DNA of 64,000 nucleotides. It comes from an uncultured SAR86 cluster bacterium (GTDB lineage Bacteria; Pseudomonadota; Gammaproteobacteria; Magnimaribacterales; D2472). Positions 1 through 64,000 of this stretch are shown here, piece after piece. Positions within the stretch are counted from its first letter, which is position 1, and each line of letters opens with the position of its first letter. A program made the translations under genes and the position numbers. The notes under the pieces are model-generated. The model searched no databases and was not told the DNA's origin. It saw only the letters and a list, made by a program, of their open reading frames with translations. The DNA is taken from assembly GCA_902557645.1 (NCBI GenBank), contig CACEAP010000005.1, positions 74,181-138,180 of the forward strand, written 5' to 3'.

Positions 1-2
1 CT

Positions 3-455
3 GGCTTTAATTTTGATGCTGTCTTTCCAAGTGGAGCAACAAATGACATGGTTGTTATTGGTTATGGTTCATCTGAACTTGAAGATCTTTTAGAAGAAGA
101 GCTCACTAATCAAGGTAGATATATAAATCCAGATCCTAGGCCAGAAAGCGGTCTCTTTTATAGGTCTGATCATATAAGTTTTGCTAAAAAAGGTGTGCCA
201 ATGCTTTGGTCTAATAATGGATCTGATTTAGTGGAAGGTGGAAGAGATGCTGGATTTAATCTTTCATATGATTATACAGCTAATCATTATCATCAACCTT
301 CTGATGAATATAGTCCTGATTGGACAATGGTTGGTATTAATCAAACAGTTGATACTGTTTTTAATATTTCTTTAAAATTAGCTAATTCAGATTTTTGGCC
401 TAATTGGTATGAAGGAAATGAATTCAGGAGTATAAGAGATGCTCAGATTGATTAG
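3..455 (+). CDS. M28-family zinc peptidase, C-terminal part (5' end outside window)
   Basis: The reading frame is open from the left edge, so only the last 150 residues are seen. The segment SGLFYRSDHISFAKKGVPM followed by a Tyr-His-Gln-Pro-Ser-Asp-Glu motif is typical of the C-terminal half of M28 aminopeptidases, where the His of YHxPxD is the last zinc ligand. Such enzymes are usually exported and clip N-terminal residues from peptides. The N-terminal signal and the other metal ligands lie upstream and cannot be judged. An internal ATG at 48 is not the real start, because homology continues upstream of it. Confidence 0.85.
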   Translation, partial: GFNFDAVFPSGATNDMVVIGYGSSELEDLLEEELTNQGRYINPDPRPESGLFYRSDHISFAKKGVPMLWSNNGSDLVEGGRDAGFNLSYDYTANHYHQPSDEYSPDWTMVGINQTVDTVFNISLKLANSDFWPNWYEGNEFRSIRDAQID

Positions 456-463
456 TGTCTTCA

Positions 464-540
464 TGGCGCGCCCGGAGAGATTCGAACTCCCGACCCCTTG
501 GTTCGTAGCCAAGTACTCTATCCAGCTGAGCTACGGGCGC
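464..540 (-). tRNA. tRNA-Arg (anticodon ACG)
   Basis: The minus strand folds as a 77-nt cloverleaf: acceptor GCGCCCG pairs with CGGGCGC, the D-arm contains AGCTCAGCTGGATAGAGT, the anticodon stem CTTGG/CCAAG encloses the loop CTACGAA (anticodon ACG), and the T-arm has GGTTCGAATC-type sequence (GGGAG TTCGAAT CTCTC). Discriminator G and a genomically encoded CCA end at 464. The ACG anticodon, edited to ICG by TadA, reads CGU/CGC/CGA. It lies between a peptidase gene and two genes that use CGT codons more than their neighbours. Confidence 0.97.
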
Positions 541-569
541 ATTTGTCTTAAAAGCCTATATTATTTATC

Positions 570-1475
570 ATGATAGAAACAAAAACATTTTCACCAAATG
601 GCTTTAATAGCTTTGCTATACAAGCTTATCGTTTAGTGTTTGGTCGTATTTTACCACAGTCATTATTTCGCGATAAAATACCTGCTGAAATAGATCGCAA
701 GGCAGTAAAAGGAAAGTTTGATTTAGAAATTGTTAGTCACTGTTGGGGTTATGCCAACATGTTAACCTATCAATTAAGTTCGTTTGTAAACTATCCACCA
801 ACAAAACTAAATTTAACTGTGACCGTTTTTTATGCTGAAGAAGATACTAAAACAAAGGCTACATTGGACTTCTTTAGTCAAATAACCATGCAAAATATCA
901 CTTGGAATTTCTACCCACTTTCCAAAGGAAAGCTCTTCAGACGTGCCATAGGTCGAAATATGGCTGCGCGTTCAACAGAAGCTGATTGGATATGGTTTAC
1001 AGATTGCGACATTATCTTTTATGAGAACTGCTTAGACTCACTAGCCGATAGTTTACAAGGCGAGAAAGGTTCATTGTTTTTTCCTAAAGAAGAAAAAATC
1101 ACTGAGATGTTAAAAGATGATGACCCATTATTGTCAAATGATGCCCAACCACAAGTTATCGATATAGAAACAGAATATTTCAGTCTATACGAGCGTGGAA
1201 AATCCCGTGATAAAGCACGCGGCCCATTTCAAATTGTTCATGGTGACGTTGCTCGTGCTATCGGTTATTGTGAAAAACTGTCAATATTTCAAACTGAATC
1301 TGACCGTTGGCGTAAAACCTATGAAGACACCGCCTTTCGCTGGCTACTTGGCACTGATGGTGAGCCGAAGCATATTGATGGTGTTTTTCATATTCATCAT
1401 GTTACAAAAGGACGTTATGCTGAAAATTCTCAATTGTCTAAAGTGCGTAGTAATATCCGCTTAAGCCAAAAATAG
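570..1475 (+). CDS. Family-2-like (GT-A) glycosyltransferase
   Basis: A 301-residue soluble protein. The central segment WIWFTDCDIIFYEN carries the D145-C146-D147 metal/nucleotide-sugar binding motif of GT-A glycosyltransferases, after a beta-rich N-terminal half. The acceptor is unknown. The next gene, one base downstream, is a KDO kinase, which suggests a role in lipopolysaccharide core or cell-surface glycan assembly. Codon use stands out: Arg is mostly CGT/CGC, and the DNA looks more GC-rich than the surrounding genes, where AGA dominates. That suggests acquisition by transfer as a pair with the next gene. Function beyond glycosyl transfer is not established. Confidence 0.75.
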   Translation: MIETKTFSPNGFNSFAIQAYRLVFGRILPQSLFRDKIPAEIDRKAVKGKFDLEIVSHCWGYANMLTYQLSSFVNYPPTKLNLTVTVFYAEEDTKTKATLDFFSQITMQNITWNFYPLSKGKLFRRAIGRNMAARSTEADWIWFTDCDIIFYENCLDSLADSLQGEKGSLFFPKEEKITEMLKDDDPLLSNDAQPQVIDIETEYFSLYERGKSRDKARGPFQIVHGDVARAIGYCEKLSIFQTESDRWRKTYEDTAFRWLLGTDGEPKHIDGVFHIHHVTKGRYAENSQLSKVRSNIRLSQK

Positions 1476-1476
1476 A

Positions 1477-2217
1477 ATGGCACACATACAACAAAAAGAA
1501 GTTAATTCCCACATCATCTTGTTTGATGCAGCCCATTTCTCTGCACCTGTCCCAAAAATGTTTACGGGTCAATATTGGAATACACAAAATGCCATAACAG
1601 GACATGCAACCGGCCGCGGCACCATCTACTTTTTTCAACATAACAAAAATGAATATGTGTTAAGGCACTATCGTCGTGGTGGCTTGATTAAAAAAGTACT
1701 AACTGATCAATATATGTATACAGGTATTGAAAAATCACGAGCATGGCAAGAATTTAAACTACTACAGCACATGAAAAATATGGATTTAAATTGTCCAACT
1801 CCGATCGCAGCAATGTTGAAGAAGACAGGCTTATACTACCAAGCCGATATCATTACAAAAAAAATTTCCAGCGCTAAAAATTTACATCATATTTTACTAG
1901 CGAACAGCTTGACCGCTGATGTATGGAAAAAAATTGGGCAAACCATTGCCAAGTTTCATCATCATCAGATTTATCACCATGATTTAAATATCCACAACAT
2001 TATGCTCGATATAGAAAATGAGGTTTGGTTAATTGATTTTGATAAATGCGGAATTAGACAAGGCAATAATTGGAAAAACTCAAACATTGCGCGTTTAAAG
2101 CGATCGTTTGAAAAAGAAAAACGATTACGTAATATTTATTGGCAACTGGCCGATTGGCAAATACTAATATCTGCCTATAACGAAGCGGCAAAGGCATTGA
2201 GAATTTACTCAATATAA
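1477..2217 (+). CDS. kdkA: 3-deoxy-D-manno-octulosonic acid (KDO) kinase
   Basis: A 246-residue kinase of the KdkA/WaaP lipopolysaccharide kinase family. The catalytic loop reads HHDLNIHNIMLD, with the proposed catalytic Asp169, followed by WLIDFDKC with the metal-binding Asp187 (DFD). The N-terminal RHYRRGGL segment matches the nucleotide-binding region of KdkA. It would phosphorylate KDO of the inner LPS core using ATP at the cytoplasmic face. The start ATG is one base after the glycosyltransferase stop, so the two are almost certainly co-transcribed. It shares the CGT-rich codon use of its partner. No other LPS core genes are nearby. Confidence 0.85.
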   Translation: MAHIQQKEVNSHIILFDAAHFSAPVPKMFTGQYWNTQNAITGHATGRGTIYFFQHNKNEYVLRHYRRGGLIKKVLTDQYMYTGIEKSRAWQEFKLLQHMKNMDLNCPTPIAAMLKKTGLYYQADIITKKISSAKNLHHILLANSLTADVWKKIGQTIAKFHHHQIYHHDLNIHNIMLDIENEVWLIDFDKCGIRQGNNWKNSNIARLKRSFEKEKRLRNIYWQLADWQILISAYNEAAKALRIYSI

Positions 2218-2231
2218 AAAGCAATTGGGTA

Positions 2232-2252
2232 GAACCCGAATGGGGAGGGTTC
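2232..2252 (+). terminator. Possible weak terminator after kdkA
   Basis: Inverted repeat GAACCC (2232-2237) / GGGTTC (2247-2252) with a 9-nt loop, followed only by GTTTAT. It lies just past the kdkA stop and before the convergent Trm112-like gene. The stem is short and there is no real U-tract, so this is tentative. Confidence 0.3.
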
Positions 2253-2262
2253 GTTTATAAAT

Positions 2263-2436
2263 TTATGAAATTGTTCTTGCTTCTTCAATAAGCATAATTG
2301 GTATGCCATCTTTAATTGGATAAGCTAATGTATTATCTTCATTAATTAACTCTTGGCTTTCTTGATTATAAGTCAGGGGTTTTTTAGTTTTTGGACAAAC
2401 TAAAATTTCTAAAATTTTTGTATCAAATGCACTCAT
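2263..2436 (-). CDS. Trm112-like small protein (YcaR family)
   Basis: A short gene of 57 residues beginning [19 protein letters not shown] and containing [13 protein letters not shown], the classic signature of bacterial YcaR/Trm112-like proteins. In many members the N-terminal CPxC/CPxTK region binds zinc; here only the first Cys remains (VCPKTKKPL), as in many gamma-proteobacterial copies. In gamma-proteobacteria it commonly sits beside lpxK/kdsB, so its location next to a KDO kinase gene fits an LPS-linked neighbourhood, though the molecular role is not settled. Confidence 0.85.
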
Positions 2437-2490
2437 TTTTTTGATTATACATTAGACCTGAATATATAAAAGTTATGTTATGGTTATGGC

Positions 2491-3795
2491 ATGATTTCAA
2501 GGTCCACTAAAATTATCTATGCATTACTTAATTTTAGTGGTGCAGCAGCAGCAATGCCAATTGTGGTTTACGTACTTCCTTATTTTGCAACCAATCTCGG
2601 TATGGGTCTTACAACAGTAGGTTTTATTTTTATTTTTGGTCGAGTTCTAGATATTTTTACAGATCCATTAATGGGGTCATTAATAGATAGATACCCTTCA
2701 AGATGGGGTAAGCATAAGCACTGGATAGCATTATCTGTTCCAATTTTAATGATCTCGACAGTTTTATTGTATTTACCAGTAAATAGTAATCCATCAGGAT
2801 GGTATTTCTTTATAAGTCTTTTTTTGCTTTATTCTGGTTTTACATTAAGTGGTATTACTCAATTATCCTGGAGTGTATTTTTAGCTCCATCTTATGATGA
2901 TAAAACAAATTTATTAACTTTAAGAGAAGCAGTAAATGTTTTTTTTAGCTTATTTGTACTTGCGATTCCTGCATTCGTAGAACTTTACTTCAATTCACCT
3001 ATTGAAACTAAAATATTAGCAATTGGTATATTTGTTTTAGTATTACTTCCCGTTATCTACTCAACGGCTCTTTTTAGAGTTCCAGATTCTCATGAAGTTT
3101 CAGTAGAAGTATTAAATCCATTTAAGGTATTTAAAACATTCTTTTATAACAAGAATTTAAAGATAGTTGTTAGTGCTGGTGTCTTGGTCGTATTGGCACA
3201 AGGCGCTCAAGGTGCTACAGCTCTATTTGTGATTGATTATATTCTTAATTTACCAGAATATAGCGCACGAATGATTTTATTATATTTTTTTTCATCTATA
3301 TGCGGTCTGCAAATATGGAGAAAGTTAGCCTTAAAGAAATCAAAGCATGAAGCAGCGTTTATTTGTGCTATGTATGTAATGTTAATGTCATTAGGTGCTT
3401 ACTTTGTTTGGGAATTTTATTTGTTAGACAATCCTAAATATATACTTCTTGGATCATGTATTGCCTATGTTCTTATAGGCATTGCTTACGCAGGCATCAA
3501 CCCGTTAATAGTTGCTATGGTTGCTGATTTAGCAAAACAGGATAAAGAATTAAACGGTCATGATAGATCCGCATCTATGTATTCGTTTTATACAACTTTT
3601 TTAAAATTTGGAAATGCTTTTGCAGCATCAATACCATATTTAATACTTGGTCTTTTTTCTGTTTTTGATCCAACATTAGGATTAAATAATACTCAGGAAA
3701 GTTTAGATCTATTATGGAACTTATATATATTCATCCCAATAGGTTGTTACTTCATAGCCGCGATTTTAATAAAGCAATTTAAATATAATAGATAG
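2491..3795 (+). CDS. GPH-family sugar:cation symporter (MFS)
   Basis: A 434-residue polytopic membrane protein with about 12 hydrophobic segments. The signature FIFGRVLDIFTDPLMGSLIDR (around residues 46-66) followed by RWGKHKHWI is diagnostic of the glycoside-pentoside-hexuronide (MelB-like) symporters: the two Asp residues in RxxDxxxDP take part in cation and sugar binding. It would import a sugar or glycoside with Na+ or H+. The substrate cannot be read from sequence. It is followed after 4 nt by cofE, so the two may share a transcript even though no functional link is obvious. Confidence 0.88.
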   Translation: MISRSTKIIYALLNFSGAAAAMPIVVYVLPYFATNLGMGLTTVGFIFIFGRVLDIFTDPLMGSLIDRYPSRWGKHKHWIALSVPILMISTVLLYLPVNSNPSGWYFFISLFLLYSGFTLSGITQLSWSVFLAPSYDDKTNLLTLREAVNVFFSLFVLAIPAFVELYFNSPIETKILAIGIFVLVLLPVIYSTALFRVPDSHEVSVEVLNPFKVFKTFFYNKNLKIVVSAGVLVVLAQGAQGATALFVIDYILNLPEYSARMILLYFFSSICGLQIWRKLALKKSKHEAAFICAMYVMLMSLGAYFVWEFYLLDNPKYILLGSCIAYVLIGIAYAGINPLIVAMVADLAKQDKELNGHDRSASMYSFYTTFLKFGNAFAASIPYLILGLFSVFDPTLGLNNTQESLDLLWNLYIFIPIGCYFIAAILIKQFKYNR

Positions 3796-3799
3796 GCTC

Positions 3800-4564
3800 A
3801 TGAACTCACTTCTATTAAAAGCTTTGGTAAATATTCCTGAAATTAATCCAGGAACAGACATAGCTGATATTATTTTTAATAATATTCAAGTCGAGAATAT
3901 TAGTGTTAAAAATGGTGATATTTTTGTAATCGCTCAAAAGATAATATCTAAAGCTGAAAATAGATATATTAAATTAGCAAGCATAGAGCCTTCAAATGAA
4001 GCATTATCATTAGCAAAAGAAGTTGATAAAACTGCTGAATTTATTCAAGTGATACTTGATGAATCTAATAAGATTATAAGTTCAACTAATAATATGTTGA
4101 TAACAGAACATAGACTTGGTTTCACTAATATTAATGCTGGAATAGATATGTCCAATATTAAAGATAATAAAAATCAAGTTCTACTATTACCAGAAGACCC
4201 TAATAAATCTGCTATAGATCTTAGTAAAAAGATTAGCAATTTACTTAATATAAATATTGAGATTATTATTAGTGATTCAATGACTAGACCTCAAAGATAT
4301 GGCATTACTGGTTTTGCAATAGGTAGCTCTAATATTAATTGTCTTTTAGATAAAAAGGGTTTTAAGGATATGTATAAAAATGAATTACTTACAACTGAGA
4401 TAGCTATTGGTGATGAATTAGCCGCTGCAGCTTCAATACTTATGGGTCAATGTGATGAGAGACAACCGATAGTTTTAATAAGTGGTTATAAAGATACCAG
4501 CGAATTTAAAACTAATGCTAAATCATTAGGAGTTTTAAAAAAAGATGATATCTATGGATATTAG
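3800..4564 (+). CDS. cofE: Coenzyme F420-0:L-glutamate ligase homologue
   Basis: A 254-residue protein matching CofE along its length: PEINPG near the N-terminus, AQKIISKAE (45-53), EHRLGFTNINAGID (103-116), LLPEDPN (128-134), SDS..RPQRYG (158-168) and DELAAAASILMGQCDE (205-220). CofE adds glutamates to F420-0 using GTP. The usual SD(T/S)FGRPWR motif is changed to SDSMTRPQR, so specificity may be modified. No cofC, cofD, cofG/H or F420-dependent oxidoreductase is visible in this window. Neighbours are a sugar transporter and a secreted amidohydrolase. The family call is strong, but actual F420 synthesis in this cell is an inference. Confidence 0.85.
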   Translation: MNSLLLKALVNIPEINPGTDIADIIFNNIQVENISVKNGDIFVIAQKIISKAENRYIKLASIEPSNEALSLAKEVDKTAEFIQVILDESNKIISSTNNMLITEHRLGFTNINAGIDMSNIKDNKNQVLLLPEDPNKSAIDLSKKISNLLNINIEIIISDSMTRPQRYGITGFAIGSSNINCLLDKKGFKDMYKNELLTTEIAIGDELAAAASILMGQCDERQPIVLISGYKDTSEFKTNAKSLGVLKKDDIYGY

Positions 4565-4592
4565 GCATTTTTTCTTATAAATTAGTATTCTT

Positions 4593-5948
4593 ATGAAAAA
4601 GTTTTATATTTTAAATTTTATATATGCCTTTTGCGTATTTCCTTTAACAGCTCAACTTATGAGCGTTGAATCATCAGCTTTTGCTGCAAATGATATTCAA
4701 TTTGAATCCAGCGAGTTAAAAATAGCTCTGTCTCAAGATATCGATGGTCTAATGTCTAAAGTAATAAAATGGCGGCATCATTTACATGAATATCCTGAAT
4801 TAGGAAATAGAGAATTTAAAACCTCTAAGTATATTGCTGATATTCTTAATAACTTAGGTCTTGAAGTAAATACTGGTATTGCGTATACAGGTATTACTGC
4901 TTATATAAGAGGAGAGCATTCAGGTCCATTAATAGCACTTAGAGCAGATATTGATGCCTTACCTGTAACTGAACTTACAAATTTACCATACGCATCTAAA
5001 GAAACCACAATGTACCAAGGTAATAAAGTTGGTGTAATGCATGCATGTGGACATGATGCACACGTAGCAGTAATGTTGGGTGTTGCTGATTTTCTTTCAA
5101 GAAATACTGATAAATTACATGGCGATATTCTATTAATTTTTCAACCTGCTGAAGAGGGTCCGCCAGAGGGTGAAGAGGGAGGCGCTGAATTAATGTTAAA
5201 AGAAGGCATTTTTAATGAAAAGCCAGATGTTGTATTTGGTATGCATGTTACTAATTCATATAACGGGGCAATTGCTGTAAAGGCTGGTCCTGCGATGGCT
5301 TCAGCTGAAGCTTTTAGGATTAATATCAAAGGCAAGCAATCACATGGATCGACACCTTGGTCATCTAACGATCCTATAATGGCAGCTTTTGATATTGGAA
5401 CTAGTTTACAAACAATATTAAGTAGAAGAATCGATATAAGAGAAAATCCAGCAGTAATATCAGTTGGTATTGTTAAAGCAGGATCAAGAAATAATATTAT
5501 TCCTGAATCTGCAATGTTAGAGGGTACTATAAGAACTTTTGATAAAGATATCTCTGATTTGATTCATAAAGAAATGATTACAATAGCTACTAATATAGCA
5601 AAAGCACATAATGTTGAAGCAAGTGTAGAATTTGCAGTCTATGGTTCATATCCGGTTACAGTTAATAATCCAGATTTAGTAAAAAACTATTCAAAATCTT
5701 TAATTGAAGCATCTGATGGATTATTTTCATCAAATATATCAGCTTCAACAGGTGCTGAAGACTTTGCATTTTTTGCACAAGAAGTTCCAGGCTTATATTT
5801 CTGGCTTGGTGTAAATGATATAGGTGTTGAATCAGCTCCCGGAAATCACACCCCTTATTTTGTTGTTCATGATTCTGCTTTAGATAATGGAGTTAAAGGA
5901 TTTATAAATCTTGTTTCTGACTATTCATCAGACCATTCGACTAACTAA
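4593..5948 (+). CDS. Secreted M20-family metallo-amidohydrolase
   Basis: A 451-residue protein with an N-terminal signal peptide (about residues 1-32, ending SAFAAND). The M20D/amidohydrolase metal site is intact: HACGHDAH (150-157), the catalytic glutamate pair in PAEEGPPEGEEGG near 188, GMHV, and a final His in PGNHTPYFVVHD. Members hydrolyse N-acyl amino acids, hippurate-like amides or indole-acetyl amino acids. With an export signal it probably acts in the periplasm to free amino acids from N-acylated compounds. It lies 28 nt after cofE and just before pdxJ on the same strand. Confidence 0.88.
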   Translation: MKKFYILNFIYAFCVFPLTAQLMSVESSAFAANDIQFESSELKIALSQDIDGLMSKVIKWRHHLHEYPELGNREFKTSKYIADILNNLGLEVNTGIAYTGITAYIRGEHSGPLIALRADIDALPVTELTNLPYASKETTMYQGNKVGVMHACGHDAHVAVMLGVADFLSRNTDKLHGDILLIFQPAEEGPPEGEEGGAELMLKEGIFNEKPDVVFGMHVTNSYNGAIAVKAGPAMASAEAFRINIKGKQSHGSTPWSSNDPIMAAFDIGTSLQTILSRRIDIRENPAVISVGIVKAGSRNNIIPESAMLEGTIRTFDKDISDLIHKEMITIATNIAKAHNVEASVEFAVYGSYPVTVNNPDLVKNYSKSLIEASDGLFSSNISASTGAEDFAFFAQEVPGLYFWLGVNDIGVESAPGNHTPYFVVHDSALDNGVKGFINLVSDYSSDHSTN

Positions 5949-5960
5949 TTTTCTTTATAT

Positions 5961-6710
5961 ATGCTTCTAAGTATAAATCTCAATAAAGTTGCTTTATTAA
6001 GAAATTCAAGAGGCTCGGATTATCCAAATTTAAAAAATTTTGCACTTCAGGCCCTTGATGCAGGAGCACAAGGTATAACTTTACATCCTAGACCCGATCA
6101 TAGGCATGCTACATCTAATGATATTGTAACTTTGTCTAAATTAGTTATGGATTATGGAGCCGAATTCAATGTTGAAGGCAATCCATTTGAGGAGAGTGTT
6201 GATGACTATATTGGATTTAATGAGCTGATCAAGGCTACAAACCCGACTCAAGCAACATTAGTTCCTGATACGCTAAATCAAATCACTTCGGATCATGGTT
6301 GGAGCAGCGGTGAACATGATAAAAAATTAAAAGAAACCATAACAGAATTAAAAAACTACACCTCCAGAGTAAGTATTTTTATAGATCCTGACATAAATTC
6401 TATTAATTATGCAAAAAGTTTAAATGTAGATTCTGTTGAGTTATATACTGAGGAATATTCAAAACTTTATATGAAAGATAGAAATAAAGCAGTAAAATTA
6501 TTAAATATATATAAAGATATAATCATAAAAGCTAAATCAATGGATTTAAGAGTAAATGCAGGACATGATTTAAATCTTAAAAACTTGCCACCATTGCGTG
6601 CGCTTAATTTAGTTGATGAGGTCTCTATAGGTCATGCAGTTATAGTAGACTCCTTGAAATATGGATTTATAGATACAATAAAAAGATATGTAGATATAAC
6701 AAAAGGATAG
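5961..6710 (+). CDS. pdxJ: Pyridoxine 5'-phosphate synthase
   Basis: A 249-residue TIM-barrel enzyme. Landmarks are the start MLLSINLNKVALLRNSRG, GITLHPRPDHRH (the catalytic/phosphate-binding region), FNVEGNP, ATLVPD, and the closing VNAGHDLNLKNLP and EVSIGHAVIVDSLKYG. It condenses 1-deoxyxylulose 5-phosphate with 3-amino-2-oxopropyl phosphate in DXP-dependent vitamin B6 synthesis. In enteric bacteria it follows recO/era; here it stands between an amidohydrolase and grxD, so the context is rearranged. Family length is normal and all expected loops seem present. Confidence 0.95.
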   Translation: MLLSINLNKVALLRNSRGSDYPNLKNFALQALDAGAQGITLHPRPDHRHATSNDIVTLSKLVMDYGAEFNVEGNPFEESVDDYIGFNELIKATNPTQATLVPDTLNQITSDHGWSSGEHDKKLKETITELKNYTSRVSIFIDPDINSINYAKSLNVDSVELYTEEYSKLYMKDRNKAVKLLNIYKDIIIKAKSMDLRVNAGHDLNLKNLPPLRALNLVDEVSIGHAVIVDSLKYGFIDTIKRYVDITKG

Positions 6711-6712
6711 AT

Positions 6713-7030
6713 ATGAATATTAAAGAAAAATTACAAGAGCAAATTTCACAAAATAATATCCTTATATATATGAAAGGTACACCATATGAGCCAAGATGTG
6801 GCTTTTCAGCTAAAACCGTACAAGTATTAATAGAGTGTGAAGCAGAATTTTCTTATGTTGATGTATTAGCTAATGAGGACGTTAGGGCTACACTACCATC
6901 TGTATCTGACTGGCCAACTTTTCCACAAGTTTTTGTCGGAGGAGAGTTAATTGGTGGAGCAGATATAGTTGCCGAACTTTACGAATCAGGTGAATTATTA
7001 AAACTTATAAATAGCGTAAAATCAGATTAA
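6713..7030 (+). CDS. grxD: Monothiol glutaredoxin (CGFS type)
   Basis: A 105-residue protein with ILIYMKGTPYEPRCGFSAK, the CGFS monothiol active site that binds a bridging [2Fe-2S] cluster with glutathione, plus WPTFPQVFVGGELIGGADI, which holds the cis-Pro and glutathione-binding residues. It would act in the cytoplasm as an Fe-S cluster carrier. It begins 2 nt after pdxJ, so it is co-transcribed. Its 3' end overlaps the end of the convergent ferritin-like gene by 4 nt, which puts two iron-handling proteins back to back. Confidence 0.95.
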   Translation: MNIKEKLQEQISQNNILIYMKGTPYEPRCGFSAKTVQVLIECEAEFSYVDVLANEDVRATLPSVSDWPTFPQVFVGGELIGGADIVAELYESGELLKLINSVKSD

Positions 7031-7467
7031 CCAAAATCTTTTAACATTGCCTTAAGCTCTAAGGAGTGTTGTTCTTCTTCACCAATCATACCTCTTGCAT
7101 ATTCTTCAAGGTAAATTGATGCATTTTCAACACTATCAAGAAGTTTTTTATATAAACTTAATGCATATAGTTCATGTTCTAAACCTTCTTCAAGTATGTC
7201 CTTAATAGAGTGTCTATTGGTTTCTTCAATTTTAGAAATACGTTGACTTGGATGTCTATCTAAACCAACAATCAATTCACCAGCTTGTTGAGCATGCAAT
7301 AATGATTCAGTCGCTTGTTCTTTAAGAAAGGTAACTATAGGTATTCTGTATGGACCGCTTACCATTAATGCTGAGTGTGTATATCTTACAACTCCTGCTA
7401 ATTCATATTCCATTATTTCATTTAAAATAGCACAGACTTTGTTAGTATCCATTTCTTTCATTCCCAT
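7027..7467 (-). CDS. Ferritin-like (bacterioferritin-type) iron-binding protein
   Basis: A 146-residue four-helix protein. Helix motifs with metal ligands are visible: EYELAGVVRYTHSA, SLLHAQQAGE, EEGLEHELYALSLYKK and GEEEQHSLELKAM, the paired E and ExxH pattern of a ferritin di-iron site. It resembles bacterioferritin/Dps-like ferritins and would oxidise and store iron in the cytoplasm. The start at 7467 is supported by GGAG six bases upstream. The promoter region holds two Fur-box-like palindromes and a separate inverted repeat, which implies iron-responsive control. No haem-ligating Met can be assigned with certainty, so bfr is not claimed. Confidence 0.8.
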   Translation of the reverse strand: MGMKEMDTNKVCAILNEIMEYELAGVVRYTHSALMVSGPYRIPIVTFLKEQATESLLHAQQAGELIVGLDRHPSQRISKIEETNRHSIKDILEEGLEHELYALSLYKKLLDSVENASIYLEEYARGMIGEEEQHSLELKAMLKDFG

Positions 7468-7500
7468 GTTAACTCCATAAATTAAAATAGTATTATAATA

Positions 7501-7526
7501 TCAATACTTATTATGTAAAGTATTGA
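7501..7526. promoter_or_regulatory. Inverted repeat in ferritin-gene promoter
   Basis: Perfect 9-bp arms TCAATACTT (7501-7509) and AAGTATTGA (7518-7526) separated by 8 bp. They lie 34-59 bp upstream of the ferritin-like start codon, between it and the Fur-like boxes. Size and symmetry fit an operator for a dimeric regulator, but a transcript hairpin is equally possible. The regulator is unknown. Confidence 0.45.
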
Positions 7527-7542
7527 TTTAAGGTATTAAATT

Positions 7543-7573
7543 AATGATAATCATTATATTTATGATAATCATT
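7543..7573. promoter_or_regulatory. Tandem Fur-box-like palindromes
   Basis: Two copies of ATGATAATCAT (7544-7554 and 7562-7572), start to start 18 bp, each identical to the 11-bp core of the canonical gamma-proteobacterial Fur box. They lie 76-106 bp upstream of the ferritin-like gene and just past the 3' end of the RNase T gene. This suggests direct regulation of iron storage by Fur or a Fur-family protein. Whether it represses or activates cannot be told from sequence. Confidence 0.65.
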
Positions 7574-7578
7574 TACAA

Positions 7579-8172
7579 TTATTTATTATCAAATAGATTA
7601 ATAATGTTACAAAAAACCTTAGCAGTAATTTCAGCATCATAAGCAGCTGAGTGTGCTTCATTAGAATCATAGTCAATATTCAGAGATTCACAAACTCTTG
7701 CTAAAACAGTTTGCTGAGTATGTATTGCTCCAAGACTAACAGTATCTAAAACAGAAAAGGGATGAAAAGGTGATTTTTTAATATTATTACGTTTAATTGA
7801 TTCCTTTATAAAAGCAAGATCAAAATGAGCATTATGCCCAACTAGTATGGCTCTTGAGCAACTATATTCAGATTTAGCTTTATTTATTATTTTAAAAAGT
7901 TCTGTTAAAGCTTCTTTTTCAGATACAGCTTTCCTTAATGGGTGATCAAGTTTAATTTTAGTAAAGTCTAATGATTCTTGCTCTACTATTAAATCTTCAT
8001 AGGGATCTATATGATATCTATAAGTATCCAATACTACTAATTCATATTTATCATTTTGACCAATTAATGTTGCAGCAATTTCAAGTATTGCATTATTTAT
8101 TGGATCAAACCCTCCAGTCTCTAGATCAACAACTACTGGAAGGTATTTTCTAAATCTTTGATTAAGAAGCAT
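7579..8172 (-). CDS. rnt: Ribonuclease T (DEDD 3'-5' exoribonuclease)
   Basis: A 197-residue exonuclease of the DnaQ-like DEDD superfamily. Exo I is VVDLETGGFDP (catalytic Asp and Glu), Exo II lies in ILVGHNAHFDLAF, and Exo III is HSAAYDAEITAKVF (DEDDh type). The N-terminal RFRKYLPVVVDLETGG is characteristic of RNase T, which trims the 3' ends of tRNAs and other stable RNAs. It is the last gene of the leftward metG-FNR-rnfB-rnt group, 8 nt after rnfB. Length is close to the usual ~200-220 residues. Confidence 0.93.
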   Translation of the reverse strand: MLLNQRFRKYLPVVVDLETGGFDPINNAILEIAATLIGQNDKYELVVLDTYRYHIDPYEDLIVEQESLDFTKIKLDHPLRKAVSEKEALTELFKIINKAKSEYSCSRAILVGHNAHFDLAFIKESIKRNNIKKSPFHPFSVLDTVSLGAIHTQQTVLARVCESLNIDYDSNEAHSAAYDAEITAKVFCNIINLFDNK

Positions 8173-8180
8173 TAATTTTA

Positions 8181-8846
8181 TTATGTATTATCGTCAATGA
8201 ACTTTTCTTTTTCTTTATCAGTTAGACTGTGATAATCATTTAACTGATCATTCAAAATTTTAATTCGTAGATTATTTAAATTTGTTTCTAAGTTAATATT
8301 TCTATTATTTAGTTTTGTATTAATATCATCACCAATTTTTTTATTAGTCTCAATCATTGAATCCATTCGTTTTTTTCTATTTTCATTTGATCTTAAGTAC
8401 ATAGTCTGATCATAGAAAAATTGTGACTCAGATCTACTATTTTTATTATCAGTTTCAACAAGACTAATGCAATCAACGGGACATGGCTCAATGCATAACT
8501 CACAACCAGTACATAAATCCTCGATTACATCATGCATTAAATTAGCAGATCCAGAAATAGCATCAACTGGACATGCATCTATACATTTTTTACATCCAAT
8601 ACACTCGTCTTCATCTATAACCGCAATCTGGAGTGGAATACTTGGGCCATAGTCGATATCTACTTCTTTTAAATTTTTATTAAGTAATTTATTAAGTTTA
8701 CCTAAAGTTTCTTTTCCACCTGGAACACATCGATCATGAGGTGCACCTTTACTAATCTGCTCAGCATATTGATAACAACCAGGAGTATCACATCGGCCGC
8801 ATTGAATTTGAGGCAGTTCAGCATGAATAACTTTTATTAATTCCAT
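8181..8846 (-). CDS. Orphan RnfB-like ferredoxin, lacking the membrane anchor
   Basis: A 221-residue iron-sulfur protein. The N-terminal LPQIQCGRCDTPGCYQYAE...CVPGG is the four-Cys [4Fe-4S] domain of RnfB/RsxB; next are two ferredoxin motifs, CIGCKKCIDACPVDAI and CTGCELCIEPCPVDCI. Normal RnfB begins with a hydrophobic membrane helix; here the protein starts only about 15 residues before the first Cys, so it should be soluble. A charged coiled-coil tail of about 70 residues follows. None of rnfA, C, D, G or E is present. It sits 3 nt after a ferredoxin-NADP reductase-like gene, which suggests electron transfer between the two. Confidence 0.85.
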   Translation of the reverse strand: MELIKVIHAELPQIQCGRCDTPGCYQYAEQISKGAPHDRCVPGGKETLGKLNKLLNKNLKEVDIDYGPSIPLQIAVIDEDECIGCKKCIDACPVDAISGSANLMHDVIEDLCTGCELCIEPCPVDCISLVETDNKNSRSESQFFYDQTMYLRSNENRKKRMDSMIETNKKIGDDINTKLNNRNINLETNLNNLRIKILNDQLNDYHSLTDKEKEKFIDDNT

Positions 8847-8849
8847 AAA

Positions 8850-9890
8850 CTAAGTTTTTACACCAAGTTTAGCCTGAAGTTTTGTATTTGAGGTTGTATA
8901 TCCAAAAGGTACTCTCTGTCCTGGATTTAATCTTCTATAGGCCTCTTGAACAGCTATGGTAGTTTCATGAAAACCACACAAAATTAAATCAAGCTTACCT
9001 TCATAATTATTTATATCACCAACTGCAAAAATACCATCTTGATTTGTTGAGTAGTTTTTGGTGTCAACGTCAATTTTTTTATTATTAACATCTATATCCC
9101 ATTCAAGAATTGGCCCAAGTTTTTTATTTAATCCGAATAAAAATAAAAGCTCATCTGCTTCAAATTCTTGTATATCACCAGTATCAAAGTTTTTTAAATT
9201 TACCCCAGATACATTTACATCTCCAACAATTGAATCTATTACATATGGTGTTAGTAATTTAATTTTTTTATCTTTTACAAGCTTTCTCATTAATTTCTCT
9301 GTATGAGGTGCACCTCTAAAAGCATCACGTCTGTGAACCAAGCTTAATGTTTTAACAGTATCTGCTAACTCAACACTCCAATCTAGTGCAGAATCACCAC
9401 CCCCAAATATAATAAGATTTTTGTCCTTAAATACCTCTTTAGATCTAACGGCATAAGAAACACCATTATTTATATATTTATCTGGATCATCAATATTGGG
9501 TGGTCGTCTAGCTTCAAACGAACCTGCTCCCGCTGCAATAAATATATTTTTGGATCTGAAATTAGTATTTTCAGAAGTATTTATTTCCCATGTAGTAATT
9601 TCATCCTTTGACTTAATAGCTTGTAATTTATTTACTCTTTGATTCAGTAATAAATCATAATCAAAGGGTTTTATTTGTTCTAATAATGCATCAACATGCT
9701 CTTGAGCAGTTTGAAATGGAACACCTGGTATATCATAAATTGGCTTTTCTGGATAAAGCTCAGCGCACTGACCACCAGGCTTATCAAGATTATCTATCAA
9801 AACACAATTCAAACCTAGAAGCCCAGCTTCAAATACAGTAAATAAACCAACTGGACCAGCGCCGATAACTATAATATCAACTTCTTTCAT
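8850..9890 (-). CDS. Ferredoxin-NADP reductase, thioredoxin-reductase-like type
   Basis: A 346-residue FAD/NAD(P)H flavoprotein. The N-terminal VDIIVIGAGPVGLFTVFEAG is the FAD Rossmann motif; GGQCAELYPEKPIYDIPG is typical of the type-2 (TrxR-like) ferredoxin-NADP reductases; LIIFGGGDSALDWSVEL is the NAD(P)H motif; and IFAVGDINNYEGKLDLILCGFHE closes the FAD site. The redox-active CxxC of thioredoxin reductases is absent, which separates this family from TrxB. Its start overlaps the metG stop by 4 nt and rnfB follows directly, so the RnfB-like ferredoxin is its likely partner. Confidence 0.88.
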   Translation of the reverse strand: MKEVDIIVIGAGPVGLFTVFEAGLLGLNCVLIDNLDKPGGQCAELYPEKPIYDIPGVPFQTAQEHVDALLEQIKPFDYDLLLNQRVNKLQAIKSKDEITTWEINTSENTNFRSKNIFIAAGAGSFEARRPPNIDDPDKYINNGVSYAVRSKEVFKDKNLIIFGGGDSALDWSVELADTVKTLSLVHRRDAFRGAPHTEKLMRKLVKDKKIKLLTPYVIDSIVGDVNVSGVNLKNFDTGDIQEFEADELLFLFGLNKKLGPILEWDIDVNNKKIDVDTKNYSTNQDGIFAVGDINNYEGKLDLILCGFHETTIAVQEAYRRLNPGQRVPFGYTTSNTKLQAKLGVKT

Positions 9891-11851
9891 TTGACTCTTT
9901 GTCCTTCTTTTGCACCAGATTCAGGTGAAATTAAAAAAATACCTCCATCATTATCAGACGATGCCAAAACCATTCCCTCAGAAATACCAAATTTCATTTT
10001 TCTAGGAGCTAAATTATATACAAGTACAACAAGTCTATTTAATAAATCATCAACTTTATAAGCACTTTTAATTCCTGCAAATACTGTTTTTTTACCCAAC
10101 TCACCAACACTCAAAGTTAATTTGATTAACTTATCAGCTTCAGGTATCTCTTCAGCATTTATTATCTTTGCTACCCTTAAATCAATATCTGTAAATTGAT
10201 CTATATTAATTGTATTAATATTATCTTCTGGCATATCATTTTCCTCTTGTTGGAATTGTTGGATATTTAATTTTTCCATCCTAGTTAATAAAGGTTCATA
10301 TTTATTTACATCAACCGATAAAAGTTTTAATTCTAAATTTTTATATGAAATATCTTTAATATTTAATATATTTAAAGCTTTCGTGACTAATTCTGGAGCT
10401 GCTGGAAAAAGATATATTGAGATTATCTTGAATGCATTAATTGCTGTTGTTGCAACAACTAATGCTTCTTTATCATCTAATTTCCAAGGGGTTTTGTCAT
10501 TAATATATTTATTTGTACTATCAGCCATATCCATTATTAATCTTATAGCTTTTGAATATTGCCTAGTTTCAAATAGGTCTTTAATAGTTTCTTTGTTACT
10601 TAAAAGATCATCTATAAATATTTCATCAATTGAGTCAGATAATTTATCATTATTTTTTTGAATAAAGGTTGATGATCGACTAGCTATATTTAAATATTTA
10701 CCTACAAGGTCTGAATTAATTTTTTGAGTTAAATCATCTAAGTTAAGGTCAATATCCTCAACTTTGTTATTTAATTTTGATGCAAAATAGTATCTTAATA
10801 ATTCAGGATCACAATATTCAGCAAAGATATCAGTTTCAATTCCAGTACCCTTAGACTTTGACATCTTTTCACCATTTACTGTTAAAAAACCATGAACTTG
10901 AATTAAATCAGGCAGTTTATAGTTTGCACTCTCAAGAAGTGCTGGCCAAAATAAACCATGAAAATAGGCTATGTCCTTTCCAATAAAATGAGCAATTTCA
11001 TAATCAGATGTATTAGACCAATAATCATCAATATTAAAATTATTTTTAGTTACCCAATTCATTAAGGACGCTATATATCCTATTGGTGCATCAAGCCATA
11101 CATAAAAATATTTATTTTCTTCATTTGGTATTTGAAATCCAAAATACGGAGCATCTCTTGATATGTCCCACGGCTTAAGATCATCTAGCCATTCGGTAAG
11201 CTTATTTTTTATAGATATTTGAATATTTACATTATCTAAAAATTTTTTAAGCATTTTTCCCTTTTGTGGGAGATCAAAGAATATATGTTCGCTTTCTCTT
11301 AGTATAGGTTTTGTATTTGAAATCTTGGAAAGGGGATTAATTAAATCTTTAGAGTTGTATGTAGCCCCACAAACTTCACAGCCATCTCCATATTGGTTTT
11401 CAGCTCCACATTTCGGACATGTTCCTACTATAAACCTATCAGATAAGAACATATTTTCAGTTTCATCATAATATTGCTCAATTGTTTTTTTAATAACTAG
11501 ATTATTACTAACTGCTGCATTGTAAATTTTCTCAGAAATTTCTTTATTTTCATCTGAATGAGTTGAATGATAATTAGTAAAATCAATATTGTAGATCTTA
11601 TATGTTTTCATATGATCTTCTCTAACTTTCTTCACTAGCTCTTCAGGCTCTATTCCCATTTCATTTGCTTTAAGCATTACTGGTGTTCCATGGGTATCAT
11701 CTGCACAAAAGAATAAACATTCATTACCAACTTGTTTCTGAAATCTAACCCATATATCGGTTTGAACAGATTCGAGTATATGGCCAAGATGCAAAGGTGC
11801 ATTCGCATAGGGTAATGCATGAGTAACTATTATTTTTCTTTGCTTGTTAAT
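9887..11851 (-). CDS. metG: Methionyl-tRNA synthetase (probable ATT start)
   Basis: Charges tRNA-Met. Counting from an ATT at 11849-11851, the 654-residue protein begins (M)NKQRKIIVTHALPYANAP and carries the HIGH-like HLGH at 21-24, a four-Cys zinc knuckle (C145, C148, C158, C161), KMSKS at 329-333, and a C-terminal tRNA-binding (OB-fold) domain. Between the in-frame TAG just upstream and a TTG at 11794 there is no ATG, GTG, TTG or CTG. The TTG would cut off the essential IIVTHALPYANAP strand, so ATT is the best start. It is divergent from mrp, as in E. coli. Confidence 0.92.
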   Translation of the reverse strand: MNKQRKIIVTHALPYANAPLHLGHILESVQTDIWVRFQKQVGNECLFFCADDTHGTPVMLKANEMGIEPEELVKKVREDHMKTYKIYNIDFTNYHSTHSDENKEISEKIYNAAVSNNLVIKKTIEQYYDETENMFLSDRFIVGTCPKCGAENQYGDGCEVCGATYNSKDLINPLSKISNTKPILRESEHIFFDLPQKGKMLKKFLDNVNIQISIKNKLTEWLDDLKPWDISRDAPYFGFQIPNEENKYFYVWLDAPIGYIASLMNWVTKNNFNIDDYWSNTSDYEIAHFIGKDIAYFHGLFWPALLESANYKLPDLIQVHGFLTVNGEKMSKSKGTGIETDIFAEYCDPELLRYYFASKLNNKVEDIDLNLDDLTQKINSDLVGKYLNIASRSSTFIQKNNDKLSDSIDEIFIDDLLSNKETIKDLFETRQYSKAIRLIMDMADSTNKYINDKTPWKLDDKEALVVATTAINAFKIISIYLFPAAPELVTKALNILNIKDISYKNLELKLLSVDVNKYEPLLTRMEKLNIQQFQQEENDMPEDNINTINIDQFTDIDLRVAKIINAEEIPEADKLIKLTLSVGELGKKTVFAGIKSAYKVDDLLNRLVVLVYNLAPRKMKFGISEGMVLASSDNDGGIFLISPESGAKEGQRVK

Positions 11852-11882
11852 GCTATATCTAGTTAATGAATTTACTTTCTAT

Positions 11883-11888
11883 ATTATA
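11883..11888 (-). promoter_or_regulatory. Possible -10 box for metG
   Basis: A perfect TATAAT on the minus strand, 32-37 nt upstream of the proposed ATT start. No convincing -35 element is seen at the right distance; the whole 61-nt metG/mrp gap is AT-rich, so this could be chance. Confidence 0.3.
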
Positions 11889-11912
11889 ATTCAATTCAAT
11901 TAAACAATATTA

Positions 11913-12605
11913 ATGAGTATTAAAAAAATAATAGCTATTGCATCTGCTAAAGGTGGTGTTGGCAAGTCATCAATCACTACATTATCTGCATTATCTTTAG
12001 CAAAAAAATATAATATCGGCATTTTAGATGCAGATATATATGGACCTAATCAACATATTCTATTTAACATTGATACAAGAAAACCTGAAATAGTGTTAAA
12101 AAAATCTAAAAAATTTTTTAAACCTTTTATAAAAAATAATATAAAAATATCTTCAATGGGCCCAATTCTAGATAATGATAAAGCAGCAATTTGGCGTGGA
12201 CCCATGTTAAGTAGCGCACTTCAACAACTCATTCATTCAACAGATTGGGGAAATTTAGATATTTTATTTGTAGATATGCCTCCAGGTACTGGCGATGCTT
12301 ATATTACAATTTCTAAAGAATTAGATATTGACGGCGCTGTATTCATCACAACTAAAAATAAATTATCAATAAACGATACAGCAAAATCTATAAATACATG
12401 TAAAAAATTAAATATCCCGATTTTTGGATATATAGAAAACTCAATAAATGAAATAGAGTCAATTTTAGAAAATAATCTTTTTGGCGACATACCAAAACTT
12501 ACCTCAATTAAATTTAATAAAAAGATTTATACTATGGATTTTTCTAACTCTCTTATATCAAGCTTAAAATTAGAAAAGGTTTATGAAAATATCATTAATG
12601 CGTAA
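11913..12605 (+). CDS. mrp: Mrp/ApbC-family P-loop ATPase, short form without CxxC
   Basis: A 230-residue MinD/Mrp-type ATPase with a deviant Walker A (SAKGGVGKSS, 11-20), DADIYGPNQ and VDMPPGTGDAYI. These proteins carry or insert Fe-S clusters. Two usual parts are missing: the N-terminal DUF59 domain, and the C-terminal CPxC cysteines that bridge a cluster between two subunits (the matching region reads GYIENSINEIESILENNLFG and has no Cys). The divergent metG neighbour matches E. coli and supports orthology, but the Fe-S carrier role is doubtful without the cysteines. The end overlaps mlaA by 23 nt. Confidence 0.82.
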   Translation: MSIKKIIAIASAKGGVGKSSITTLSALSLAKKYNIGILDADIYGPNQHILFNIDTRKPEIVLKKSKKFFKPFIKNNIKISSMGPILDNDKAAIWRGPMLSSALQQLIHSTDWGNLDILFVDMPPGTGDAYITISKELDIDGAVFITTKNKLSINDTAKSINTCKKLNIPIFGYIENSINEIESILENNLFGDIPKLTSIKFNKKIYTMDFSNSLISSLKLEKVYENIINA

Positions 12606-13302
12606 ATTACTTTTATTCGTATCTATATTTATTGTGTCAATTTATATATCTAGTGAAGAAGTTCATGATCCATTTGAAGATATTAATAGAGTAACATTTA
12701 ATATTAATGACGCATTAGATAATAAAATTGCTAAACCTGTAGCAGTTGTTTATGGTGATGTAACGCCGCCATTCATTCAAAATAGAGTTACTAGATTTTT
12801 TAAAAACCTAGCTGAAATAGATACTTTCATCAATCAAGCGCTTCAAGGCAAGCCAAAATTAGCAATTAACGATTTTAGTAGATTTGCAATTAATTCATCA
12901 ATAGGTTTGTTTGGATTCTTTGATGTTGCAACAAAACTTGGCTTAGAAGCTCATGATGAAGATTTTGGCCAAACTCTTGGAGTTTGGGGCGTCCCTGACG
13001 GACCATATCTCATGTTGCCTATTATTGGGCCAAGTAATGCTAGAGATTTAATGAGTAGACCAATATCATCTTTTTTATCTGGTACATTTGCTATGACTGA
13101 TACAGATGTTAAGTTAGCTTTGACAGCACTTGATGCATTAGAGACAAGAGAAAGGTATTTAGATTTTGAAGCAATGATAACTGGTGATAGATATACCTTT
13201 GTAAAAGATGCTTATGTTCAATCAAGAGATTATGAGATTTCTGATGGTGAAATGATAGAAGATGATTTTTTAGAAGATATGGATGATTTTTTAATTGATT
13301 AA
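12583..13302 (+). CDS. mlaA: MlaA (VacJ)-family outer-membrane lipid-asymmetry protein
   Basis: A 239-residue exported protein with the MlaA core: DPFEDINRVTFNINDALD, NRVTRFFKNLAEIDTFINQALQGK, FAINSSIGLFGFFDVA, EDFGQTLGVWGVPDGPYLMLPIIGPSNARD. MlaA sits in the outer membrane and pulls mislocalised phospholipids from the outer leaflet into the Mla pathway. It has a hydrophobic N-terminal signal but no lipobox Cys, so it is probably not lipidated, unlike the E. coli protein. An alternative start at 12598 (MRKLLLF) is also plausible. The acidic tail (EDDFLEDMDDFLID) is noteworthy. No mlaBCDEF genes are nearby. Confidence 0.88.
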   Translation: MKISLMRKLLLFVSIFIVSIYISSEEVHDPFEDINRVTFNINDALDNKIAKPVAVVYGDVTPPFIQNRVTRFFKNLAEIDTFINQALQGKPKLAINDFSRFAINSSIGLFGFFDVATKLGLEAHDEDFGQTLGVWGVPDGPYLMLPIIGPSNARDLMSRPISSFLSGTFAMTDTDVKLALTALDALETRERYLDFEAMITGDRYTFVKDAYVQSRDYEISDGEMIEDDFLEDMDDFLID

Positions 13303-14250
13303 TTCAATTAGCTTATTTCTGTTATCTTTAAGATTTCCTGCAAGCATAATCTCATGAACCCTTTTTCTAAATAATTTAGCATTCTTATCACCTTTTGACA
13401 GACCAAATAGATGTTTCAACATTCGAGATAGGTCGTATCCCTTTTTTTCCATTACTAAAATATAGTCAATATATTCATTTAAAATTTCTAATTTATCTTT
13501 TTTTACAGTTTGTGTTTTATAAATTACTTCATCAACATTACTTAGCATAAAAGGATTATCATAAGATGCTCTTCCGATCATAACCCCATCAACATATTTC
13601 AAATGATTAATACTTTCATCTAAATTTTTAATACCGCCATTAATAATAATATTAAGATCAGGATTATCTCTTTTTAATCTATATACGTAATCATATTTTA
13701 ATGGTGGTATATTTCTATTTTGTCTTGGACTAAGTCCTTTTAGAATTCCATTTCTAGCATGAATAACAAACGTCTTAATACCAGTAACTTTAACTATATT
13801 GATAAAGTTTTCTAAAAATTCATACTCATTATTGTTATCTATACCAAGTCTACATTTAACTGTAATAGGGATACTGACTGCTTGAGACATCTTGGTAACG
13901 CATTCTGCCACAAGATTAGGTTCAAGCATTAGACAAGCACCGAATTTTCCTTTTTGAACTCTCTCAGATGGACAACCTACATTTAAATTAACTTCATCAT
14001 ATCCATAATCTTCAGCAATTTTAGAGCATTCACTTAAATGGTTTGGATTTGAACCACCTAACTGAACTGCAACTGGATGTTCTTCTTTATTAAAATCAAA
14101 TTGATATAAACAATTACCAAAAATAATAGACCCTGTTGATATCATTTCAGTATATAAAAATATATTTTTAGAAATTAATCTAAGAAAAAATCTATCATGC
14201 AAATCTGTATATTGCATCATAGGAGCTACGCAAACCCTATGCTTATTCAT
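13291..14250 (-). CDS. dusA: tRNA-dihydrouridine synthase A
   Basis: A 319-residue FMN-dependent TIM-barrel enzyme that reduces uridine to dihydrouridine in the D-loop of tRNAs. Seen: VAPMMQYTDLHDRFFLRLIS at the start (DusA-type APMMxxTDRH with Gln-Tyr), VAVQLGGSNP, NLNVGCPSERVQKGKFGACLM with catalytic Cys93, KCRLGID, FVIHARNGILKGLSP and INGGI...VDGVMIGRASYDNP. It converges with mlaA (12-nt overlap of 3' ends) and lies 3 nt downstream of nhaB on the same strand, so it is probably co-transcribed with that gene. Confidence 0.94.
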   Translation of the reverse strand: MNKHRVCVAPMMQYTDLHDRFFLRLISKNIFLYTEMISTGSIIFGNCLYQFDFNKEEHPVAVQLGGSNPNHLSECSKIAEDYGYDEVNLNVGCPSERVQKGKFGACLMLEPNLVAECVTKMSQAVSIPITVKCRLGIDNNNEYEFLENFINIVKVTGIKTFVIHARNGILKGLSPRQNRNIPPLKYDYVYRLKRDNPDLNIIINGGIKNLDESINHLKYVDGVMIGRASYDNPFMLSNVDEVIYKTQTVKKDKLEILNEYIDYILVMEKKGYDLSRMLKHLFGLSKGDKNAKLFRKRVHEIMLAGNLKDNRNKLIELIN

Positions 14251-14253
14251 TAA

Positions 14254-15771
14254 CTATAAGAGATATGTTATTGAGTAAAGGCCTACAATCGTTAATATTA
14301 TTGTATAAGGAAGGGCCATTTTTACCATCTTCAAATATGAAAGATTTATCAAAGGAGCAAGTGATGAAGTTAGTAGAAATAGAAATGCAGCTTGTCCATT
14401 AGGTGTTGCTATACTTGGGATATTAGTTCCAGTGTTAACAGCAACAGCTAAAGCTTCAAATTGATCTCTAGTAATAGTGTTAGCAAGATAAGCTTGATTA
14501 ATTTCATTTATATAAATTGTTGCTACAAAAACATTGTCACTGATTGCAGACAATATTCCATTTGCCATAAAGAATACTGATGGTTGAATTGAAGGATCTT
14601 GCAATAAAACGTAATTAATTACAGGTGAAAATAAATGTTGATCATGTATAACACTAACAATTGCAAAAAAGACTGCTAACAATGCTGTGAATGGCAATGC
14701 TTCATGAAATGCATCACCTAATTTATGTTCGTCTGTTATACCTTTAAATGAAGTAAGAAGTATTATTACAGCTAAGCCAATAACTCCTACTGCAGCCAAA
14801 TGAAGTGCTAAAGCGATAATAAGAAATATTAATACAATAAATTCTACAAGCAGTTCAGCTCTTTGTTGATCTGTCTGTTGAGAATTTTCATAATCATCAT
14901 AGTCATTAAATATTGATCTTATTGATAAAGGTAATTGATTACCAAAACCAGCTAATTTAAATCTTTCTATAATAAAACATGTGCATATACCAGCAACTAA
15001 TACAGGCATTGTAATAGGCGCCATTGCTATAAAAAACTCAACAAAACTCCAACCAACAACACCAGCTATTAGTAGATTTTGCGGCTCGCCAACAATAGTA
15101 CAAACACCTCCAAGTGCTGTTCCAACTGCGCCATGCATAATTAAATCTCTTAAAAAAGCTTTAAATTCTTCTAATTCACTTAATGATTCATTTTCTAGAA
15201 GCTCATCATTGTGATAATTATGTTCAAGATCAGAAAAAGTTTTATTAGATTTTACTGTATGGAATATCCTATAAAAACCTATAGCAACACTAATTAAAAC
15301 TGCCGTAACTGTTAATGCATCTAAGAATGCAGATAAAAATGCAGCAGAAAAAAGAAACAATAAAGATAAAGTGGTTTTTGATCTTACATTTAATAATAAT
15401 TTAGTAAAAATTGTTAGCATAAGATTTTTCATAAAATAAATGCCAGCAACCATAAATATTAATAATAAAATTACTTCTAAATTATTATTAATTTCATAGT
15501 AAACAGATTTTGTAGATGTTAGACCAAGTGCAATCGCTTGGATAGCTAATAAACCACCAGGTTGAAGAGGGTAACATTTTAATGCTAAAGCCAGTGTAAA
15601 AATAAATTCTAATAAAAATATCCAACCAACTATAAATGAACCGTTTAAATTTGCCTCATTAAGAATTAATAAAAGAATAGGGTTTAAAATTAAAAAAGCT
15701 AATATGGTAGACTTATACCAATTTGGTGAATTGCCAAGAAACATTTTTGATAAGATCTGAAACATATTCAT
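14254..15771 (-). CDS. nhaB: Na+/H+ antiporter NhaB
   Basis: A 505-residue polytopic inner-membrane protein. The N-terminal [21 protein letters not shown] is the NhaB signature; [25 protein letters not shown] and [14 protein letters not shown] further match this antiporter family. It exports Na+ in exchange for H+, maintaining sodium balance and complementing the primary Na+ pump (NQR) encoded at the right end of this window. Expected length is about 510-530, so it is complete. dusA follows at once on the same strand. Confidence 0.93.
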
Positions 15772-15796
15772 CTAACTTAACTCCAATTTTATTTAT

Positions 15797-16621
15797 ATGT
15801 TGTTAAAAAGATTTATAGAATTTAACGAAAATAATGAAAATTCATACATTCTTTTTAATGGTGATGCTATTTTATATGAAAATCCTTCTAAATCTTATTT
15901 ATTTGATCCAAATACATTATATTTAGATAATCGATATAAAGACAGCAGAATCGGCATAGCTGTTAAAGATAATGTCCATATATATGCAATACAGTTAAAA
16001 GATACAGGAATTAAAAATATTTCAAATTTTGATATTGATCAAATAGATCTTAGATTTATGTTGCCGCAACTTAGTCATGATGAATTTATGTTGGTAAGTC
16101 GAGCAAAGCAAATACTTCATTGGTATACATCAAATGCATTTTGTTCATATTGCGGATCAAAAAATACTTTTGAATTAAAAGAAGAGGCTCTAGTATGCTC
16201 TTGTAATAATATTTTTAAATACCCAACAATATCCCCATGTATTATTACTTTAGTAACAAATAAAAATAAAATTCTTTTAGCTAGAAATAAACTTTTTCCT
16301 CAAGGAATGTATAGTGCTTTAGCTGGTTTTATAGAAGCTGGAGAAACGGCTGAAGAAGCTTTAATAAGAGAGGTTAAAGAGGAAGTTAACTTAGATGTAA
16401 CAAACATTAAATACTTTTCTAGTCAGTCTTGGCCTTTTCCTAGTCAATTAATGTTAGGTTTTTATTGTGAATGTAGTAGTGGTGATGAGCCTGAACCTGA
16501 TGGTGAAGAGATAGAGGAAGCTGAATGGTTTGACATCAATGACATGCCAAATACACCACCAATAACCTCTATTGCTGGAAAATTAATTAAGACTTATATC
16601 GAGGATCATTTGCAGCCCTAG
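15797..16621 (+). CDS. nudC: NADH pyrophosphatase / RNA NAD-decapping Nudix hydrolase
   Basis: A 274-residue Nudix enzyme. It has a central zinc ribbon (FCSYCGS then LVCSCNN), a Nudix box GFIEAGETAEEALIREVKEEV and the NudC-specific SQSWPFPSQLMLGF. It cleaves NAD(H) to NMN(H) and AMP and removes NAD caps from RNA. The second half of the zinc ribbon is CxC instead of the usual CxxC, a one-residue deletion that could weaken zinc binding. The 3' end overlaps the convergent rne gene by 35 nt, so the two transcripts can pair at their ends. Confidence 0.92.
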   Translation: MLLKRFIEFNENNENSYILFNGDAILYENPSKSYLFDPNTLYLDNRYKDSRIGIAVKDNVHIYAIQLKDTGIKNISNFDIDQIDLRFMLPQLSHDEFMLVSRAKQILHWYTSNAFCSYCGSKNTFELKEEALVCSCNNIFKYPTISPCIITLVTNKNKILLARNKLFPQGMYSALAGFIEAGETAEEALIREVKEEVNLDVTNIKYFSSQSWPFPSQLMLGFYCECSSGDEPEPDGEEIEEAEWFDINDMPNTPPITSIAGKLIKTYIEDHLQP

Positions 16622-18656
16622 TTGGTACCACTTTTTTCTCTTTTTTCACTGACTCAACAGGCTTTAATACTGATTTTTTTGGCTTACTACTCTGTTCAGT
16701 TTTACTAACAGATTTAGTATTGACATCTTTATTAGATTTATTTTCATTAGCTTTAGTAACTTTTTCAGCTTTATTAACCTTTTTATTTCCATTCTTATTA
16801 GGATTTTTTTTATGGTTTTGATTATTTTTTTTATTTGAATTTTGATTCTTCTTTAGAGTTTTATCATTTTTATCTTCAATCATCTCAGCTTTAATTTTTG
16901 TATTCTTTTTCTTATTTAAAGGTTTATTGGTATTTGATGTTTTTACATTTTTATTTATTTTATTTTTTTGATAATTTTTCTTATTTTGTGGACGTTTTCT
17001 TTGTGGTTTCTTTTTAATTTCCTTTTTGTCTTCTAATCCAATAGCTTTCTTTAAGATTTGCATAACTCCAGGACCACTCTTTTTAGGCATTTTGGGTGGA
17101 GTTATTGCATTTACTAATGGCTTCATTCCTTTAGATATATTTTTATCATCTCTCCAATTCATATCTGGAGTAGGGCTATCAGGAGTTAAATTATATGAAT
17201 CTACATTTTTAACATCCGAAGCTTTAATTCTTATAACTTTATAGTATGGTCTTGATTTATATGGATCAGCAATAACAAAAACTCTTGTATTTGAAGATTC
17301 TTCAATTCTTCTTAGTTCATTTCTTTTCTCGTTTAGCAAGAAACTTGCTACATCAGATGGAACAAATGCATGAATTTCTCCAGTATTTTCTTTTATAGAA
17401 TCTTCCGAAATAATTCTTAAAATTGATTGACCTAATGAACGTGGGCCTCTTACAAGAACATGTTCAATATCATAGGTTTCATTAAGAGATGGTCTCAGTC
17501 GTTGACGAGATATTTCAAGTAGACCAAACCTAGATATTCCTGATACTTGAACCCTTGCTCTATCTCCATGTACAGCTTTTCTAAAAGCATTTTCAACTTT
17601 TTCTTGATTAGATTGATCACTCATATCAATAAAATCTATAACTATTAGTCCACCAACGTCACGAAGACGTAATTGTCTTGCAACTTCTTTTGCAGCTTCT
17701 AAATTAGTTTGAAATGCTGTATCTTCAATGTCCTTTCCTTTTGTTGATCTAGCAGAATTTACATCAACAGCAGTCATAGCTTCAGTTGGATCAATTACAA
17801 TAGAACCTCCTGACGGTAGTGAGATTTCTCTTTGAAAAGCTAATTCTATTTGTGACTCTATTTGGTATCTATTAAATAAAGGGATCTCTTCATCATAAAA
17901 TTTTACTTTATCCGCATGATCAGGAATTACAGCATTTATAAATTGTTTTGCTTCATCATAAGTAGGCTTGTCATCAATTAAAATTTCTTCTATGTCGTCT
18001 CTAAAGTAATCTTTTACAACTCTTACTATTAACTTGTCATCTCGGTAAATTAAACTTGGACTAGGAGCATCTGAAGTTGTTTTGCTAATTTCAGTCCATA
18101 AAGCAAGTAAATATGAAAGGTCAAGATTTAATTCTTCAGCACTTCTCCCTAGACCAGCTGTTCTTACAATAGCGCCCATTCCATCTGGTATAGATAAACT
18201 TTTAAGTGACTCTCTAATTTCATCCCTTTCTTCACCACTAATTCTTCTTGATATGCCCCCAGCTCTATCCGAATTAGGGATAAGTACTAAAAATCTACCA
18301 GCTAGAGCAATTTGCGTTGTAAGTGCTGCACCTTTTGTTCCTCTTTCTTCTTTTGTAACTTGAACAATAATTTCTTGATCTTCTTTTAATATGCATATTC
18401 TTTTGCCATCACTATTCTTTTCAAAGAATTCATTTGATAAATCTTTTAATGGAAGAAATCCGTGCCTTTCTGATCCAAAATTTACAAATGCTGCATCAAG
18501 ACTTGATTCAATTCTAGAAACGGTTGCTTTAAATATACTTCCCTTTAATAAAGTTTTATCACTTAGTTCAGTATCTAAATCATATAATTTTGCACCATCA
18601 ACTAAAGCAACTCTCAATTCATTTCCATATGATGAGTTTATTAATATTCTTTTCAT
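16587..18656 (-). CDS. rne: Ribonuclease E
   Basis: A 689-residue endoribonuclease that starts mRNA decay and processes rRNA/tRNA. The S1 domain is at about 36-125; the DNase-I-like catalytic site has TAVDVNSARSTKG (D298) and VIDFIDM (D341). The Zn-link CPxC that joins protomers in E. coli RNase E is missing: the matching segment near 393-410 (ETYDIEHVLVRGPRSLG) has no Cys. The C-terminal half is reduced to about 170 Lys/Asn-rich residues ending RAANDPRYKS, a tail motif (RAxNDPR) shared by many gamma-proteobacterial RNase E proteins. Divergent from rluC, as in E. coli. Confidence 0.93.
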   Translation of the reverse strand: MKRILINSSYGNELRVALVDGAKLYDLDTELSDKTLLKGSIFKATVSRIESSLDAAFVNFGSERHGFLPLKDLSNEFFEKNSDGKRICILKEDQEIIVQVTKEERGTKGAALTTQIALAGRFLVLIPNSDRAGGISRRISGEERDEIRESLKSLSIPDGMGAIVRTAGLGRSAEELNLDLSYLLALWTEISKTTSDAPSPSLIYRDDKLIVRVVKDYFRDDIEEILIDDKPTYDEAKQFINAVIPDHADKVKFYDEEIPLFNRYQIESQIELAFQREISLPSGGSIVIDPTEAMTAVDVNSARSTKGKDIEDTAFQTNLEAAKEVARQLRLRDVGGLIVIDFIDMSDQSNQEKVENAFRKAVHGDRARVQVSGISRFGLLEISRQRLRPSLNETYDIEHVLVRGPRSLGQSILRIISEDSIKENTGEIHAFVPSDVASFLLNEKRNELRRIEESSNTRVFVIADPYKSRPYYKVIRIKASDVKNVDSYNLTPDSPTPDMNWRDDKNISKGMKPLVNAITPPKMPKKSGPGVMQILKKAIGLEDKKEIKKKPQRKRPQNKKNYQKNKINKNVKTSNTNKPLNKKKNTKIKAEMIEDKNDKTLKKNQNSNKKNNQNHKKNPNKNGNKKVNKAEKVTKANENKSNKDVNTKSVSKTEQSSKPKKSVLKPVESVKKEKKVVPTRAANDPRYKS

Positions 18657-18755
18657 TTTTTTCCCTAATATGGGAAAGACCAGCGTCAGTATGCTGAAGT
18701 TATAATTTAATAAGTCTTACTATAATGCTTATTAAATCCACCCAATTTTTGGGTT
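18657..18755 (-). promoter_or_regulatory. Structured 5' leader of rne
   Basis: Several inverted repeats are stacked upstream of rne. Closest to the ATG, UUUCCC (18677-18672) pairs with GGGAAA (18665-18660), burying the only Shine-Dalgarno-like AGGG. Then CAGC/GCTG (18681-18696), an 8-bp repeat TTAATAAG/CTTATTAA (18707-18714, 18728-18735) and ACCCAA/TTGGGT (18740-18745, 18749-18754). In E. coli the rne leader hairpins let RNase E control its own mRNA; a similar role is inferred here. The promoter itself was not located. Confidence 0.5.
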
Positions 18756-18856
18756 TAGGCAAGATCTGTCTTACTCGGTCTTTCTTTATTTACTATTAAT
18801 TGTAAATATAATTGTAAAAATTCGTCTTTAATACAACCATCGTATAGACTTCGTTA

Positions 18857-19780
18857 ATGAGTGTCAAAAATTTAATAGTTGATAAAGATAATGTTAATAG
18901 GCGATTAGATAACTATTTACTTTCAATTTTTAAGGATTTACCACGATCAAAAATTTATAGCATGATTAGAAAAGGCGAAATTAGAGTTAATTCAGGACGT
19001 ACCAAACCACTTTATAAAATAAAAATTAATGACTCAATAAGAATTCCGCCATATTTAAAATTTAATTCAAATAATCAAGAAAATATTTCATCCAAAATAA
19101 TTGATATATTTAAATCAAAACTTTTGTATGAAGATAATAATTATATTATCTTAAATAAGCCCTCAGGTATTGTTGTCCATAGTGGCTCTAATAATAACTA
19201 TGGAGCAATTAATATAATAAGAAGTTTATTTGGTAAAAATGTTGATCTATGTCATAGATTAGATAAAGCAACTTCTGGATGTTTAGTTTTTGCAAAAAAT
19301 AAAACCGCTTTAAGGTTCTTTAATAAAAATTTGGCAATTAGAGACAATAATTTAAAAAAAACTTATATTGCAATTCTTAAAGGAGCTATTAAAAAGGATA
19401 TATTTATAGAATCTAATATAAATACATCAAAAAAAAATTCTATGTTGCATAAAGTTAATATTGATATTTTAAATGGAAAACTCGCTAAGTCATTATTTAG
19501 GCCAATTTTAAAGCTAAATAAATCAACATTAACTGAAATAGATATATATTCTGGAAGAACCCATCAAATCAGAGTCCAAGCTGATTCAATAAATCATAAT
19601 ATAGCTAATGATATAAAATATGGTGATATGGATTTTAATAAATTTATTCAAAAATCACGTATAAAATCTATGGCATTACATGCTAAAACTATTAGTTTTA
19701 AAGATGAATATGATAAATCTATTGATATCGAAGCCCCATTAGAAGAATCTTTTACTGATTTAATAGATTATTTAAATTAA
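18857..19780 (+). CDS. rluC: 23S rRNA pseudouridine synthase RluC
   Basis: A 307-residue RluA-family enzyme: N-terminal S4 RNA-binding domain (RRLDNYLLSIFKDLPRSKIYSMIRKGEIRVN), then the catalytic domain with YIILNKPSGIVVHSG and LCHRLDKATSGCLVFAK, where Asp136 of HRLD is the nucleophile, and the closing GRTHQIRVQ. RluC isomerises uridines in 23S rRNA. Head-to-head with rne and upstream of rpmF, as in enteric bacteria, which supports RluC over RluD. Complete length. Confidence 0.93.
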   Translation: MSVKNLIVDKDNVNRRLDNYLLSIFKDLPRSKIYSMIRKGEIRVNSGRTKPLYKIKINDSIRIPPYLKFNSNNQENISSKIIDIFKSKLLYEDNNYIILNKPSGIVVHSGSNNNYGAINIIRSLFGKNVDLCHRLDKATSGCLVFAKNKTALRFFNKNLAIRDNNLKKTYIAILKGAIKKDIFIESNINTSKKNSMLHKVNIDILNGKLAKSLFRPILKLNKSTLTEIDIYSGRTHQIRVQADSINHNIANDIKYGDMDFNKFIQKSRIKSMALHAKTISFKDEYDKSIDIEAPLEESFTDLIDYLN

Positions 19781-19838
19781 TATATAACTACACAAATTGT
19801 TTGTAGTTTGTTAGGATACGTTTTTTTTAAGGTAGCAA

Positions 19839-20048
19839 ATGGCAGTTCAAAAAAGCAAAGTTACTAGATCTAGAAGAGGTATGAGACGCTCTCATGACGC
19901 TCTTAAAGCATCTACGTTATCAACTGATCAAGTTTCAGGAGAAAGGCATGTTCGTCATCAAATGACTAGTGATGGCTTTTATAAAGGTAGACTGATTAAA
20001 GATCTAAGAAAACCTATCAAGGAAGACGAAAATCAGTTAGAGGAATAG
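19839..20048 (+). CDS. rpmF: 50S ribosomal protein L32
   Basis: A 69-residue basic protein beginning [20 protein letters not shown], the universal L32 start, with [15 protein letters not shown]. The zinc-binding cysteines seen in some L32 proteins are absent, as in most gamma-proteobacteria. It is about ten residues longer than E. coli L32 because of an acidic tail (KEDENQLEE). It heads the fatty-acid cluster; AAGGT precedes the ATG. fabD begins 3 nt after its stop, where plsX and fabH would normally sit. Confidence 0.95.
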
Positions 20049-20051
20049 TTC

Positions 20052-20972
20052 ATGGCTAAGGAAATTTCCTTACTATTTCCTGGACAAGGTTCACAGTTCA
20101 CTGGGATGTTAACCCAGGATTTAATCTCATCATATAAAGATATTATTGAAGAAGCTTCAGATCTGCTAGAAATAGATTTTATTTCATTAATAAATGATGA
20201 ATCTGACAATAAGTTAAATCAAACCTCCTACACACAACCTGCTTTATTGCTGACATCTTATTTAACTTTTTTAAGATTTCAGACATTAACTAATATAAAA
20301 CCTATCATAATGGCCGGCCATTCACTTGGTGAATATTCAGCTTTAGTTGCATCTAATTCAATAGATTTTTATGACGCTTTAAAAATAGTTAGAAAAAGAG
20401 GTCTTCTTATGGAAGCTGCACCAAGTGGATTAATGGCAGCAATAATGGGCATTGATTCAAATATTTTAAGAGCAATATGTATGAAAGAAGATGGTATTAA
20501 TAACAAAGTTGTTTCATGTGCAAACCTAAACTCACCATTGCAAACAGTTATTGCTGGATCAGATTCATCTGTAAAAAATGTTTGCAACCTAGCAAAAGAA
20601 GCTGGAGCAAAAAGAACAATTATTTTAAATGTTAGTGTAGCTTCACATTGCAAATTAATGGATGAGTCTTCTAAGTTATTTGCTAAATATTTAGAAGATA
20701 TAAATATAGACATGCCTTCATCAAAAGTGATACATAATTTTTCAGCCAAGGCTGCAGATGACCCGATCATTATTAAGCAAAATTTGATTAATCAATTAAC
20801 AAATTCTGTTAAGTGGGTAGATACTATGAATGAAATAGCTTCAACAAATTCCATTGTTATAGAATGCGGTCCTGGAAAAGTTTTACAAGGTTTAGCTAAG
20901 TCTAATGGTATATCTGATATTCTATCTTTAGGAACTAAGGATTTTGATTCTAAATTAAAAGAGTTGTTATGA
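20052..20972 (+). CDS. fabD: Malonyl-CoA:ACP transacylase
   Basis: A 306-residue acyltransferase starting with LLFPGQGSQFTGM and carrying the nucleophile elbow GHSLGEYSA (Ser about 91) and the catalytic-His region VSVASHCKLM. It loads malonate onto acyl-carrier protein, the first committed transfer of type II fatty acid synthesis. It follows rpmF directly and its stop overlaps the fabG start by 4 nt, so translation is probably coupled. Confidence 0.95.
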   Translation: MAKEISLLFPGQGSQFTGMLTQDLISSYKDIIEEASDLLEIDFISLINDESDNKLNQTSYTQPALLLTSYLTFLRFQTLTNIKPIIMAGHSLGEYSALVASNSIDFYDALKIVRKRGLLMEAAPSGLMAAIMGIDSNILRAICMKEDGINNKVVSCANLNSPLQTVIAGSDSSVKNVCNLAKEAGAKRTIILNVSVASHCKLMDESSKLFAKYLEDINIDMPSSKVIHNFSAKAADDPIIIKQNLINQLTNSVKWVDTMNEIASTNSIVIECGPGKVLQGLAKSNGISDILSLGTKDFDSKLKELL

Positions 20973-21688
20973 ATAAAATAGTATTTATAAGCGGAGCATC
21001 AAAAGGAATTGGCTTGGCTATTGCTAATGCGTTTAATAAAAATGGTTATGATGTTATAGGTACAGCAAGATCAAAATTTACTTTTAGTCCTGAAAATACA
21101 TCAGTTAAGATGCTGCCTATTCAATTAGATATAACATCAAGAGAAAGTGTTAAAAATCTTCCTAATAAACTTAAAGATTTAAATTTAATGCCAAGTATTA
21201 TAATAAATAATGCCGGTATTACATCAGATCAGCTTTTCGTCCGTATGTCTGATGATGATTGGGATAATGTAATAAATACTAACCTTAATGGAGTATTTAA
21301 TATTACAAAAGTATTTATAAAACACTTAATTAAATCTAAATCTGGAAGGATTATTAATATTTCATCTGTATCGGGGTTAATGGGTAATCCTGGACAAGTT
21401 AATTATTCATCTGCAAAAGCTGCTTTAAATGGCTTTACTAAATCTTTAGCAAAAGAGGTTGGTAGTAGAAATATTACAGTTAATTCAATCGCTCCAGGAT
21501 TTATTGAAACCGACATGACTGCCTATTTATCAGACGATGACAAATTAAAATTAATTGATGATATACCATTGAAACAATTTGGCCATGTAAATGATATTGC
21601 TGAGTTAGCAATGTTTCTTGCTGGAGAAAAAGGTGCTTATATAACTGGTCAAACTATATCAGTAGATGGTGGATTATTTATGTATTAA
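20969..21688 (+). CDS. fabG: 3-oxoacyl-ACP reductase
   Basis: A 239-residue short-chain dehydrogenase. The NADPH motif is SGASKGIGLAIA; NNAGIT, catalytic Ser in INISSVSG, and the YSSAKAAL Tyr-x-x-x-Lys pair are all present, along with the C-terminal ITGQTISVDGG. It reduces 3-oxoacyl-ACP in each elongation round. ATG overlaps the fabD stop. It is separated from acpP by a 56-nt gap with a strong inverted repeat. A second, unrelated SDR lies at 25.7-26.5 kb. Confidence 0.95.
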   Translation: MNKIVFISGASKGIGLAIANAFNKNGYDVIGTARSKFTFSPENTSVKMLPIQLDITSRESVKNLPNKLKDLNLMPSIIINNAGITSDQLFVRMSDDDWDNVINTNLNGVFNITKVFIKHLIKSKSGRIINISSVSGLMGNPGQVNYSSAKAALNGFTKSLAKEVGSRNITVNSIAPGFIETDMTAYLSDDDKLKLIDDIPLKQFGHVNDIAELAMFLAGEKGAYITGQTISVDGGLFMY

Positions 21689-21689
21689 T

Positions 21690-21719
21690 TTTTACATCTT
21701 TTGTAATTAAGATGTAAAA
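21690..21719 (+). promoter_or_regulatory. Perfect 11-bp hairpin between fabG and acpP
   Basis: Arms TTTTACATCTT (21690-21700) and AAGATGTAAAA (21709-21719), loop of 8 nt, immediately after the fabG stop and 25 nt before the acpP start. No U-run follows, so it is not a clear intrinsic terminator. It may be a processing or stabilising stem that lets acpP message outlast the upstream transcript, or an operator. The role is inferred. Confidence 0.55.
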
Positions 21720-21744
21720 TATACAAAGTTTATAGGAGTAGCTA

Positions 21745-21975
21745 ATGAGCATTGAAGAGAGAGTTAAGAAAATTGTAAGCGATCAATTAGGTAAAGATGT
21801 TGAAGAAATTCAATCAGATTCATCTTTTGTTGATGATTTAGGAGCAGATTCTTTAGATACAGTAGAGTTGGTTATGGCTCTAGAAGAAGAGTTTGATCTA
21901 GAAATTGCTGATGAAGATGCTGAACAAATTTCTACAGTTAACGAAGCAGTAAACTATATAAATTCAAATTCATAA
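21745..21975 (+). CDS. acpP: Acyl carrier protein
   Basis: A 76-residue acidic four-helix protein. [21 protein letters not shown] holds the Ser in DSL that receives 4'-phosphopantetheine. It carries growing acyl chains to every enzyme of the cluster. AGGAG lies 6 nt before the ATG, one of the better ribosome-binding sites in this window, as expected for an abundant protein. It starts [16 protein letters not shown], matching E. coli closely. Confidence 0.97.
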
Positions 21976-21984
21976 AACACCTAC

Positions 21985-23214
21985 ATGAAACTACAAAGAA
22001 GGGTTGTAGTTACTGGATTAGGTTTAATATCACCGTTAGGTAATAATGTAAATTCTTCATGGAAAGCTTGTATTAATGGTAAATCAGGTATTTCTTTTGT
22101 TGATAATAAAATAAAAAATTCACCTGTTTCAATAGGTGGACAGATCACTAACCTAAACATTGAAGCTTATATTGATAAAAAAGATATAAGAAGGCTCGAT
22201 ACATTTATTCAATATGGTGTGGTTGCAGCACAACAAGCAATAAATGATTCTGGTTTAACCGATAGTCATGTTAATTTAGATAGAGTTGGAATAAATTTTG
22301 GAACAGGAATAGGTGGTATTGAGACTATTGAAAACAATCATTTGTCTTATCTTGATAAAGGCTATAGAAAAGTTTCACCTTTTTTTGTTCCTGGCTCAAT
22401 AGCTAATATGACTTCTGGTTTTATATCTATTAAATATGGTCTTAGGGGTCCTAATTTATGCACTGTAACTGCATGCTCATCTGGTAATCATTCGGTCGGT
22501 CAAGCTGCTCGTTCAATAGCTTATGGAGAAGCAGATGCTATGGTTACTGGCGGAAGTGAAATGGCTAGTACTGAATTATCTATCTCTGGATTTATTTCTG
22601 CTAGAGCTTTATCGCTATCAACTGATCCAAAAACAGCAAGTAGACCATGGGATATTGATAGGGATGGTTTTGTTTTATCTGATGGAGCAGGGGCTCTAAT
22701 TTTAGAAGAGCTTAATCATGCAATTAATCGTGGAGCTAATATTTATGGCGAAATTATAGGCTTTGGTATGAGTTCTGATGCGCATCATATGACGGCTCCA
22801 CCTGAAAATGGATCAGGAGCTGCACTATCAATGAAAAATGCTATCGATGATGCAGAATTAAATCCTAATGACATTGATTATATTAACGCACATGGAACAT
22901 CAACACCTTTAGGTGATATTGCTGAAGCTAAGGCAATAATCAATGTTTTTAATGATAAAAAACCTTCTATAAGTTCGACCAAGTCTATGACAGGCCACAC
23001 TTTAGGAGCAGCTGGAGCTATAGAGTCTATATTTAGCATTTTATCAATTAATAAAGGAATAGTTCCTCCAACAATTAATTTAGATAATCTAGATCCAAAC
23101 TGCATTCTTGATTTTACTCCGCATGAAGCTAAAGATAAAAATATTAAAATTGCTATGAATAATTCATTTGGTTTTGGTGGAACCAATTCAACGCTTATTT
23201 TTAAAAAATATTAA
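21985..23214 (+). CDS. fabF: 3-oxoacyl-ACP synthase II
   Basis: A 409-residue thiolase-fold condensing enzyme. The catalytic triad is visible: Cys164 in TVTACSSGNHSVG, His in YINAHGTSTPLGD and His in SMTGHTLGAAGA; the Gly-rich end is NNSFGFGGTNSTLIF. It elongates acyl-ACP with malonyl-ACP. It lies 9 nt after acpP. Since fabH is absent here, chain initiation must use a FabH encoded elsewhere or another route. The next gene (mltG) follows after 3 nt; the usual pabC between them is missing. Confidence 0.95.
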   Translation: MKLQRRVVVTGLGLISPLGNNVNSSWKACINGKSGISFVDNKIKNSPVSIGGQITNLNIEAYIDKKDIRRLDTFIQYGVVAAQQAINDSGLTDSHVNLDRVGINFGTGIGGIETIENNHLSYLDKGYRKVSPFFVPGSIANMTSGFISIKYGLRGPNLCTVTACSSGNHSVGQAARSIAYGEADAMVTGGSEMASTELSISGFISARALSLSTDPKTASRPWDIDRDGFVLSDGAGALILEELNHAINRGANIYGEIIGFGMSSDAHHMTAPPENGSGAALSMKNAIDDAELNPNDIDYINAHGTSTPLGDIAEAKAIINVFNDKKPSISSTKSMTGHTLGAAGAIESIFSILSINKGIVPPTINLDNLDPNCILDFTPHEAKDKNIKIAMNNSFGFGGTNSTLIFKKY

Positions 23215-23217
23215 TAA

Positions 23218-24177
23218 TTGAAAAAAACAATACTAAAATCTTTCTTTCTGGTATGTATACTAACTATAGCTATTGCTGGTCCTTATTTTAGCTATATCAA
23301 CAAAAAACCATACTCAAGTCTAGATAAAATATTTTTAGAAAAAGGTTTTTCTAATCTACAAAGTATTAAGACTATTCAAGACGAATTATCATATCTGGAT
23401 AATATCTTTTTAAAAATTTTTTTAAAATTAAATAAGAACCCTTATCAATCTGGTGAATATAATATTTATAATAAATCACTAGTTGATATTCATAATATTT
23501 TTATCAATGGAGACATAGTTACCTACGAACTAAAGATTATTCCAGGTATGAACATCTATGATATTAATTCATTGATTGATAAAACCTCATTAATTAATGA
23601 TTGTATAGACCTTAGATGCATTAATAATTCTTTTAATTTTAAAGAGGGCACTATATTTCCAGATACTTATTTTTATAAAAAAGGCATGATGGCATCTGAT
23701 CTGCTAAAACCTGTAAGTAATGATTTAGAAGAATTTATATTAGAAATATTTCAAAAAAAACCTTCTAATAATCCAATTAACAATATAGAACAAGCTTTAA
23801 TACTAGCTTCAATTATTGAAAAAGAAGCTGGAACTGAGAATGAAAAAGATTTGATAGCTTCAGTTTTCTTAAAAAGATTAGCAATAGGTATGAAGCTTCA
23901 AGCTGATCCAACAATAATATATGGGTTGTTACCAAATTTTAATGGGGATATTAAAAAATCTGATATTAGAGATACTAATAATAAATTTAACACTTATGTT
24001 ATTAATGGACTGCCGCCAACACCAATATCTATTGTAAATAAAAAATCTATTAAGGCTGCAATTATGAATGTTCCTGGTGAATATTTATATTTTGTTGCAA
24101 ATAATAATGGTGATCATTATTTCTCAAAAACATATAATGAACACTTAGAGGCTGTTAAACTTTACCAATTAAAATGA
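23218..24177 (+). CDS. mltG: Endolytic murein transglycosylase MltG
   Basis: A 319-residue YceG-family protein with an N-terminal membrane anchor (about residues 5-24). The C-terminal domain has ASIIEKEAGTENEKDLIASVFLKRL (catalytic Glu) and LQADPTIIYGL, then NTYVINGLPPTPISIVNKKSIKAA. It cuts nascent glycan strands in the periplasm and helps set glycan length. It uses a TTG start at 23218, 3 nt after fabF, and no better start is seen upstream. Its stop overlaps the tmk start. Order fabF-mltG-tmk-holB matches E. coli except for the missing pabC. Confidence 0.93.
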   Translation: MKKTILKSFFLVCILTIAIAGPYFSYINKKPYSSLDKIFLEKGFSNLQSIKTIQDELSYLDNIFLKIFLKLNKNPYQSGEYNIYNKSLVDIHNIFINGDIVTYELKIIPGMNIYDINSLIDKTSLINDCIDLRCINNSFNFKEGTIFPDTYFYKKGMMASDLLKPVSNDLEEFILEIFQKKPSNNPINNIEQALILASIIEKEAGTENEKDLIASVFLKRLAIGMKLQADPTIIYGLLPNFNGDIKKSDIRDTNNKFNTYVINGLPPTPISIVNKKSIKAAIMNVPGEYLYFVANNNGDHYFSKTYNEHLEAVKLYQLK

Positions 24178-24773
24178 TGAAAATAATAACATTTGAAGGT
24201 ATTGAGGGTGTAGGTAAGTCAACACAAATTGAGAAGTTGCATAATTATCTAATTGATTCTGGTTTCACATCTTCTGTAGTACGAGAACCTGGTTCAACCC
24301 CTTTTGGAGAAGACATAAGAAATCTTTTATTAAATACTAGTCATGATATTTCTTCTAACGCTGAATTATTATTAATGTTTGCTGCTAGATCTGCGCTTGT
24401 TGATACTTATTTAAAACAACCAAAGACCGATTTTATTTTATGCGATAGATTTTATGATGCTTCAATCGCATATCAGGGATATGGGAGAGGTCTTGATATT
24501 AATTTTATTAGTCAACTCATCAAAGCAATTGATTGCCCTGTACCCAACCTAACATTTGTATTAGATCTAGATCCCATTGATGGTTTTAAAAGAAAATCAA
24601 CAGATAAAATGGATAGAATTGAATCATCAGGCATAGAATTTTTTAATAACGTTAGACGAGGTTACTTGGAACTGGCTAAAAATAACTCTTCACGTATTAA
24701 AGTCATTGATGCCTCGTTGGATGTAAACGATATATCGGATCAGATAATTGCATATATTAAAAAAATTCTATGA
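24174..24773 (+). CDS. tmk: Thymidylate kinase
   Basis: A 199-residue P-loop kinase: ITFEGIEGVGKSTQ (Walker A), VVREPGSTPFGEDIR, the DR(F/Y) motif in LCDRFYDASIAYQGYGRG, and DPIDGFKRKSTDKMDRIE in the lid region. It phosphorylates dTMP to dTDP. Two in-frame ATGs (24174 and 24177) overlap the mltG stop; either could be used. Its stop overlaps the holB start (ATGA). Confidence 0.95.
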   Translation: MMKIITFEGIEGVGKSTQIEKLHNYLIDSGFTSSVVREPGSTPFGEDIRNLLLNTSHDISSNAELLLMFAARSALVDTYLKQPKTDFILCDRFYDASIAYQGYGRGLDINFISQLIKAIDCPVPNLTFVLDLDPIDGFKRKSTDKMDRIESSGIEFFNNVRRGYLELAKNNSSRIKVIDASLDVNDISDQIIAYIKKIL

Positions 24774-25702
24774 TTGGTATTGAAGAATATCCATGGATTA
24801 ATAATATTTATCAAGATATAGATATATCTAATTTACCTCATGCATCAATAATTGAAGGCTCTAAAGGGTTGGGGAAGTTCTTGTTAGCCAAAAAAATAGC
24901 AAATGATATTTTATCTAATAGTTCAAATAAAAGTTCAGAAACTTTAATTTTAAATAACAGCCATCCTGATTTATTTATAAATTCTGATAATACGAAGATC
25001 TTAATTAATGAAATTAGGCAGTTAATAGATTTTTCAAACCTCTCATCTGCTGTATCAAATGCAAAAGTTATAATTTTACAAAATTGTGAAAACATGAATC
25101 TGGAATCTCAAAATGCAATCTTAAAAACTTTAGAAGAACCTCCTGAAAATACTTTTATTATCATGACATCCAGTAAAAGAAAATCATTAAATCAAACCAT
25201 ATATAGCAGATGTAATAAAATTCTTATTAAAGATCTTGATCAAAATCAGGTTACTGATTGGGTTAAGTCGCAAGGTATTGAAGATTTTAATTTTTATGAT
25301 TATCCATCCTATCTTGCTCCTATGGATATTTTAGAAAATATTGAAAATGGCCGAGCAAATGATTATCTAGATCTTACTAATATTTTATTAGATTTTTCTT
25401 TAAATAAATTATCGCCTAATAATACTTTAAAAAAAATTATAGACATCGATTTGCCGCCTGTAGATAAAATTAACTTAATAATAGATTTTTATACAAACCT
25501 CTTAAAATTTAAAGAGTCAAAAACTCTCTATTCTGGTAAATTTATCAACTTAAATAATCTAGATTTTTCAAAAATTCTACTCTCTGATGTAATTGATGAA
25601 TTAAATTCATTAAGAGATATGTTTAATAAGGTTTCAGGGCTTAATGAAACCCACACTCTAAAATTTATAATATTTAAATTAAATACAATTATTAAACAAT
25701 AG
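24770..25702 (+). CDS. holB: DNA polymerase III delta' subunit
   Basis: A 310-residue clamp-loader subunit. It has a P-loop-like EGSKGLGKFLLA, the delta' motif LKTLEEPPENTFIIMTSS, and the SRC sensor in TIYSRCNKI. The zinc-binding cysteines found in E. coli delta' are not apparent. It would load the sliding clamp together with the tau/gamma and delta subunits. It is coupled to tmk by a 4-nt overlap. The 3' end overlaps the convergent SDR gene by 11 nt. pilZ and tatD, which often follow, are absent. Confidence 0.9.
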   Translation: MIGIEEYPWINNIYQDIDISNLPHASIIEGSKGLGKFLLAKKIANDILSNSSNKSSETLILNNSHPDLFINSDNTKILINEIRQLIDFSNLSSAVSNAKVIILQNCENMNLESQNAILKTLEEPPENTFIIMTSSKRKSLNQTIYSRCNKILIKDLDQNQVTDWVKSQGIEDFNFYDYPSYLAPMDILENIENGRANDYLDLTNILLDFSLNKLSPNNTLKKIIDIDLPPVDKINLIIDFYTNLLKFKESKTLYSGKFINLNNLDFSKILLSDVIDELNSLRDMFNKVSGLNETHTLKFIIFKLNTIIKQ

Positions 25703-26459
25703 TAGTTCCACCATCGATAACTATTGTTTGACCATTTATATATTCGCCAGCTTTTGATGCAAGCATAACTGCTACTCCAGCTATTTCATCAGGCTCACCG
25801 ATTCTTTGCATAGGTGTATTACCTAACACTGCTTTTAAAATATCTGGATTTTCCCATAATGCTTTAGCGAAATCTGTTTTAATTAATCCAGGAGCGATTG
25901 AATTTGCTCTGATATTATTTTTTCCAAATTCAGCAGCAATATTTTTTACCATCATAATATCAGCTGCTTTACTAATATTATAAGCACCTAATATATTAGA
26001 ACCTTTAAGACCGCCTATGCTTGAAATAATAATAATTGAACCATCGCTTCTCTCAACCATGCCTGGGAGAACAAGATTACATAAAATTTGATTAGATTTA
26101 ATATTATTGCTCATAACTTTATCAAATTTTTCAATGGGCATATCTAGCATAGATCCCATAAATGGGTTTGTTGCTGCATTACAAACCAAGACATCAATTT
26201 GACCTAATTTTTCAATAGTTTTTTTAACTAAATATTCTAATTGCTCAGTCTCACTAATACTTGCAGGTATAGCAAAAGCTTTATTGCTTCCTACATGTTT
26301 ATTAATTTCATTAGCAGTTGCATCACATGCGTCTGCTTTTCTGCTTGAAATTATTACATTAGCTCCATGGACAGCACATTGCATAGCAATAGCTTTACCA
26401 ATTCCTCGAGAAGAACCTGTTATTAGAATTGATTTATTTTTTAAGTTAAATAATGACAT
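25692..26459 (-). CDS. Short-chain dehydrogenase/reductase, substrate unknown
   Basis: An SDR of 255 residues if it starts at MSLFNLKNKSILITG; a longer start at 26501 adds 14 hydrophobic residues that homologues lack and would overlap the divergent glutaredoxin start. Cofactor motif TGSSRGIGKAIA, NAATNP in place of the usual NNAG, catalytic Ser in IIISSIGG, YNISKAA (Tyr-x-x-x-Lys) and the C-terminal INGQTIVIDGG are seen. The basic/RK residues after strand 2 (SSRKADA) suggest NADP(H). It resembles gluconate 5-dehydrogenase-like and DHRS4-like SDRs, but the substrate is not deducible. Confidence 0.85.
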   Translation of the reverse strand: MSLFNLKNKSILITGSSRGIGKAIAMQCAVHGANVIISSRKADACDATANEINKHVGSNKAFAIPASISETEQLEYLVKKTIEKLGQIDVLVCNAATNPFMGSMLDMPIEKFDKVMSNNIKSNQILCNLVLPGMVERSDGSIIIISSIGGLKGSNILGAYNISKAADIMMVKNIAAEFGKNNIRANSIAPGLIKTDFAKALWENPDILKAVLGNTPMQRIGEPDEIAGVAVMLASKAGEYINGQTIVIDGGTTIV

Positions 26460-26499
26460 TTTTATGATTATAATTAGTATCTTATTCAATAATCTTAAC

Positions 26500-26724
26500 A
26501 TGATAGAAATATACGGAAAACAGAATTGCTATTACTGCGATAAAGCCAAATTCTTATGTCAATCAAATAATCTTGAATACACCTACAAACAATTAGATCT
26601 AGATTATGATAGAGATTCTTTCTTTAATATTTTTCCAAATGCTAGAACATTTCCACAAATAAAAATTGATGGTAATTCTATTGGAGGTTATAAAGAACTT
26701 GAAGCTTGGAATAATAACAGGTAA
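26500..26724 (+). CDS. Glutaredoxin (CYYC active site)
   Basis: A 74-residue thioredoxin-fold protein: IEIYGKQNCYYCDKAKFLC carries a dithiol active site C-Y-Y-C, and TFPQIKIDGNSIGGYKELEAW contains the cis-Pro (TFPQI) and GG glutathione-binding turn. It reduces disulfides or glutathionylated proteins in the cytoplasm. It starts at an ATG that overlaps, on the opposite strand, the upstream in-frame start of the SDR gene. It is shorter than GrxC and resembles phage-like mini glutaredoxins. It lies 5 nt before the alanine symporter gene. Confidence 0.88.
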   Translation: MIEIYGKQNCYYCDKAKFLCQSNNLEYTYKQLDLDYDRDSFFNIFPNARTFPQIKIDGNSIGGYKELEAWNNNR

Positions 26725-26729
26725 TTACT

Positions 26730-28397
26730 ATGGTTGAATTTAATAATTTTTTAATAACACTTGATGGATATATTGGAGGGGCGCCATGGTTTCCAATGCT
26801 GCTTATCGGAACAGGAATCTTTTTAACAATTTATCTTGGATTTCCACAATTTAAATTTTTTATGCATGGTTGGAGAATTCTAACTGGTAAATACATTAAA
26901 GATTCAACAAAAGGCGAAACAACGCCTTTTCAAGCTCTTACAACAGCTCTTTCAGGAACTGTTGGAACTGGGAATATTGGTGGTGTAGGTCTTGCTATAT
27001 GGATTGGAGGTCCTGCTGCTATATTTTGGATGTGGATTACAGCTATAGTAGGAATGACCACTAAATTTGTTGAAGTTTCACTTGCACATAAATACAGAAC
27101 AACTCTTCCCGATGGTTCAATAAGTGGCGGTCCTTTTTATTATATTGAGCACGGAATGAACATGAAATGGTTAGCTATTGTATTTGCTTTATTGATGATG
27201 ATTACAGCGATAGGAACTGGTAATATGCCTCAAATCAACAATATAGCTGAAGTTTTAAGCTCTGAATTCTCTATAAAACCTATAATAACTGGATCAGTTT
27301 TATCTTTATTGCTTTTACTTGTTATAGTTGGAGGTATAAAAAGAATAGCTACTATTGCTAGTAAATTAGTACCAATAATGGGTGTTATATATATTACTGG
27401 TTCTTTTATAGTTATATTTGATAATTATCAGAATATCATTCCTTCATTCCATCAAATATTTTCACAAGTCTTTACAGGATCATCAGCTGTTGGTGGTTTC
27501 CTTGGTGCAAGTTTTGCTTTAGCTCTGCAAAAAGGTGTTGCACGAGGAGCTTTTTCTAATGAAGCAGGTCAGGGCTCTTCACCAATTGCTCACGCATCAT
27601 CAAAAACAGAAGATCCTGTGGAAGAGGGCATTGTATCAATATTAGAACCTTTCATAGATACTTTAGTTGTTTGTACTATTACAGCGCTTGTAATTCTATC
27701 TAGCGGAGCATGGTCTGATAAACATCAGAATATTTTTGATAAAACATCTACAACATTTATAGTTGGTGAATATCATGATAATGATGAAAATGATGTTAGA
27801 CAGTTAAGATACTTTATAAATAATCTACCAACTGAAGTAGAGACTTTTACTGGATCCTTGCAAGTAAATAGTGGCCTTATAAGCACTGATCTTAATACTT
27901 CTATTATTCATAAAAAATCTATCGCTGAGGATGTTTTAATCTTTGTTGATAATCCATTAGGTCAGGCAACTGAGCTATATACAGGAACTTTAAATTTAGA
28001 TAAAGGTTTTATTTCTAATAATAATGTTATTTTATCTGGTAAATCATTAGTACATTCTGCTGAACTTACTGCAGTTGCATTTAAATCAGGCGTATTAGGT
28101 GTATATGGTGGTTATATTGTTGCTATTGGCCTTTTATTATTTGCATTTTCAACCGCAATTGCTTGGTCTTATTATGGAGATCGATCTGCAGCATATGTTT
28201 TTGGTGAAAAAAGTGTAGTTTGGTACAGATTAATTTATGTAGGATGTTTTTTTATTGCAGCTATTATAGATACTGAAGTGGTGTGGAATCTTGCATACAT
28301 AATAGGGCCATTGGTAACAATTCCAAACGTTATAGCCTTATTAGTCTTACGCAAAGAAATAAAATCAATGTCCGATTCTTATATTATTAAAAAATAA
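26730..28397 (+). CDS. AGCS-family Na+:alanine/glycine symporter with a large internal insertion
   Basis: A 555-residue transporter. FQALTTALSGTVGTGNIGGVGLAIWIGGPAAIFWMW is the AGCS signature, with GAFSNEAGQGSSPIAHASSKTEDPVEEGIVSILEPFIDT further on. It imports alanine or glycine with Na+, in keeping with the Na+ economy seen elsewhere. Most family members have about 450-480 residues; here about 110 extra, mainly polar residues lie between roughly 328 and 440, after the ITALVILSSGAW helix and before the last membrane helices. The insert probably faces the outside as a soluble domain. Its role is unknown. Confidence 0.87.
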   Translation: MVEFNNFLITLDGYIGGAPWFPMLLIGTGIFLTIYLGFPQFKFFMHGWRILTGKYIKDSTKGETTPFQALTTALSGTVGTGNIGGVGLAIWIGGPAAIFWMWITAIVGMTTKFVEVSLAHKYRTTLPDGSISGGPFYYIEHGMNMKWLAIVFALLMMITAIGTGNMPQINNIAEVLSSEFSIKPIITGSVLSLLLLLVIVGGIKRIATIASKLVPIMGVIYITGSFIVIFDNYQNIIPSFHQIFSQVFTGSSAVGGFLGASFALALQKGVARGAFSNEAGQGSSPIAHASSKTEDPVEEGIVSILEPFIDTLVVCTITALVILSSGAWSDKHQNIFDKTSTTFIVGEYHDNDENDVRQLRYFINNLPTEVETFTGSLQVNSGLISTDLNTSIIHKKSIAEDVLIFVDNPLGQATELYTGTLNLDKGFISNNNVILSGKSLVHSAELTAVAFKSGVLGVYGGYIVAIGLLLFAFSTAIAWSYYGDRSAAYVFGEKSVVWYRLIYVGCFFIAAIIDTEVVWNLAYIIGPLVTIPNVIALLVLRKEIKSMSDSYIIKK

Positions 28398-28406
28398 TTT
28401 AATTAA

Positions 28407-29603
28407 ATGACTAAATATATCAATATATTAGTATCTGTTTTTATGCTTTCAGCTTGTGGAGGTGGGGGTAGTAGTTATAGCGAGGTGCCACAAGCTCCAA
28501 ATAGTGCGCCTTATTTTGTTAGCTTACCAGATGAAGTATCTGTTGCTGAAAATCAATTAGATGTTATAACAGTTGTTGCAGAAGATAGCGATGGCGATTA
28601 TCTTGTTTTTTCATTATCAGGTACCGATAAAGATTATTTTAATATCTCTCCTAATGGCGTAATAACATTCAATACAACACCAGTATATGAAGAAAAATCT
28701 CAATATTTAATTAATATAAATGTAAGTGATGGTGAGATAACAACATCTAGTGATTTAGATATTTATATATTCATCAAAACAGATTGTGATGTTGAAAATA
28801 CTGTTGAAGCAGCTAATGGATACGATTTAATTTGGTCTGATGACTTTAATGATAATAATTTAAATGAAGAGTTTTGGACTCATAATATAGGTAATGGCCA
28901 TGCTCAAGACATTCCTGGATGGGGTAATAACGAACAACAATTTTATTCAAACAGTTCTAATAACCTTTACCTAGAAGAAGGGTGTTTAAAAATAACTGCT
29001 CTTGTAGAAAATGCTCAAGATGATTATGGTCAATATTCATTTACTTCGGCAAAAATAGATACTGATCAAAAGGTCGACTTTACAAATAATGGTCGTTTAA
29101 CAGTCAGATTTAGAAATCCAATTGGTCAGGGTCTTTGGCCAGCAATATGGATGCTACCAAGCGAATGGGTTTATGGCGGTTGGCCATATAGTGGTGAAAT
29201 TGATTTAATGGAATATAGAGGTCAAAATCCTCAAGAGGTTTTATCAACAGTTCATTATCATGACGGGTCACATACATATCAAGGTTCAACCTATTATGAA
29301 TCTCAAGAAAATAACTTTAATGAAGTATTTCATGAAATAAGATTTGAGTGGACAGAAGAATCTATGAAATTTATTTTAGATAATGAAAATATAATTTTTG
29401 AAATTAATCGATCTGATTTTGCAGATAACGTCACATATCCATTTAATGAAAAATTTTATGTTCTTATAAATATGGCTGTTGGTGGTAATTTTGTAGGATC
29501 ACCTTCACCATCTGAGATGTGCAACTGCTGTAATCCAAATCTATGTGATGATAAAAAAAGGTTTCTTGTAGACTGGATCAAATATGAAAAGCCTTCAAAT
29601 TAA
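28407..29603 (+). CDS. GH16 beta-glucanase (laminarinase-like) lipoprotein with cadherin-like domain
   Basis: A 398-residue exported protein. Lipobox LSAC (Cys17) followed by a Gly-rich stretch; residues about 33-125 form a cadherin-like fold (VAENQLDVITVVAEDSDGDYLVFSLSG); residues about 140-398 are a family-16 glycoside hydrolase with the catalytic GEIDLMEY (two Glu and one Asp, near 263-268). This family cleaves beta-1,3 or beta-1,3-1,4 glucans such as algal laminarin. Membrane-anchored, it probably degrades glucan fragments for import. Six Cys near the C-terminus (CNCCNPNLCDD) may form disulfides. Confidence 0.88.
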   Translation: MTKYINILVSVFMLSACGGGGSSYSEVPQAPNSAPYFVSLPDEVSVAENQLDVITVVAEDSDGDYLVFSLSGTDKDYFNISPNGVITFNTTPVYEEKSQYLININVSDGEITTSSDLDIYIFIKTDCDVENTVEAANGYDLIWSDDFNDNNLNEEFWTHNIGNGHAQDIPGWGNNEQQFYSNSSNNLYLEEGCLKITALVENAQDDYGQYSFTSAKIDTDQKVDFTNNGRLTVRFRNPIGQGLWPAIWMLPSEWVYGGWPYSGEIDLMEYRGQNPQEVLSTVHYHDGSHTYQGSTYYESQENNFNEVFHEIRFEWTEESMKFILDNENIIFEINRSDFADNVTYPFNEKFYVLINMAVGGNFVGSPSPSEMCNCCNPNLCDDKKRFLVDWIKYEKPSN

Positions 29604-29691
29604 TATATCTATATTATTAATATAATTTTTTTAACAAAAATATTATTTTTAAATATAATAAAAATTCGATAATTTTTAATGGAGAGAAAAA

Positions 29692-30099
29692 ATGGAATGG
29701 AATCAAAATACATATGATATGTGGATGCTTTTTGCTGCTTCAATGCAGTCTCAAGCAATATGGTTTGCTGGATGTGCTTTTTTAATATGGGTAGGCTTTA
29801 GGTTTACAAATAATATCTATAACGACTCATCAACACCTTTAGTTGGTAAAATAATGGCTACAGCCTTTTGTGGATCAGTGGCACTTTTTACATTGAGTGT
29901 TTTTGCTCAAGTTGGAGGTATCAGATCAGGAGTTGGAGCAGTATTTGCTGCTTTAGAAGAACAAGGCGCAACATTATCTGATGGTGCTGCAATGCTTGCT
30001 GCTAGTGTTGATGATGCTGCTGTTAACCCCGTGCAGTGGGTATTTATTGGTTCAGTTGTTATTATGCAACTTTTCCAAATTTGGATGAAAAAAGCATAA
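29692..30099 (+). CDS. Small membrane protein of unknown function
   Basis: 135 residues, no family recognised. Three hydrophobic segments are seen (about 20-37, 51-71 and 112-130). Between the second and third is an Ala/Gly/Asp-rich loop (AALEEQGATLSDGAAMLAASVDDAAV). It has its own gap upstream (88 nt), a good GGAG ribosome-binding site and a strong terminator just downstream, so it seems to be a single-gene, well-expressed unit. The N-terminus (MEWNQNTYDMWMLFAASM) is not a cleavable signal. Function cannot be stated. Confidence 0.75.
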   Translation: MEWNQNTYDMWMLFAASMQSQAIWFAGCAFLIWVGFRFTNNIYNDSSTPLVGKIMATAFCGSVALFTLSVFAQVGGIRSGVGAVFAALEEQGATLSDGAAMLAASVDDAAVNPVQWVFIGSVVIMQLFQIWMKKA

Positions 30100-30115
30100 T
30101 TCTATATTTTGTTAC

Positions 30116-30140
30116 AAAAAGCGCTCTAGGGCGCTTTTTT
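30116..30140 (+). terminator. Rho-independent terminator
   Basis: AAAAAGCGC (30116-30124) pairs with GCGCTTTTT (30131-30139) around a 6-nt loop, ending in a T-run. It lies 17 nt after the stop of the small membrane protein gene and isolates it from the next gene. Confidence 0.9.
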
Positions 30141-30156
30141 TATATAAAATATATTT

Positions 30157-30678
30157 ATGAATACTGATTTTATTTTATTTATAGTTCAAATAATTGCTGC
30201 AGCAGGTGTTGTAATTTCTGTTGTTTATTTGGGTATACAGATCCATCAACAAAACGAAATTACCAAAGCATCATTTGGGCATTCACTCACACAGAGACTT
30301 TACGATAGGTATTTTAATACTACTAAAGATGCTGAATTTTCAGAATTTTTATCCAAAGACTGGGCTAGTGATGATTTAACGCCTACTGATACTTGGAGAA
30401 TAAACCATTTTATCATTATGTGTTTAGTAGATTTATTTGATGTATATGACAAAGTTGAACAGGGATATGTTGATAAAAAACATTTAGATATAAGGGTTAA
30501 TTCATTACGACTTGGTGTCATGAAAAGTGATGCCGGAAAAGCTATTTGGGATTATATGAAGATTAATCGAAACTATGAATTTATTAAGTGGTTTGAGTAT
30601 GAAATTTACGAAAGGGATTTTGTTATTACTGATGAGGCAAGAGAGAGATCGAAAGGTTTAAATACCATTAGAGATTAA
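30157..30678 (+). CDS. Hypothetical membrane-anchored protein
   Basis: A 173-residue protein with one N-terminal transmembrane helix (about 5-27, FILFIVQIIAAAGVVISVVYLG), then IQIHQQNEITKASFGHSLTQRLYDRYF and a helical, charged cytoplasmic domain. Proteins of this outline (helix followed by a Leu-Gly-x-Gln-x-x-x-x-Asn turn) are common and uncharacterised in marine and soil bacteria. The call is by general resemblance only. The 3' end overlaps the convergent oligopeptidase by 4 nt. Confidence 0.7.
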   Translation: MNTDFILFIVQIIAAAGVVISVVYLGIQIHQQNEITKASFGHSLTQRLYDRYFNTTKDAEFSEFLSKDWASDDLTPTDTWRINHFIIMCLVDLFDVYDKVEQGYVDKKHLDIRVNSLRLGVMKSDAGKAIWDYMKINRNYEFIKWFEYEIYERDFVITDEARERSKGLNTIRD

Positions 30679-32768
30679 TCTAAAAGATTTAATAAAAATC
30701 CATATTCCTCAGCTGTTTCTTCCATTTGATTTAATCTACCACTCTTTCCGCCATGACCGCCAATTAAATTCATTTTTAATAAAATTGGATTATTTGAAGT
30801 TGAATATTCTCTTAATTTAGGTGTGTACTTTGCAGGCTCATAATATTGGACCTGTGAATCAAACAAACTTGATGTAATAAAAACAGCAGGATAATTTAAT
30901 GCTCCTATATTGTCATATGGTGAGTATTGCTTCATATACATATATTCATCCTTATTTTCTGGATTTCCCCACTCATCCCATTCAAAAGTAGTTAGGGGTA
31001 TGCTTGCATCAGACATTGTTGTAAGGACATCAACAAACGGAACACCGCTTAGTATTCCTTTGTATAAGTCTGGTTCGAAATTAATAATAGCGCCCATTAA
31101 AAGACCGCCTGCACTCCCGCCTTGTGCAAAGACTTTATTTTTATTGCCAATACCCATGTCTAGTAATGCCTTTACAGCATCATTAAAATCATGAAAAGTA
31201 TTTAATTTATTCAGCATTCTGCCTTGTTCATACCAGTGTTTACCCATTTCTCCACCACCTCTGATATTAACTAATACATGAATAAAATTTCTATTCAATA
31301 ATGGAACTATGGAGCTCCTAAAATAAGCTTCAGTATTTATCCCATAAGAGCCATATCCATAAAAGAGTATCGGTGAATTTTTAAGATCTATATTTTTACG
31401 ATGAGTAATAGTGACGGGAATTAATGTACCATCTCTGGCTTCAATAAATTTTCTTTTTGTTGTGTATATTTCAGGATCATAATTAATTATCTCTTTATTC
31501 CATAACATTGTTGTCTCATCAGATAAGAGATTTTGTGAATAAATAGAATAGGGCTGGGTAGGGCTTGAATAGCCATAAAATAATTCTTTATTATTTACAT
31601 CATAGTTATATCCAAGTGATACATAATATGACTCTTCATTAAAAGTAAGTGAGGTGGCATTCTTACTTAATAAATTAATTTTTTGAATTCCAGGTAAGCC
31701 ATTTTCTCTAATTTCTAGCACTAAATAATCATCAAAGATTAAATGATCAGAAATAAAGATATCATTATTATGTGGAACTAATTCTTCTAATGATTTATCT
31801 AATGAGTTTATGTCACCAGACTTATAAATTTTATAATTCGGTGCTTCTAAATTTGATCTAATATAAAAAGTGTCATCATTAGCATGCTCAAGACTATATA
31901 AGTGATCTGCACTACGTTTAATAGTGATTTTAGGTTCCAAAGTAGGATTAGAAGTATCAATTAATCTTATTTCATTAGAGTTTGTTTTCTCTATATTAAT
32001 GTATATGAACTTATTCGTTCTCGATTTAGATAAATCAATTGAAAACTCTGGATCATTCTCTTTATATAGAAGTATATCTTCTTCTTGTGAGTTTCCGATT
32101 TCATGAACATAAACCTGATTTGCTATTAGAGTAACTGGATCCTTCTTTAAATAAATTAAATATTTATTATCACTAGACCAAAAAACACCATAACTAGTAT
32201 TAGTTAGTCTATCATCAAGCAATTCATAATCTGAATTAAGAATCTTAATAGTAAATTCTCTTCTACCATTATCATCATCATTAAATGCAATTAATGAATT
32301 ATCTGTAGACGGTACTACTGAATAAATAGAATAATAATCTTGATTTTTTAATTTTATATTAGGATCAATTATTAGTTCTTTAACACCATTTTTTGATCTG
32401 TAATATTTAGGTAATTGATCATCAATTGTTATTTCATTGAAATAATAATAATCGCCATTTTTTACTTTAAAAGAGGTCTCGCTAGGAGCTACTTGATTTG
32501 TAAGCTCATCAAGCAATTGTGACTTATAGTCAGTTCTATTATCAAACCATTCATTAGTATATGCATTTTCCAGTTTTAGATAATCTATAACCTTAGGTTG
32601 AGACCTTGTATCATCTCTAAGCCAATAATAGTTATCAGTCCGAACATCACCATGAGCCTCCATGATAAAAGGTATTTTTTCTGGTACAGGCGGTTCTAAT
32701 TTATTATCTGACATATTGCAGCTAGTTATTACTAAAATTAAAAGAAAATATTTAAAAGATTTATACAA
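30675..32768 (-). CDS. S9A prolyl-oligopeptidase-family peptidase (oligopeptidase B-like), lipoprotein
   Basis: A 697-residue serine peptidase. It starts with a lipoprotein signal (LLILVITSCNMSD). An N-terminal beta-propeller (about 30-430) is followed by an alpha/beta-hydrolase domain with the nucleophile in GGSAGGLLMGA, the Asp after SSLFDSQVQY and the His in LIGGHGGKSGR. The pattern RGGGEMGKHWYEQGR and YGYGSYGI is that of PtrB-type oligopeptidases, which cut short peptides after basic residues. A lipid anchor implies a periplasmic or outer-membrane role. One base separates it from the next upstream gene. Confidence 0.9.
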   Translation of the reverse strand: MYKSFKYFLLILVITSCNMSDNKLEPPVPEKIPFIMEAHGDVRTDNYYWLRDDTRSQPKVIDYLKLENAYTNEWFDNRTDYKSQLLDELTNQVAPSETSFKVKNGDYYYFNEITIDDQLPKYYRSKNGVKELIIDPNIKLKNQDYYSIYSVVPSTDNSLIAFNDDDNGRREFTIKILNSDYELLDDRLTNTSYGVFWSSDNKYLIYLKKDPVTLIANQVYVHEIGNSQEEDILLYKENDPEFSIDLSKSRTNKFIYINIEKTNSNEIRLIDTSNPTLEPKITIKRSADHLYSLEHANDDTFYIRSNLEAPNYKIYKSGDINSLDKSLEELVPHNNDIFISDHLIFDDYLVLEIRENGLPGIQKINLLSKNATSLTFNEESYYVSLGYNYDVNNKELFYGYSSPTQPYSIYSQNLLSDETTMLWNKEIINYDPEIYTTKRKFIEARDGTLIPVTITHRKNIDLKNSPILFYGYGSYGINTEAYFRSSIVPLLNRNFIHVLVNIRGGGEMGKHWYEQGRMLNKLNTFHDFNDAVKALLDMGIGNKNKVFAQGGSAGGLLMGAIINFEPDLYKGILSGVPFVDVLTTMSDASIPLTTFEWDEWGNPENKDEYMYMKQYSPYDNIGALNYPAVFITSSLFDSQVQYYEPAKYTPKLREYSTSNNPILLKMNLIGGHGGKSGRLNQMEETAEEYGFLLNLLD

Positions 32769-32769
32769 A

Positions 32770-33888
32770 TTAAGGTTTGAAGATTCTATTTTTTTCTATA
32801 ACAAACATTTCATTATTAAATTTAACTATATTGTTATTTTCTTCAAGAAGACTTTCAACTACCTCAATATGCTTACCATCACTTTGAGCTTCATTAATTT
32901 GATCTTCAGTCATTTGTCCAACATAAACTATATTATTCCAAGCTGCTGAAAATAACGATGTAGCAATTGAATTGCTGTCTTCTGGAATTGATTTTAAGTT
33001 ATATTCAAATTTAACAGGTTTATGGAAAACTAAATCATCTAATTTTCTTGTAGATAATGATTTTTTTAAGTATTTAATAATTGATCTAGCTGGAGTTGGG
33101 AAGGGTGTTTCTTTGGGCCATAATAGTTTTATTACTTTTGATACAGAATCATTTCCACATGAATGAACAACAACTAACTTACCGCTCTTATTTAAAATAT
33201 CTATCATTGGTTTAATAACAAAATCAGCTTTCTTCTTTTCTGATGTTCTTGATCTATAGGGTTGTGATGCTAAAACTAAATCAAATAATTTTTTGTCATC
33301 ATCTTTAGCAGGAATATATCTTTCAACTAAATTCTCGTGGTCTTTTCTATAAATAGTTAAAACTGATGGATTTTTATAACTTGCTCTATGAGTTACTGGA
33401 TCCTCTTCGATTGTCCAAGAATCTTTTAATAACTTATCAACATCTGTTAACTGTTGATTAAACTCGAATGAGCTATTGCCCTCTAATGCCAAAGTATTCC
33501 ATTTCATTTTCTTTTGTTTTTTAGCATTATTAGATTTTAAAGATGCGGCCTCACTAAAATATAAATTGGTTATTGTAAAAACCATATTTGGATGTTCAAT
33601 AAATCTATCAGATAATTTTTCTAATGCTAAACGTACATCTTCTATACTTATTTCTTTGGCCATCACAAAAAAAGGAATATATGGAAATTCTTTATGACAA
33701 TTTTTTATTACATTCATTAATAAAGAGCCATCACCAATACCAGCATCGAATATTCTTAATGCTGCTTTTTCTTTTGAGATTGACTTAATTACACTTGAAA
33801 TTTCTTTTGCAACTACATTCTTTTCATTAGATGTAGTTACAAATGATAGATACGTTAAGCGATCATCAAAAAATCTTGAATCAGACAT
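32770..33888 (-). CDS. Possible SAM-dependent methyltransferase-like protein
   Basis: A 372-residue soluble protein. ALRIFDAGIGDGSLLMNVI looks like motif I of class I methyltransferases (AGxGxGxLL), and FDLVLASQPYRSR may be the motif IV region, but the usual catalytic NPPY or DPPY is absent, so the reaction is uncertain. The segment SGKLVVVHSCGNDSVSKVIKLLWP resembles the post-motif strand of such enzymes. A Lys-rich loop (SNNAKKQKKMKWN) is unusual. It is transcribed with the S9 peptidase downstream. Histidine-methylating EgtD-type and other families were considered but not supported. Confidence 0.5.
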   Translation of the reverse strand: MSDSRFFDDRLTYLSFVTTSNEKNVVAKEISSVIKSISKEKAALRIFDAGIGDGSLLMNVIKNCHKEFPYIPFFVMAKEISIEDVRLALEKLSDRFIEHPNMVFTITNLYFSEAASLKSNNAKKQKKMKWNTLALEGNSSFEFNQQLTDVDKLLKDSWTIEEDPVTHRASYKNPSVLTIYRKDHENLVERYIPAKDDDKKLFDLVLASQPYRSRTSEKKKADFVIKPMIDILNKSGKLVVVHSCGNDSVSKVIKLLWPKETPFPTPARSIIKYLKKSLSTRKLDDLVFHKPVKFEYNLKSIPEDSNSIATSLFSAAWNNIVYVGQMTEDQINEAQSDGKHIEVVESLLEENNNIVKFNNEMFVIEKNRIFKP

Positions 33889-33931
33889 GTTCTAATATTC
33901 CCCTAAATAATTTTATGAATATACCTTATTT

Positions 33932-35422
33932 TTATATAGATTGAGCAACATTTAATAGATTATTAAATGCGGTTTTATCATTTAAATGAAATAAATTAAT
34001 TTCTTTTTTCCAATCAGAATCTCTAAACTTCTCTAAACCTGCTTTAAACCAACTCTCATCTTCACATTTTGTTCCATGAGCTTTTTCTATATCAATTCTT
34101 GTTAACCATGTTCGAATATCTATTTCCTCAATTTTTGTGAATATATCCCTACACTTCTCAAAATCCTTATTAATATAATGAGCAAAATAAAGAGCTCTTA
34201 ATGGTCTATCACTATTACTATCACTCAAAGGAATAGGTTCTAGTTCATACATTTTTTCAATAGTCTCTATTGCTTTGTCAGGTTGGCCATTTCGCAATAG
34301 AGAGTCTGCATATATTGATAAAACATGTGGGTTGTTAGGATTAGCGTTAAATGCTTTAGTTGCATAAACTTTACTCTGATCATACTGATGAAGAGTTAAA
34401 TTTGCTTCAGCTAAGATTCTGTTAGTGTTCCAATCATTATCATTCATTTCATTTGCTTTACTTAAAGTTTCTATAAAAGTAGCCATAGTATCTTCATCTT
34501 TATCAATAAAGCCTAAAGTCATTGCTTGTCCAATAGTGCAAGCTTTCCAGGAGTATGGTAGTGGATTAGTTTTATCGGCCTCAATAGCTGCATCTAGAAC
34601 TTTTATTGCTTCTGCATTAGCATCTTTTTCAAATTTTTGATTTAAGGCTCTACCTTTTAATGTATATTCGTAGGAGGTCATATTTTCTGTTGGTTTTCTA
34701 TGCGCTCTTTTTAAACTATTAATTTCTATTTCACCATGCATGGAATTTATTATTTTAGTAACGATTTCATCTTGAACTTCAAAAATATCAGTTTTAACTC
34801 TATCGTATTTATTACTCCAAATAACATTACCATCATCCATATCACATAACTCAACAGATATTCGAAGCCTATTATCAATTGAGCGTATACTTCCCGAAAC
34901 TATGTAATCTAGTCCGTATTCCTCTTTAAATTCACTAGTTGTAAAGTCTTTACCTCTTAAGCTGAAACATGTTTTACGCGTAGCAACAGCTATTTCTTGA
35001 ATCATAGAAAGTTCAGTAATAAGATCCTCAACTATACCATCAACGAGAAAAGCGCCATCGTTATCATTATTAAGATTTTCAAATGGAATAACGCCAATCT
35101 TTTGTTTGTAATTACTTGAGATATTTATACCAACCTCGTCAGTTAAAAGTACCTCTTGATCAATTGATTTTCTTTTTAGAATGTAGGTAACTATCAAAAC
35201 TAATGGAAGTCCAGTAGGAATAGCTATAAATAATAATTGCATGAAGGCTTCTGTAGAAAGTCCTAATACTGCCTGAGTAGAAACATTATCAACAACAATA
35301 CTTGAGACTTGTATAATAGCAAAACCGGTTACAACATAGGCTGTTGCAGTTTTTATAAGAAGATTAAATATATTATGTAATTTAATCTTAATAAAATAAA
35401 AAGCTAGTTTAAGTTTTTTCAT
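33932..35422 (-). CDS. Membrane TolB-like/TPR protein, without a cyclase domain
   Basis: A 496-residue protein. Two N-terminal membrane helices (about 22-42 and 60-85) precede a TolB/FlgO-like domain (GVIPFENLNNDNDGAFLVDGIVEDLITELSMI ... YIVSGSIRSIDNRLRISVELCD) and a tail of tetratricopeptide-like helices (about 250-480). This is the architecture found fused to class III adenylate cyclases or winged-helix regulators in many proteobacteria; here the effector domain is missing and the protein begins directly with the membrane part. Probably a scaffold or sensor at the inner membrane; the partner is unknown. Confidence 0.72.
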   Translation of the reverse strand: MKKLKLAFYFIKIKLHNIFNLLIKTATAYVVTGFAIIQVSSIVVDNVSTQAVLGLSTEAFMQLLFIAIPTGLPLVLIVTYILKRKSIDQEVLLTDEVGINISSNYKQKIGVIPFENLNNDNDGAFLVDGIVEDLITELSMIQEIAVATRKTCFSLRGKDFTTSEFKEEYGLDYIVSGSIRSIDNRLRISVELCDMDDGNVIWSNKYDRVKTDIFEVQDEIVTKIINSMHGEIEINSLKRAHRKPTENMTSYEYTLKGRALNQKFEKDANAEAIKVLDAAIEADKTNPLPYSWKACTIGQAMTLGFIDKDEDTMATFIETLSKANEMNDNDWNTNRILAEANLTLHQYDQSKVYATKAFNANPNNPHVLSIYADSLLRNGQPDKAIETIEKMYELEPIPLSDSNSDRPLRALYFAHYINKDFEKCRDIFTKIEEIDIRTWLTRIDIEKAHGTKCEDESWFKAGLEKFRDSDWKKEINLFHLNDKTAFNNLLNVAQSI

Positions 35423-35531
35423 ACCTATAAATAATAATATGAATTTTTAGAAAAAAATAGATCTATTACTTGTATATTAACCTTAGCATTACTCCCTTAA
35501 TAAATTAACTACTCGTATTTATGTTTCAGAG

Positions 35532-36551
35532 TTATGAATTTAAGATATTTATTTCATCTACACTCATATCTTCAGCAATATCCTCAAACAGTAAACTTGA
35601 AAGATATCTTTCAGCTGTATCAGCAAGCATACATAAAATAACAGATCCAGGTTTAGCTTTTCTTGCTATCTCCATAGCAACTGCAAATGTAGAACCTCCA
35701 GAAATTCCAGTTAATATACCTTCCTCTGCAGCTAATTTTTGTGACCATATAATTCCATCTTGACCAGAAACAGGAATAATATTATCAATATAATTTTTAT
35801 CAATAGATTCTTGCAGAACTAGTGGTATAAAATCTGTTGTCCATCCTTGAATAGGGTGAGGTTGCCAATCCGGATGAGATGAAGCAAAAGTTCCGTCTTT
35901 GTTTCTTTCTTGTTTATTTCCATTAGCAACTAATGGGGCGACATTAGGTTCAGCCATAATTAATTTAGTATCAGGCATTTCTTGTCTTATGGTCCGAGAG
36001 ACTCCGGTAAAGGTTCCCCCTGTTCCATATCCAGATACCCAATAATCTAAGCCTAAATCCTTAAAATCATTAATTATTTCTTTACCAGTCGTAGATTCAT
36101 GAATATCAGCATTTGCAGTATTTTCAAATTGCTTTGCATAAAACCATTTATTATCTAGGGCTAGTTGCAAGGCTTTTTTATAAGCACCAGATCCAGCCTC
36201 TGCAGCAGGAGTAGTTATAACTTTAGCACCTAAAAAACGCATCATTTTTCTTCGTTCTATAGATGCGCTTTCAGGCATTGTTATTACTAATGGATAATTC
36301 TTGGCTGCACAAACTAGAGCTAAGCCTATACCGGTATTACCACTTGTTGCCTCAACAACTGTTTGTCCTGGTTTTAAAGAACCATTGGTTTCAGCAGTAT
36401 TGATTATATTAATTGCTAATCTATCTTTTACAGAACTGCCTGGATTAAAAAATTCAGGTTTAACATATAAATCTATACCATTTGGTGCTAGTTTATTTAT
36501 TTTTACACTTGGTGTATTACCTATAGTTTCAAGAATACTCTGATATAGCAT
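35532..36551 (-). CDS. cysK: Cysteine synthase A-type PLP enzyme
   Basis: A 339-residue fold-type II PLP enzyme. NPGSSVKDRLAINII holds the PLP lysine, VEATSGNTGIGLAL binds the substrate carboxylate, YGTGGTFTGVSRTIRQ binds the phosphate and GILTGISGGSTFAVA is near the cofactor N1. It makes cysteine from O-acetylserine and sulfide. The sequence DGTFASSHPDWQPHPIQGWTTDFIP is longer than in E. coli CysK and close to the cystathionine beta-synthase-like subfamily, so another thiol-adding specificity cannot be excluded. It stands alone between non-coding gaps. Confidence 0.85.
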   Translation of the reverse strand: MLYQSILETIGNTPSVKINKLAPNGIDLYVKPEFFNPGSSVKDRLAINIINTAETNGSLKPGQTVVEATSGNTGIGLALVCAAKNYPLVITMPESASIERRKMMRFLGAKVITTPAAEAGSGAYKKALQLALDNKWFYAKQFENTANADIHESTTGKEIINDFKDLGLDYWVSGYGTGGTFTGVSRTIRQEMPDTKLIMAEPNVAPLVANGNKQERNKDGTFASSHPDWQPHPIQGWTTDFIPLVLQESIDKNYIDNIIPVSGQDGIIWSQKLAAEEGILTGISGGSTFAVAMEIARKAKPGSVILCMLADTAERYLSSLLFEDIAEDMSVDEINILNS

Positions 36552-36663
36552 AGTAATTTTTATAATAATGAATGTTTAAATTTTAACATAAAGAATAAAT
36601 ATCTAACTAGGCAAACTAAATGTATTCTTTATAAAAGGTTGATATAACTAGTTTCTTATAAAT

Positions 36664-37722
36664 TTAATTAATTTCATCTAAAATAATTTCTTCTGAATCA
36701 ATTGGTAAAGTAACTCTTGTTCCATCAATTGATGAGGTCCAATTTGTTATTACATCATCCATACCTCTGTAGAATATTTTTTCCATAATGTTACTTCTTG
36801 GTGCTGGTAATAAATGATAAAGAATTAAATGATCTACATTGGCTTTTATTGCAACTTCAGCTACTTCAAGTGCAGGAGTGTGATAGTCCTGAACATCAAT
36901 TAAAATCTTTGCCAAAGTTGTCCTTCCTGAAGTTAATGCAGCACTTCTTATTGCCTCTAAAAGAGGAATCGACATTGCTTCATGAATTAATACATCAGCA
37001 TTTATTGATGCACTTATTAATTTTTCGCTGTATATAGTATCGCCACTAATAACTATAGACCTACCTTTATAATCAAATCTAAATCCAAGCGCTGGCTCAA
37101 CAGGATCATGCAGAACTTCAAATGCAGTAACTTTTAACTCATTTGAGTTAATAAATATAGGATCATTTATGTCAATTATTTGAGTAACATAACCTGCATT
37201 TTTAAGCGCTGCAACATTATCACCATGATGAGCATTTCTAAATATATAGTCATTTGAATATGTTAAATCAAACCCATCAGTAACTGAATTTACTCCTTCA
37301 GGTCCATAAACTTTAAGTTTTCCTTCTCGTCCATTTACCCAACTTAGAAGATGCACATCAGCTAGATCAGAAATATGATCTGAATGTAAATGAGTAAAAA
37401 TGATACCTTTAACTTTTGGCCATGGAATATTATAAGAATTTAGATTATTCGCACTCCCATCACCTGTATCAATTATATAAATATCATCACCAGCCTCTAC
37501 CAATACGCATGTTTGAGCTCTACCAGGTGATGCGATAGGAGATCTAGATCCACAAATAATAGCTCTAAGAGAATCCTCAATATCTAAAAATGTTTCAGGA
37601 ATTACATTGTTAATAACTCTTGTCATTAATCTATCCTGAACAGTAGCATTGTTGTTCATGAGAAAAGCAATGATGCCAATTACTATTAAAACGAATATTA
37701 AAAATCTAATAAAATATTTCAT
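36664..37722 (-). CDS. Metallo-beta-lactamase-fold hydrolase with N-terminal membrane anchor
   Basis: A 352-residue protein with one N-terminal hydrophobic helix (about 4-24). The MBL core has IFTHLHSDHISDL (HxHxDH), a later DxH-type His near FEVLHDP, and VISGDTIYSEKL with the bridging Asp; LILYHLLP provides the last His. It resembles RNase Z/arylsulfatase-like MBL enzymes (AtsA family), typical for phosphodiester or sulfate ester hydrolysis. With an anchor it should act in the periplasm. The substrate is unknown. It is divergent from the DsbA-like isomerase gene. Confidence 0.8.
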   Translation of the reverse strand: MKYFIRFLIFVLIVIGIIAFLMNNNATVQDRLMTRVINNVIPETFLDIEDSLRAIICGSRSPIASPGRAQTCVLVEAGDDIYIIDTGDGSANNLNSYNIPWPKVKGIIFTHLHSDHISDLADVHLLSWVNGREGKLKVYGPEGVNSVTDGFDLTYSNDYIFRNAHHGDNVAALKNAGYVTQIIDINDPIFINSNELKVTAFEVLHDPVEPALGFRFDYKGRSIVISGDTIYSEKLISASINADVLIHEAMSIPLLEAIRSAALTSGRTTLAKILIDVQDYHTPALEVAEVAIKANVDHLILYHLLPAPRSNIMEKIFYRGMDDVITNWTSSIDGTRVTLPIDSEEIILDEIN

Positions 37723-37771
37723 ATTTAATCTATTATATATTTATAATTTTAATATAAATAAAAATAATTTA

Positions 37772-39118
37772 ATGATAGCAAAAAAAATCAGAGACTTTAT
37801 GTCCAGAAGAACTATAACTGCAAATGCAAGAAATGCAGCAATGAATAATTTTTCAAACTATGAGAATTTTAAGCAAATACAATCTAAAGCAGAATTTCTT
37901 AGAATAGAAGAGGGTAGACCTCATAAGGTTCTTTATTTCCATAAAGTTGATGACCCATATTCACACCTCACTATTCATACAATTAATCAACTTAAATCTA
38001 ATTACGATATATTATTTAAACCTATCTTAGTTGGTAATAATGATTCTGAAGCTGTTTATGAACCTCATCATTATAAAGATTACTGTTTAAGAGATGCTGT
38101 GCGTATAGCTCCATTTTATAATATTAGCTTTGAAAGTAAAAAATACCCAAATCACCATCTAATAAGTAAAGCAAATAACATCTTAACTAGTGTTAGCAAT
38201 GACGAGTTTTATGAGATAGCTAAAAAAGTTAGTTTTGCATTATGGAATAATAATGAAAGCGTTTTAAATGAATTATCGATTGAATATTCAGCTACAACTG
38301 AACAAACTCAAAAAAAGATTGATGAAGGAAATAAAATTCGAAATGATAAGAATTATTATTTTGGATCTGCTTTTTATTATGAAAAAGAGTTATATTGGGG
38401 AATTGACAGACTGCATTATCTTGAAAAAAGATTAACTAAATTAGGAGCTAAAAAAAATATAAATGATAATTATATTTATCCATTGATATTAAAAGCCCCA
38501 AAAAACATTTCATCTAATGCAAAAGTAAATCTTACTTACTACCCATCTCTCAATAGTCCCTATACATTTATCAGTGCAAAAAGAGTGCAGCAACTTTGTG
38601 ACGATTATCCAATAAATCTAATTACTAAACCTGTATTACCCATGCTTATGAGAAAATATGCAATATCAACAAATAAAGCCAGATACTTTCTTTCTGATGC
38701 TGCAAGAGAAGGCAGAACACATAACTCTGAAATTAAAAAAATATACTCACCTATTGGGAAACCTGCAAGAAGAGCATATTCATTATTTCCATTAATTGAT
38801 AATAGTGGTAAAGGTTTTGAATATATCTATGAGCTATTAAAAGCATCATTTCAAGATGGAATAAATATTGGAGATTACGATTATTTAAAAAAATTAGTAG
38901 CTAATTTAGGTTTAGATTGGGATTATATTAAACAAGACCTAAATACGAAAAAATGGAAAAAAGTACTAAATGATAATATTGATGATATGTTTAAAGGTGA
39001 TTGTTGGGGGGTACCAAGTTTTAAAATTACTAATGAAGATGGAAGTGATCCCTATTATGTTTGGGGCCAAGATAGAATGTGGTTACTAAAAGAAGAAATA
39101 AATAAAAGACTTTCATGA
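37772..39118 (+). CDS. Tandem DsbA-like (2-hydroxychromene-2-carboxylate isomerase type) protein
   Basis: A 448-residue protein made of two thioredoxin-fold repeats. Repeat 1 (about 33-245) opens VLYFHKVDDPYSHLTIHTINQLKSNY and repeat 2 (about 245-445) opens LTYYPSLNSPYTFISAKRVQQLC; the pattern F-x-S/D-P-Y-S/T is that of HCCA isomerase / kappa-class GST proteins. The C-terminal CWGVPSFKI holds the cis-Pro loop. No CxxC is present, so it is not a disulfide oxidase. It probably uses glutathione on a hydrophobic or aromatic substrate. The ATG at 37772 was preferred because the upstream extension has no homologous look. It overlaps the next gene by 4 nt. Confidence 0.75.
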   Translation: MIAKKIRDFMSRRTITANARNAAMNNFSNYENFKQIQSKAEFLRIEEGRPHKVLYFHKVDDPYSHLTIHTINQLKSNYDILFKPILVGNNDSEAVYEPHHYKDYCLRDAVRIAPFYNISFESKKYPNHHLISKANNILTSVSNDEFYEIAKKVSFALWNNNESVLNELSIEYSATTEQTQKKIDEGNKIRNDKNYYFGSAFYYEKELYWGIDRLHYLEKRLTKLGAKKNINDNYIYPLILKAPKNISSNAKVNLTYYPSLNSPYTFISAKRVQQLCDDYPINLITKPVLPMLMRKYAISTNKARYFLSDAAREGRTHNSEIKKIYSPIGKPARRAYSLFPLIDNSGKGFEYIYELLKASFQDGINIGDYDYLKKLVANLGLDWDYIKQDLNTKKWKKVLNDNIDDMFKGDCWGVPSFKITNEDGSDPYYVWGQDRMWLLKEEINKRLS

Positions 39119-40239
39119 AGAAATTATTGTCTGTATTAATTTTTAGTATCATTTTTTTTATTATTATTTTTAATTACTCTAGAAATGTAGATACTAATGT
39201 TAGTTACGATAGATTTAATCTAGTTGCGCCGGGTATTGTAAGAACGCCTGAAGAAAGGTTTAACAATATTCCAGATTATGTCTTTGATGCTAATTATATA
39301 AATATTGGTGATTTAAGAATACATTATTTAGATGAAGGACCAAGTGATGGTGAAATTATTTTTCTTCTCCATGGTCAGCCAACATGGAGCTTTTTATTTA
39401 GAAAAATGATTCCTACATTAACTCAAGCTGGTTATAGAGTAATAGCTCCAGATATGGTTGGTTTTGGTAAATCTGATAAATATATCTCTATAGACGATTA
39501 TTCTCATCAAATGCATGTTGATACAATGACATACTTAATAAGAGAGCTTGATTTAAAAAATATTACTGCTCATGTTCATGATTGGGGCGGGCTAGTTGGA
39601 TTAAGAGTTATTGCAGAGGAGCCTGATAGGTTTTCTAGAGTAATAGCTTCAAATACTGGATTAATTGCACCTGGTAGAGGTTTTGTAGCAACTCTATCAT
39701 CATATTTTGCTTGGCCTATTTTTAAACTATCAATTTGGTTACAAGGACCTGCAACATGGGAAGAATTTATTGGAGGAGATGGTTTTGGTAATTGGATAAG
39801 ATATTCTAGATATACTGATAATCTTGATATTGGTGGTTTAATGCAAATTTTAGGCTCTGTCTCAGATCAGGAAAGGTTAGGTTATGAAGCTCCTTATCCT
39901 AATGCTACATATAAAGCTGGTGCTCAAATTTTTCCTTATTTGATTCCAAGCGAGTTGAGAAAAAATGAAAAAGCATATAGAGATGTTTTTGAAAAATGGG
40001 ATAAGCCATTTTTAATTGCTAATAGTGATAATGATCCAGTAACTGGAAACAATCCTTCTATTACAGAAGGATTAAAACGTATTCCAACCGCAAAAGAGAT
40101 TGTTATCTATGGTCCTGGTCATTTTCTTCAAGAGGAAGCTGGACCTGAATATAGTCAACTTATTATAGATTTTATAAATGGTAATCCTAAAAGCTTCACT
40201 ATTGATAAAAAGTCTATTAGTAAAGAAGCTATTCTCTGA
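39115..40239 (+). CDS. Haloalkane dehalogenase-like alpha/beta hydrolase, membrane-anchored
   Basis: A 374-residue hydrolase with an N-terminal membrane helix (about 4-20). The core matches class I haloalkane dehalogenases: LHGQPTWSFLFRKMIPTL, APDMVGFGKSDK, HVHDWGGLVGLRV with nucleophile Asp156 and the adjacent halide-stabilising Trp157, and GPGHFLQEEAG with His336. The fold and triad (Asp, Asp/Glu, His) fit hydrolytic C-halogen cleavage, though a sibling epoxide-hydrolase activity is possible. Export or anchoring is unusual for this family. Translationally coupled to the DsbA-like isomerase, so the two may act on the same compound. Confidence 0.78.
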   Translation: MKKLLSVLIFSIIFFIIIFNYSRNVDTNVSYDRFNLVAPGIVRTPEERFNNIPDYVFDANYINIGDLRIHYLDEGPSDGEIIFLLHGQPTWSFLFRKMIPTLTQAGYRVIAPDMVGFGKSDKYISIDDYSHQMHVDTMTYLIRELDLKNITAHVHDWGGLVGLRVIAEEPDRFSRVIASNTGLIAPGRGFVATLSSYFAWPIFKLSIWLQGPATWEEFIGGDGFGNWIRYSRYTDNLDIGGLMQILGSVSDQERLGYEAPYPNATYKAGAQIFPYLIPSELRKNEKAYRDVFEKWDKPFLIANSDNDPVTGNNPSITEGLKRIPTAKEIVIYGPGHFLQEEAGPEYSQLIIDFINGNPKSFTIDKKSISKEAIL

Positions 40240-40330
40240 ATTTATGTATATATATTTAATATAGTTATATCAATTTAAGTCATTAAATTTGTTATATTTA
40301 AATTTCAATTATTTAAATAGGATTTTAATT

Positions 40331-41062
40331 ATGAAAAATATTTTTACTTTATTTGCATTTTGCTTTTTAGTAACAGGGTTTGTTAATGCTGAAGATGTAG
40401 CTATCGAGAGTGACGGTACGGTTGCGGAATTTAATTACCTTACCGTTACAGATCCAGGTGAGTTTATGAAATCGCTTAATAAATTTGATAAATCAGAATG
40501 CGCATCTAAATGGAGAGAAGAATCTGGTGTGAATGTTAGTTTGTGGTCGTTAAGAGGATCGGGCTCATCTCACTTTATATTAGTAGTTTATGAGAATTGG
40601 GATATGATGGAGAAGGGAAGAGCTATATTCACTTCATGCCCAGCATCAGCAATGATGTTAAAAAGCTTTAAAAGAACAACTGATACGAGCAGATCATGGA
40701 ATTGGATTTCAGAGAATGCACTTTCAGGCAGAAACTGGCAGACTAATACAGTCTTTAGAAAAATTAATTTTAAAGTTGATGAAGGACATGAAAGTCATTA
40801 TGCAGCAGCCTGGAAAAAATTAGTTGAAGCCCAGCTTGATAATATTCCTGGTTCATTTGGTTTAAATGCTATTTCATATGGAAATAGATATGCTTCTCAT
40901 ATGGTTTATCTTGGAGCTGATTCTATGAGTGAATTGTCAGAGGGTTTTTCCAAAATTACTTCTTCAACTGATTTTGGTGAATTTATTGAAGATGCAGGGA
41001 GTATAAGAACTGTTGTTAATAGTGAATTAGTACAATTAGTAAAAAACTTTGATGGTAAATAA
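40331..41062 (+). CDS. Secreted protein of unknown function
   Basis: A 243-residue protein with a clear signal peptide (MKNIFTLFAFCFLVTGFVNAED). The mature part looks like two similar halves, each with a strand-helix pattern (AEFNYLTVTDPGEFMKSLNKF / FRKINFKVDEGHESHYAAAWKKLV), suggestive of a double ferredoxin-like (dimeric alpha-beta barrel) fold. No catalytic motif is recognised. AGGA lies 7-10 nt before the ATG at 40331, which decides against the upstream in-frame start at 40289. It is followed within 1-2 nt by a cupin gene, so they are likely co-expressed. Confidence 0.68.
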   Translation: MKNIFTLFAFCFLVTGFVNAEDVAIESDGTVAEFNYLTVTDPGEFMKSLNKFDKSECASKWREESGVNVSLWSLRGSGSSHFILVVYENWDMMEKGRAIFTSCPASAMMLKSFKRTTDTSRSWNWISENALSGRNWQTNTVFRKINFKVDEGHESHYAAAWKKLVEAQLDNIPGSFGLNAISYGNRYASHMVYLGADSMSELSEGFSKITSSTDFGEFIEDAGSIRTVVNSELVQLVKNFDGK

Positions 41063-41063
41063 T

Positions 41064-41471
41064 ATGAATAAACTATTTTTAATATTAGTATTTTTATCAT
41101 CAAGTATTTATGGAGATGATCACATGCCTGAAACGCCATCATTTCCAGGATTATTATCTACAGAAATGTTTGATCTAGGTAATAATATGACAATGCATAT
41201 TGAAAGAAGAGAGTCCTGTAATCAAGGCGGAACACCTAAGCACTTCCATCCTGCTGCGGGAACTTTGGTATATGTATTAGATGGTACTTCTCAATCAAAG
41301 TCTTCTGGAAAATGGCAAAACTATAGTAAAAATCAATATTGGTTTGAAAAATCTGATTGGGTTCACGGCGGTGAAGAAGACACACCTGAACTTCCAGCTG
41401 GTACATGCCAAGAATTATTAGTAGTAAGAATTGCTGAAAAAGGAAAAGATCATACAGTATTTATTGAATGA
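41064..41471 (+). CDS. Secreted cupin-domain protein
   Basis: A 135-residue protein with a short signal peptide (MNKLFLILVFLSSSIYGDD). The cupin core shows PKHFHPAAGTLVYVLDGTSQ (HxH and a later Glu/Tyr) and WFEKSDWVHGGEEDTP with a second His, enough for a metal site. Two Cys may form a disulfide (C near 49 and 117). Cupins in this size range bind small molecules or act as dioxygenases; the role here is unknown. It begins right after the upstream secreted protein and ends before a strong terminator. Confidence 0.72.
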   Translation: MNKLFLILVFLSSSIYGDDHMPETPSFPGLLSTEMFDLGNNMTMHIERRESCNQGGTPKHFHPAAGTLVYVLDGTSQSKSSGKWQNYSKNQYWFEKSDWVHGGEEDTPELPAGTCQELLVVRIAEKGKDHTVFIE

Positions 41472-41487
41472 TTAAATTTTAATTAAT

Positions 41488-41513
41488 AAAAGCCCACATT
41501 TGTGGGCTTTTTT
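41488..41513. terminator. Strong bidirectional terminator
   Basis: AAAAGCCCACA (41488-41498) pairs with TGTGGGCTTTT (41501-41511) with a 2-nt loop, and T-runs lie on both strands. It separates the cupin gene from the convergent M14 peptidase gene. Confidence 0.93.
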
Positions 41514-41528
41514 ATACTTATATTTATC

Positions 41529-44378
41529 TTATTGAGAGACTAATGAATTTGTCCCTAGACCACTTCCATAAACTACGGCATTCAACCATAAACGGTTAGT
41601 GGCAATAGATGATCCTCTAAAATTTGGCTCTCCAGAAAAAAGTATAACCTGGCCTTTACCAATTTTTTCTCTTGTTAAATATGCTGAATTAGCTATTCGT
41701 TGAGAAGCTTCAGGCCAAACTAAACCACTCATTCTTACATTTAAATCAAAACCTTCTGGTATTTGTGACCAATTTATTACTCTAGTTTCTTCAACTTTAT
41801 CATTTTGAACTAGCTCACCAATTCTAATTGGTGCTTCAGCATTACCACCAGTCATAAGAATAGGATAATTAGCATATAAAATAGGTACTAATTCATTTGT
41901 ACCAAAAGTTAACCAATGCTTTTGATCTGATCTTGCAGCAACCATTGACCCTGATGGCATTAATAAAGCTTGCCATTTATCTCTCATTTCAAGCTGCTCT
42001 TTTGTAAATACTTTTTCTACTGATTCCCAAGGATATTTAATATCAAAATTTACTTTATTTGAATTAACATCACTTTTAACAATATCATCATTCATTGAAT
42101 ATATTTCTCTCATTAAATCAATATTATAAGAATTAGTATTATCAAATGTTTGTGAGAGTAGATTAGTATTACCAAAGTCAGTTGCTGCAGCTATTAATCT
42201 AGTTGCTCTATTATTTGCAATTAAAGTTCCTCCTTGTTTTACCCAATCAATTAATATCTCTTTTGTATAGTTACTAAGATCCGGATTGCCACTTGGAAGT
42301 ATTATGGTGTTGTATCTTCTTAGATCACCATAAGCAACTAAAGATGAATTAAGCTGACTATGTCTAATACCTAAATGATGATCAAGAGACCACCAACTAA
42401 CTCCAACATCATAAGAGTTAAAACCTTCATGACTTAATATTGCTATTTGAGGTTTATTTAATAACCTAAAGTGTCTACCTCCCCAATCTGGTAATTCTTC
42501 AGGACCAAAACCTGATTCTATTGAAACAATAGATATTTCAAGATCAGTAGCTGCTTTTTTAATTACTTCATCTAAATTTTTATATTCAGGATTATCCATT
42601 GCAATTACAACGACACTACCTCTTGCTAAATTATGATCAGAAAGAATAGATTTTTTATCTACGATTCTAACTTGTACATCTTGTTCCATGAGGCGAGCAG
42701 CAAAAGCTACAGACCTATCATCATTACCATCGACTGCCCACATCAAAGCATCTTCATTAATTTCATATGTAACTGAAGAGGGTTTCCATGGCTTAAGATT
42801 ATTAGAGATATTGTCGGGAACTGTTATTGCTGGCAGTCCATACATCATTGTAAAATTGAATGCAGTTGTATCATACATAATAGAAGAACCATTTCTTAGT
42901 CTCTTTTGCTTTTCTTCAATCAGAACTAACTCATTAATATCAGCATCGAATTCAAGAAATGCTGAAATTAAAGGTGCTTCAGGCTGTTTATTCGGTATTA
43001 TCATACTCCCTAAAGGTATAATAAATTCTTCTTCTATATTGCCATTTTGTTTAAGAACATTATTAGCCTTAATAGGTTTAATATTTTCATAGATTTCAAC
43101 ATCTTGAGCTAAAAGTTTATCTGCAAGAGTGTTTAATCGACCATTATTATCTGTTGGTAAAATAACAAATGATTTATTAGCATATTTGCTATTATTAGAA
43201 ACATTATATTTACGACCATCCCAATAATCTTTATACATAGATTTTGAGTTCTTTAATAATGTTTTAAGATTTGTAATCGTACTAACAAACTGATGATGAA
43301 CAGATTCTTTATATGATTGAATAGTGCCTTCAGGTCTTTTTACACCATCCTCTGCCATTCTAGATTGTTCATATAGTATTCCTAAACTACCCCTAAATTG
43401 AACATAAAATGAATACCCAGGATATAAATCCTCATGCCACTCACCTGTATAGAAACGCCAATTATTCTCATCAAAAGCACTTGCTTGATCTTGAGCAAAA
43501 ACATTACCCCATTTAATAAGGTTTTTATCAATATTCTTATTTATGGGCTCTCTTGGAGGTCCTGTCATGAATGTATCCTGGGAGCCCATTTCATGACCAT
43601 CTACAAGAATCTGAGGACGCCATTGATTTATTAATGCAACACGACCTTGGGTCTCTGGTTGAGTTAGATAAAGCCAGTCTCTATTTAAATCGAAATAATA
43701 ATGATTAGTTCTTCCATAAGGCCAATCGCCTGTATGAAGTAAGGATTGATCGTCATAATTTGGTGCTGTTCCTCTATATTGTTCAAGATTTTTAGCAAAT
43801 CGAGCTCTTCCATCTGGATTCATTAAAGGATCAATTATAATAATCATGTTATCTAACATATTTAATATATCTTTATCTTTAGTAGCTATTAAATGATAGA
43901 CAAGGCCTAATGCTGCATCAGCTCCAGATGTCTCATTACCATGTATTGAATAAGCCATCCATGCTATTGCAGGAAGTGCACTTATAATTTTTGTAGCTTC
44001 TCTATCTGAAGTTTTCCTTGCATCAGATAATGCAATTATTTTATTTTTTATATTATCTAGATTATTTAAATTATCAGAAGAAGAAATGAAAACAGCATGA
44101 AGAGGGCGACCTTCATGAGTTTTAGCATATTCTACTACTTTCAATTTATTTGATTGTTTAGACCATTTATTTAAAGCATTGGTTATTTGCTCTGGTGAAG
44201 CAACACGGTCACCATAATTAAAATCTAAAAATTTACTTGGGTTATCTATACTGTCATCATAATTACCACTTAAAATATTTTGTGGGTATAGGTCTTTAGA
44301 TAATGAAGTTGGCTCTAATAATGAATTTGATTGTGTGTTGATTGATATAAGTAAAAAAAGGGCAATTGTTGTTTTCAT
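41529..44378 (-). CDS. Large secreted M14-family zinc carboxypeptidase
   Basis: A 949-residue exported protein (signal peptide MKTTIALFLLISINTQSNS). The M14 domain (about 60-360) has AWMAYSIHGNETSGADA (HxxE zinc ligands) and DPLMNPDGRARFA, GHEMGSQDTFM region with further ligands and Glu in ILYEQSRMAEDG. The remaining 550 residues include a class I glutamine-amidotransferase-like region (about 600-740) common to this large M14 group in marine Bacteroidetes and gamma-proteobacteria. It should remove C-terminal residues from peptides in the periplasm or on the cell surface. It is transcribed alone, toward a strong terminator. Confidence 0.87.
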   Translation of the reverse strand: MKTTIALFLLISINTQSNSLLEPTSLSKDLYPQNILSGNYDDSIDNPSKFLDFNYGDRVASPEQITNALNKWSKQSNKLKVVEYAKTHEGRPLHAVFISSSDNLNNLDNIKNKIIALSDARKTSDREATKIISALPAIAWMAYSIHGNETSGADAALGLVYHLIATKDKDILNMLDNMIIIIDPLMNPDGRARFAKNLEQYRGTAPNYDDQSLLHTGDWPYGRTNHYYFDLNRDWLYLTQPETQGRVALINQWRPQILVDGHEMGSQDTFMTGPPREPINKNIDKNLIKWGNVFAQDQASAFDENNWRFYTGEWHEDLYPGYSFYVQFRGSLGILYEQSRMAEDGVKRPEGTIQSYKESVHHQFVSTITNLKTLLKNSKSMYKDYWDGRKYNVSNNSKYANKSFVILPTDNNGRLNTLADKLLAQDVEIYENIKPIKANNVLKQNGNIEEEFIIPLGSMIIPNKQPEAPLISAFLEFDADINELVLIEEKQKRLRNGSSIMYDTTAFNFTMMYGLPAITVPDNISNNLKPWKPSSVTYEINEDALMWAVDGNDDRSVAFAARLMEQDVQVRIVDKKSILSDHNLARGSVVVIAMDNPEYKNLDEVIKKAATDLEISIVSIESGFGPEELPDWGGRHFRLLNKPQIAILSHEGFNSYDVGVSWWSLDHHLGIRHSQLNSSLVAYGDLRRYNTIILPSGNPDLSNYTKEILIDWVKQGGTLIANNRATRLIAAATDFGNTNLLSQTFDNTNSYNIDLMREIYSMNDDIVKSDVNSNKVNFDIKYPWESVEKVFTKEQLEMRDKWQALLMPSGSMVAARSDQKHWLTFGTNELVPILYANYPILMTGGNAEAPIRIGELVQNDKVEETRVINWSQIPEGFDLNVRMSGLVWPEASQRIANSAYLTREKIGKGQVILFSGEPNFRGSSIATNRLWLNAVVYGSGLGTNSLVSQ

Positions 44379-44427
44379 AATATGATTATATAAATTACTG
44401 ATTGTTTAATAAATAATACTATAAAAA

Positions 44428-44476
44428 CGCATATTACCTAATAAATTAGGAGGGTATAGCTTATATTGATATGCGT
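44428..44476. repeat. Nested inverted repeats beside the degenerate dif
   Basis: Outer arms ACGCATAT (44428-44435) and ATATGCGT (44469-44476); inner arms CCTAAT (44438-44443) and ATTAGG (44446-44451). Both outer arms contain CGCATA, the core of the XerC arm. They lie 13-62 bp upstream of the degenerate dif. The meaning is unknown; a folded recombination substrate is one idea. Confidence 0.4.
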
Positions 44477-44489
44477 ATAAATACATATA

Positions 44490-44517
44490 ACTTCGCATAA
44501 TATATACAATAACAAAT
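44490..44517 (+). repeat. Degenerate dif-like site (XerC arm and centre intact)
   Basis: The XerC-side arm ACTTCGCATAA (44490-44500) differs from that of the main dif by one base; the central TATATA (44501-44506) is identical; the XerD-side arm CAATAACAAAT (44507-44517) matches only 6 of 11. The exact shared core is 15 bp (44492-44506 and 45214-45228). It is in the same orientation as the full dif at 45212, 722 bp away. In known dif-integrated elements the second site is typically damaged in this arm. Confidence 0.6.
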
Positions 44518-44627
44518 TCATTAAACATATTAGAAAATTAGACTTATCTGATAAATTAGATACATCAGGAAGATTTAACACAACATATTCCTACATTACA
44601 AAAAATATCTTACTATTATTTAGTAAA

Positions 44628-45194
44628 ATGAAATTTATATATAAACAATTAAATTATTGGAAAAGTTCTAGTTTTAGAAAAGAACTAGAATTATATAAAA
44701 CATTAATTAAAGAGCTTAATGAATTTAATCATTCATATTTTACTAGGGCAAATGCTCGTAAAGAGCTTAAAAGAATACTAAAAATTTTTTATCCTGAATA
44801 TTATAAAAGTGGTACTCAAGATGATTGGAATGATTTATTTTATGAATTAACTCCAGAAGGTCACAAGGAAAGCATCGAGCAAGCTTATGAAGAGATGATG
44901 GACCAAATAAAAGAATGCAACGAAGATATAGAGTTTTTAAATGACTCAGGAAGAGTTAATGAGATTAATGAAGTCAAGGAACAAATTAAATTTATTAAAC
45001 TTAAATATAAATTTGCAAAAAGAGATGCCTCAGAAGATTTTGCTAATATATTAGTTGGTGAGTTTGCTAAACATCAATCTAATCCTACATATCAGAAAAA
45101 ATTTATTAATAAATACTACAAGAATGAAATTGGAATGAGATTTGATTTAGACAGTAAAATTAAGCTATTTATAGAGAAGGGTTACCTCAAATGA
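44628..45194 (+). CDS. Orphan charged protein between the two dif sites
   Basis: 188 residues, strongly charged (Lys/Glu/Asn-rich), mostly helical, with a likely coiled coil at about 75-130 (EQAYEEMMDQIKECNEDIE and following). No signal, no membrane helix, no recognised domain. The frame stays open for about 45 codons before the ATG, with no other start codon, so an N-terminal truncation or a non-standard start is possible; no Shine-Dalgarno is seen. It is the only gene in the dif-bounded segment and is transcribed toward dif. Confidence 0.6.
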   Translation: MKFIYKQLNYWKSSSFRKELELYKTLIKELNEFNHSYFTRANARKELKRILKIFYPEYYKSGTQDDWNDLFYELTPEGHKESIEQAYEEMMDQIKECNEDIEFLNDSGRVNEINEVKEQIKFIKLKYKFAKRDASEDFANILVGEFAKHQSNPTYQKKFINKYYKNEIGMRFDLDSKIKLFIEKGYLK

Positions 45195-45211
45195 TAGTAA
45201 AAATATACATT

Positions 45212-45239
45212 AGTTCGCATAATATATATTATGTTAAAT
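45212..45239 (+). other. dif: Chromosomal dif site (XerC/XerD recombination, terminus marker)
   Basis: The XerD-side arm TTATGTTAAAT (45229-45239) is identical to that of E. coli dif; the XerC-side arm AGTTCGCATAA (45212-45222) differs at 2 of 11 positions; the 6-bp centre TATATA (45223-45228) differs at 1. In total 25 of 28 bases match. dif is where XerCD, activated by FtsK, resolves chromosome dimers, and it lies opposite the origin. The site directly abuts the stop codon of phoD. Confidence 0.9.
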
Positions 45240-46838
45240 TTATACTATTACTTTACTGTTATTAAATAATTTAAAGTTTTTACCTATAAAGCTTTTGTAT
45301 TGGGTTTTTTTGACAGAAGTTACATAAACAAATGATGTATCTACAAACTCATTATTTATATCGATTAATGTATAACCTTTATTTTTGCCATCCATCCATT
45401 GTAAATTTTTATTTTCATTTATAAATGAATTCTCTAACTTTTTAATATTTTTATTAAATATAGGCACATCACTAAAATTGGGTGAATTAATTGAGGGCGT
45501 TCCTAGTTCAACTCCAACAAATTTTTGCTTTTTAGAATATAAGTTAGAAACCCATGAGCTATGCGTATCACCAGCAATCACAATACTAGATTTAGATTTA
45601 GATATTATTTTATAAAATCTTTCTCTTTCATTTGGATAACCATCCCATTGATCAGTATTGTATGGAATATTTGTTCCTGCTAACGAGATATACCTATGTA
45701 AATATGAAGGAAGTGTTTTTACGTCAAGCGTTTTAAGAAAACCTGGTACATATGTTGGTGCCGATAATAATTGCTGTCCAAATATTGACCATTGAAATGA
45801 ACTTGAAACTTGATTATCTAACCAATCCAATTGTTTTTTTCCAAGAAGGTTTCTATTAGGATTATTTAGAGCATTGAGATATGCTTTTTTATTAAAACTT
45901 CCATTTTTAAAATATTTTTCTATATCAACTTGTTTATTTCTTGCATATATTCTTGTATCAAGCATAAGTAATTGAAATAAGTTGCCAACTTTAAAACTTC
46001 TCCAAATTTTTGATTTAGATTGCGTTTCTCTTATTGGCATCCATTCATAATATGCTTTTATCGCATTAACTTTTCTAGCTTTATAAAGACCTTCATCTTT
46101 ATCGTGATTTTCGGCACCATTTTTCCAAGCATTATTAGTAAATTCATGATCGTCCCATATACATATCATGGGTTTAAGTGAATGAAGTTTTTTTAGTTGC
46201 TTGTCCGTTTTATATTGAGCGTGTCTTAATCTATAGTCTTTTAATGAGACTATTTCATGCTTTGGGTTAACCACCCTACCCAATCTATTGGAATCCTCTG
46301 TTGCATATCCATTTTCATCGTACTCATAAATATAATCACCTAAATGTAGAACTAAATCTATTGATTTATCATCGGCAATAGACTCATATGCATTAAAAAA
46401 ACCAGCTGGATAATTTGAGCAACTACAGAATGCAATTTTAAAATTAGATGGATTATTTGCAGGTAAAGTTAATGTCTGACCTACTGGTGAATAAATTTGC
46501 CCTACATTAAATCTATAAAATAAAGGCAATCCGTTATATTTAGCATCAACATATACATCTTTTTTAATTGTATGATCTTTGCTTTTTAAGGCAAGAACAG
46601 TGCCTTTATTTATAATAATTTTAAAAGATTTATCTATAGCAACTTCCCAATTAACCCTTATTGAAGAATTAGTATTAACAGTTAATTTAGACCAAATTAT
46701 TACGTTAGTATTAGTTGGATCCCCACTTGCAATGCCATGATTAAAGCTAACTTGATTTTTTGGTGTGTCAGAATTTATTCTAAGACTTAAAATAGAAATA
46801 AAGCTTCCTAATACTTTGATAAATGATCTTCTATGCAT
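45240..46838 (-). CDS. phoD: PhoD-type alkaline phosphatase/phosphodiesterase
   Basis: A 532-residue exported enzyme. It begins MHRRSFIKVLG, a twin-arginine (Tat) signal as usual for PhoD. The domain shows FNHGIASGDPTNTNVIIWSKL, LHLGDYIYEYDENGYA, CIWDDHEFTNNAWKNGAE and IAGDTHSSWVSNL, the Fe/Ca-site residues of PhoD. It releases phosphate from organic esters in the periplasm, a means of phosphorus scavenging in phosphate-poor seawater. The stop codon directly abuts dif. No pho-box was recognised upstream. Confidence 0.9.
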   Translation of the reverse strand: MHRRSFIKVLGSFISILSLRINSDTPKNQVSFNHGIASGDPTNTNVIIWSKLTVNTNSSIRVNWEVAIDKSFKIIINKGTVLALKSKDHTIKKDVYVDAKYNGLPLFYRFNVGQIYSPVGQTLTLPANNPSNFKIAFCSCSNYPAGFFNAYESIADDKSIDLVLHLGDYIYEYDENGYATEDSNRLGRVVNPKHEIVSLKDYRLRHAQYKTDKQLKKLHSLKPMICIWDDHEFTNNAWKNGAENHDKDEGLYKARKVNAIKAYYEWMPIRETQSKSKIWRSFKVGNLFQLLMLDTRIYARNKQVDIEKYFKNGSFNKKAYLNALNNPNRNLLGKKQLDWLDNQVSSSFQWSIFGQQLLSAPTYVPGFLKTLDVKTLPSYLHRYISLAGTNIPYNTDQWDGYPNERERFYKIISKSKSSIVIAGDTHSSWVSNLYSKKQKFVGVELGTPSINSPNFSDVPIFNKNIKKLENSFINENKNLQWMDGKNKGYTLIDINNEFVDTSFVYVTSVKKTQYKSFIGKNFKLFNNSKVIV

Positions 46839-46922
46839 GCTTAATTAAGATTAATAATATTTAATGTGATTTATATATGAAATATTAATGATTCAACAAC
46901 GTAACAAGATTGAAAAAATTTA

Positions 46923-49484
46923 TTATAAATTTAATGTTGAAATTTCAATAAACTCATTTTCATAGGTTCTTCTTACTAATTTTAATGATGATACATCAAC
47001 CTCTTGAGGTACTATCACTTTAAAGTTTTTTATTCCTATATTTAATATAAATTGTTTTGAATTTTCATAGCCAATATGTTGTACACCAGCCTTAAAAGGA
47101 TCCCCTATTCCAATTTGATAAACTAAATTATTATCAGCATTATAAAAATTTAATGCATATATATCTGATTTATTAATAAAAGGACGTTTTATATCTCTTT
47201 TTAATGGGTAATCATTTTTTAGAGTTACATTTGAAATGCTGCTTGGACTTAGGGTTAAATTAAATATTTTTTCAATTCTTTCTTCACTTGGTGTTTTATT
47301 AACAACAGATTGATTTTTAGATGGATTTTCTGAATAACTAGTTGATGAAGATTGATAATTAAACCAGTTAATCTTATAAGAAGCTCCCATTGAACAACAC
47401 AATTCACCGTATAGGTACTGATCTTGATCTGATATATCAACTGTATCATCATAATTATAACTACCTGAACTTGAATACCATTCCCAAGAACCAACATATG
47501 GATTAAGAGAAGCAATTGGAGTTAAATTTGGATCACTTTGGTAATAATAATTTCTTTCCCAATACGATTCATAAAAATCTAAGGGATCGTTTGGATCATT
47601 GGGTGCGATTAAGGAACCTGTAAGATCTTCAACAACCCAAGAATAGGATACTGATCTATTATCGGTTGGCCTCTCAAAGGATACAGTTGTATTATTTTCT
47701 AGTGAAGATTGCTCTACTCCATCAACCAACCATTTTAATACTAACTTAGTTTGATCATAGACAGCATCAATTTCAAAAGTTATAACATCACCTAATCCTG
47801 ATGGGTTAGTAAGAACATTAGGCCCATTTTCTGAATTAATTTTATAATTTGAGAAGCCTTGATTCATAATAGATCCAACTGCAAAACCTTCAACATTTAC
47901 CTTGCCATACTCAAGGAAACAGCACCACATTACACTTATCCAACGAGGTCTATATGTTTCAATCTCACCATAATATGTGCCTTCTAAAAGACCTATTTTA
48001 GTTTTACAACTATCATCCTCATTAGTACCGGGATAATCTTCAGAATCAGGATATTGATTATAATAACATTCACATTCTTCATAAGTTAATTCGTCTCTAT
48101 AATAAATAGAACCATCAGAATAGTTATAACAAACGTCATAATCTACACCGGGGACATAACTCATATCATCAATATGATGACTCCATTTAACTAGTTGAGG
48201 GTCCTGAACAGTTGTTGTATTCATTGGGAAATCAGCATAATAATCTGGAAAAGTTCTTTCTCCACCTGAATCATATTCATCACCCATAAAACCATGAGAG
48301 TGGCCAAGTTCATGCATTACAACTTCTCTTGTTCTGCTAGATAAACCTTGAATATTTACTGAACCTTGAGCAACGCCTCTGCCAGATATTGTTGTTAAAA
48401 ATGATGCAACGGTCCATGTGGGCATAATTTCTGTGATAAGCCCCCTATCAACTTCACCAATACAATAAATATTAGGATCCCAGTCAGAGTAACAACCAAT
48501 AGCAATATCAAAGATTGAAACACCACTTAAATCAACTTCTTCTAAAACTATGATATTAAAATAACCATTAACAACATCTACTGCATCAGTTTCAACTAAT
48601 AAATTGACTGATTCAGCTAATCTTAATCTAAATTCATCTCTGTCTTCTGTACCAGTTAACTGGTCTCCAATAAATATATAATTTGTTCTAGCTGATGAAT
48701 CAGGACTGCCAACTAAATAATATAAATGTTGATTAGATTGAGAGCAGTTCTCTCCGCTATCATCGCAATTGTAATCAACTGTTTGAATTTGTTTATTAGA
48801 TACAAAATAAGACTCTATACTTCCGGCACAAGTTTCAATTGCACCATCTGAAACACACATACTCATAGTTTGAAGCCCTGCATTGTTTAGATTGCTAAAA
48901 TCAATAGTTACATAATCAGAATTCACACCACTACCATGTGTACCATTAACAGTTTCAGTATCAAATTTTCCATAAAAATCTAATTCATTAATTGAATTAT
49001 CAACATCTGAAACACTTATGTTTACATTCATCAAATCATCAAAAATAATATTGGTATTATTAAAATCTGTAAATTCATCAAGTAAGGTTAATACAGGCGC
49101 ATCATTAACAGGGTTAACAGTAATATTTATTGGCTGCGTCTTATTAATAGGTGTTCCAACAGTATTATTATTTGAATCTTTTCGTGTTGCAGTTACTCTT
49201 ATCACAAATAAATCTGAGCCAAAATAATCTTGATTAGGTACATATTCAAATGATCCATTAGTTGATACTAAAGCCTGTCCGTTTGATGGCGATGATGAAA
49301 TTGTGTAACTAATTTCAGAGTTATAATTTGTAGATGCTGATAGATTACCGTTTAATGTAGTATCTTCATTTGTTGAAAGATTCCCAAGTTCACCGATTAA
49401 TAGGGCAAAAGCTGCTGCGCCACCACCCCCACCACAACCAGAAATAAAGATTAAGCATAAAGTTAAGTAGAGTTTATTTTTCAT
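46923..49484 (-). CDS. Large M64-like metallopeptidase lipoprotein with cadherin-like repeats
   Basis: An 853-residue exported protein. Lipobox ISGC followed by a Gly run; residues about 35-130 a cadherin/Ig-like domain (GSFEYVPNQDYFGSDLFVIRV, VNPVNDAPVLTL), residues about 255-520 a zinc peptidase domain with HELGHSHGFMGDEY (His391, Glu392, His395), as in the M64 (IgA peptidase) family. The rest is beta-rich, with a W/Y/S-rich region (SYWERNYYYQ, WEWYSSSGSY). It contains many Cys (CECYYNQ, WCCFLEYG, LCCSMG), suggesting disulfides. Probably a surface-anchored protease; substrate unknown. Confidence 0.8.
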   Translation of the reverse strand: MKNKLYLTLCLIFISGCGGGGGAAAFALLIGELGNLSTNEDTTLNGNLSASTNYNSEISYTISSSPSNGQALVSTNGSFEYVPNQDYFGSDLFVIRVTATRKDSNNNTVGTPINKTQPINITVNPVNDAPVLTLLDEFTDFNNTNIIFDDLMNVNISVSDVDNSINELDFYGKFDTETVNGTHGSGVNSDYVTIDFSNLNNAGLQTMSMCVSDGAIETCAGSIESYFVSNKQIQTVDYNCDDSGENCSQSNQHLYYLVGSPDSSARTNYIFIGDQLTGTEDRDEFRLRLAESVNLLVETDAVDVVNGYFNIIVLEEVDLSGVSIFDIAIGCYSDWDPNIYCIGEVDRGLITEIMPTWTVASFLTTISGRGVAQGSVNIQGLSSRTREVVMHELGHSHGFMGDEYDSGGERTFPDYYADFPMNTTTVQDPQLVKWSHHIDDMSYVPGVDYDVCYNYSDGSIYYRDELTYEECECYYNQYPDSEDYPGTNEDDSCKTKIGLLEGTYYGEIETYRPRWISVMWCCFLEYGKVNVEGFAVGSIMNQGFSNYKINSENGPNVLTNPSGLGDVITFEIDAVYDQTKLVLKWLVDGVEQSSLENNTTVSFERPTDNRSVSYSWVVEDLTGSLIAPNDPNDPLDFYESYWERNYYYQSDPNLTPIASLNPYVGSWEWYSSSGSYNYDDTVDISDQDQYLYGELCCSMGASYKINWFNYQSSSTSYSENPSKNQSVVNKTPSEERIEKIFNLTLSPSSISNVTLKNDYPLKRDIKRPFINKSDIYALNFYNADNNLVYQIGIGDPFKAGVQHIGYENSKQFILNIGIKNFKVIVPQEVDVSSLKLVRRTYENEFIEISTLNL

Positions 49485-49531
49485 AATTAAATTGTATCAA
49501 AAAAACATCTAAATCATGTAGAATACAACAC

Positions 49532-49750
49532 ATGGCTAAAGAAGATAATTTAGAATTTGAGGGCGAAGTAATTGAAACCCTCCCTAATACAACATTTAAA
49601 GTAAAACTTGAAAATGATCATATTATAACTGCGCATATTTCAGGAAAAATGCGCAAACACTATATTCGTATATTAACTGGTGACAAAGTTAAAGTTGAAA
49701 TGACGCCATATGATTTAACAAAAGGTAGAATTACTTTTAGAGGCAGGTAG
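49532..49750 (+). CDS. infA: Translation initiation factor IF-1
   Basis: 72 residues, the standard length, beginning [19 protein letters not shown] and ending [11 protein letters not shown]. It is the S1-like OB-fold factor that occupies the ribosomal A site during initiation. Neighbouring clpA is transcribed towards it, the clpS-clpA-infA arrangement seen in E. coli. Its stop directly abuts the stop of clpA. Confidence 0.96.
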
Positions 49751-51997
49751 TTAAGCTTTTACCTTTGTCTTTTTCTCAATAAATTTTAAAGACCCGTTTA
49801 CCATATCGATTTTTATCAAACCTCCAGCCTTTAAGTCGCCAAAAAGAAGTTTATCTACTAGTGGCTTTTTAATATTAGATGCAATAAACCTTTCCATAGG
49901 CCTTGCACCCATATCTTTATCATAGCCATTTTCTGCTATCCAATTAATAACAGCTTTTGATATTTCTAATTCAACATTTCTTTTATCTAATTGAGCTTGA
50001 AGTCTTATAAGGAATTTATCAACAACAGATAATATTATTTCTTTATTTAAATAATCAAATTGGATAATCTCATCTAGTCTATTTCTAAACTCAGGTGAGA
50101 ATAACTTATTAAGACTATTCATAGCATCAGATTCATTAGATTGATCACTAAACCCAATATTTCTTTTTGAGAGCATCTCAGCTCCAACATTGGTAGTCAT
50201 AATAAGTATTACGTTTCTGAAATCAGCTTTTCTACCGTTATTATCAGTAAGAACACCAGCATCCATTACTTGTAATAGAATATTAAAAATATCAGGATGA
50301 GCTTTCTCTATTTCATCAAGCAAAACAACTGAATAAGGTTGCTTAACAACTGCTTCAGTTAAAAGCCCTCCCTGATCAAATCCAACATAACCAGGAGGTG
50401 CACCAATAAGTCTTGATACGGTATGTCGTTCCATATATTCAGACATATCAAATCTAATTAATTCAACACCTAGAACATTTGCTAATTGCTTAGAAATTTC
50501 AGTTTTTCCTACACCTGTAGGACCGGTAAATAAAAATGAGCCTATAGTTTTATTATCATCTCTTAGTCCAACCCTTGATAGTTTAATTGCGCTACTAAGT
50601 GTTTCCACAGCAATATCTTGACCAAAGATAACTCTCTTTAAATCTTGCTCTATATTTTTTAAATTCTTTTTATCGGTTGTTGTAATTGACTGTTCTGGGA
50701 TCTTTGTAATTTTTGAAATTGTTTCTTCTATATCCTTTTGTTTTACAGTAATTTTTTTATCATTTTTTCTTGCTATATTTAAAGATGCACCAGTTTCATC
50801 TATTACATCTATAGCCTTGTCAGGAAGGAATTTATCATTTATATATTTTGAAGATAATTCAACAGCAGATTTAATTGATTCATCTGAAAACTTAACATTA
50901 TGATAATCTTCATAATTAGGCTTTATACCGTTTAATATCTCTACACATTCATCAAATGATGGTTCTGTGACATCAATTTTTTGAAATCTTCTTGATAAGG
51001 CTTGGTTTTGATTAAATATTCCTCTAAATTCTTGAAATGTTGTTGATCCTATACATCTAATAGTCCCTTTAGCTAAAGCAGGTTTAAGAAGATTAGAAAC
51101 ATCCATAGATCCACCAGATGCTGATCCAGCTCCAATAATTGTATGGATTTCATCAATAAATAAAATAGATTTATCATCATTATCTAAAAAATTTAAAACA
51201 CTTTTTAATCTTTTTTCAAAATCTCCACGATATTTAGTGCCAGCAATTAGTGCAGCAATATCTAATGCATAAACTATTGAATTATGCAGTATTTCAGGAA
51301 CTTGTTTTGAAATAATCTGTAAGGCAACACCTTCTGCTATTGCAGTTTTTCCAACTCCTGATTCACCTACCAATAAGGGGTTATTTTTCGTACGTCTTGC
51401 TAAAATTTGGATCATCCTAGCAATCTCATTTTCTCTTCCAATTAGTTTTTCTATTTTATTATCTATAGCAAGATTATTTAAATTTATAAGAAATTCATTT
51501 GAATCGGTTTTTGAATTCTCATCTTTTATCTCAGAATCATTATTATCAGATGATTTGTTTGGGGTTTCTGTATTATCTGGGCCGTGAGATATATAAGAAA
51601 CAATATCTAATCTAGAGACTCCGCTTTTAGATAATAGAAATACAGCATGGCTTTCTTTTTCAGAAAATATTGCAACAAGAATATTAATAGGTTTTACAAC
51701 ACCTTTTCCTGACGATTGAATATGGAAAACAGCTCTTTGAAGAACTCGTTGAAATCCTAAAGTTGGTTGTACAGGTTTAGTCTCGTCTGTTTTTAAAATA
51801 GTTGTATCTTGAAGATACTCTTCTATATCATTTTTTAACTTATCCTTATTAACTTTTAAGCTTTGCAGTGAATCGGATACATCAAAATCATTTAAAATCA
51901 TTAAAAGTAGATGCTCAATTGTTATATATTGAATATTTTTTTCTTGAGCTTGATCAAAGAGGGATGCTATTGATTGTTCTAATTCCTTGCTAAACAT
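49751..51997 (-). CDS. clpA: ATP-dependent Clp protease ATP-binding subunit ClpA
   Basis: A 748-residue AAA+ unfoldase. The N-domain (1-140) binds ClpS; AAA1 carries GESGVGKTAIAEG (Walker A) and LFIDEIHTIIGAGSASGG; AAA2 carries GPTGVGKTE and VVLLDEIEKAHPDIF; DMGARPMERFI near the end is the sensor-2 region. It feeds substrates, including N-degron proteins delivered by ClpS, into ClpP. It lies 2 nt after clpS. Length is close to the E. coli 758. Confidence 0.96.
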   Translation of the reverse strand: MFSKELEQSIASLFDQAQEKNIQYITIEHLLLMILNDFDVSDSLQSLKVNKDKLKNDIEEYLQDTTILKTDETKPVQPTLGFQRVLQRAVFHIQSSGKGVVKPINILVAIFSEKESHAVFLLSKSGVSRLDIVSYISHGPDNTETPNKSSDNNDSEIKDENSKTDSNEFLINLNNLAIDNKIEKLIGRENEIARMIQILARRTKNNPLLVGESGVGKTAIAEGVALQIISKQVPEILHNSIVYALDIAALIAGTKYRGDFEKRLKSVLNFLDNDDKSILFIDEIHTIIGAGSASGGSMDVSNLLKPALAKGTIRCIGSTTFQEFRGIFNQNQALSRRFQKIDVTEPSFDECVEILNGIKPNYEDYHNVKFSDESIKSAVELSSKYINDKFLPDKAIDVIDETGASLNIARKNDKKITVKQKDIEETISKITKIPEQSITTTDKKNLKNIEQDLKRVIFGQDIAVETLSSAIKLSRVGLRDDNKTIGSFLFTGPTGVGKTEISKQLANVLGVELIRFDMSEYMERHTVSRLIGAPPGYVGFDQGGLLTEAVVKQPYSVVLLDEIEKAHPDIFNILLQVMDAGVLTDNNGRKADFRNVILIMTTNVGAEMLSKRNIGFSDQSNESDAMNSLNKLFSPEFRNRLDEIIQFDYLNKEIILSVVDKFLIRLQAQLDKRNVELEISKAVINWIAENGYDKDMGARPMERFIASNIKKPLVDKLLFGDLKAGGLIKIDMVNGSLKFIEKKTKVKA

Positions 51998-51999
51998 AA

Positions 52000-52341
52000 T
52001 TAATCAGTTAAAGGTTCAATTTCACTCATAAGAGGATGTTCATGGGCTTGGGCCATTTTAATAATTTCATGTGATTTCATTTCTGCTATCTCTTTAGGAA
52101 ATATACCACAAACACCCTTTCCTCTTGAATGAACCGCCATCATTATTTGTGTTGCTTTTTCATGATCATGATTAAATATATATTGAAGTATGTAAACAAC
52201 AAATTCCATCGGTGTGTAATCATCGTTTAATAAAACAACCTGGTACATTGGTGGTTCTTTTACTTGTGGATCTTCTTCTAGAACTAAAGTCCCACTTGAG
52301 CGATCTAGTTCATTATCTTTTGATGAATTAAGCTTAATCAC
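52000..52341 (-). CDS. clpS: ClpS adaptor for N-end-rule substrates
   Basis: A 113-residue protein with [47 protein letters not shown], the complete ClpS core, whose [10 protein letters not shown] pocket recognises destabilising N-terminal residues. It delivers substrates to ClpA. The start overlaps the icd stop by 4 nt and clpA follows, so icd, clpS and clpA form one leftward unit. Confidence 0.95.
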
Positions 52342-53591
52342 ATCCTTTTAATCATTTCATTAGCAAATTCAGAACAGGATTTTAAATTTGCTTTATCCAT
52401 TAATCTTTCAAAATCATATGTAACCATTCTGTCGCCTATAGCCCCTTCCATAGATTTTATAATTAAATCTGCTGCTTCAGTCCAGCCTAGATGCCTCAAC
52501 ATCATTTCTGCAGAAAGAATCAAAGAACCAGGATTTACTTTATCTTGTCCAGCATATTTAGGAGCTGTTCCATGAGTAGCTTCAAAAACTGCACACTCAT
52601 CACCTATATTTGCACCTGGAGCAATTCCAATACCTCCAACACATGCAGCTAATGCATCAGAAATATAATCTCCATTAAGGTTCATTGTTGCAATTACATC
52701 ATATTCTTTTGGTCTAGTAAGTATTTGCTGAAGAAAAGCATCACAAATAACATCTTTTATAATAATTGTTTTTCCATTATTTGGATTTTTAATAGCATGC
52801 CAAGGTCCACCATCAAGCTCATTGCCAGCATAATCTGTTTGTGCCAACTCATAACCCCATTCCATAAAAGCACCCTCGGTATATTTCATAATATTACCTT
52901 TATGAACAAGCGTTACAGAAGATCTATCATTTGTTATGGCATAATCAAAAGCTTGTTTTACAAGTCTTTTAGTGCCTTCTTCGGATATTGGCTTAACTCC
53001 AAGCCCGGCTGTATCAGGAAAACGTATCTGTGTAGTTTTAAACTGATCTTGAAGAATTTTTATTAGCTGTTTTGCTTCATCGCTTTGTGACTGAAATTCT
53101 ATTCCTGCGTATATATCTTCAGAATTTTCTCTAAAAATAACCATATCAACATCAGCAGGATTTTTTACTGGGCTAGGTACTCCAGAAAAATATCTAATTG
53201 GTCTTAAACATACATATAAATCTAATATTTGTCTTAAAGAAACATTTAAAGATCTAATACCTCCCCCAATTGGTGTTGTTAAAGGGCCTTTTATACTCAC
53301 AACGTATTCTCTTAACGCTTCAATAGTTTCATCAGGCAGCCAAGTATCTTTTGAGTACACATTTGTTGATTTCTCACCACAGTAGACTTCCATCCACTCA
53401 ATTTTTCTATCACCTTTATAAGCTTTTTCTACCGCATTATTAACTACATCTATCATTGCTGGAGTTATATCTACACCTATACCATCACCTTCTATAAATG
53501 GAATAATAGGATTATCTGGAACAGTTAAAATGCCATCTTTAATGGAAATTTTTGAACCTGTTTTAGGTACTTTGATATTTTTATATGCCAT
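52338..53591 (-). CDS. icd: NADP-dependent isocitrate dehydrogenase
   Basis: A 417-residue TCA-cycle enzyme. [45 protein letters not shown] (substrate Ser/Asn/Arg), [61 protein letters not shown] and [27 protein letters not shown] are all as in the homodimeric NADP type. It competes with isocitrate lyase (aceA, 4 kb away) for isocitrate; no AceK kinase-phosphatase gene is present here. Divergent from mnmA. Confidence 0.96.
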
Positions 53592-53676
53592 TTATAGTTC
53601 CTTATTTTATTAAAGCTTTATAATAGATAAGCGGGTGATGATTATACTCTAATTGAAATATTTTTTTTACCTTATC

Positions 53677-54771
53677 ATGCAAAATATGAATACAAATAAA
53701 ACAATAATAGTAGGTATGTCAGGAGGTGTTGATTCATCTGTGGCTGCTCTGCTTTTAAAAGAGCAAGGATATAAAGTAAAAGGTTTGTTCATGCAAAATT
53801 GGCAAACAGAAGCTGGTGAAGAATGCACTTCGGAAATAGATTTTAAGGACGCATCTAAAGTATGTGATTTGTTAGATATTCCTCTCCATAGAGCAAATTT
53901 TGCAGATGAGTATTGGGATAGAGTATTTAAAGAATTTTTAAGTGAGCATGAAAAAGGCAGAACGCCTAATCCTGATATTTTATGCAATAGAGAAATTAAG
54001 TTTAAATCATTTCTAGATTATGCAATAAAAATTGGGGCTGATTTAATTGCAACTGGCCACTATGCTAATTTAAAAATAATAGATAATTCTACATATTTAA
54101 CTAGAGCAATTGATCTTGACAAGGATCAAACATATTTCTTACATGAAGTTAAAGAGAATGAATTTAAAAAATGCATCTTTCCTCTTTCAAAATATACAAA
54201 AAATGAAGTTAGGGAGATTGCGAAAAAGCATAAATTACCTATTGCTGATAAAAAAGATTCGGTAGGAATATGTTTTATTGGTGAAAGAAATTTAAAAGAT
54301 TTTTTAAATAAATTTATAACATTTGAAAAAGGTAAAATTAAAGATGAAAATGGATGCGTTATTGGTGAACATCAAGGATCAATTTTATATACTGAAGGTC
54401 AAAGACAAGGTTTAAATATTGGAGGTGTTAAGGGTCGTGATGAACTACCTTGGTATGTCTTTAAGAAGGACATTAAAAATAATGAAATAAGCGTTTGTCA
54501 GGGTGTAAACAATAATTTGCTTATGAATTCGTCACTTTGGCTTGAGGAAATCAATTATATAAATAATAAAGAGCCTACATATCCATATGATTGCTTTGTT
54601 CAAGTTAGACATCAACATAAACCTGTTCAATGCTCAGTTGATAAAAATAATAATGGATTTTTAATTAATTTTTCAAAAAAAATAAGAGCTATTGCACCAG
54701 GACAGTCGGCTGTACTTTATAATAACGATATATGTCTTGGCGGTGGAATCATTGCTAAAACATTTAAATAA
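53677..54771 (+). CDS. mnmA: tRNA-specific 2-thiouridylase
   Basis: Makes 2-thiouridine at wobble U34 of tRNA-Lys, -Glu and -Gln. Shown by the PP-loop GMSGGVDSSVAALLL, catalytic Cys in PDILCNREIKF and the sulfur-carrying Cys in DSVGICFIGERN. The chosen start (MQNMNTNKTII) gives 364 residues; a TTG at 53653 would add eight hydrophobic residues with no homology, and the inner ATG at 53686 is also possible. purB follows closely; hflD, normally between the two in E. coli, is missing. Confidence 0.95.
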   Translation: MQNMNTNKTIIVGMSGGVDSSVAALLLKEQGYKVKGLFMQNWQTEAGEECTSEIDFKDASKVCDLLDIPLHRANFADEYWDRVFKEFLSEHEKGRTPNPDILCNREIKFKSFLDYAIKIGADLIATGHYANLKIIDNSTYLTRAIDLDKDQTYFLHEVKENEFKKCIFPLSKYTKNEVREIAKKHKLPIADKKDSVGICFIGERNLKDFLNKFITFEKGKIKDENGCVIGEHQGSILYTEGQRQGLNIGGVKGRDELPWYVFKKDIKNNEISVCQGVNNNLLMNSSLWLEEINYINNKEPTYPYDCFVQVRHQHKPVQCSVDKNNNGFLINFSKKIRAIAPGQSAVLYNNDICLGGGIIAKTFK

Positions 54772-54784
54772 ATATACTTATACT

Positions 54785-56140
54785 ATGACAAAACTGCATG
54801 ACAATATTTCTCCTTTAGATAGTAGATATGCAGCTAAGATTGAATCTACTAGGCTTATTTTTTCAGAAGCAAACTTAATTAAAATAAGATTTGAAATTGA
54901 AATTGATTGGTTAATTTATTTATGTAAAAAGCTTCCAAAAAAATTTCCGAATATTTCAAATAACTCCTTAAAGAAAATTTTAAATTTTAAAAACAGTTTT
55001 AATGAAAAATCTGTATTAGCTATTAAAAAGATAGAGTTAAAAACAAACCATGATGTTAAAGCTGTTGAATACTATATACGAGATTTTTTTCTAAAAGATA
55101 GGGTTTTAAGTAAATACATTAACTTAATTCATTTTGGACTAACTAGTGAGGATCTAAATTCGTTAAGTTATGCTGTAATTATAAAAACTGGAATTAGCGA
55201 CCATTTAAATAATCTAAAATCATTACAAGTTTTATTAGCAAAAAAATCTAAACAGTGGTCTGTTATCCCACTATTAGCCAGAACTCATGGCCAACCAGCT
55301 TCTCCTTCAACTTTAGGTAAAGAAATAAAAGTTTTCCATTCTCGTATAGATGCGCAAATCAATTCCTTAAAATTAATATATCCCTTAGCAAAATGGTCTG
55401 GTGCAACTGGTAATTTTCATACTTTTAATTTAGTGGATGATTCTATTAATTGGCCAAAAGTATGTAATCAATTTATAAAACAATATGGTGTAAAGCAAAA
55501 TCTATTAACAACTCAAATTGAGCCCCATGATTGGATAGCTGAGCTTTGTCATAATATATCTAGAATCAATAATATAATGATTGATTTAGATCAAGATATT
55601 TGGATGTATATAACAAACGATATTTTTAAACTTAAACTTCTTAAAGGTGAAGTTGGTTCATCAACTATGCCTCATAAAGTTAATCCGATTGATTTTGAGA
55701 ATTCAGAAGGCAATCTTGGCATTGCAAACAGTTTATTAGAGTTTTTTGCATCAAAACTTCAAAAATCTAGAATGCAAAGAGATCTGTCTGATTCGACAGT
55801 TCTAAGAAATGTTGGTCTTGGTTTTGGTTATTCAGCACTTGCAATTTCAAGTCTTATAAAGGGTTTAAATAAACTAACTCCTAATTTAGATAAATTAGAT
55901 AGTGAACTGAATCAAAATTGGGAAGTTCTAACCGAAGCAGTTCAAACAATAATGAGATATGAAGGTATTCCAGATGCATATGAACAATTAAAAGATCTCT
56001 CAAGAGGTTCTTCAATTACCAAAGATGAATATATAGACTTTGTTAAGTCATTAAATTTAACCTCTGATTCAAAAGAAAAGCTTTTGAAACTATCACCATA
56101 TACATATACTGGATTAGCAAATTTTTTAGCTAAATCATAA
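54785..56140 (+). CDS. purB: Adenylosuccinate lyase
   Basis: A 451-residue lyase of the fumarase/aspartase superfamily acting twice in purine synthesis. It starts MTKLHDNISPLDSRYAAKI; catalytic-site segments are FGLTSEDLNSLSYAV, ARTHGQPASPSTLGKE, TTQIEPHDWIAEL and the signature GSSTMPHKVNPIDFENSEGN with the flexible-loop serine. A longer in-frame start at 54692 would overlap mnmA and lacks homology. It lies 13 nt after mnmA. Length matches the E. coli protein (456). Confidence 0.95.
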   Translation: MTKLHDNISPLDSRYAAKIESTRLIFSEANLIKIRFEIEIDWLIYLCKKLPKKFPNISNNSLKKILNFKNSFNEKSVLAIKKIELKTNHDVKAVEYYIRDFFLKDRVLSKYINLIHFGLTSEDLNSLSYAVIIKTGISDHLNNLKSLQVLLAKKSKQWSVIPLLARTHGQPASPSTLGKEIKVFHSRIDAQINSLKLIYPLAKWSGATGNFHTFNLVDDSINWPKVCNQFIKQYGVKQNLLTTQIEPHDWIAELCHNISRINNIMIDLDQDIWMYITNDIFKLKLLKGEVGSSTMPHKVNPIDFENSEGNLGIANSLLEFFASKLQKSRMQRDLSDSTVLRNVGLGFGYSALAISSLIKGLNKLTPNLDKLDSELNQNWEVLTEAVQTIMRYEGIPDAYEQLKDLSRGSSITKDEYIDFVKSLNLTSDSKEKLLKLSPYTYTGLANFLAKS

Positions 56141-56216
56141 AATTATAAATTTTTTGTAGTAAAACTACATAATAACTCTTTAAAAAATACTTTAACTGAA
56201 GTGTTTTTAAATAGAT

Positions 56217-56222
56217 TTGACA
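56217..56222 (+). promoter_or_regulatory. Possible -35 box for aceA
   Basis: An exact TTGACA, 58-63 nt upstream of the aceA ATG, in an AT-rich 139-nt gap. The best -10 at 17 bp (TTAACT) is poor, so assignment is tentative. Confidence 0.25.
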
Positions 56223-56279
56223 ATTAATTACAATTAAATTTAACTACACTACATATTAATAAGTGGGAGTTAATTAATC

Positions 56280-57860
56280 ATGTCTAATCTTAATAACGAA
56301 GTTAATAAAGCAAAAGATGTTTCTTCAATGAATAGTGATTCATGGAGTGCTATCGATCCAAATTATGTAGCACGTATGCGACTTCAAAACCGTTTTAAAA
56401 CAGGTATTGATATAGCAAAATATACATCGTCTATTATGCGTAAAGATATGGATCAATATGATAATGATTCAAGCTTATATACACAGTCGCTTGGTTGTTG
56501 GCATGGATTTATAGGCCAGCAAAAAATGATTTCAATTAAAAAACATTTTGGTACAAATGATAAAAAATATCTTTATTTATCAGGATGGATGATTGCAGCT
56601 TTAAGATCAGATTTTGGACCCCTTCCAGATCAATCTATGCATGAAAAAACTTCAGTAGCTGGCCTAATTGAAGAACTTTATACTTTTCTAAGACAGGCAG
56701 ACGCAAGAGAGTTAGGCGGTCTTTTTAGAGAATTAGATGCTGCTGAAGGAGATGCAAAGGCTGATGTTCAAAATAAAATTGATAGTTTTGAAACTCATGT
56801 TGTTCCAATTATCGCAGATATCGATGCAGGATTTGGTAATGCTGAAGCAACTTATCTTATGGCAAAACAAATGATTGAAGCTGGTGCTTGTTGTATACAA
56901 ATTGAAAATCAAGTCTCTGATGAAAAACAATGCGGTCATCAAGATGGAAAGGTAACTGTTCCACATGCTGATTTTTTAGCAAAAATTAATGCAGTTCGAT
57001 ATGCGTTCTTGGAGCTTGGTGTTGATGATGGAGTCATTGTTGCAAGAACTGACTCACTTGGTGCAGGTCTTACAAAGCAAATTGCAGTTACAAGAGAAAA
57101 AGGTGATTTGGGAGATCAATATAATTCCTTTTTAGATGTTGAAGAAGTCTCTAATAATGATATGAATCATGGTGATGTGCTTATCAATCAAGATGGAAAA
57201 TTAGTTAGACCAAAGAGACTTCCAAGTAACCTTTATAGATTTAAAGATGGGACCGGTGAAGCAAGATGTATATTAGACTCTATTACAAGTCTTCAAAATG
57301 GAGCTGACTTAATATGGATAGAAACTGAAAAACCACATATTGACCAGATTGGTTCAATGATGAAAGAAATAAAAAAAGTTATTCCTAATGCTAAATTAGT
57401 CTATAACAATAGTCCCTCATTTAACTGGACATTAAATTTTAGACAACAAGTTTATGATGCATGGGAAGGTGAAGGTAAAGATTTATCTAATTATGATAGA
57501 GCTGATCTTATGAATGAGAGTTATGATAATTCAGATCTCTCTATTGAGGCTGATGATAAAATTAGAACTTTTCAAGCTGATGCTGCAAGAGAGGCGGGAA
57601 TATTCCACCATTTAATTACTCTACCTACTTACCATACCGCTGCCCTATCAACTGATAATCTTGCTAAAAAATATTTTGGTGATCAGGGTATGTTAGGTTA
57701 TGTAGCTGGTGTACAAAGGAAAGAAATTAGAGAAGGTATTGCATGTGTAAAACATCAAAACATGGCTGGTTCAGACATGGGAGATGATCATAAAGAATAT
57801 TTTGCTGGTGAAGCTGCTTTAAAAGCTTCAGGTAAAGATAATACTATGAATCAATTTTAA
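56280..57860 (+). CDS. aceA: Isocitrate lyase (large type)
   Basis: A 526-residue glyoxylate-cycle enzyme of the long type also found in pseudomonads. Signature DEKQCGHQDGKVTVPH with the catalytic Cys, DIDAGFGNAEATYLMAKQMIEAGACCIQIENQ (metal and substrate binding), VARTDSLGAG and LVYNNSPSFNWT. It splits isocitrate to glyoxylate and succinate, allowing growth on acetate or fatty acids. GGGAG precedes the ATG by about 12 nt. It is a single-gene unit; malate synthase is not in the window. Confidence 0.95.
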   Translation: MSNLNNEVNKAKDVSSMNSDSWSAIDPNYVARMRLQNRFKTGIDIAKYTSSIMRKDMDQYDNDSSLYTQSLGCWHGFIGQQKMISIKKHFGTNDKKYLYLSGWMIAALRSDFGPLPDQSMHEKTSVAGLIEELYTFLRQADARELGGLFRELDAAEGDAKADVQNKIDSFETHVVPIIADIDAGFGNAEATYLMAKQMIEAGACCIQIENQVSDEKQCGHQDGKVTVPHADFLAKINAVRYAFLELGVDDGVIVARTDSLGAGLTKQIAVTREKGDLGDQYNSFLDVEEVSNNDMNHGDVLINQDGKLVRPKRLPSNLYRFKDGTGEARCILDSITSLQNGADLIWIETEKPHIDQIGSMMKEIKKVIPNAKLVYNNSPSFNWTLNFRQQVYDAWEGEGKDLSNYDRADLMNESYDNSDLSIEADDKIRTFQADAAREAGIFHHLITLPTYHTAALSTDNLAKKYFGDQGMLGYVAGVQRKEIREGIACVKHQNMAGSDMGDDHKEYFAGEAALKASGKDNTMNQF

Positions 57861-57876
57861 TTAAATTAAGAATAGA

Positions 57877-58050
57877 TTAACTTTTACAAGTGTTTTCAGT
57901 TCTGCCACATATTTGACACGGAGTGCCGTCATCCATATTAGCTATGCCACCACAAGAGCCAGATATAGGTTTATTATTAGTAATTACTCCAACTGCCAAT
58001 AAGGCAAATGAGGTAAATAATAATAAGACTCCTAGTGCTATCTCAATCAT
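57877..58050 (-). CDS. nqrM: Na+-NQR maturation factor NqrM
   Basis: A short gene of 57 residues. One membrane helix (about 3-23, IALGVLLLFTSFALLAVGVI) then a Cys-rich domain GSCGGIANMDDGTPCQICGR...C, the NqrM (DUF539) pattern of four conserved Cys. NqrM is required for iron incorporation at the NqrD/NqrE interface. It overlaps the apbE stop as ATGA, so it is the last gene of the nqr operon. Confidence 0.92.
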   Translation of the reverse strand: MIEIALGVLLLFTSFALLAVGVITNNKPISGSCGGIANMDDGTPCQICGRTENTCKS

Positions 58051-59042
58051 AATTGCAGATCATACCACTTCTGAGATTTAATTAATTCTAATTCATCATT
58101 ATTATCTATAATGAACATTGCAGGTATTTCGTATTTATTTGCAAATTTCAACCCCTCTTTGTAACCCATAACATTTAAAGCAGTTGCATATGCATCTGCT
58201 CGAGTTGCAGAATCAGTTGAAATTACGGTAATAGATTTATGAGTTATATCAATAGATTTATTGGTATTTGGATTGATTGTATGAGTAATAATTTTTCCAT
58301 TAACATATCTATAATTTCTATATTCACCAGATGTGGCAATAGCTATAAATGGAAGATTTATGTTTGAAACAGTAGTAATAATATTATTGTTAGGTTTATC
58401 TGGATTTTGTATACCCACCTTCCATGGATCACCTTTATTAAATCCACTTATAATTATTTCACCGCCTATATCGATAAGATGATTATTTAAATTTTGTTTT
58501 TTTAAATAATCATGAATTTTTTGAACTGCATAACCCTTAGCAATTGAAGATAGATCAAACCAAAAATCTTCATATTTAATTAAGTTATTATTTTTTATTT
58601 CAAATTTTTTATTCATCTTACTTAAGTTGGTAGTAAGATCTTTATCAAAATCTGGAGCAAAACCTTTGGATGCAGATATTTTTCCTAGAGTAATATCATA
58701 CAAACCATTACTTTGTTCTGAGATTTTATTTGCAGTACTGATCAAAAATTCTAACTCTGATGAGATTTTAAGTGATGTGTTTATAGGTTTTCTATTTATA
58801 TGAGCTACTTCAGAGTCATTTTTATAATTAGAGGCAATATAATCAATAGAATTTAAAATTTCTTTAATCTTAGTGAGGTGATGATCAGAAATATAATCTG
58901 ATGAAGTTATATTCCAGCTAGTTCCATAGACGTTTCCATTTAAAACTGTATTAGATTTTGAATTGAATTCATAAGCTGTATAAACACATAATAAACCAAT
59001 TGCAAATGCAAAAATCTTCGAAATAAATTGTCTACTTAACAA
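58047..59042 (-). CDS. apbE: FAD:protein FMN transferase
   Basis: A 331-residue exported flavin transferase with an N-terminal hydrophobic anchor (about 6-22). Motifs VYGTSWNIT, SNYKNDSEVAHINR, FWFDLSSIAKGYAVQKIHDYL, LIDIGGEIIISG, ATSGEYRNYR and STDSATRADAYATALNVMG are as in ApbE. It attaches FMN to Thr residues of NqrB and NqrC in the periplasm; both targets are encoded upstream in this operon. It lies 6 nt after nqrF. Confidence 0.95.
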   Translation of the reverse strand: MLSRQFISKIFAFAIGLLCVYTAYEFNSKSNTVLNGNVYGTSWNITSSDYISDHHLTKIKEILNSIDYIASNYKNDSEVAHINRKPINTSLKISSELEFLISTANKISEQSNGLYDITLGKISASKGFAPDFDKDLTTNLSKMNKKFEIKNNNLIKYEDFWFDLSSIAKGYAVQKIHDYLKKQNLNNHLIDIGGEIIISGFNKGDPWKVGIQNPDKPNNNIITTVSNINLPFIAIATSGEYRNYRYVNGKIITHTINPNTNKSIDITHKSITVISTDSATRADAYATALNVMGYKEGLKFANKYEIPAMFIIDNNDELELIKSQKWYDLQL

Positions 59043-59048
59043 AAGTAA

Positions 59049-60278
59049 TTAGCCACCAAAATCATCAAGAGCAATATTTTCAGGCTCAACGCCAAGATTT
59101 AATAATAAATCAATTACTGCTTTATTCATCATTGGTGGGCCACACATGTAATATTCACAATCCTCAGGAGCCTCATGCTCCTTTAAATAATTTTCGTATA
59201 GAACTTGATGGATAAATCCAGTCTCTCCATCCCAATCATCTTCAGGTTGAGGATCAGACAAGGCAACATGCCATTCAAAATTATCATTTTCTTCTGCAAG
59301 CTTATTAAATTCATCTACATAAAACATTTCTTTTAGGCTTCTTGCTCCATACCAAAATGTTATTTTTCTATCTGAATTAATTCTTAATAATTGATCAAAG
59401 ATATGTGAACGCATTGGTGCCATACCTGCACCTCCGCCAACAAATACCATTTCATTTGTCGTCTCTTTTGCAAAGAACTCCCCAAATGGACCAAAAACCT
59501 TAACTTTATCGCCTGGTTTTAAGTTAAATGTCCATGATGACATAACTCCAGGTGGAAAATCAGTACCAGGAGGCGGTGATGCAATTCGTATATTAAATTT
59601 AATAATACCTTTCTCTTCTGGGTAATTAGCCATTGAATATGCTCTAATTACAGGCTCATTATTTATTGCTTTATTATCCCAAATTTTAAATTTATCCCAA
59701 TCTTCATGATATTCCTTATCAATATTAAAATCTTTATAATCAATTTCATACTCAGGAGCTTCAAGTTGGACATATCCTCCAGCTTTAAAATCAACAGATT
59801 CACCATCAGGTAATTTTAGAATTAACTCCTTAATGAAAGTTGCAACATTGTCATTAGATATAACTTCACATTCCCATTCCTTTACACCAAAAATTTCTTC
59901 AGGAACATTAATCTTTAAATCATTTTTAACAGCTACTTGGCATGATAGTCTCCACCCATCATTACGTTCACGCGTATTAAAATGTGATTCTTCGGTTGGA
60001 AGTATTGAACCACCGCCTTCAAGAACTTGGCATTTACATTGACTACAAGTTCCACCCCCACCACACGCAGATGATAAAAATATTTTATTTTCTGCAAGTG
60101 TTTGAAGAAGTTTTGAACCAGCCGCAACCTTTATTGGGTTAGCAGAATCGCCATTAATTTCTATAGAAACAGAGCCAGTGCTGACAAGCTGTGATCTAGC
60201 AGCAAGTATTATTAAGACTAATATCAAAACAACACTAGTAAAACCAACTACACCTAAAAATAAATCAAGAAAGTCCAT
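59049..60278 (-). CDS. nqrF: Na+-translocating NADH:quinone reductase subunit F
   Basis: A 409-residue subunit: one N-terminal helix (about 5-27), a [2Fe-2S] domain ([21 protein letters not shown], with the last Cys in WRLSCQV), an FAD-binding domain (RAYSMANYP) and an NADH-binding domain ([16 protein letters not shown] ... [13 protein letters not shown]). It is the entry point for NADH electrons. Starts 15 nt after nqrE. Confidence 0.96.
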
Positions 60279-60293
60279 AAAATCAACCTTTAA

Positions 60294-60914
60294 TTAAAGA
60301 GAAATACCACCAAATGACATAAAACCAAAACTCATTAAGCCTACAATTATAAATGTTGCACCAAGACCTTGAAGGCCATCAGGAATATCTGAATATTTTA
60401 ACTTTTCTCTTATTCCAGCAAGAATAACAATTGCTAAAGCCCAACCAAAACCTGCACCTAATCCATAAACTACACTCTCACCAAACATGAGATCTTTTTC
60501 AACCATAAATAAAGATGCGCCTAAAATAGCACAATTAACAGTAATTAATGGTAAAAATACTCCTAAAGCATTATATAAAGCTGGCACATATCTATCCAAA
60601 AACATTTCGAGGATTTGCACAACAGCAGCTATTACACCTATATAACTAATAAGCCCAATAAATTGTAAGTTTACATCAGCAAAACTTGGTCCTAACCATG
60701 ACCCTAACGCTCCATCTCTAATAACAAAATTATAAAGAAAATTATTTAAAGGAACTGTGATGAGACAAACAACAATTACAGCTATACCAAGTCCAAATGC
60801 AGCATCAATTTTCTTTGAGATAGCAATAAAAGTACACATCCCTAAGAATACTGATAAAGCAATATTTTCTATAAAAACAGTAGTAACGAATAAACTCAGA
60901 TAATGTTCAAACAT
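60294..60914 (-). CDS. nqrE: Na+-NQR subunit E
   Basis: A 206-residue polytopic membrane subunit, beginning [31 protein letters not shown] and with [37 protein letters not shown]. The Cys in the half-helices of NqrD and NqrE co-ordinate the iron centre in the membrane (C26 and C120-type Cys are present). Overlaps nqrD by 8 nt. Confidence 0.96.
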
Positions 60915-61593
60915 TTAACTCTCTCTTGCTTAGATCTGGAGCTGTAGAATGTTTTGCTAATTTAAAGTCAGGATCTTCAACTTGCTCAGGCCTAATTGAA
61001 CGAATAGCCCATATAAATAAACCAATAATAATAAATGAGCTCGGTGGTAATAAGAGTAAATTATTACCTACATACCATCCACCATTTGAAACCAGAGGAA
61101 GTATTTCATATCCCATTAATGTACCTGAACCAAATAATTCTCTAATAATAGCAACGCCAATAAGAATAAGGCTATAACCTAGGCCATTACCAAGACCATC
61201 AAAAAAACTTAATAAGGGTTTTTCTTTCATGGCAAAGGCTTCAGCCCTTCCCATAACTATACAATTTGTAATTATTAAACCTACAAAAACTGAAAGTTTT
61301 TTACTAGTTTCATAATCATAAGCTTTTAAAATTTCATCAACCACCATTACAAGCGATGCAATAATTGTCATTTGGACAATTATCCTAATGCTTGAGGGAA
61401 TATGATTTCTGATAATAGAGATAAATAAATTTGAAAAAGATACAACTGTGGTAAGTGCTAAGCACATTACCAAAGTAACTGTAAGGTTATTTGTAACTGC
61501 TAATGCAGAACAAATACCAAGAATCTGTAAAGCTATTGGATTATCATCAATGAGCGGCTTAATTATTACTTCTTGATAGCGCTTAAGACTCAT
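60907..61593 (-). CDS. nqrD: Na+-NQR subunit D
   Basis: A 228-residue polytopic subunit, homologous to NqrE. Seen: [26 protein letters not shown] (Cys of the metal site) and [40 protein letters not shown]. With NqrE it holds the membrane iron centre that passes electrons across the bilayer. Overlaps nqrC by 11 nt. Confidence 0.96.
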
Positions 61594-62356
61594 AATCTAA
61601 CTCCTTTAACATATTAGAATAGCCTGAATCACCAAACCAATATTCAATCATGTTTGAAACACCTCTGCTAGTAAGAGTAGCTCCAGACAATCCATCTACC
61701 TTATAGGTACTCATAGGATCATCATTTTCAACTTTACCTTTAAGAACTCTGAGCGTGACTTTATTCTCTTGATAGATTTGTTTACCAGGCCACAAAGATT
61801 TCCATTTAGGGTTATCGACTTCTGCACCTAGCCCAGGAGTCTCTTTATGCTGATAGAACTCTATTCCTGCTACCGTATTAAAATCATTTTCTAAAGAAAT
61901 GTAACCATACATAGTTCCCCATAAACCAAAACCTCTAATTGGTAATATTAATTTTGAAATTTCATCTAAATTGTCTCTAATGATGTATACCTTGCCAATG
62001 TTTTCTCGATTTTTAATAATAGCAATATCTTTATCTTGAGGAACCTTGGTGGAAAGATTTGAGTCTTTTGTTGCAAGTATTTGATCATATGACTCTAAAG
62101 AAAAATCTTGATATTCTGATAAAAGCTTGCCTGATTCAAAATCAATAAATTTAACTTCTAATGCTTCAAATTGAGTTTTAATTTCTAATTCTGGATTATA
62201 AATCTTTCCAGCTTGGAGTATTTTTAACCGTTGATCATTAAGTTTATTTTCAATTTGAATGTCTCTTAAACCGACAGCAGCAAAAGACACAACAAGTGAA
62301 CATATAAGACATATTGAAAATGAAACCAATAATGTTTTTAAAACAGACTCATTCAT
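61583..62356 (-). CDS. nqrC: Na+-NQR subunit C
   Basis: A 257-residue subunit with one N-terminal helix and a periplasmic FMN domain. The attachment site is [13 protein letters not shown] (Thr of SGAT), which ApbE modifies. [22 protein letters not shown] is the conserved flavin-pocket sequence. Overlaps nqrB by 8 nt. Confidence 0.96.
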
Positions 62357-63581
62357 TAGCTAATACCTTTTTTCTTTTATTTATATTAGAAGTTACTACC
62401 ATATGATCAATTACTGGAGCCATTAAATTTGCAAACAAAATAGCAAGCATCATTCCTTCAGGAAATGCAGGGTTAACTACTCTTATAAGTACCACTAATA
62501 CACCAATAAGACCGCCATATATCCACCTACCAGTATTGGTGCCTGATCCTGAAACAGGTTCTGTTGCCATAAATACAAGTCCAAATGCAAAACTACCTAT
62601 TACAAGATGCCAATACCATGGAACTAAGAACATGGGGTTAGTATCTGATCCAATAATATTTAATAAAGAGCTCATTAATATCATGCCAATAAGGGTACCT
62701 ATAACTATTCTATAAGAAGCTACTTTAGTTATCATTAAAATTAATAAACCTATACCAATTGCTATAACTGATGTTTCACCAACGGATCCAGGAATATTGC
62801 CTATAAAAGCATCTAACCATGAATAACTTGAAGTAAGACCTGGAATACCTTGTTCAGCTGCAACTCCAAGAGGTGTTGCTCCACTGTAACCAGTTGGTAT
62901 AACTAAATTATCGCTTATACCAGCAACCCAAACTTTATCACCAGATAATTGTGTTGGGTATGCAAAGTATATAAAGGCCCTACCAGTTAGAGCTGGATTT
63001 AAGAAATTTTTACCAGTTCCACCAAATATTTCTTTACCTATTACAATACCAAAAGTAATACCCATAGCAGCTTGCCATAAAGGGATATCAGGAGGACAAG
63101 TTAAAGAAAATAAGATAGTTGTTACAAATGCACCTTCATTTATTTCGTGATTTCGAATACTAGCAAAAAGAGTTTCCCAGGCTATAGCAACAATAAAAAC
63201 AACAGCATATATAGGAAGAAAGTAAACAGCCCCAAACCAAATCTTATTTACAAAACTTGTATGATCATAGCCAACTAGAGCAACAAAATAATGATGCCAA
63301 TCTCCAGTATTACTTACCTCAATCTGATTTAAATAATCAAGAGATTGATTTCCTAAATTGTACATACCAAAGAACATTGCAGGAAATGTTGCCAGCCATA
63401 CTGTGACCATTAGTTTCTGAATATCTATCGCGTCTCTTACATGAATAGGATTTTTAGTTTTACCCCAATTAGTAAAAAATAAATTTTCCAACGCATCAAA
63501 TAAAGGGAACCATCGAGCATATTTACCATCACCAATAAAATTAGGTTTTATATTATTTATATATGTACGTAAAAATTTCAT
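62349..63581 (-). CDS. nqrB: Na+-NQR subunit B
   Basis: A 410-residue membrane subunit that carries covalent FMN at the Thr in YSGATPLGVAAEQG, with riboflavin and the Na+ path nearby. KNFLNPALTGRAFIYFAYP and FAFGLVFMATEPVSGSGTNTGRWIYG are family markers. It abuts nqrA: its ATG overlaps the nqrA stop by 1 nt. Confidence 0.96.
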   Translation of the reverse strand: MKFLRTYINNIKPNFIGDGKYARWFPLFDALENLFFTNWGKTKNPIHVRDAIDIQKLMVTVWLATFPAMFFGMYNLGNQSLDYLNQIEVSNTGDWHHYFVALVGYDHTSFVNKIWFGAVYFLPIYAVVFIVAIAWETLFASIRNHEINEGAFVTTILFSLTCPPDIPLWQAAMGITFGIVIGKEIFGGTGKNFLNPALTGRAFIYFAYPTQLSGDKVWVAGISDNLVIPTGYSGATPLGVAAEQGIPGLTSSYSWLDAFIGNIPGSVGETSVIAIGIGLLILMITKVASYRIVIGTLIGMILMSSLLNIIGSDTNPMFLVPWYWHLVIGSFAFGLVFMATEPVSGSGTNTGRWIYGGLIGVLVVLIRVVNPAFPEGMMLAILFANLMAPVIDHMVVTSNINKRKKVLANE

Positions 63582-64000
63582 TACATTTCGTTGTATATCA
63601 TTTCAAGATTTTCAGCTAGCAGGCTTGAGTAATCATACTTACTTGGACATACATAACTACAAAGAGCTAGATCTTCTTCGACTAACTCTAAAACACCAAG
63701 ATCCACTAACATTTCAAGATCATAGGTAGCTAAAGCTTTTAAAAGCTGGGTTACAAGAATATTCATTGGCATTACTTCTTCATAAGAACCAACAGGTACT
63801 ATTGCCCTATCACTTCCGTTCATTGCTGTGTTAAATGTAAATTTTTTTGGTTTAAAAAAAGCAGATAGAAAAACATTTAACTTAGAGTGTATTTTTGTAC
63901 CTGGTATTATCCAACTCATAAATGGTTCTTCATATTCATTAGGAATTACTGATATTTGATTATGAAAAGCGCCCAAAAAATTCATTGCAGATTTAGCAGA
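63581..64000 (-). CDS. nqrA: Na+-NQR subunit A, C-terminal part (5' end outside window)
   Basis: The last 139 residues of NqrA; the frame is open to the right edge. FNTAMNGSDRAIVPVGSYEEVMPMNILVTQLLKALATYDLEMLVDLGVLELVEEDLALCSYVCPSKYDY is the characteristic NqrA C-terminus, with its CxxxC segment. NqrA is the peripheral quinone-binding subunit and the first gene of the operon. The N-terminal part is beyond the window. Confidence 0.95.
   Translation of the reverse strand, partial: SAKSAMNFLGAFHNQISVIPNEYEEPFMSWIIPGTKIHSKLNVFLSAFFKPKKFTFNTAMNGSDRAIVPVGSYEEVMPMNILVTQLLKALATYDLEMLVDLGVLELVEEDLALCSYVCPSKYDYSSLLAENLEMIYNEM

Follow-up and report, generated by a model that had tools for sequence, protein, structure and literature searches.

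A unit of 722 bp with a single gene lies exactly at the chromosomal dif of a SAR86 cluster bacterium, with an intact 28-bp dif on one side and a half-site, an XerC arm with its centre, on the other, both of which are features of IMEX elements. The genome that holds the window (the whole 64,000-nucleotide stretch of DNA analysed here; G000, contig C5) is 1.25 Mb long and AT-rich. We consider it likely that host XerC and XerD integrated a small one-gene circle, whose attachment site combined a good XerC arm with a degenerate XerD arm, at this dif. Different single genes placed alike at dif in this genome and in two relatives, G075 and G125, suggest that the cell's own XerC/XerD machinery is able to take in one gene per event. 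The locus is made up as follows.

41529-44378, reverse strand: left flank, M14-like peptidase gene (named by eye; family F2), found at or near dif in many relatives.
44490-44517, forward strand: left half-site, with XerC arm (44490-44500), centre (44501-44506) and degenerate XerD arm (44507-44517).
44507-45228, forward strand: inserted unit (cassette) of 722 bp, measured between equivalent points of both sites.
44628-45194, forward strand: orphan gene of 188 aa, the sole ORF between the sites.
45212-45239, forward strand: intact chromosomal dif, with XerC arm (45212-45222), centre (45223-45228) and XerD arm (45229-45239).
45240-46838, reverse strand: right flank, PhoD-like phosphatase gene (named by eye; family F28), whose stop codon abuts dif.

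The right dif reads AGTTCGCATAA TATATA TTATGTTAAAT and is canonical, and the left half-site reads ACTTCGCATAA TATATA CAATAACAAAT. Both sites contain the 15-mer TTCGCATAATATATA without a mismatch, at 44492-44506 and 45214-45228, in direct orientation and 722 bp apart. Direct reading confirmed every figure that the sequence-only reading had given for this repeat, as well as its description of the left copy as degenerate in the XerD arm, with 6 of 11 matches to dif. The XerC arm of the left half-site is changed at its second base alone and the centre is identical. With up to three mismatches, the core TTCGCATAATATATATTATGTTAAAT was found as one copy each in 82 of the 107 genomes of the family; because it is single-copy and identical or nearly so in these genomes, the right copy is the true dif. 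The left half-site is read as the original chromosomal XerC half joined to incoming DNA. The inserted unit has a GC content of 24.7% (over 44518-45213), and its gene ends 17 bp ahead of the XerC arm of the intact dif. On the other side, the PhoD-like gene also adjoins dif in several genera, at an offset of 20-27 bp.

We scored half-sites in their context using a matrix of 29 columns (14 bp upstream plus the XerC arm and centre) trained on 80 dif loci, the training set being restricted to true dif sites with secondary copies left out. The scan took in both strands out to 7 kb from dif at about 80 sites of the family, and 1,961,043 positions were scored. The best secondary half-site among them was the left one of the window (36.4 bits, against a median of 34.7 bits for true dif), followed by sites in G075 at -727 (27.5 bits) and G125 at -1446 (23.8 bits). 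The next match scored 18.1 bits, on the opposite strand inside an F2 gene, and the one after it 7.3 bits. The 14 bp upstream of the window's half-site resemble a dif flank, and the upstream columns alone were dif-like in the window (10.2 bits), G075 (8.2 bits) and G125 (12.5 bits). All three half-sites lie on the XerC side, in dif orientation and at gene boundaries. No case beyond these three emerged from a mismatch scan of 159 dif loci, to which three further families had been added, and the scan gave no XerC half-sites in families f2, f3 and f4. Equally, mirror-image remnants with the XerD arm on the right were not above controls in family f1, nor were such XerD-arm remnants in dif orientation in the other families. 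Half-site-like matches in G070 and G083 were dismissed, as the two share similar downstream sequence, which is expected of homologous coding sequence.

The two parallel cases carry different genes in the same arrangement. In G075 the unit is 727 bp long and its one gene encodes a 207-aa lipoprotein; the order is a haloalkane-dehalogenase-like gene, the half-site TTCGCTTAATATATA|TATTGATAAGC, the lipoprotein gene, dif and infA. The dehalogenase-like gene ends 11 bp ahead of the half-site, and it ends 11 bp ahead of the single dif in G018, G082, G087, G088, G069 and G074; this distance is 11-12 bp in most relatives that have the gene at dif. When the flanks of G075 were joined and aligned to G082, one dif was restored and both flanks were about 81-83% identical. 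The relatives of G075 with the same flanking genes thus carry an empty site, a single dif at the exact position. The G125 unit is 1,446 bp long with one gene, a 438-aa zincin-like lipoprotein of family F75, and its half-site TTCACATAATAAATA, which has two changes, lies between an F14 gene and the F75 gene. G126, whose right flank is the same as that of G125, has the order F14-dif-F6 with no insert, and the flanks of G125 match it.

The sequence-only reading had predicted that the unit would be present in some relatives and absent in others, with a single dif joining the flanks. The main part of this was borne out: the gene was missing from every other genome of the order searched (weak partial matches only), the left repeat occurred in no relatives other than G075 and G125, and the relatives of G075 have a single dif. 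For the window itself, no empty site with both of its flanks was found among the relatives. The proposal of a minimal IMEX is nevertheless supported by the anatomy of the locus, by presence and absence, and by two further independent cases with empty sites.

The layout of the three units is alike. Each holds one gene set tightly, with 44-110 bp before it and 10-59 bp after it, and in all three the likeness to dif stops at the border between the centre and the XerD arm, which is where XerD cleaves. The XerD arms of the three half-sites are mutually unlike and have no common motif. The three genes are likewise unrelated to one another, and two are lipoproteins for which no phage relative was found.

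These observations can be accommodated by the following scheme. The incoming DNA would be a small circle with one gene and a dif-like site that has a good XerC arm and centre and a poor XerD arm. Host XerC and XerD would recombine this circle with the chromosomal dif. The left product would then combine the XerC half of the chromosome with the XerD half of the circle (now 44490-44517), and on the right a complete dif would be rebuilt from the XerC half of the circle and the XerD half of the chromosome, so that chromosome dimer resolution would be kept. Excision of the unit would probably be disfavoured. The circle itself, catalysis by XerCD and the stability of the product are what we infer; no extrachromosomal circle or vector came to light. 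Upstream of the rebuilt dif sites the sequence resembles the usual flank of dif, so another dif locus was probably the source of the incoming DNA. The unit has no integrase of its own, its one gene being its whole content, and would use the host enzymes. The genome encodes only two tyrosine recombinases, which are XerC- and XerD-like; the XerD-like protein scored above the curated cut-off and the XerC-like one slightly below it (329.7 versus 335.15 bits).

The 188-aa gene is coding-like by codon usage and has a GC content of 25.7%, compared with 30.5% for the window. As the earlier reading had it, a single gene lies between the sites. It belongs to no Pfam or NCBIfam family; searches of Pfam, PHROGs and NCBIfam returned noise only. 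No credible relative of the protein was found in the 202 other genomes of the order, where matches were weak and partial, nor in GTDB contigs, viral contigs, phages or plasmids. Before its ATG the reading frame runs on without a stop for another 49 codons, across the left half-site (44481-44627). A longer reading is possible, with a non-standard start or as a 5'-truncated gene, and the codon statistics of the leader are ambiguous. The model of the extended 225-aa frame was mostly helical and poor (mean pLDDT 49).

The genes of the other two units have relatives. The 207-aa lipoprotein had a single relative among 203 genomes; this protein of G042, from another SAR86 family, shares 67% identity with it, and by coordinates its gene lies 603 kb from the dif of that genome. 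The identity of this pair is above that of ClpA (51.7%) but not above that of the isocitrate-dehydrogenase-like F4 (69%). F75 had six strong matches in 203 genomes, from three families; all six lie no more than 4.4 kb from dif, some to its left and some to its right. The protein carries an HEYFHH motif and is rare (loci L157, L132, L141, L145, L054 and L115).

It is unlikely that the unit is the remnant of a larger Xer-integrated element, such as a filamentous phage, satellite or island, that lost all but one cargo gene. The known elements of this kind are bigger, IMG/VR contains inovirus-like contigs with an identical dif sequence, and the 188-aa gene is a low-GC orphan, all of which would fit such an origin. 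However, phage gene fragments were seen in none of the three units, three convergent deletions would be needed to give the tight one-gene layout each time, and in another family the G075 gene is found as an ordinary gene of the chromosome. The search for a viral vector with the same dif gave ten contigs, inovirus-like or tailed-phage-like; these dif-bearing contigs are higher in GC, and none carried the unit genes or encoded proteins like those of the loci. Three of the IMG/VR contigs (L225, L228 and L231) look by eye like tailed phages, with terminase- and portal-like genes, and have a perfect dif between genes; judging from this sequence context, a tailed phage may use Xer integration.

The surroundings of dif change quickly. 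Among 79 loci there are 25 families of left neighbours, and among 82 loci 16 families of right neighbours. The left neighbour is common to 11% of within-genus pairs, the lowest value of all boundaries tested, and the right neighbour to 24%, compared with 92-100% for housekeeping boundaries. Pairs with an insertion or loss between dif and the adjoining gene outnumbered pairs with one at the next boundary outward (83 versus 19 on the left and 174 versus 30 on the right). This ratio is indicative only, because the pairs lack independence and the conserved infA-clpA boundary is counted on the right. A footprint was present at just 3 of about 159 dif loci; elsewhere at dif genes mostly turned over without one, and on the XerD side always. 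Since turnover on the XerD side is high without any XerD half-site remnant, much of what changes at dif must either arise in some other way or have lost its footprints. For the three footprinted cases, Xer insertion is the best explanation.

Ordinary recombination in this hypervariable terminus could also bring in genes. A linear donor with the gene, dif and right flank would recombine by homology on the right and join illegitimately inside the recipient dif on the left, leaving a half-site. The lability of the terminus on both sides of dif is in keeping with this, as is the presence by dif of F75 and F40 in several SAR86 families at identities well over those of ClpA (75% between f1 and f4 against 48-51% for F75, and 87% against 58.6% for F40, with G058 as the proxy of the same genus in the latter ClpA comparison). 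Some of the cross-family genes are on the XerD side, where there are no footprints. Illegitimate joining, however, does not predict a left joint exactly at the border of the centre and XerD arm in three of three units, and no such joints were found on the right. Recombination with linear DNA at such a labile terminus accounts for a good part of the turnover, and for the cases on the XerD side and between families, but leaves the exact border in all three units unexplained; as the origin of the units we judge it improbable. That the left copy matches dif by chance, or is an accessory site for XerC binding that arose independently and is unconnected with insertion, is very improbable even in such AT-rich DNA and for a site itself rich in A+T, given a score far over background, a dif-like upstream flank, a location at a gene boundary and empty-site controls in two relatives (G075 and G125), and a chance origin is in practice excluded.

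Integration of one-gene circles by XerCD may have a wider role. We put forward, tentatively and as a possibility we would not yet favour, that dif in SAR86 is an integron-like platform for gene exchange, on which ordinary single genes move among genera and families in the form of small circles with an XerC half-site only and are added on the XerC side by host XerCD, the half-sites then decaying so that most additions are footprint-free.

Other features of the dif region were recorded. F40 (L083, -505 to -91; L160, -718 to -304) is 87% identical between f1 and f2 genomes, where ClpA is about 59% identical; it adjoins dif in both families, in opposite orientation, and by sequence comparison is likely a recent cross-family transfer. 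F8, of about 160 aa and without a Pfam family, occurs in 46 genomes of families f1 and f4, and every one of the 45 copies for which dif was mapped is no more than 2.1 kb away from it; it was dropped as a sign of transfer, as its between-family divergence is like that of ClpA and looks vertical. In one f4 genus, about 15 of 20 genomes carry an inverted XerD-arm-like ATATTATGTTAAATAA 115-118 bp to the right of dif, at a nearly constant spacing while the surroundings vary (L139, L145, L148, L149 and about ten other f4 loci); it is possibly an accessory XerD site. In G106 (L102, around -410) the end of an F9 gene is followed by TTATTTTAAAT, which matches 10 of 11 positions of an XerD arm and lies beside a single inserted gene; this may be chance in AT-rich DNA.

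SAR86-type genomes are streamlined, and it is natural to ask how they acquire accessory genes. A single-gene footprint at the one site that every chromosome must keep offers a testable route by which genes could be gained with no phage, plasmid, transposase or integron involved. If true, this would widen the range of Xer-exploiting elements to units of a single gene, and dif would be worth examining for gene flow in other small genomes. We found no description of single-gene units at the primary chromosomal dif in the literature searched, which was mostly outside subscription journals. The idea of a new minimal form has to be qualified: single-gene dif modules, although mostly with inverted sites, are already known on Acinetobacter plasmids.

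In TLCphi and the gonococcal island an intact dif lies on one side, and on the other the XerC arm and centre are kept while the XerD arm is divergent (PMC5357621); excision makes poor use of the divergent site (PMC5357621, PMC9765430). The degenerate XerD arm of the left site agrees with both (PMC5357621), as the comparison with the gonococcal genetic island (GGI) in the sequence-only reading had it. The IMEX elements covered by one review are phages or islands, the GGI measuring 57 kb and EludIMEX-1 29.1 kb (PMC5357621). The SAR86 units share with them the position at chromosomal dif, a dif rebuilt on one side, a divergent XerD arm on the other and the lack of an integrase of their own, but differ in having 0.7-1.4 kb, one gene and no genes for replication, packaging or transfer. 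Integron cassettes are single-gene units added singly at a fixed site, with the 3' end of the gene beside the recombination site. The SAR86 unit resembles them in layout alone: there is no integron integrase (only the XerC- and XerD-like enzymes in the genome), no attC-type site and no array with intact sites. The plasmid dif (pdif) modules, or xrs cassettes, of Acinetobacter consist of one or a few ordinary genes bounded by Xer sites and are shuffled without a recombinase of their own (PMC13141974, PMC11705084). They mostly have two complete sites, inverted, on plasmids, whereas the SAR86 unit has a left site without the XerD arm, direct repeats and the primary chromosomal dif as its target. 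Chromosomal modules bounded by Xer sites occur in Acinetobacter sp. M10, where they use extra dif-like sites whose role in dimer resolution is unlikely according to the authors (PMC12907356); in SAR86, by contrast, it is the resolution site itself. The SAR86 unit is IMEX-like in the geometry of its sites and like an Acinetobacter module in its size and content.
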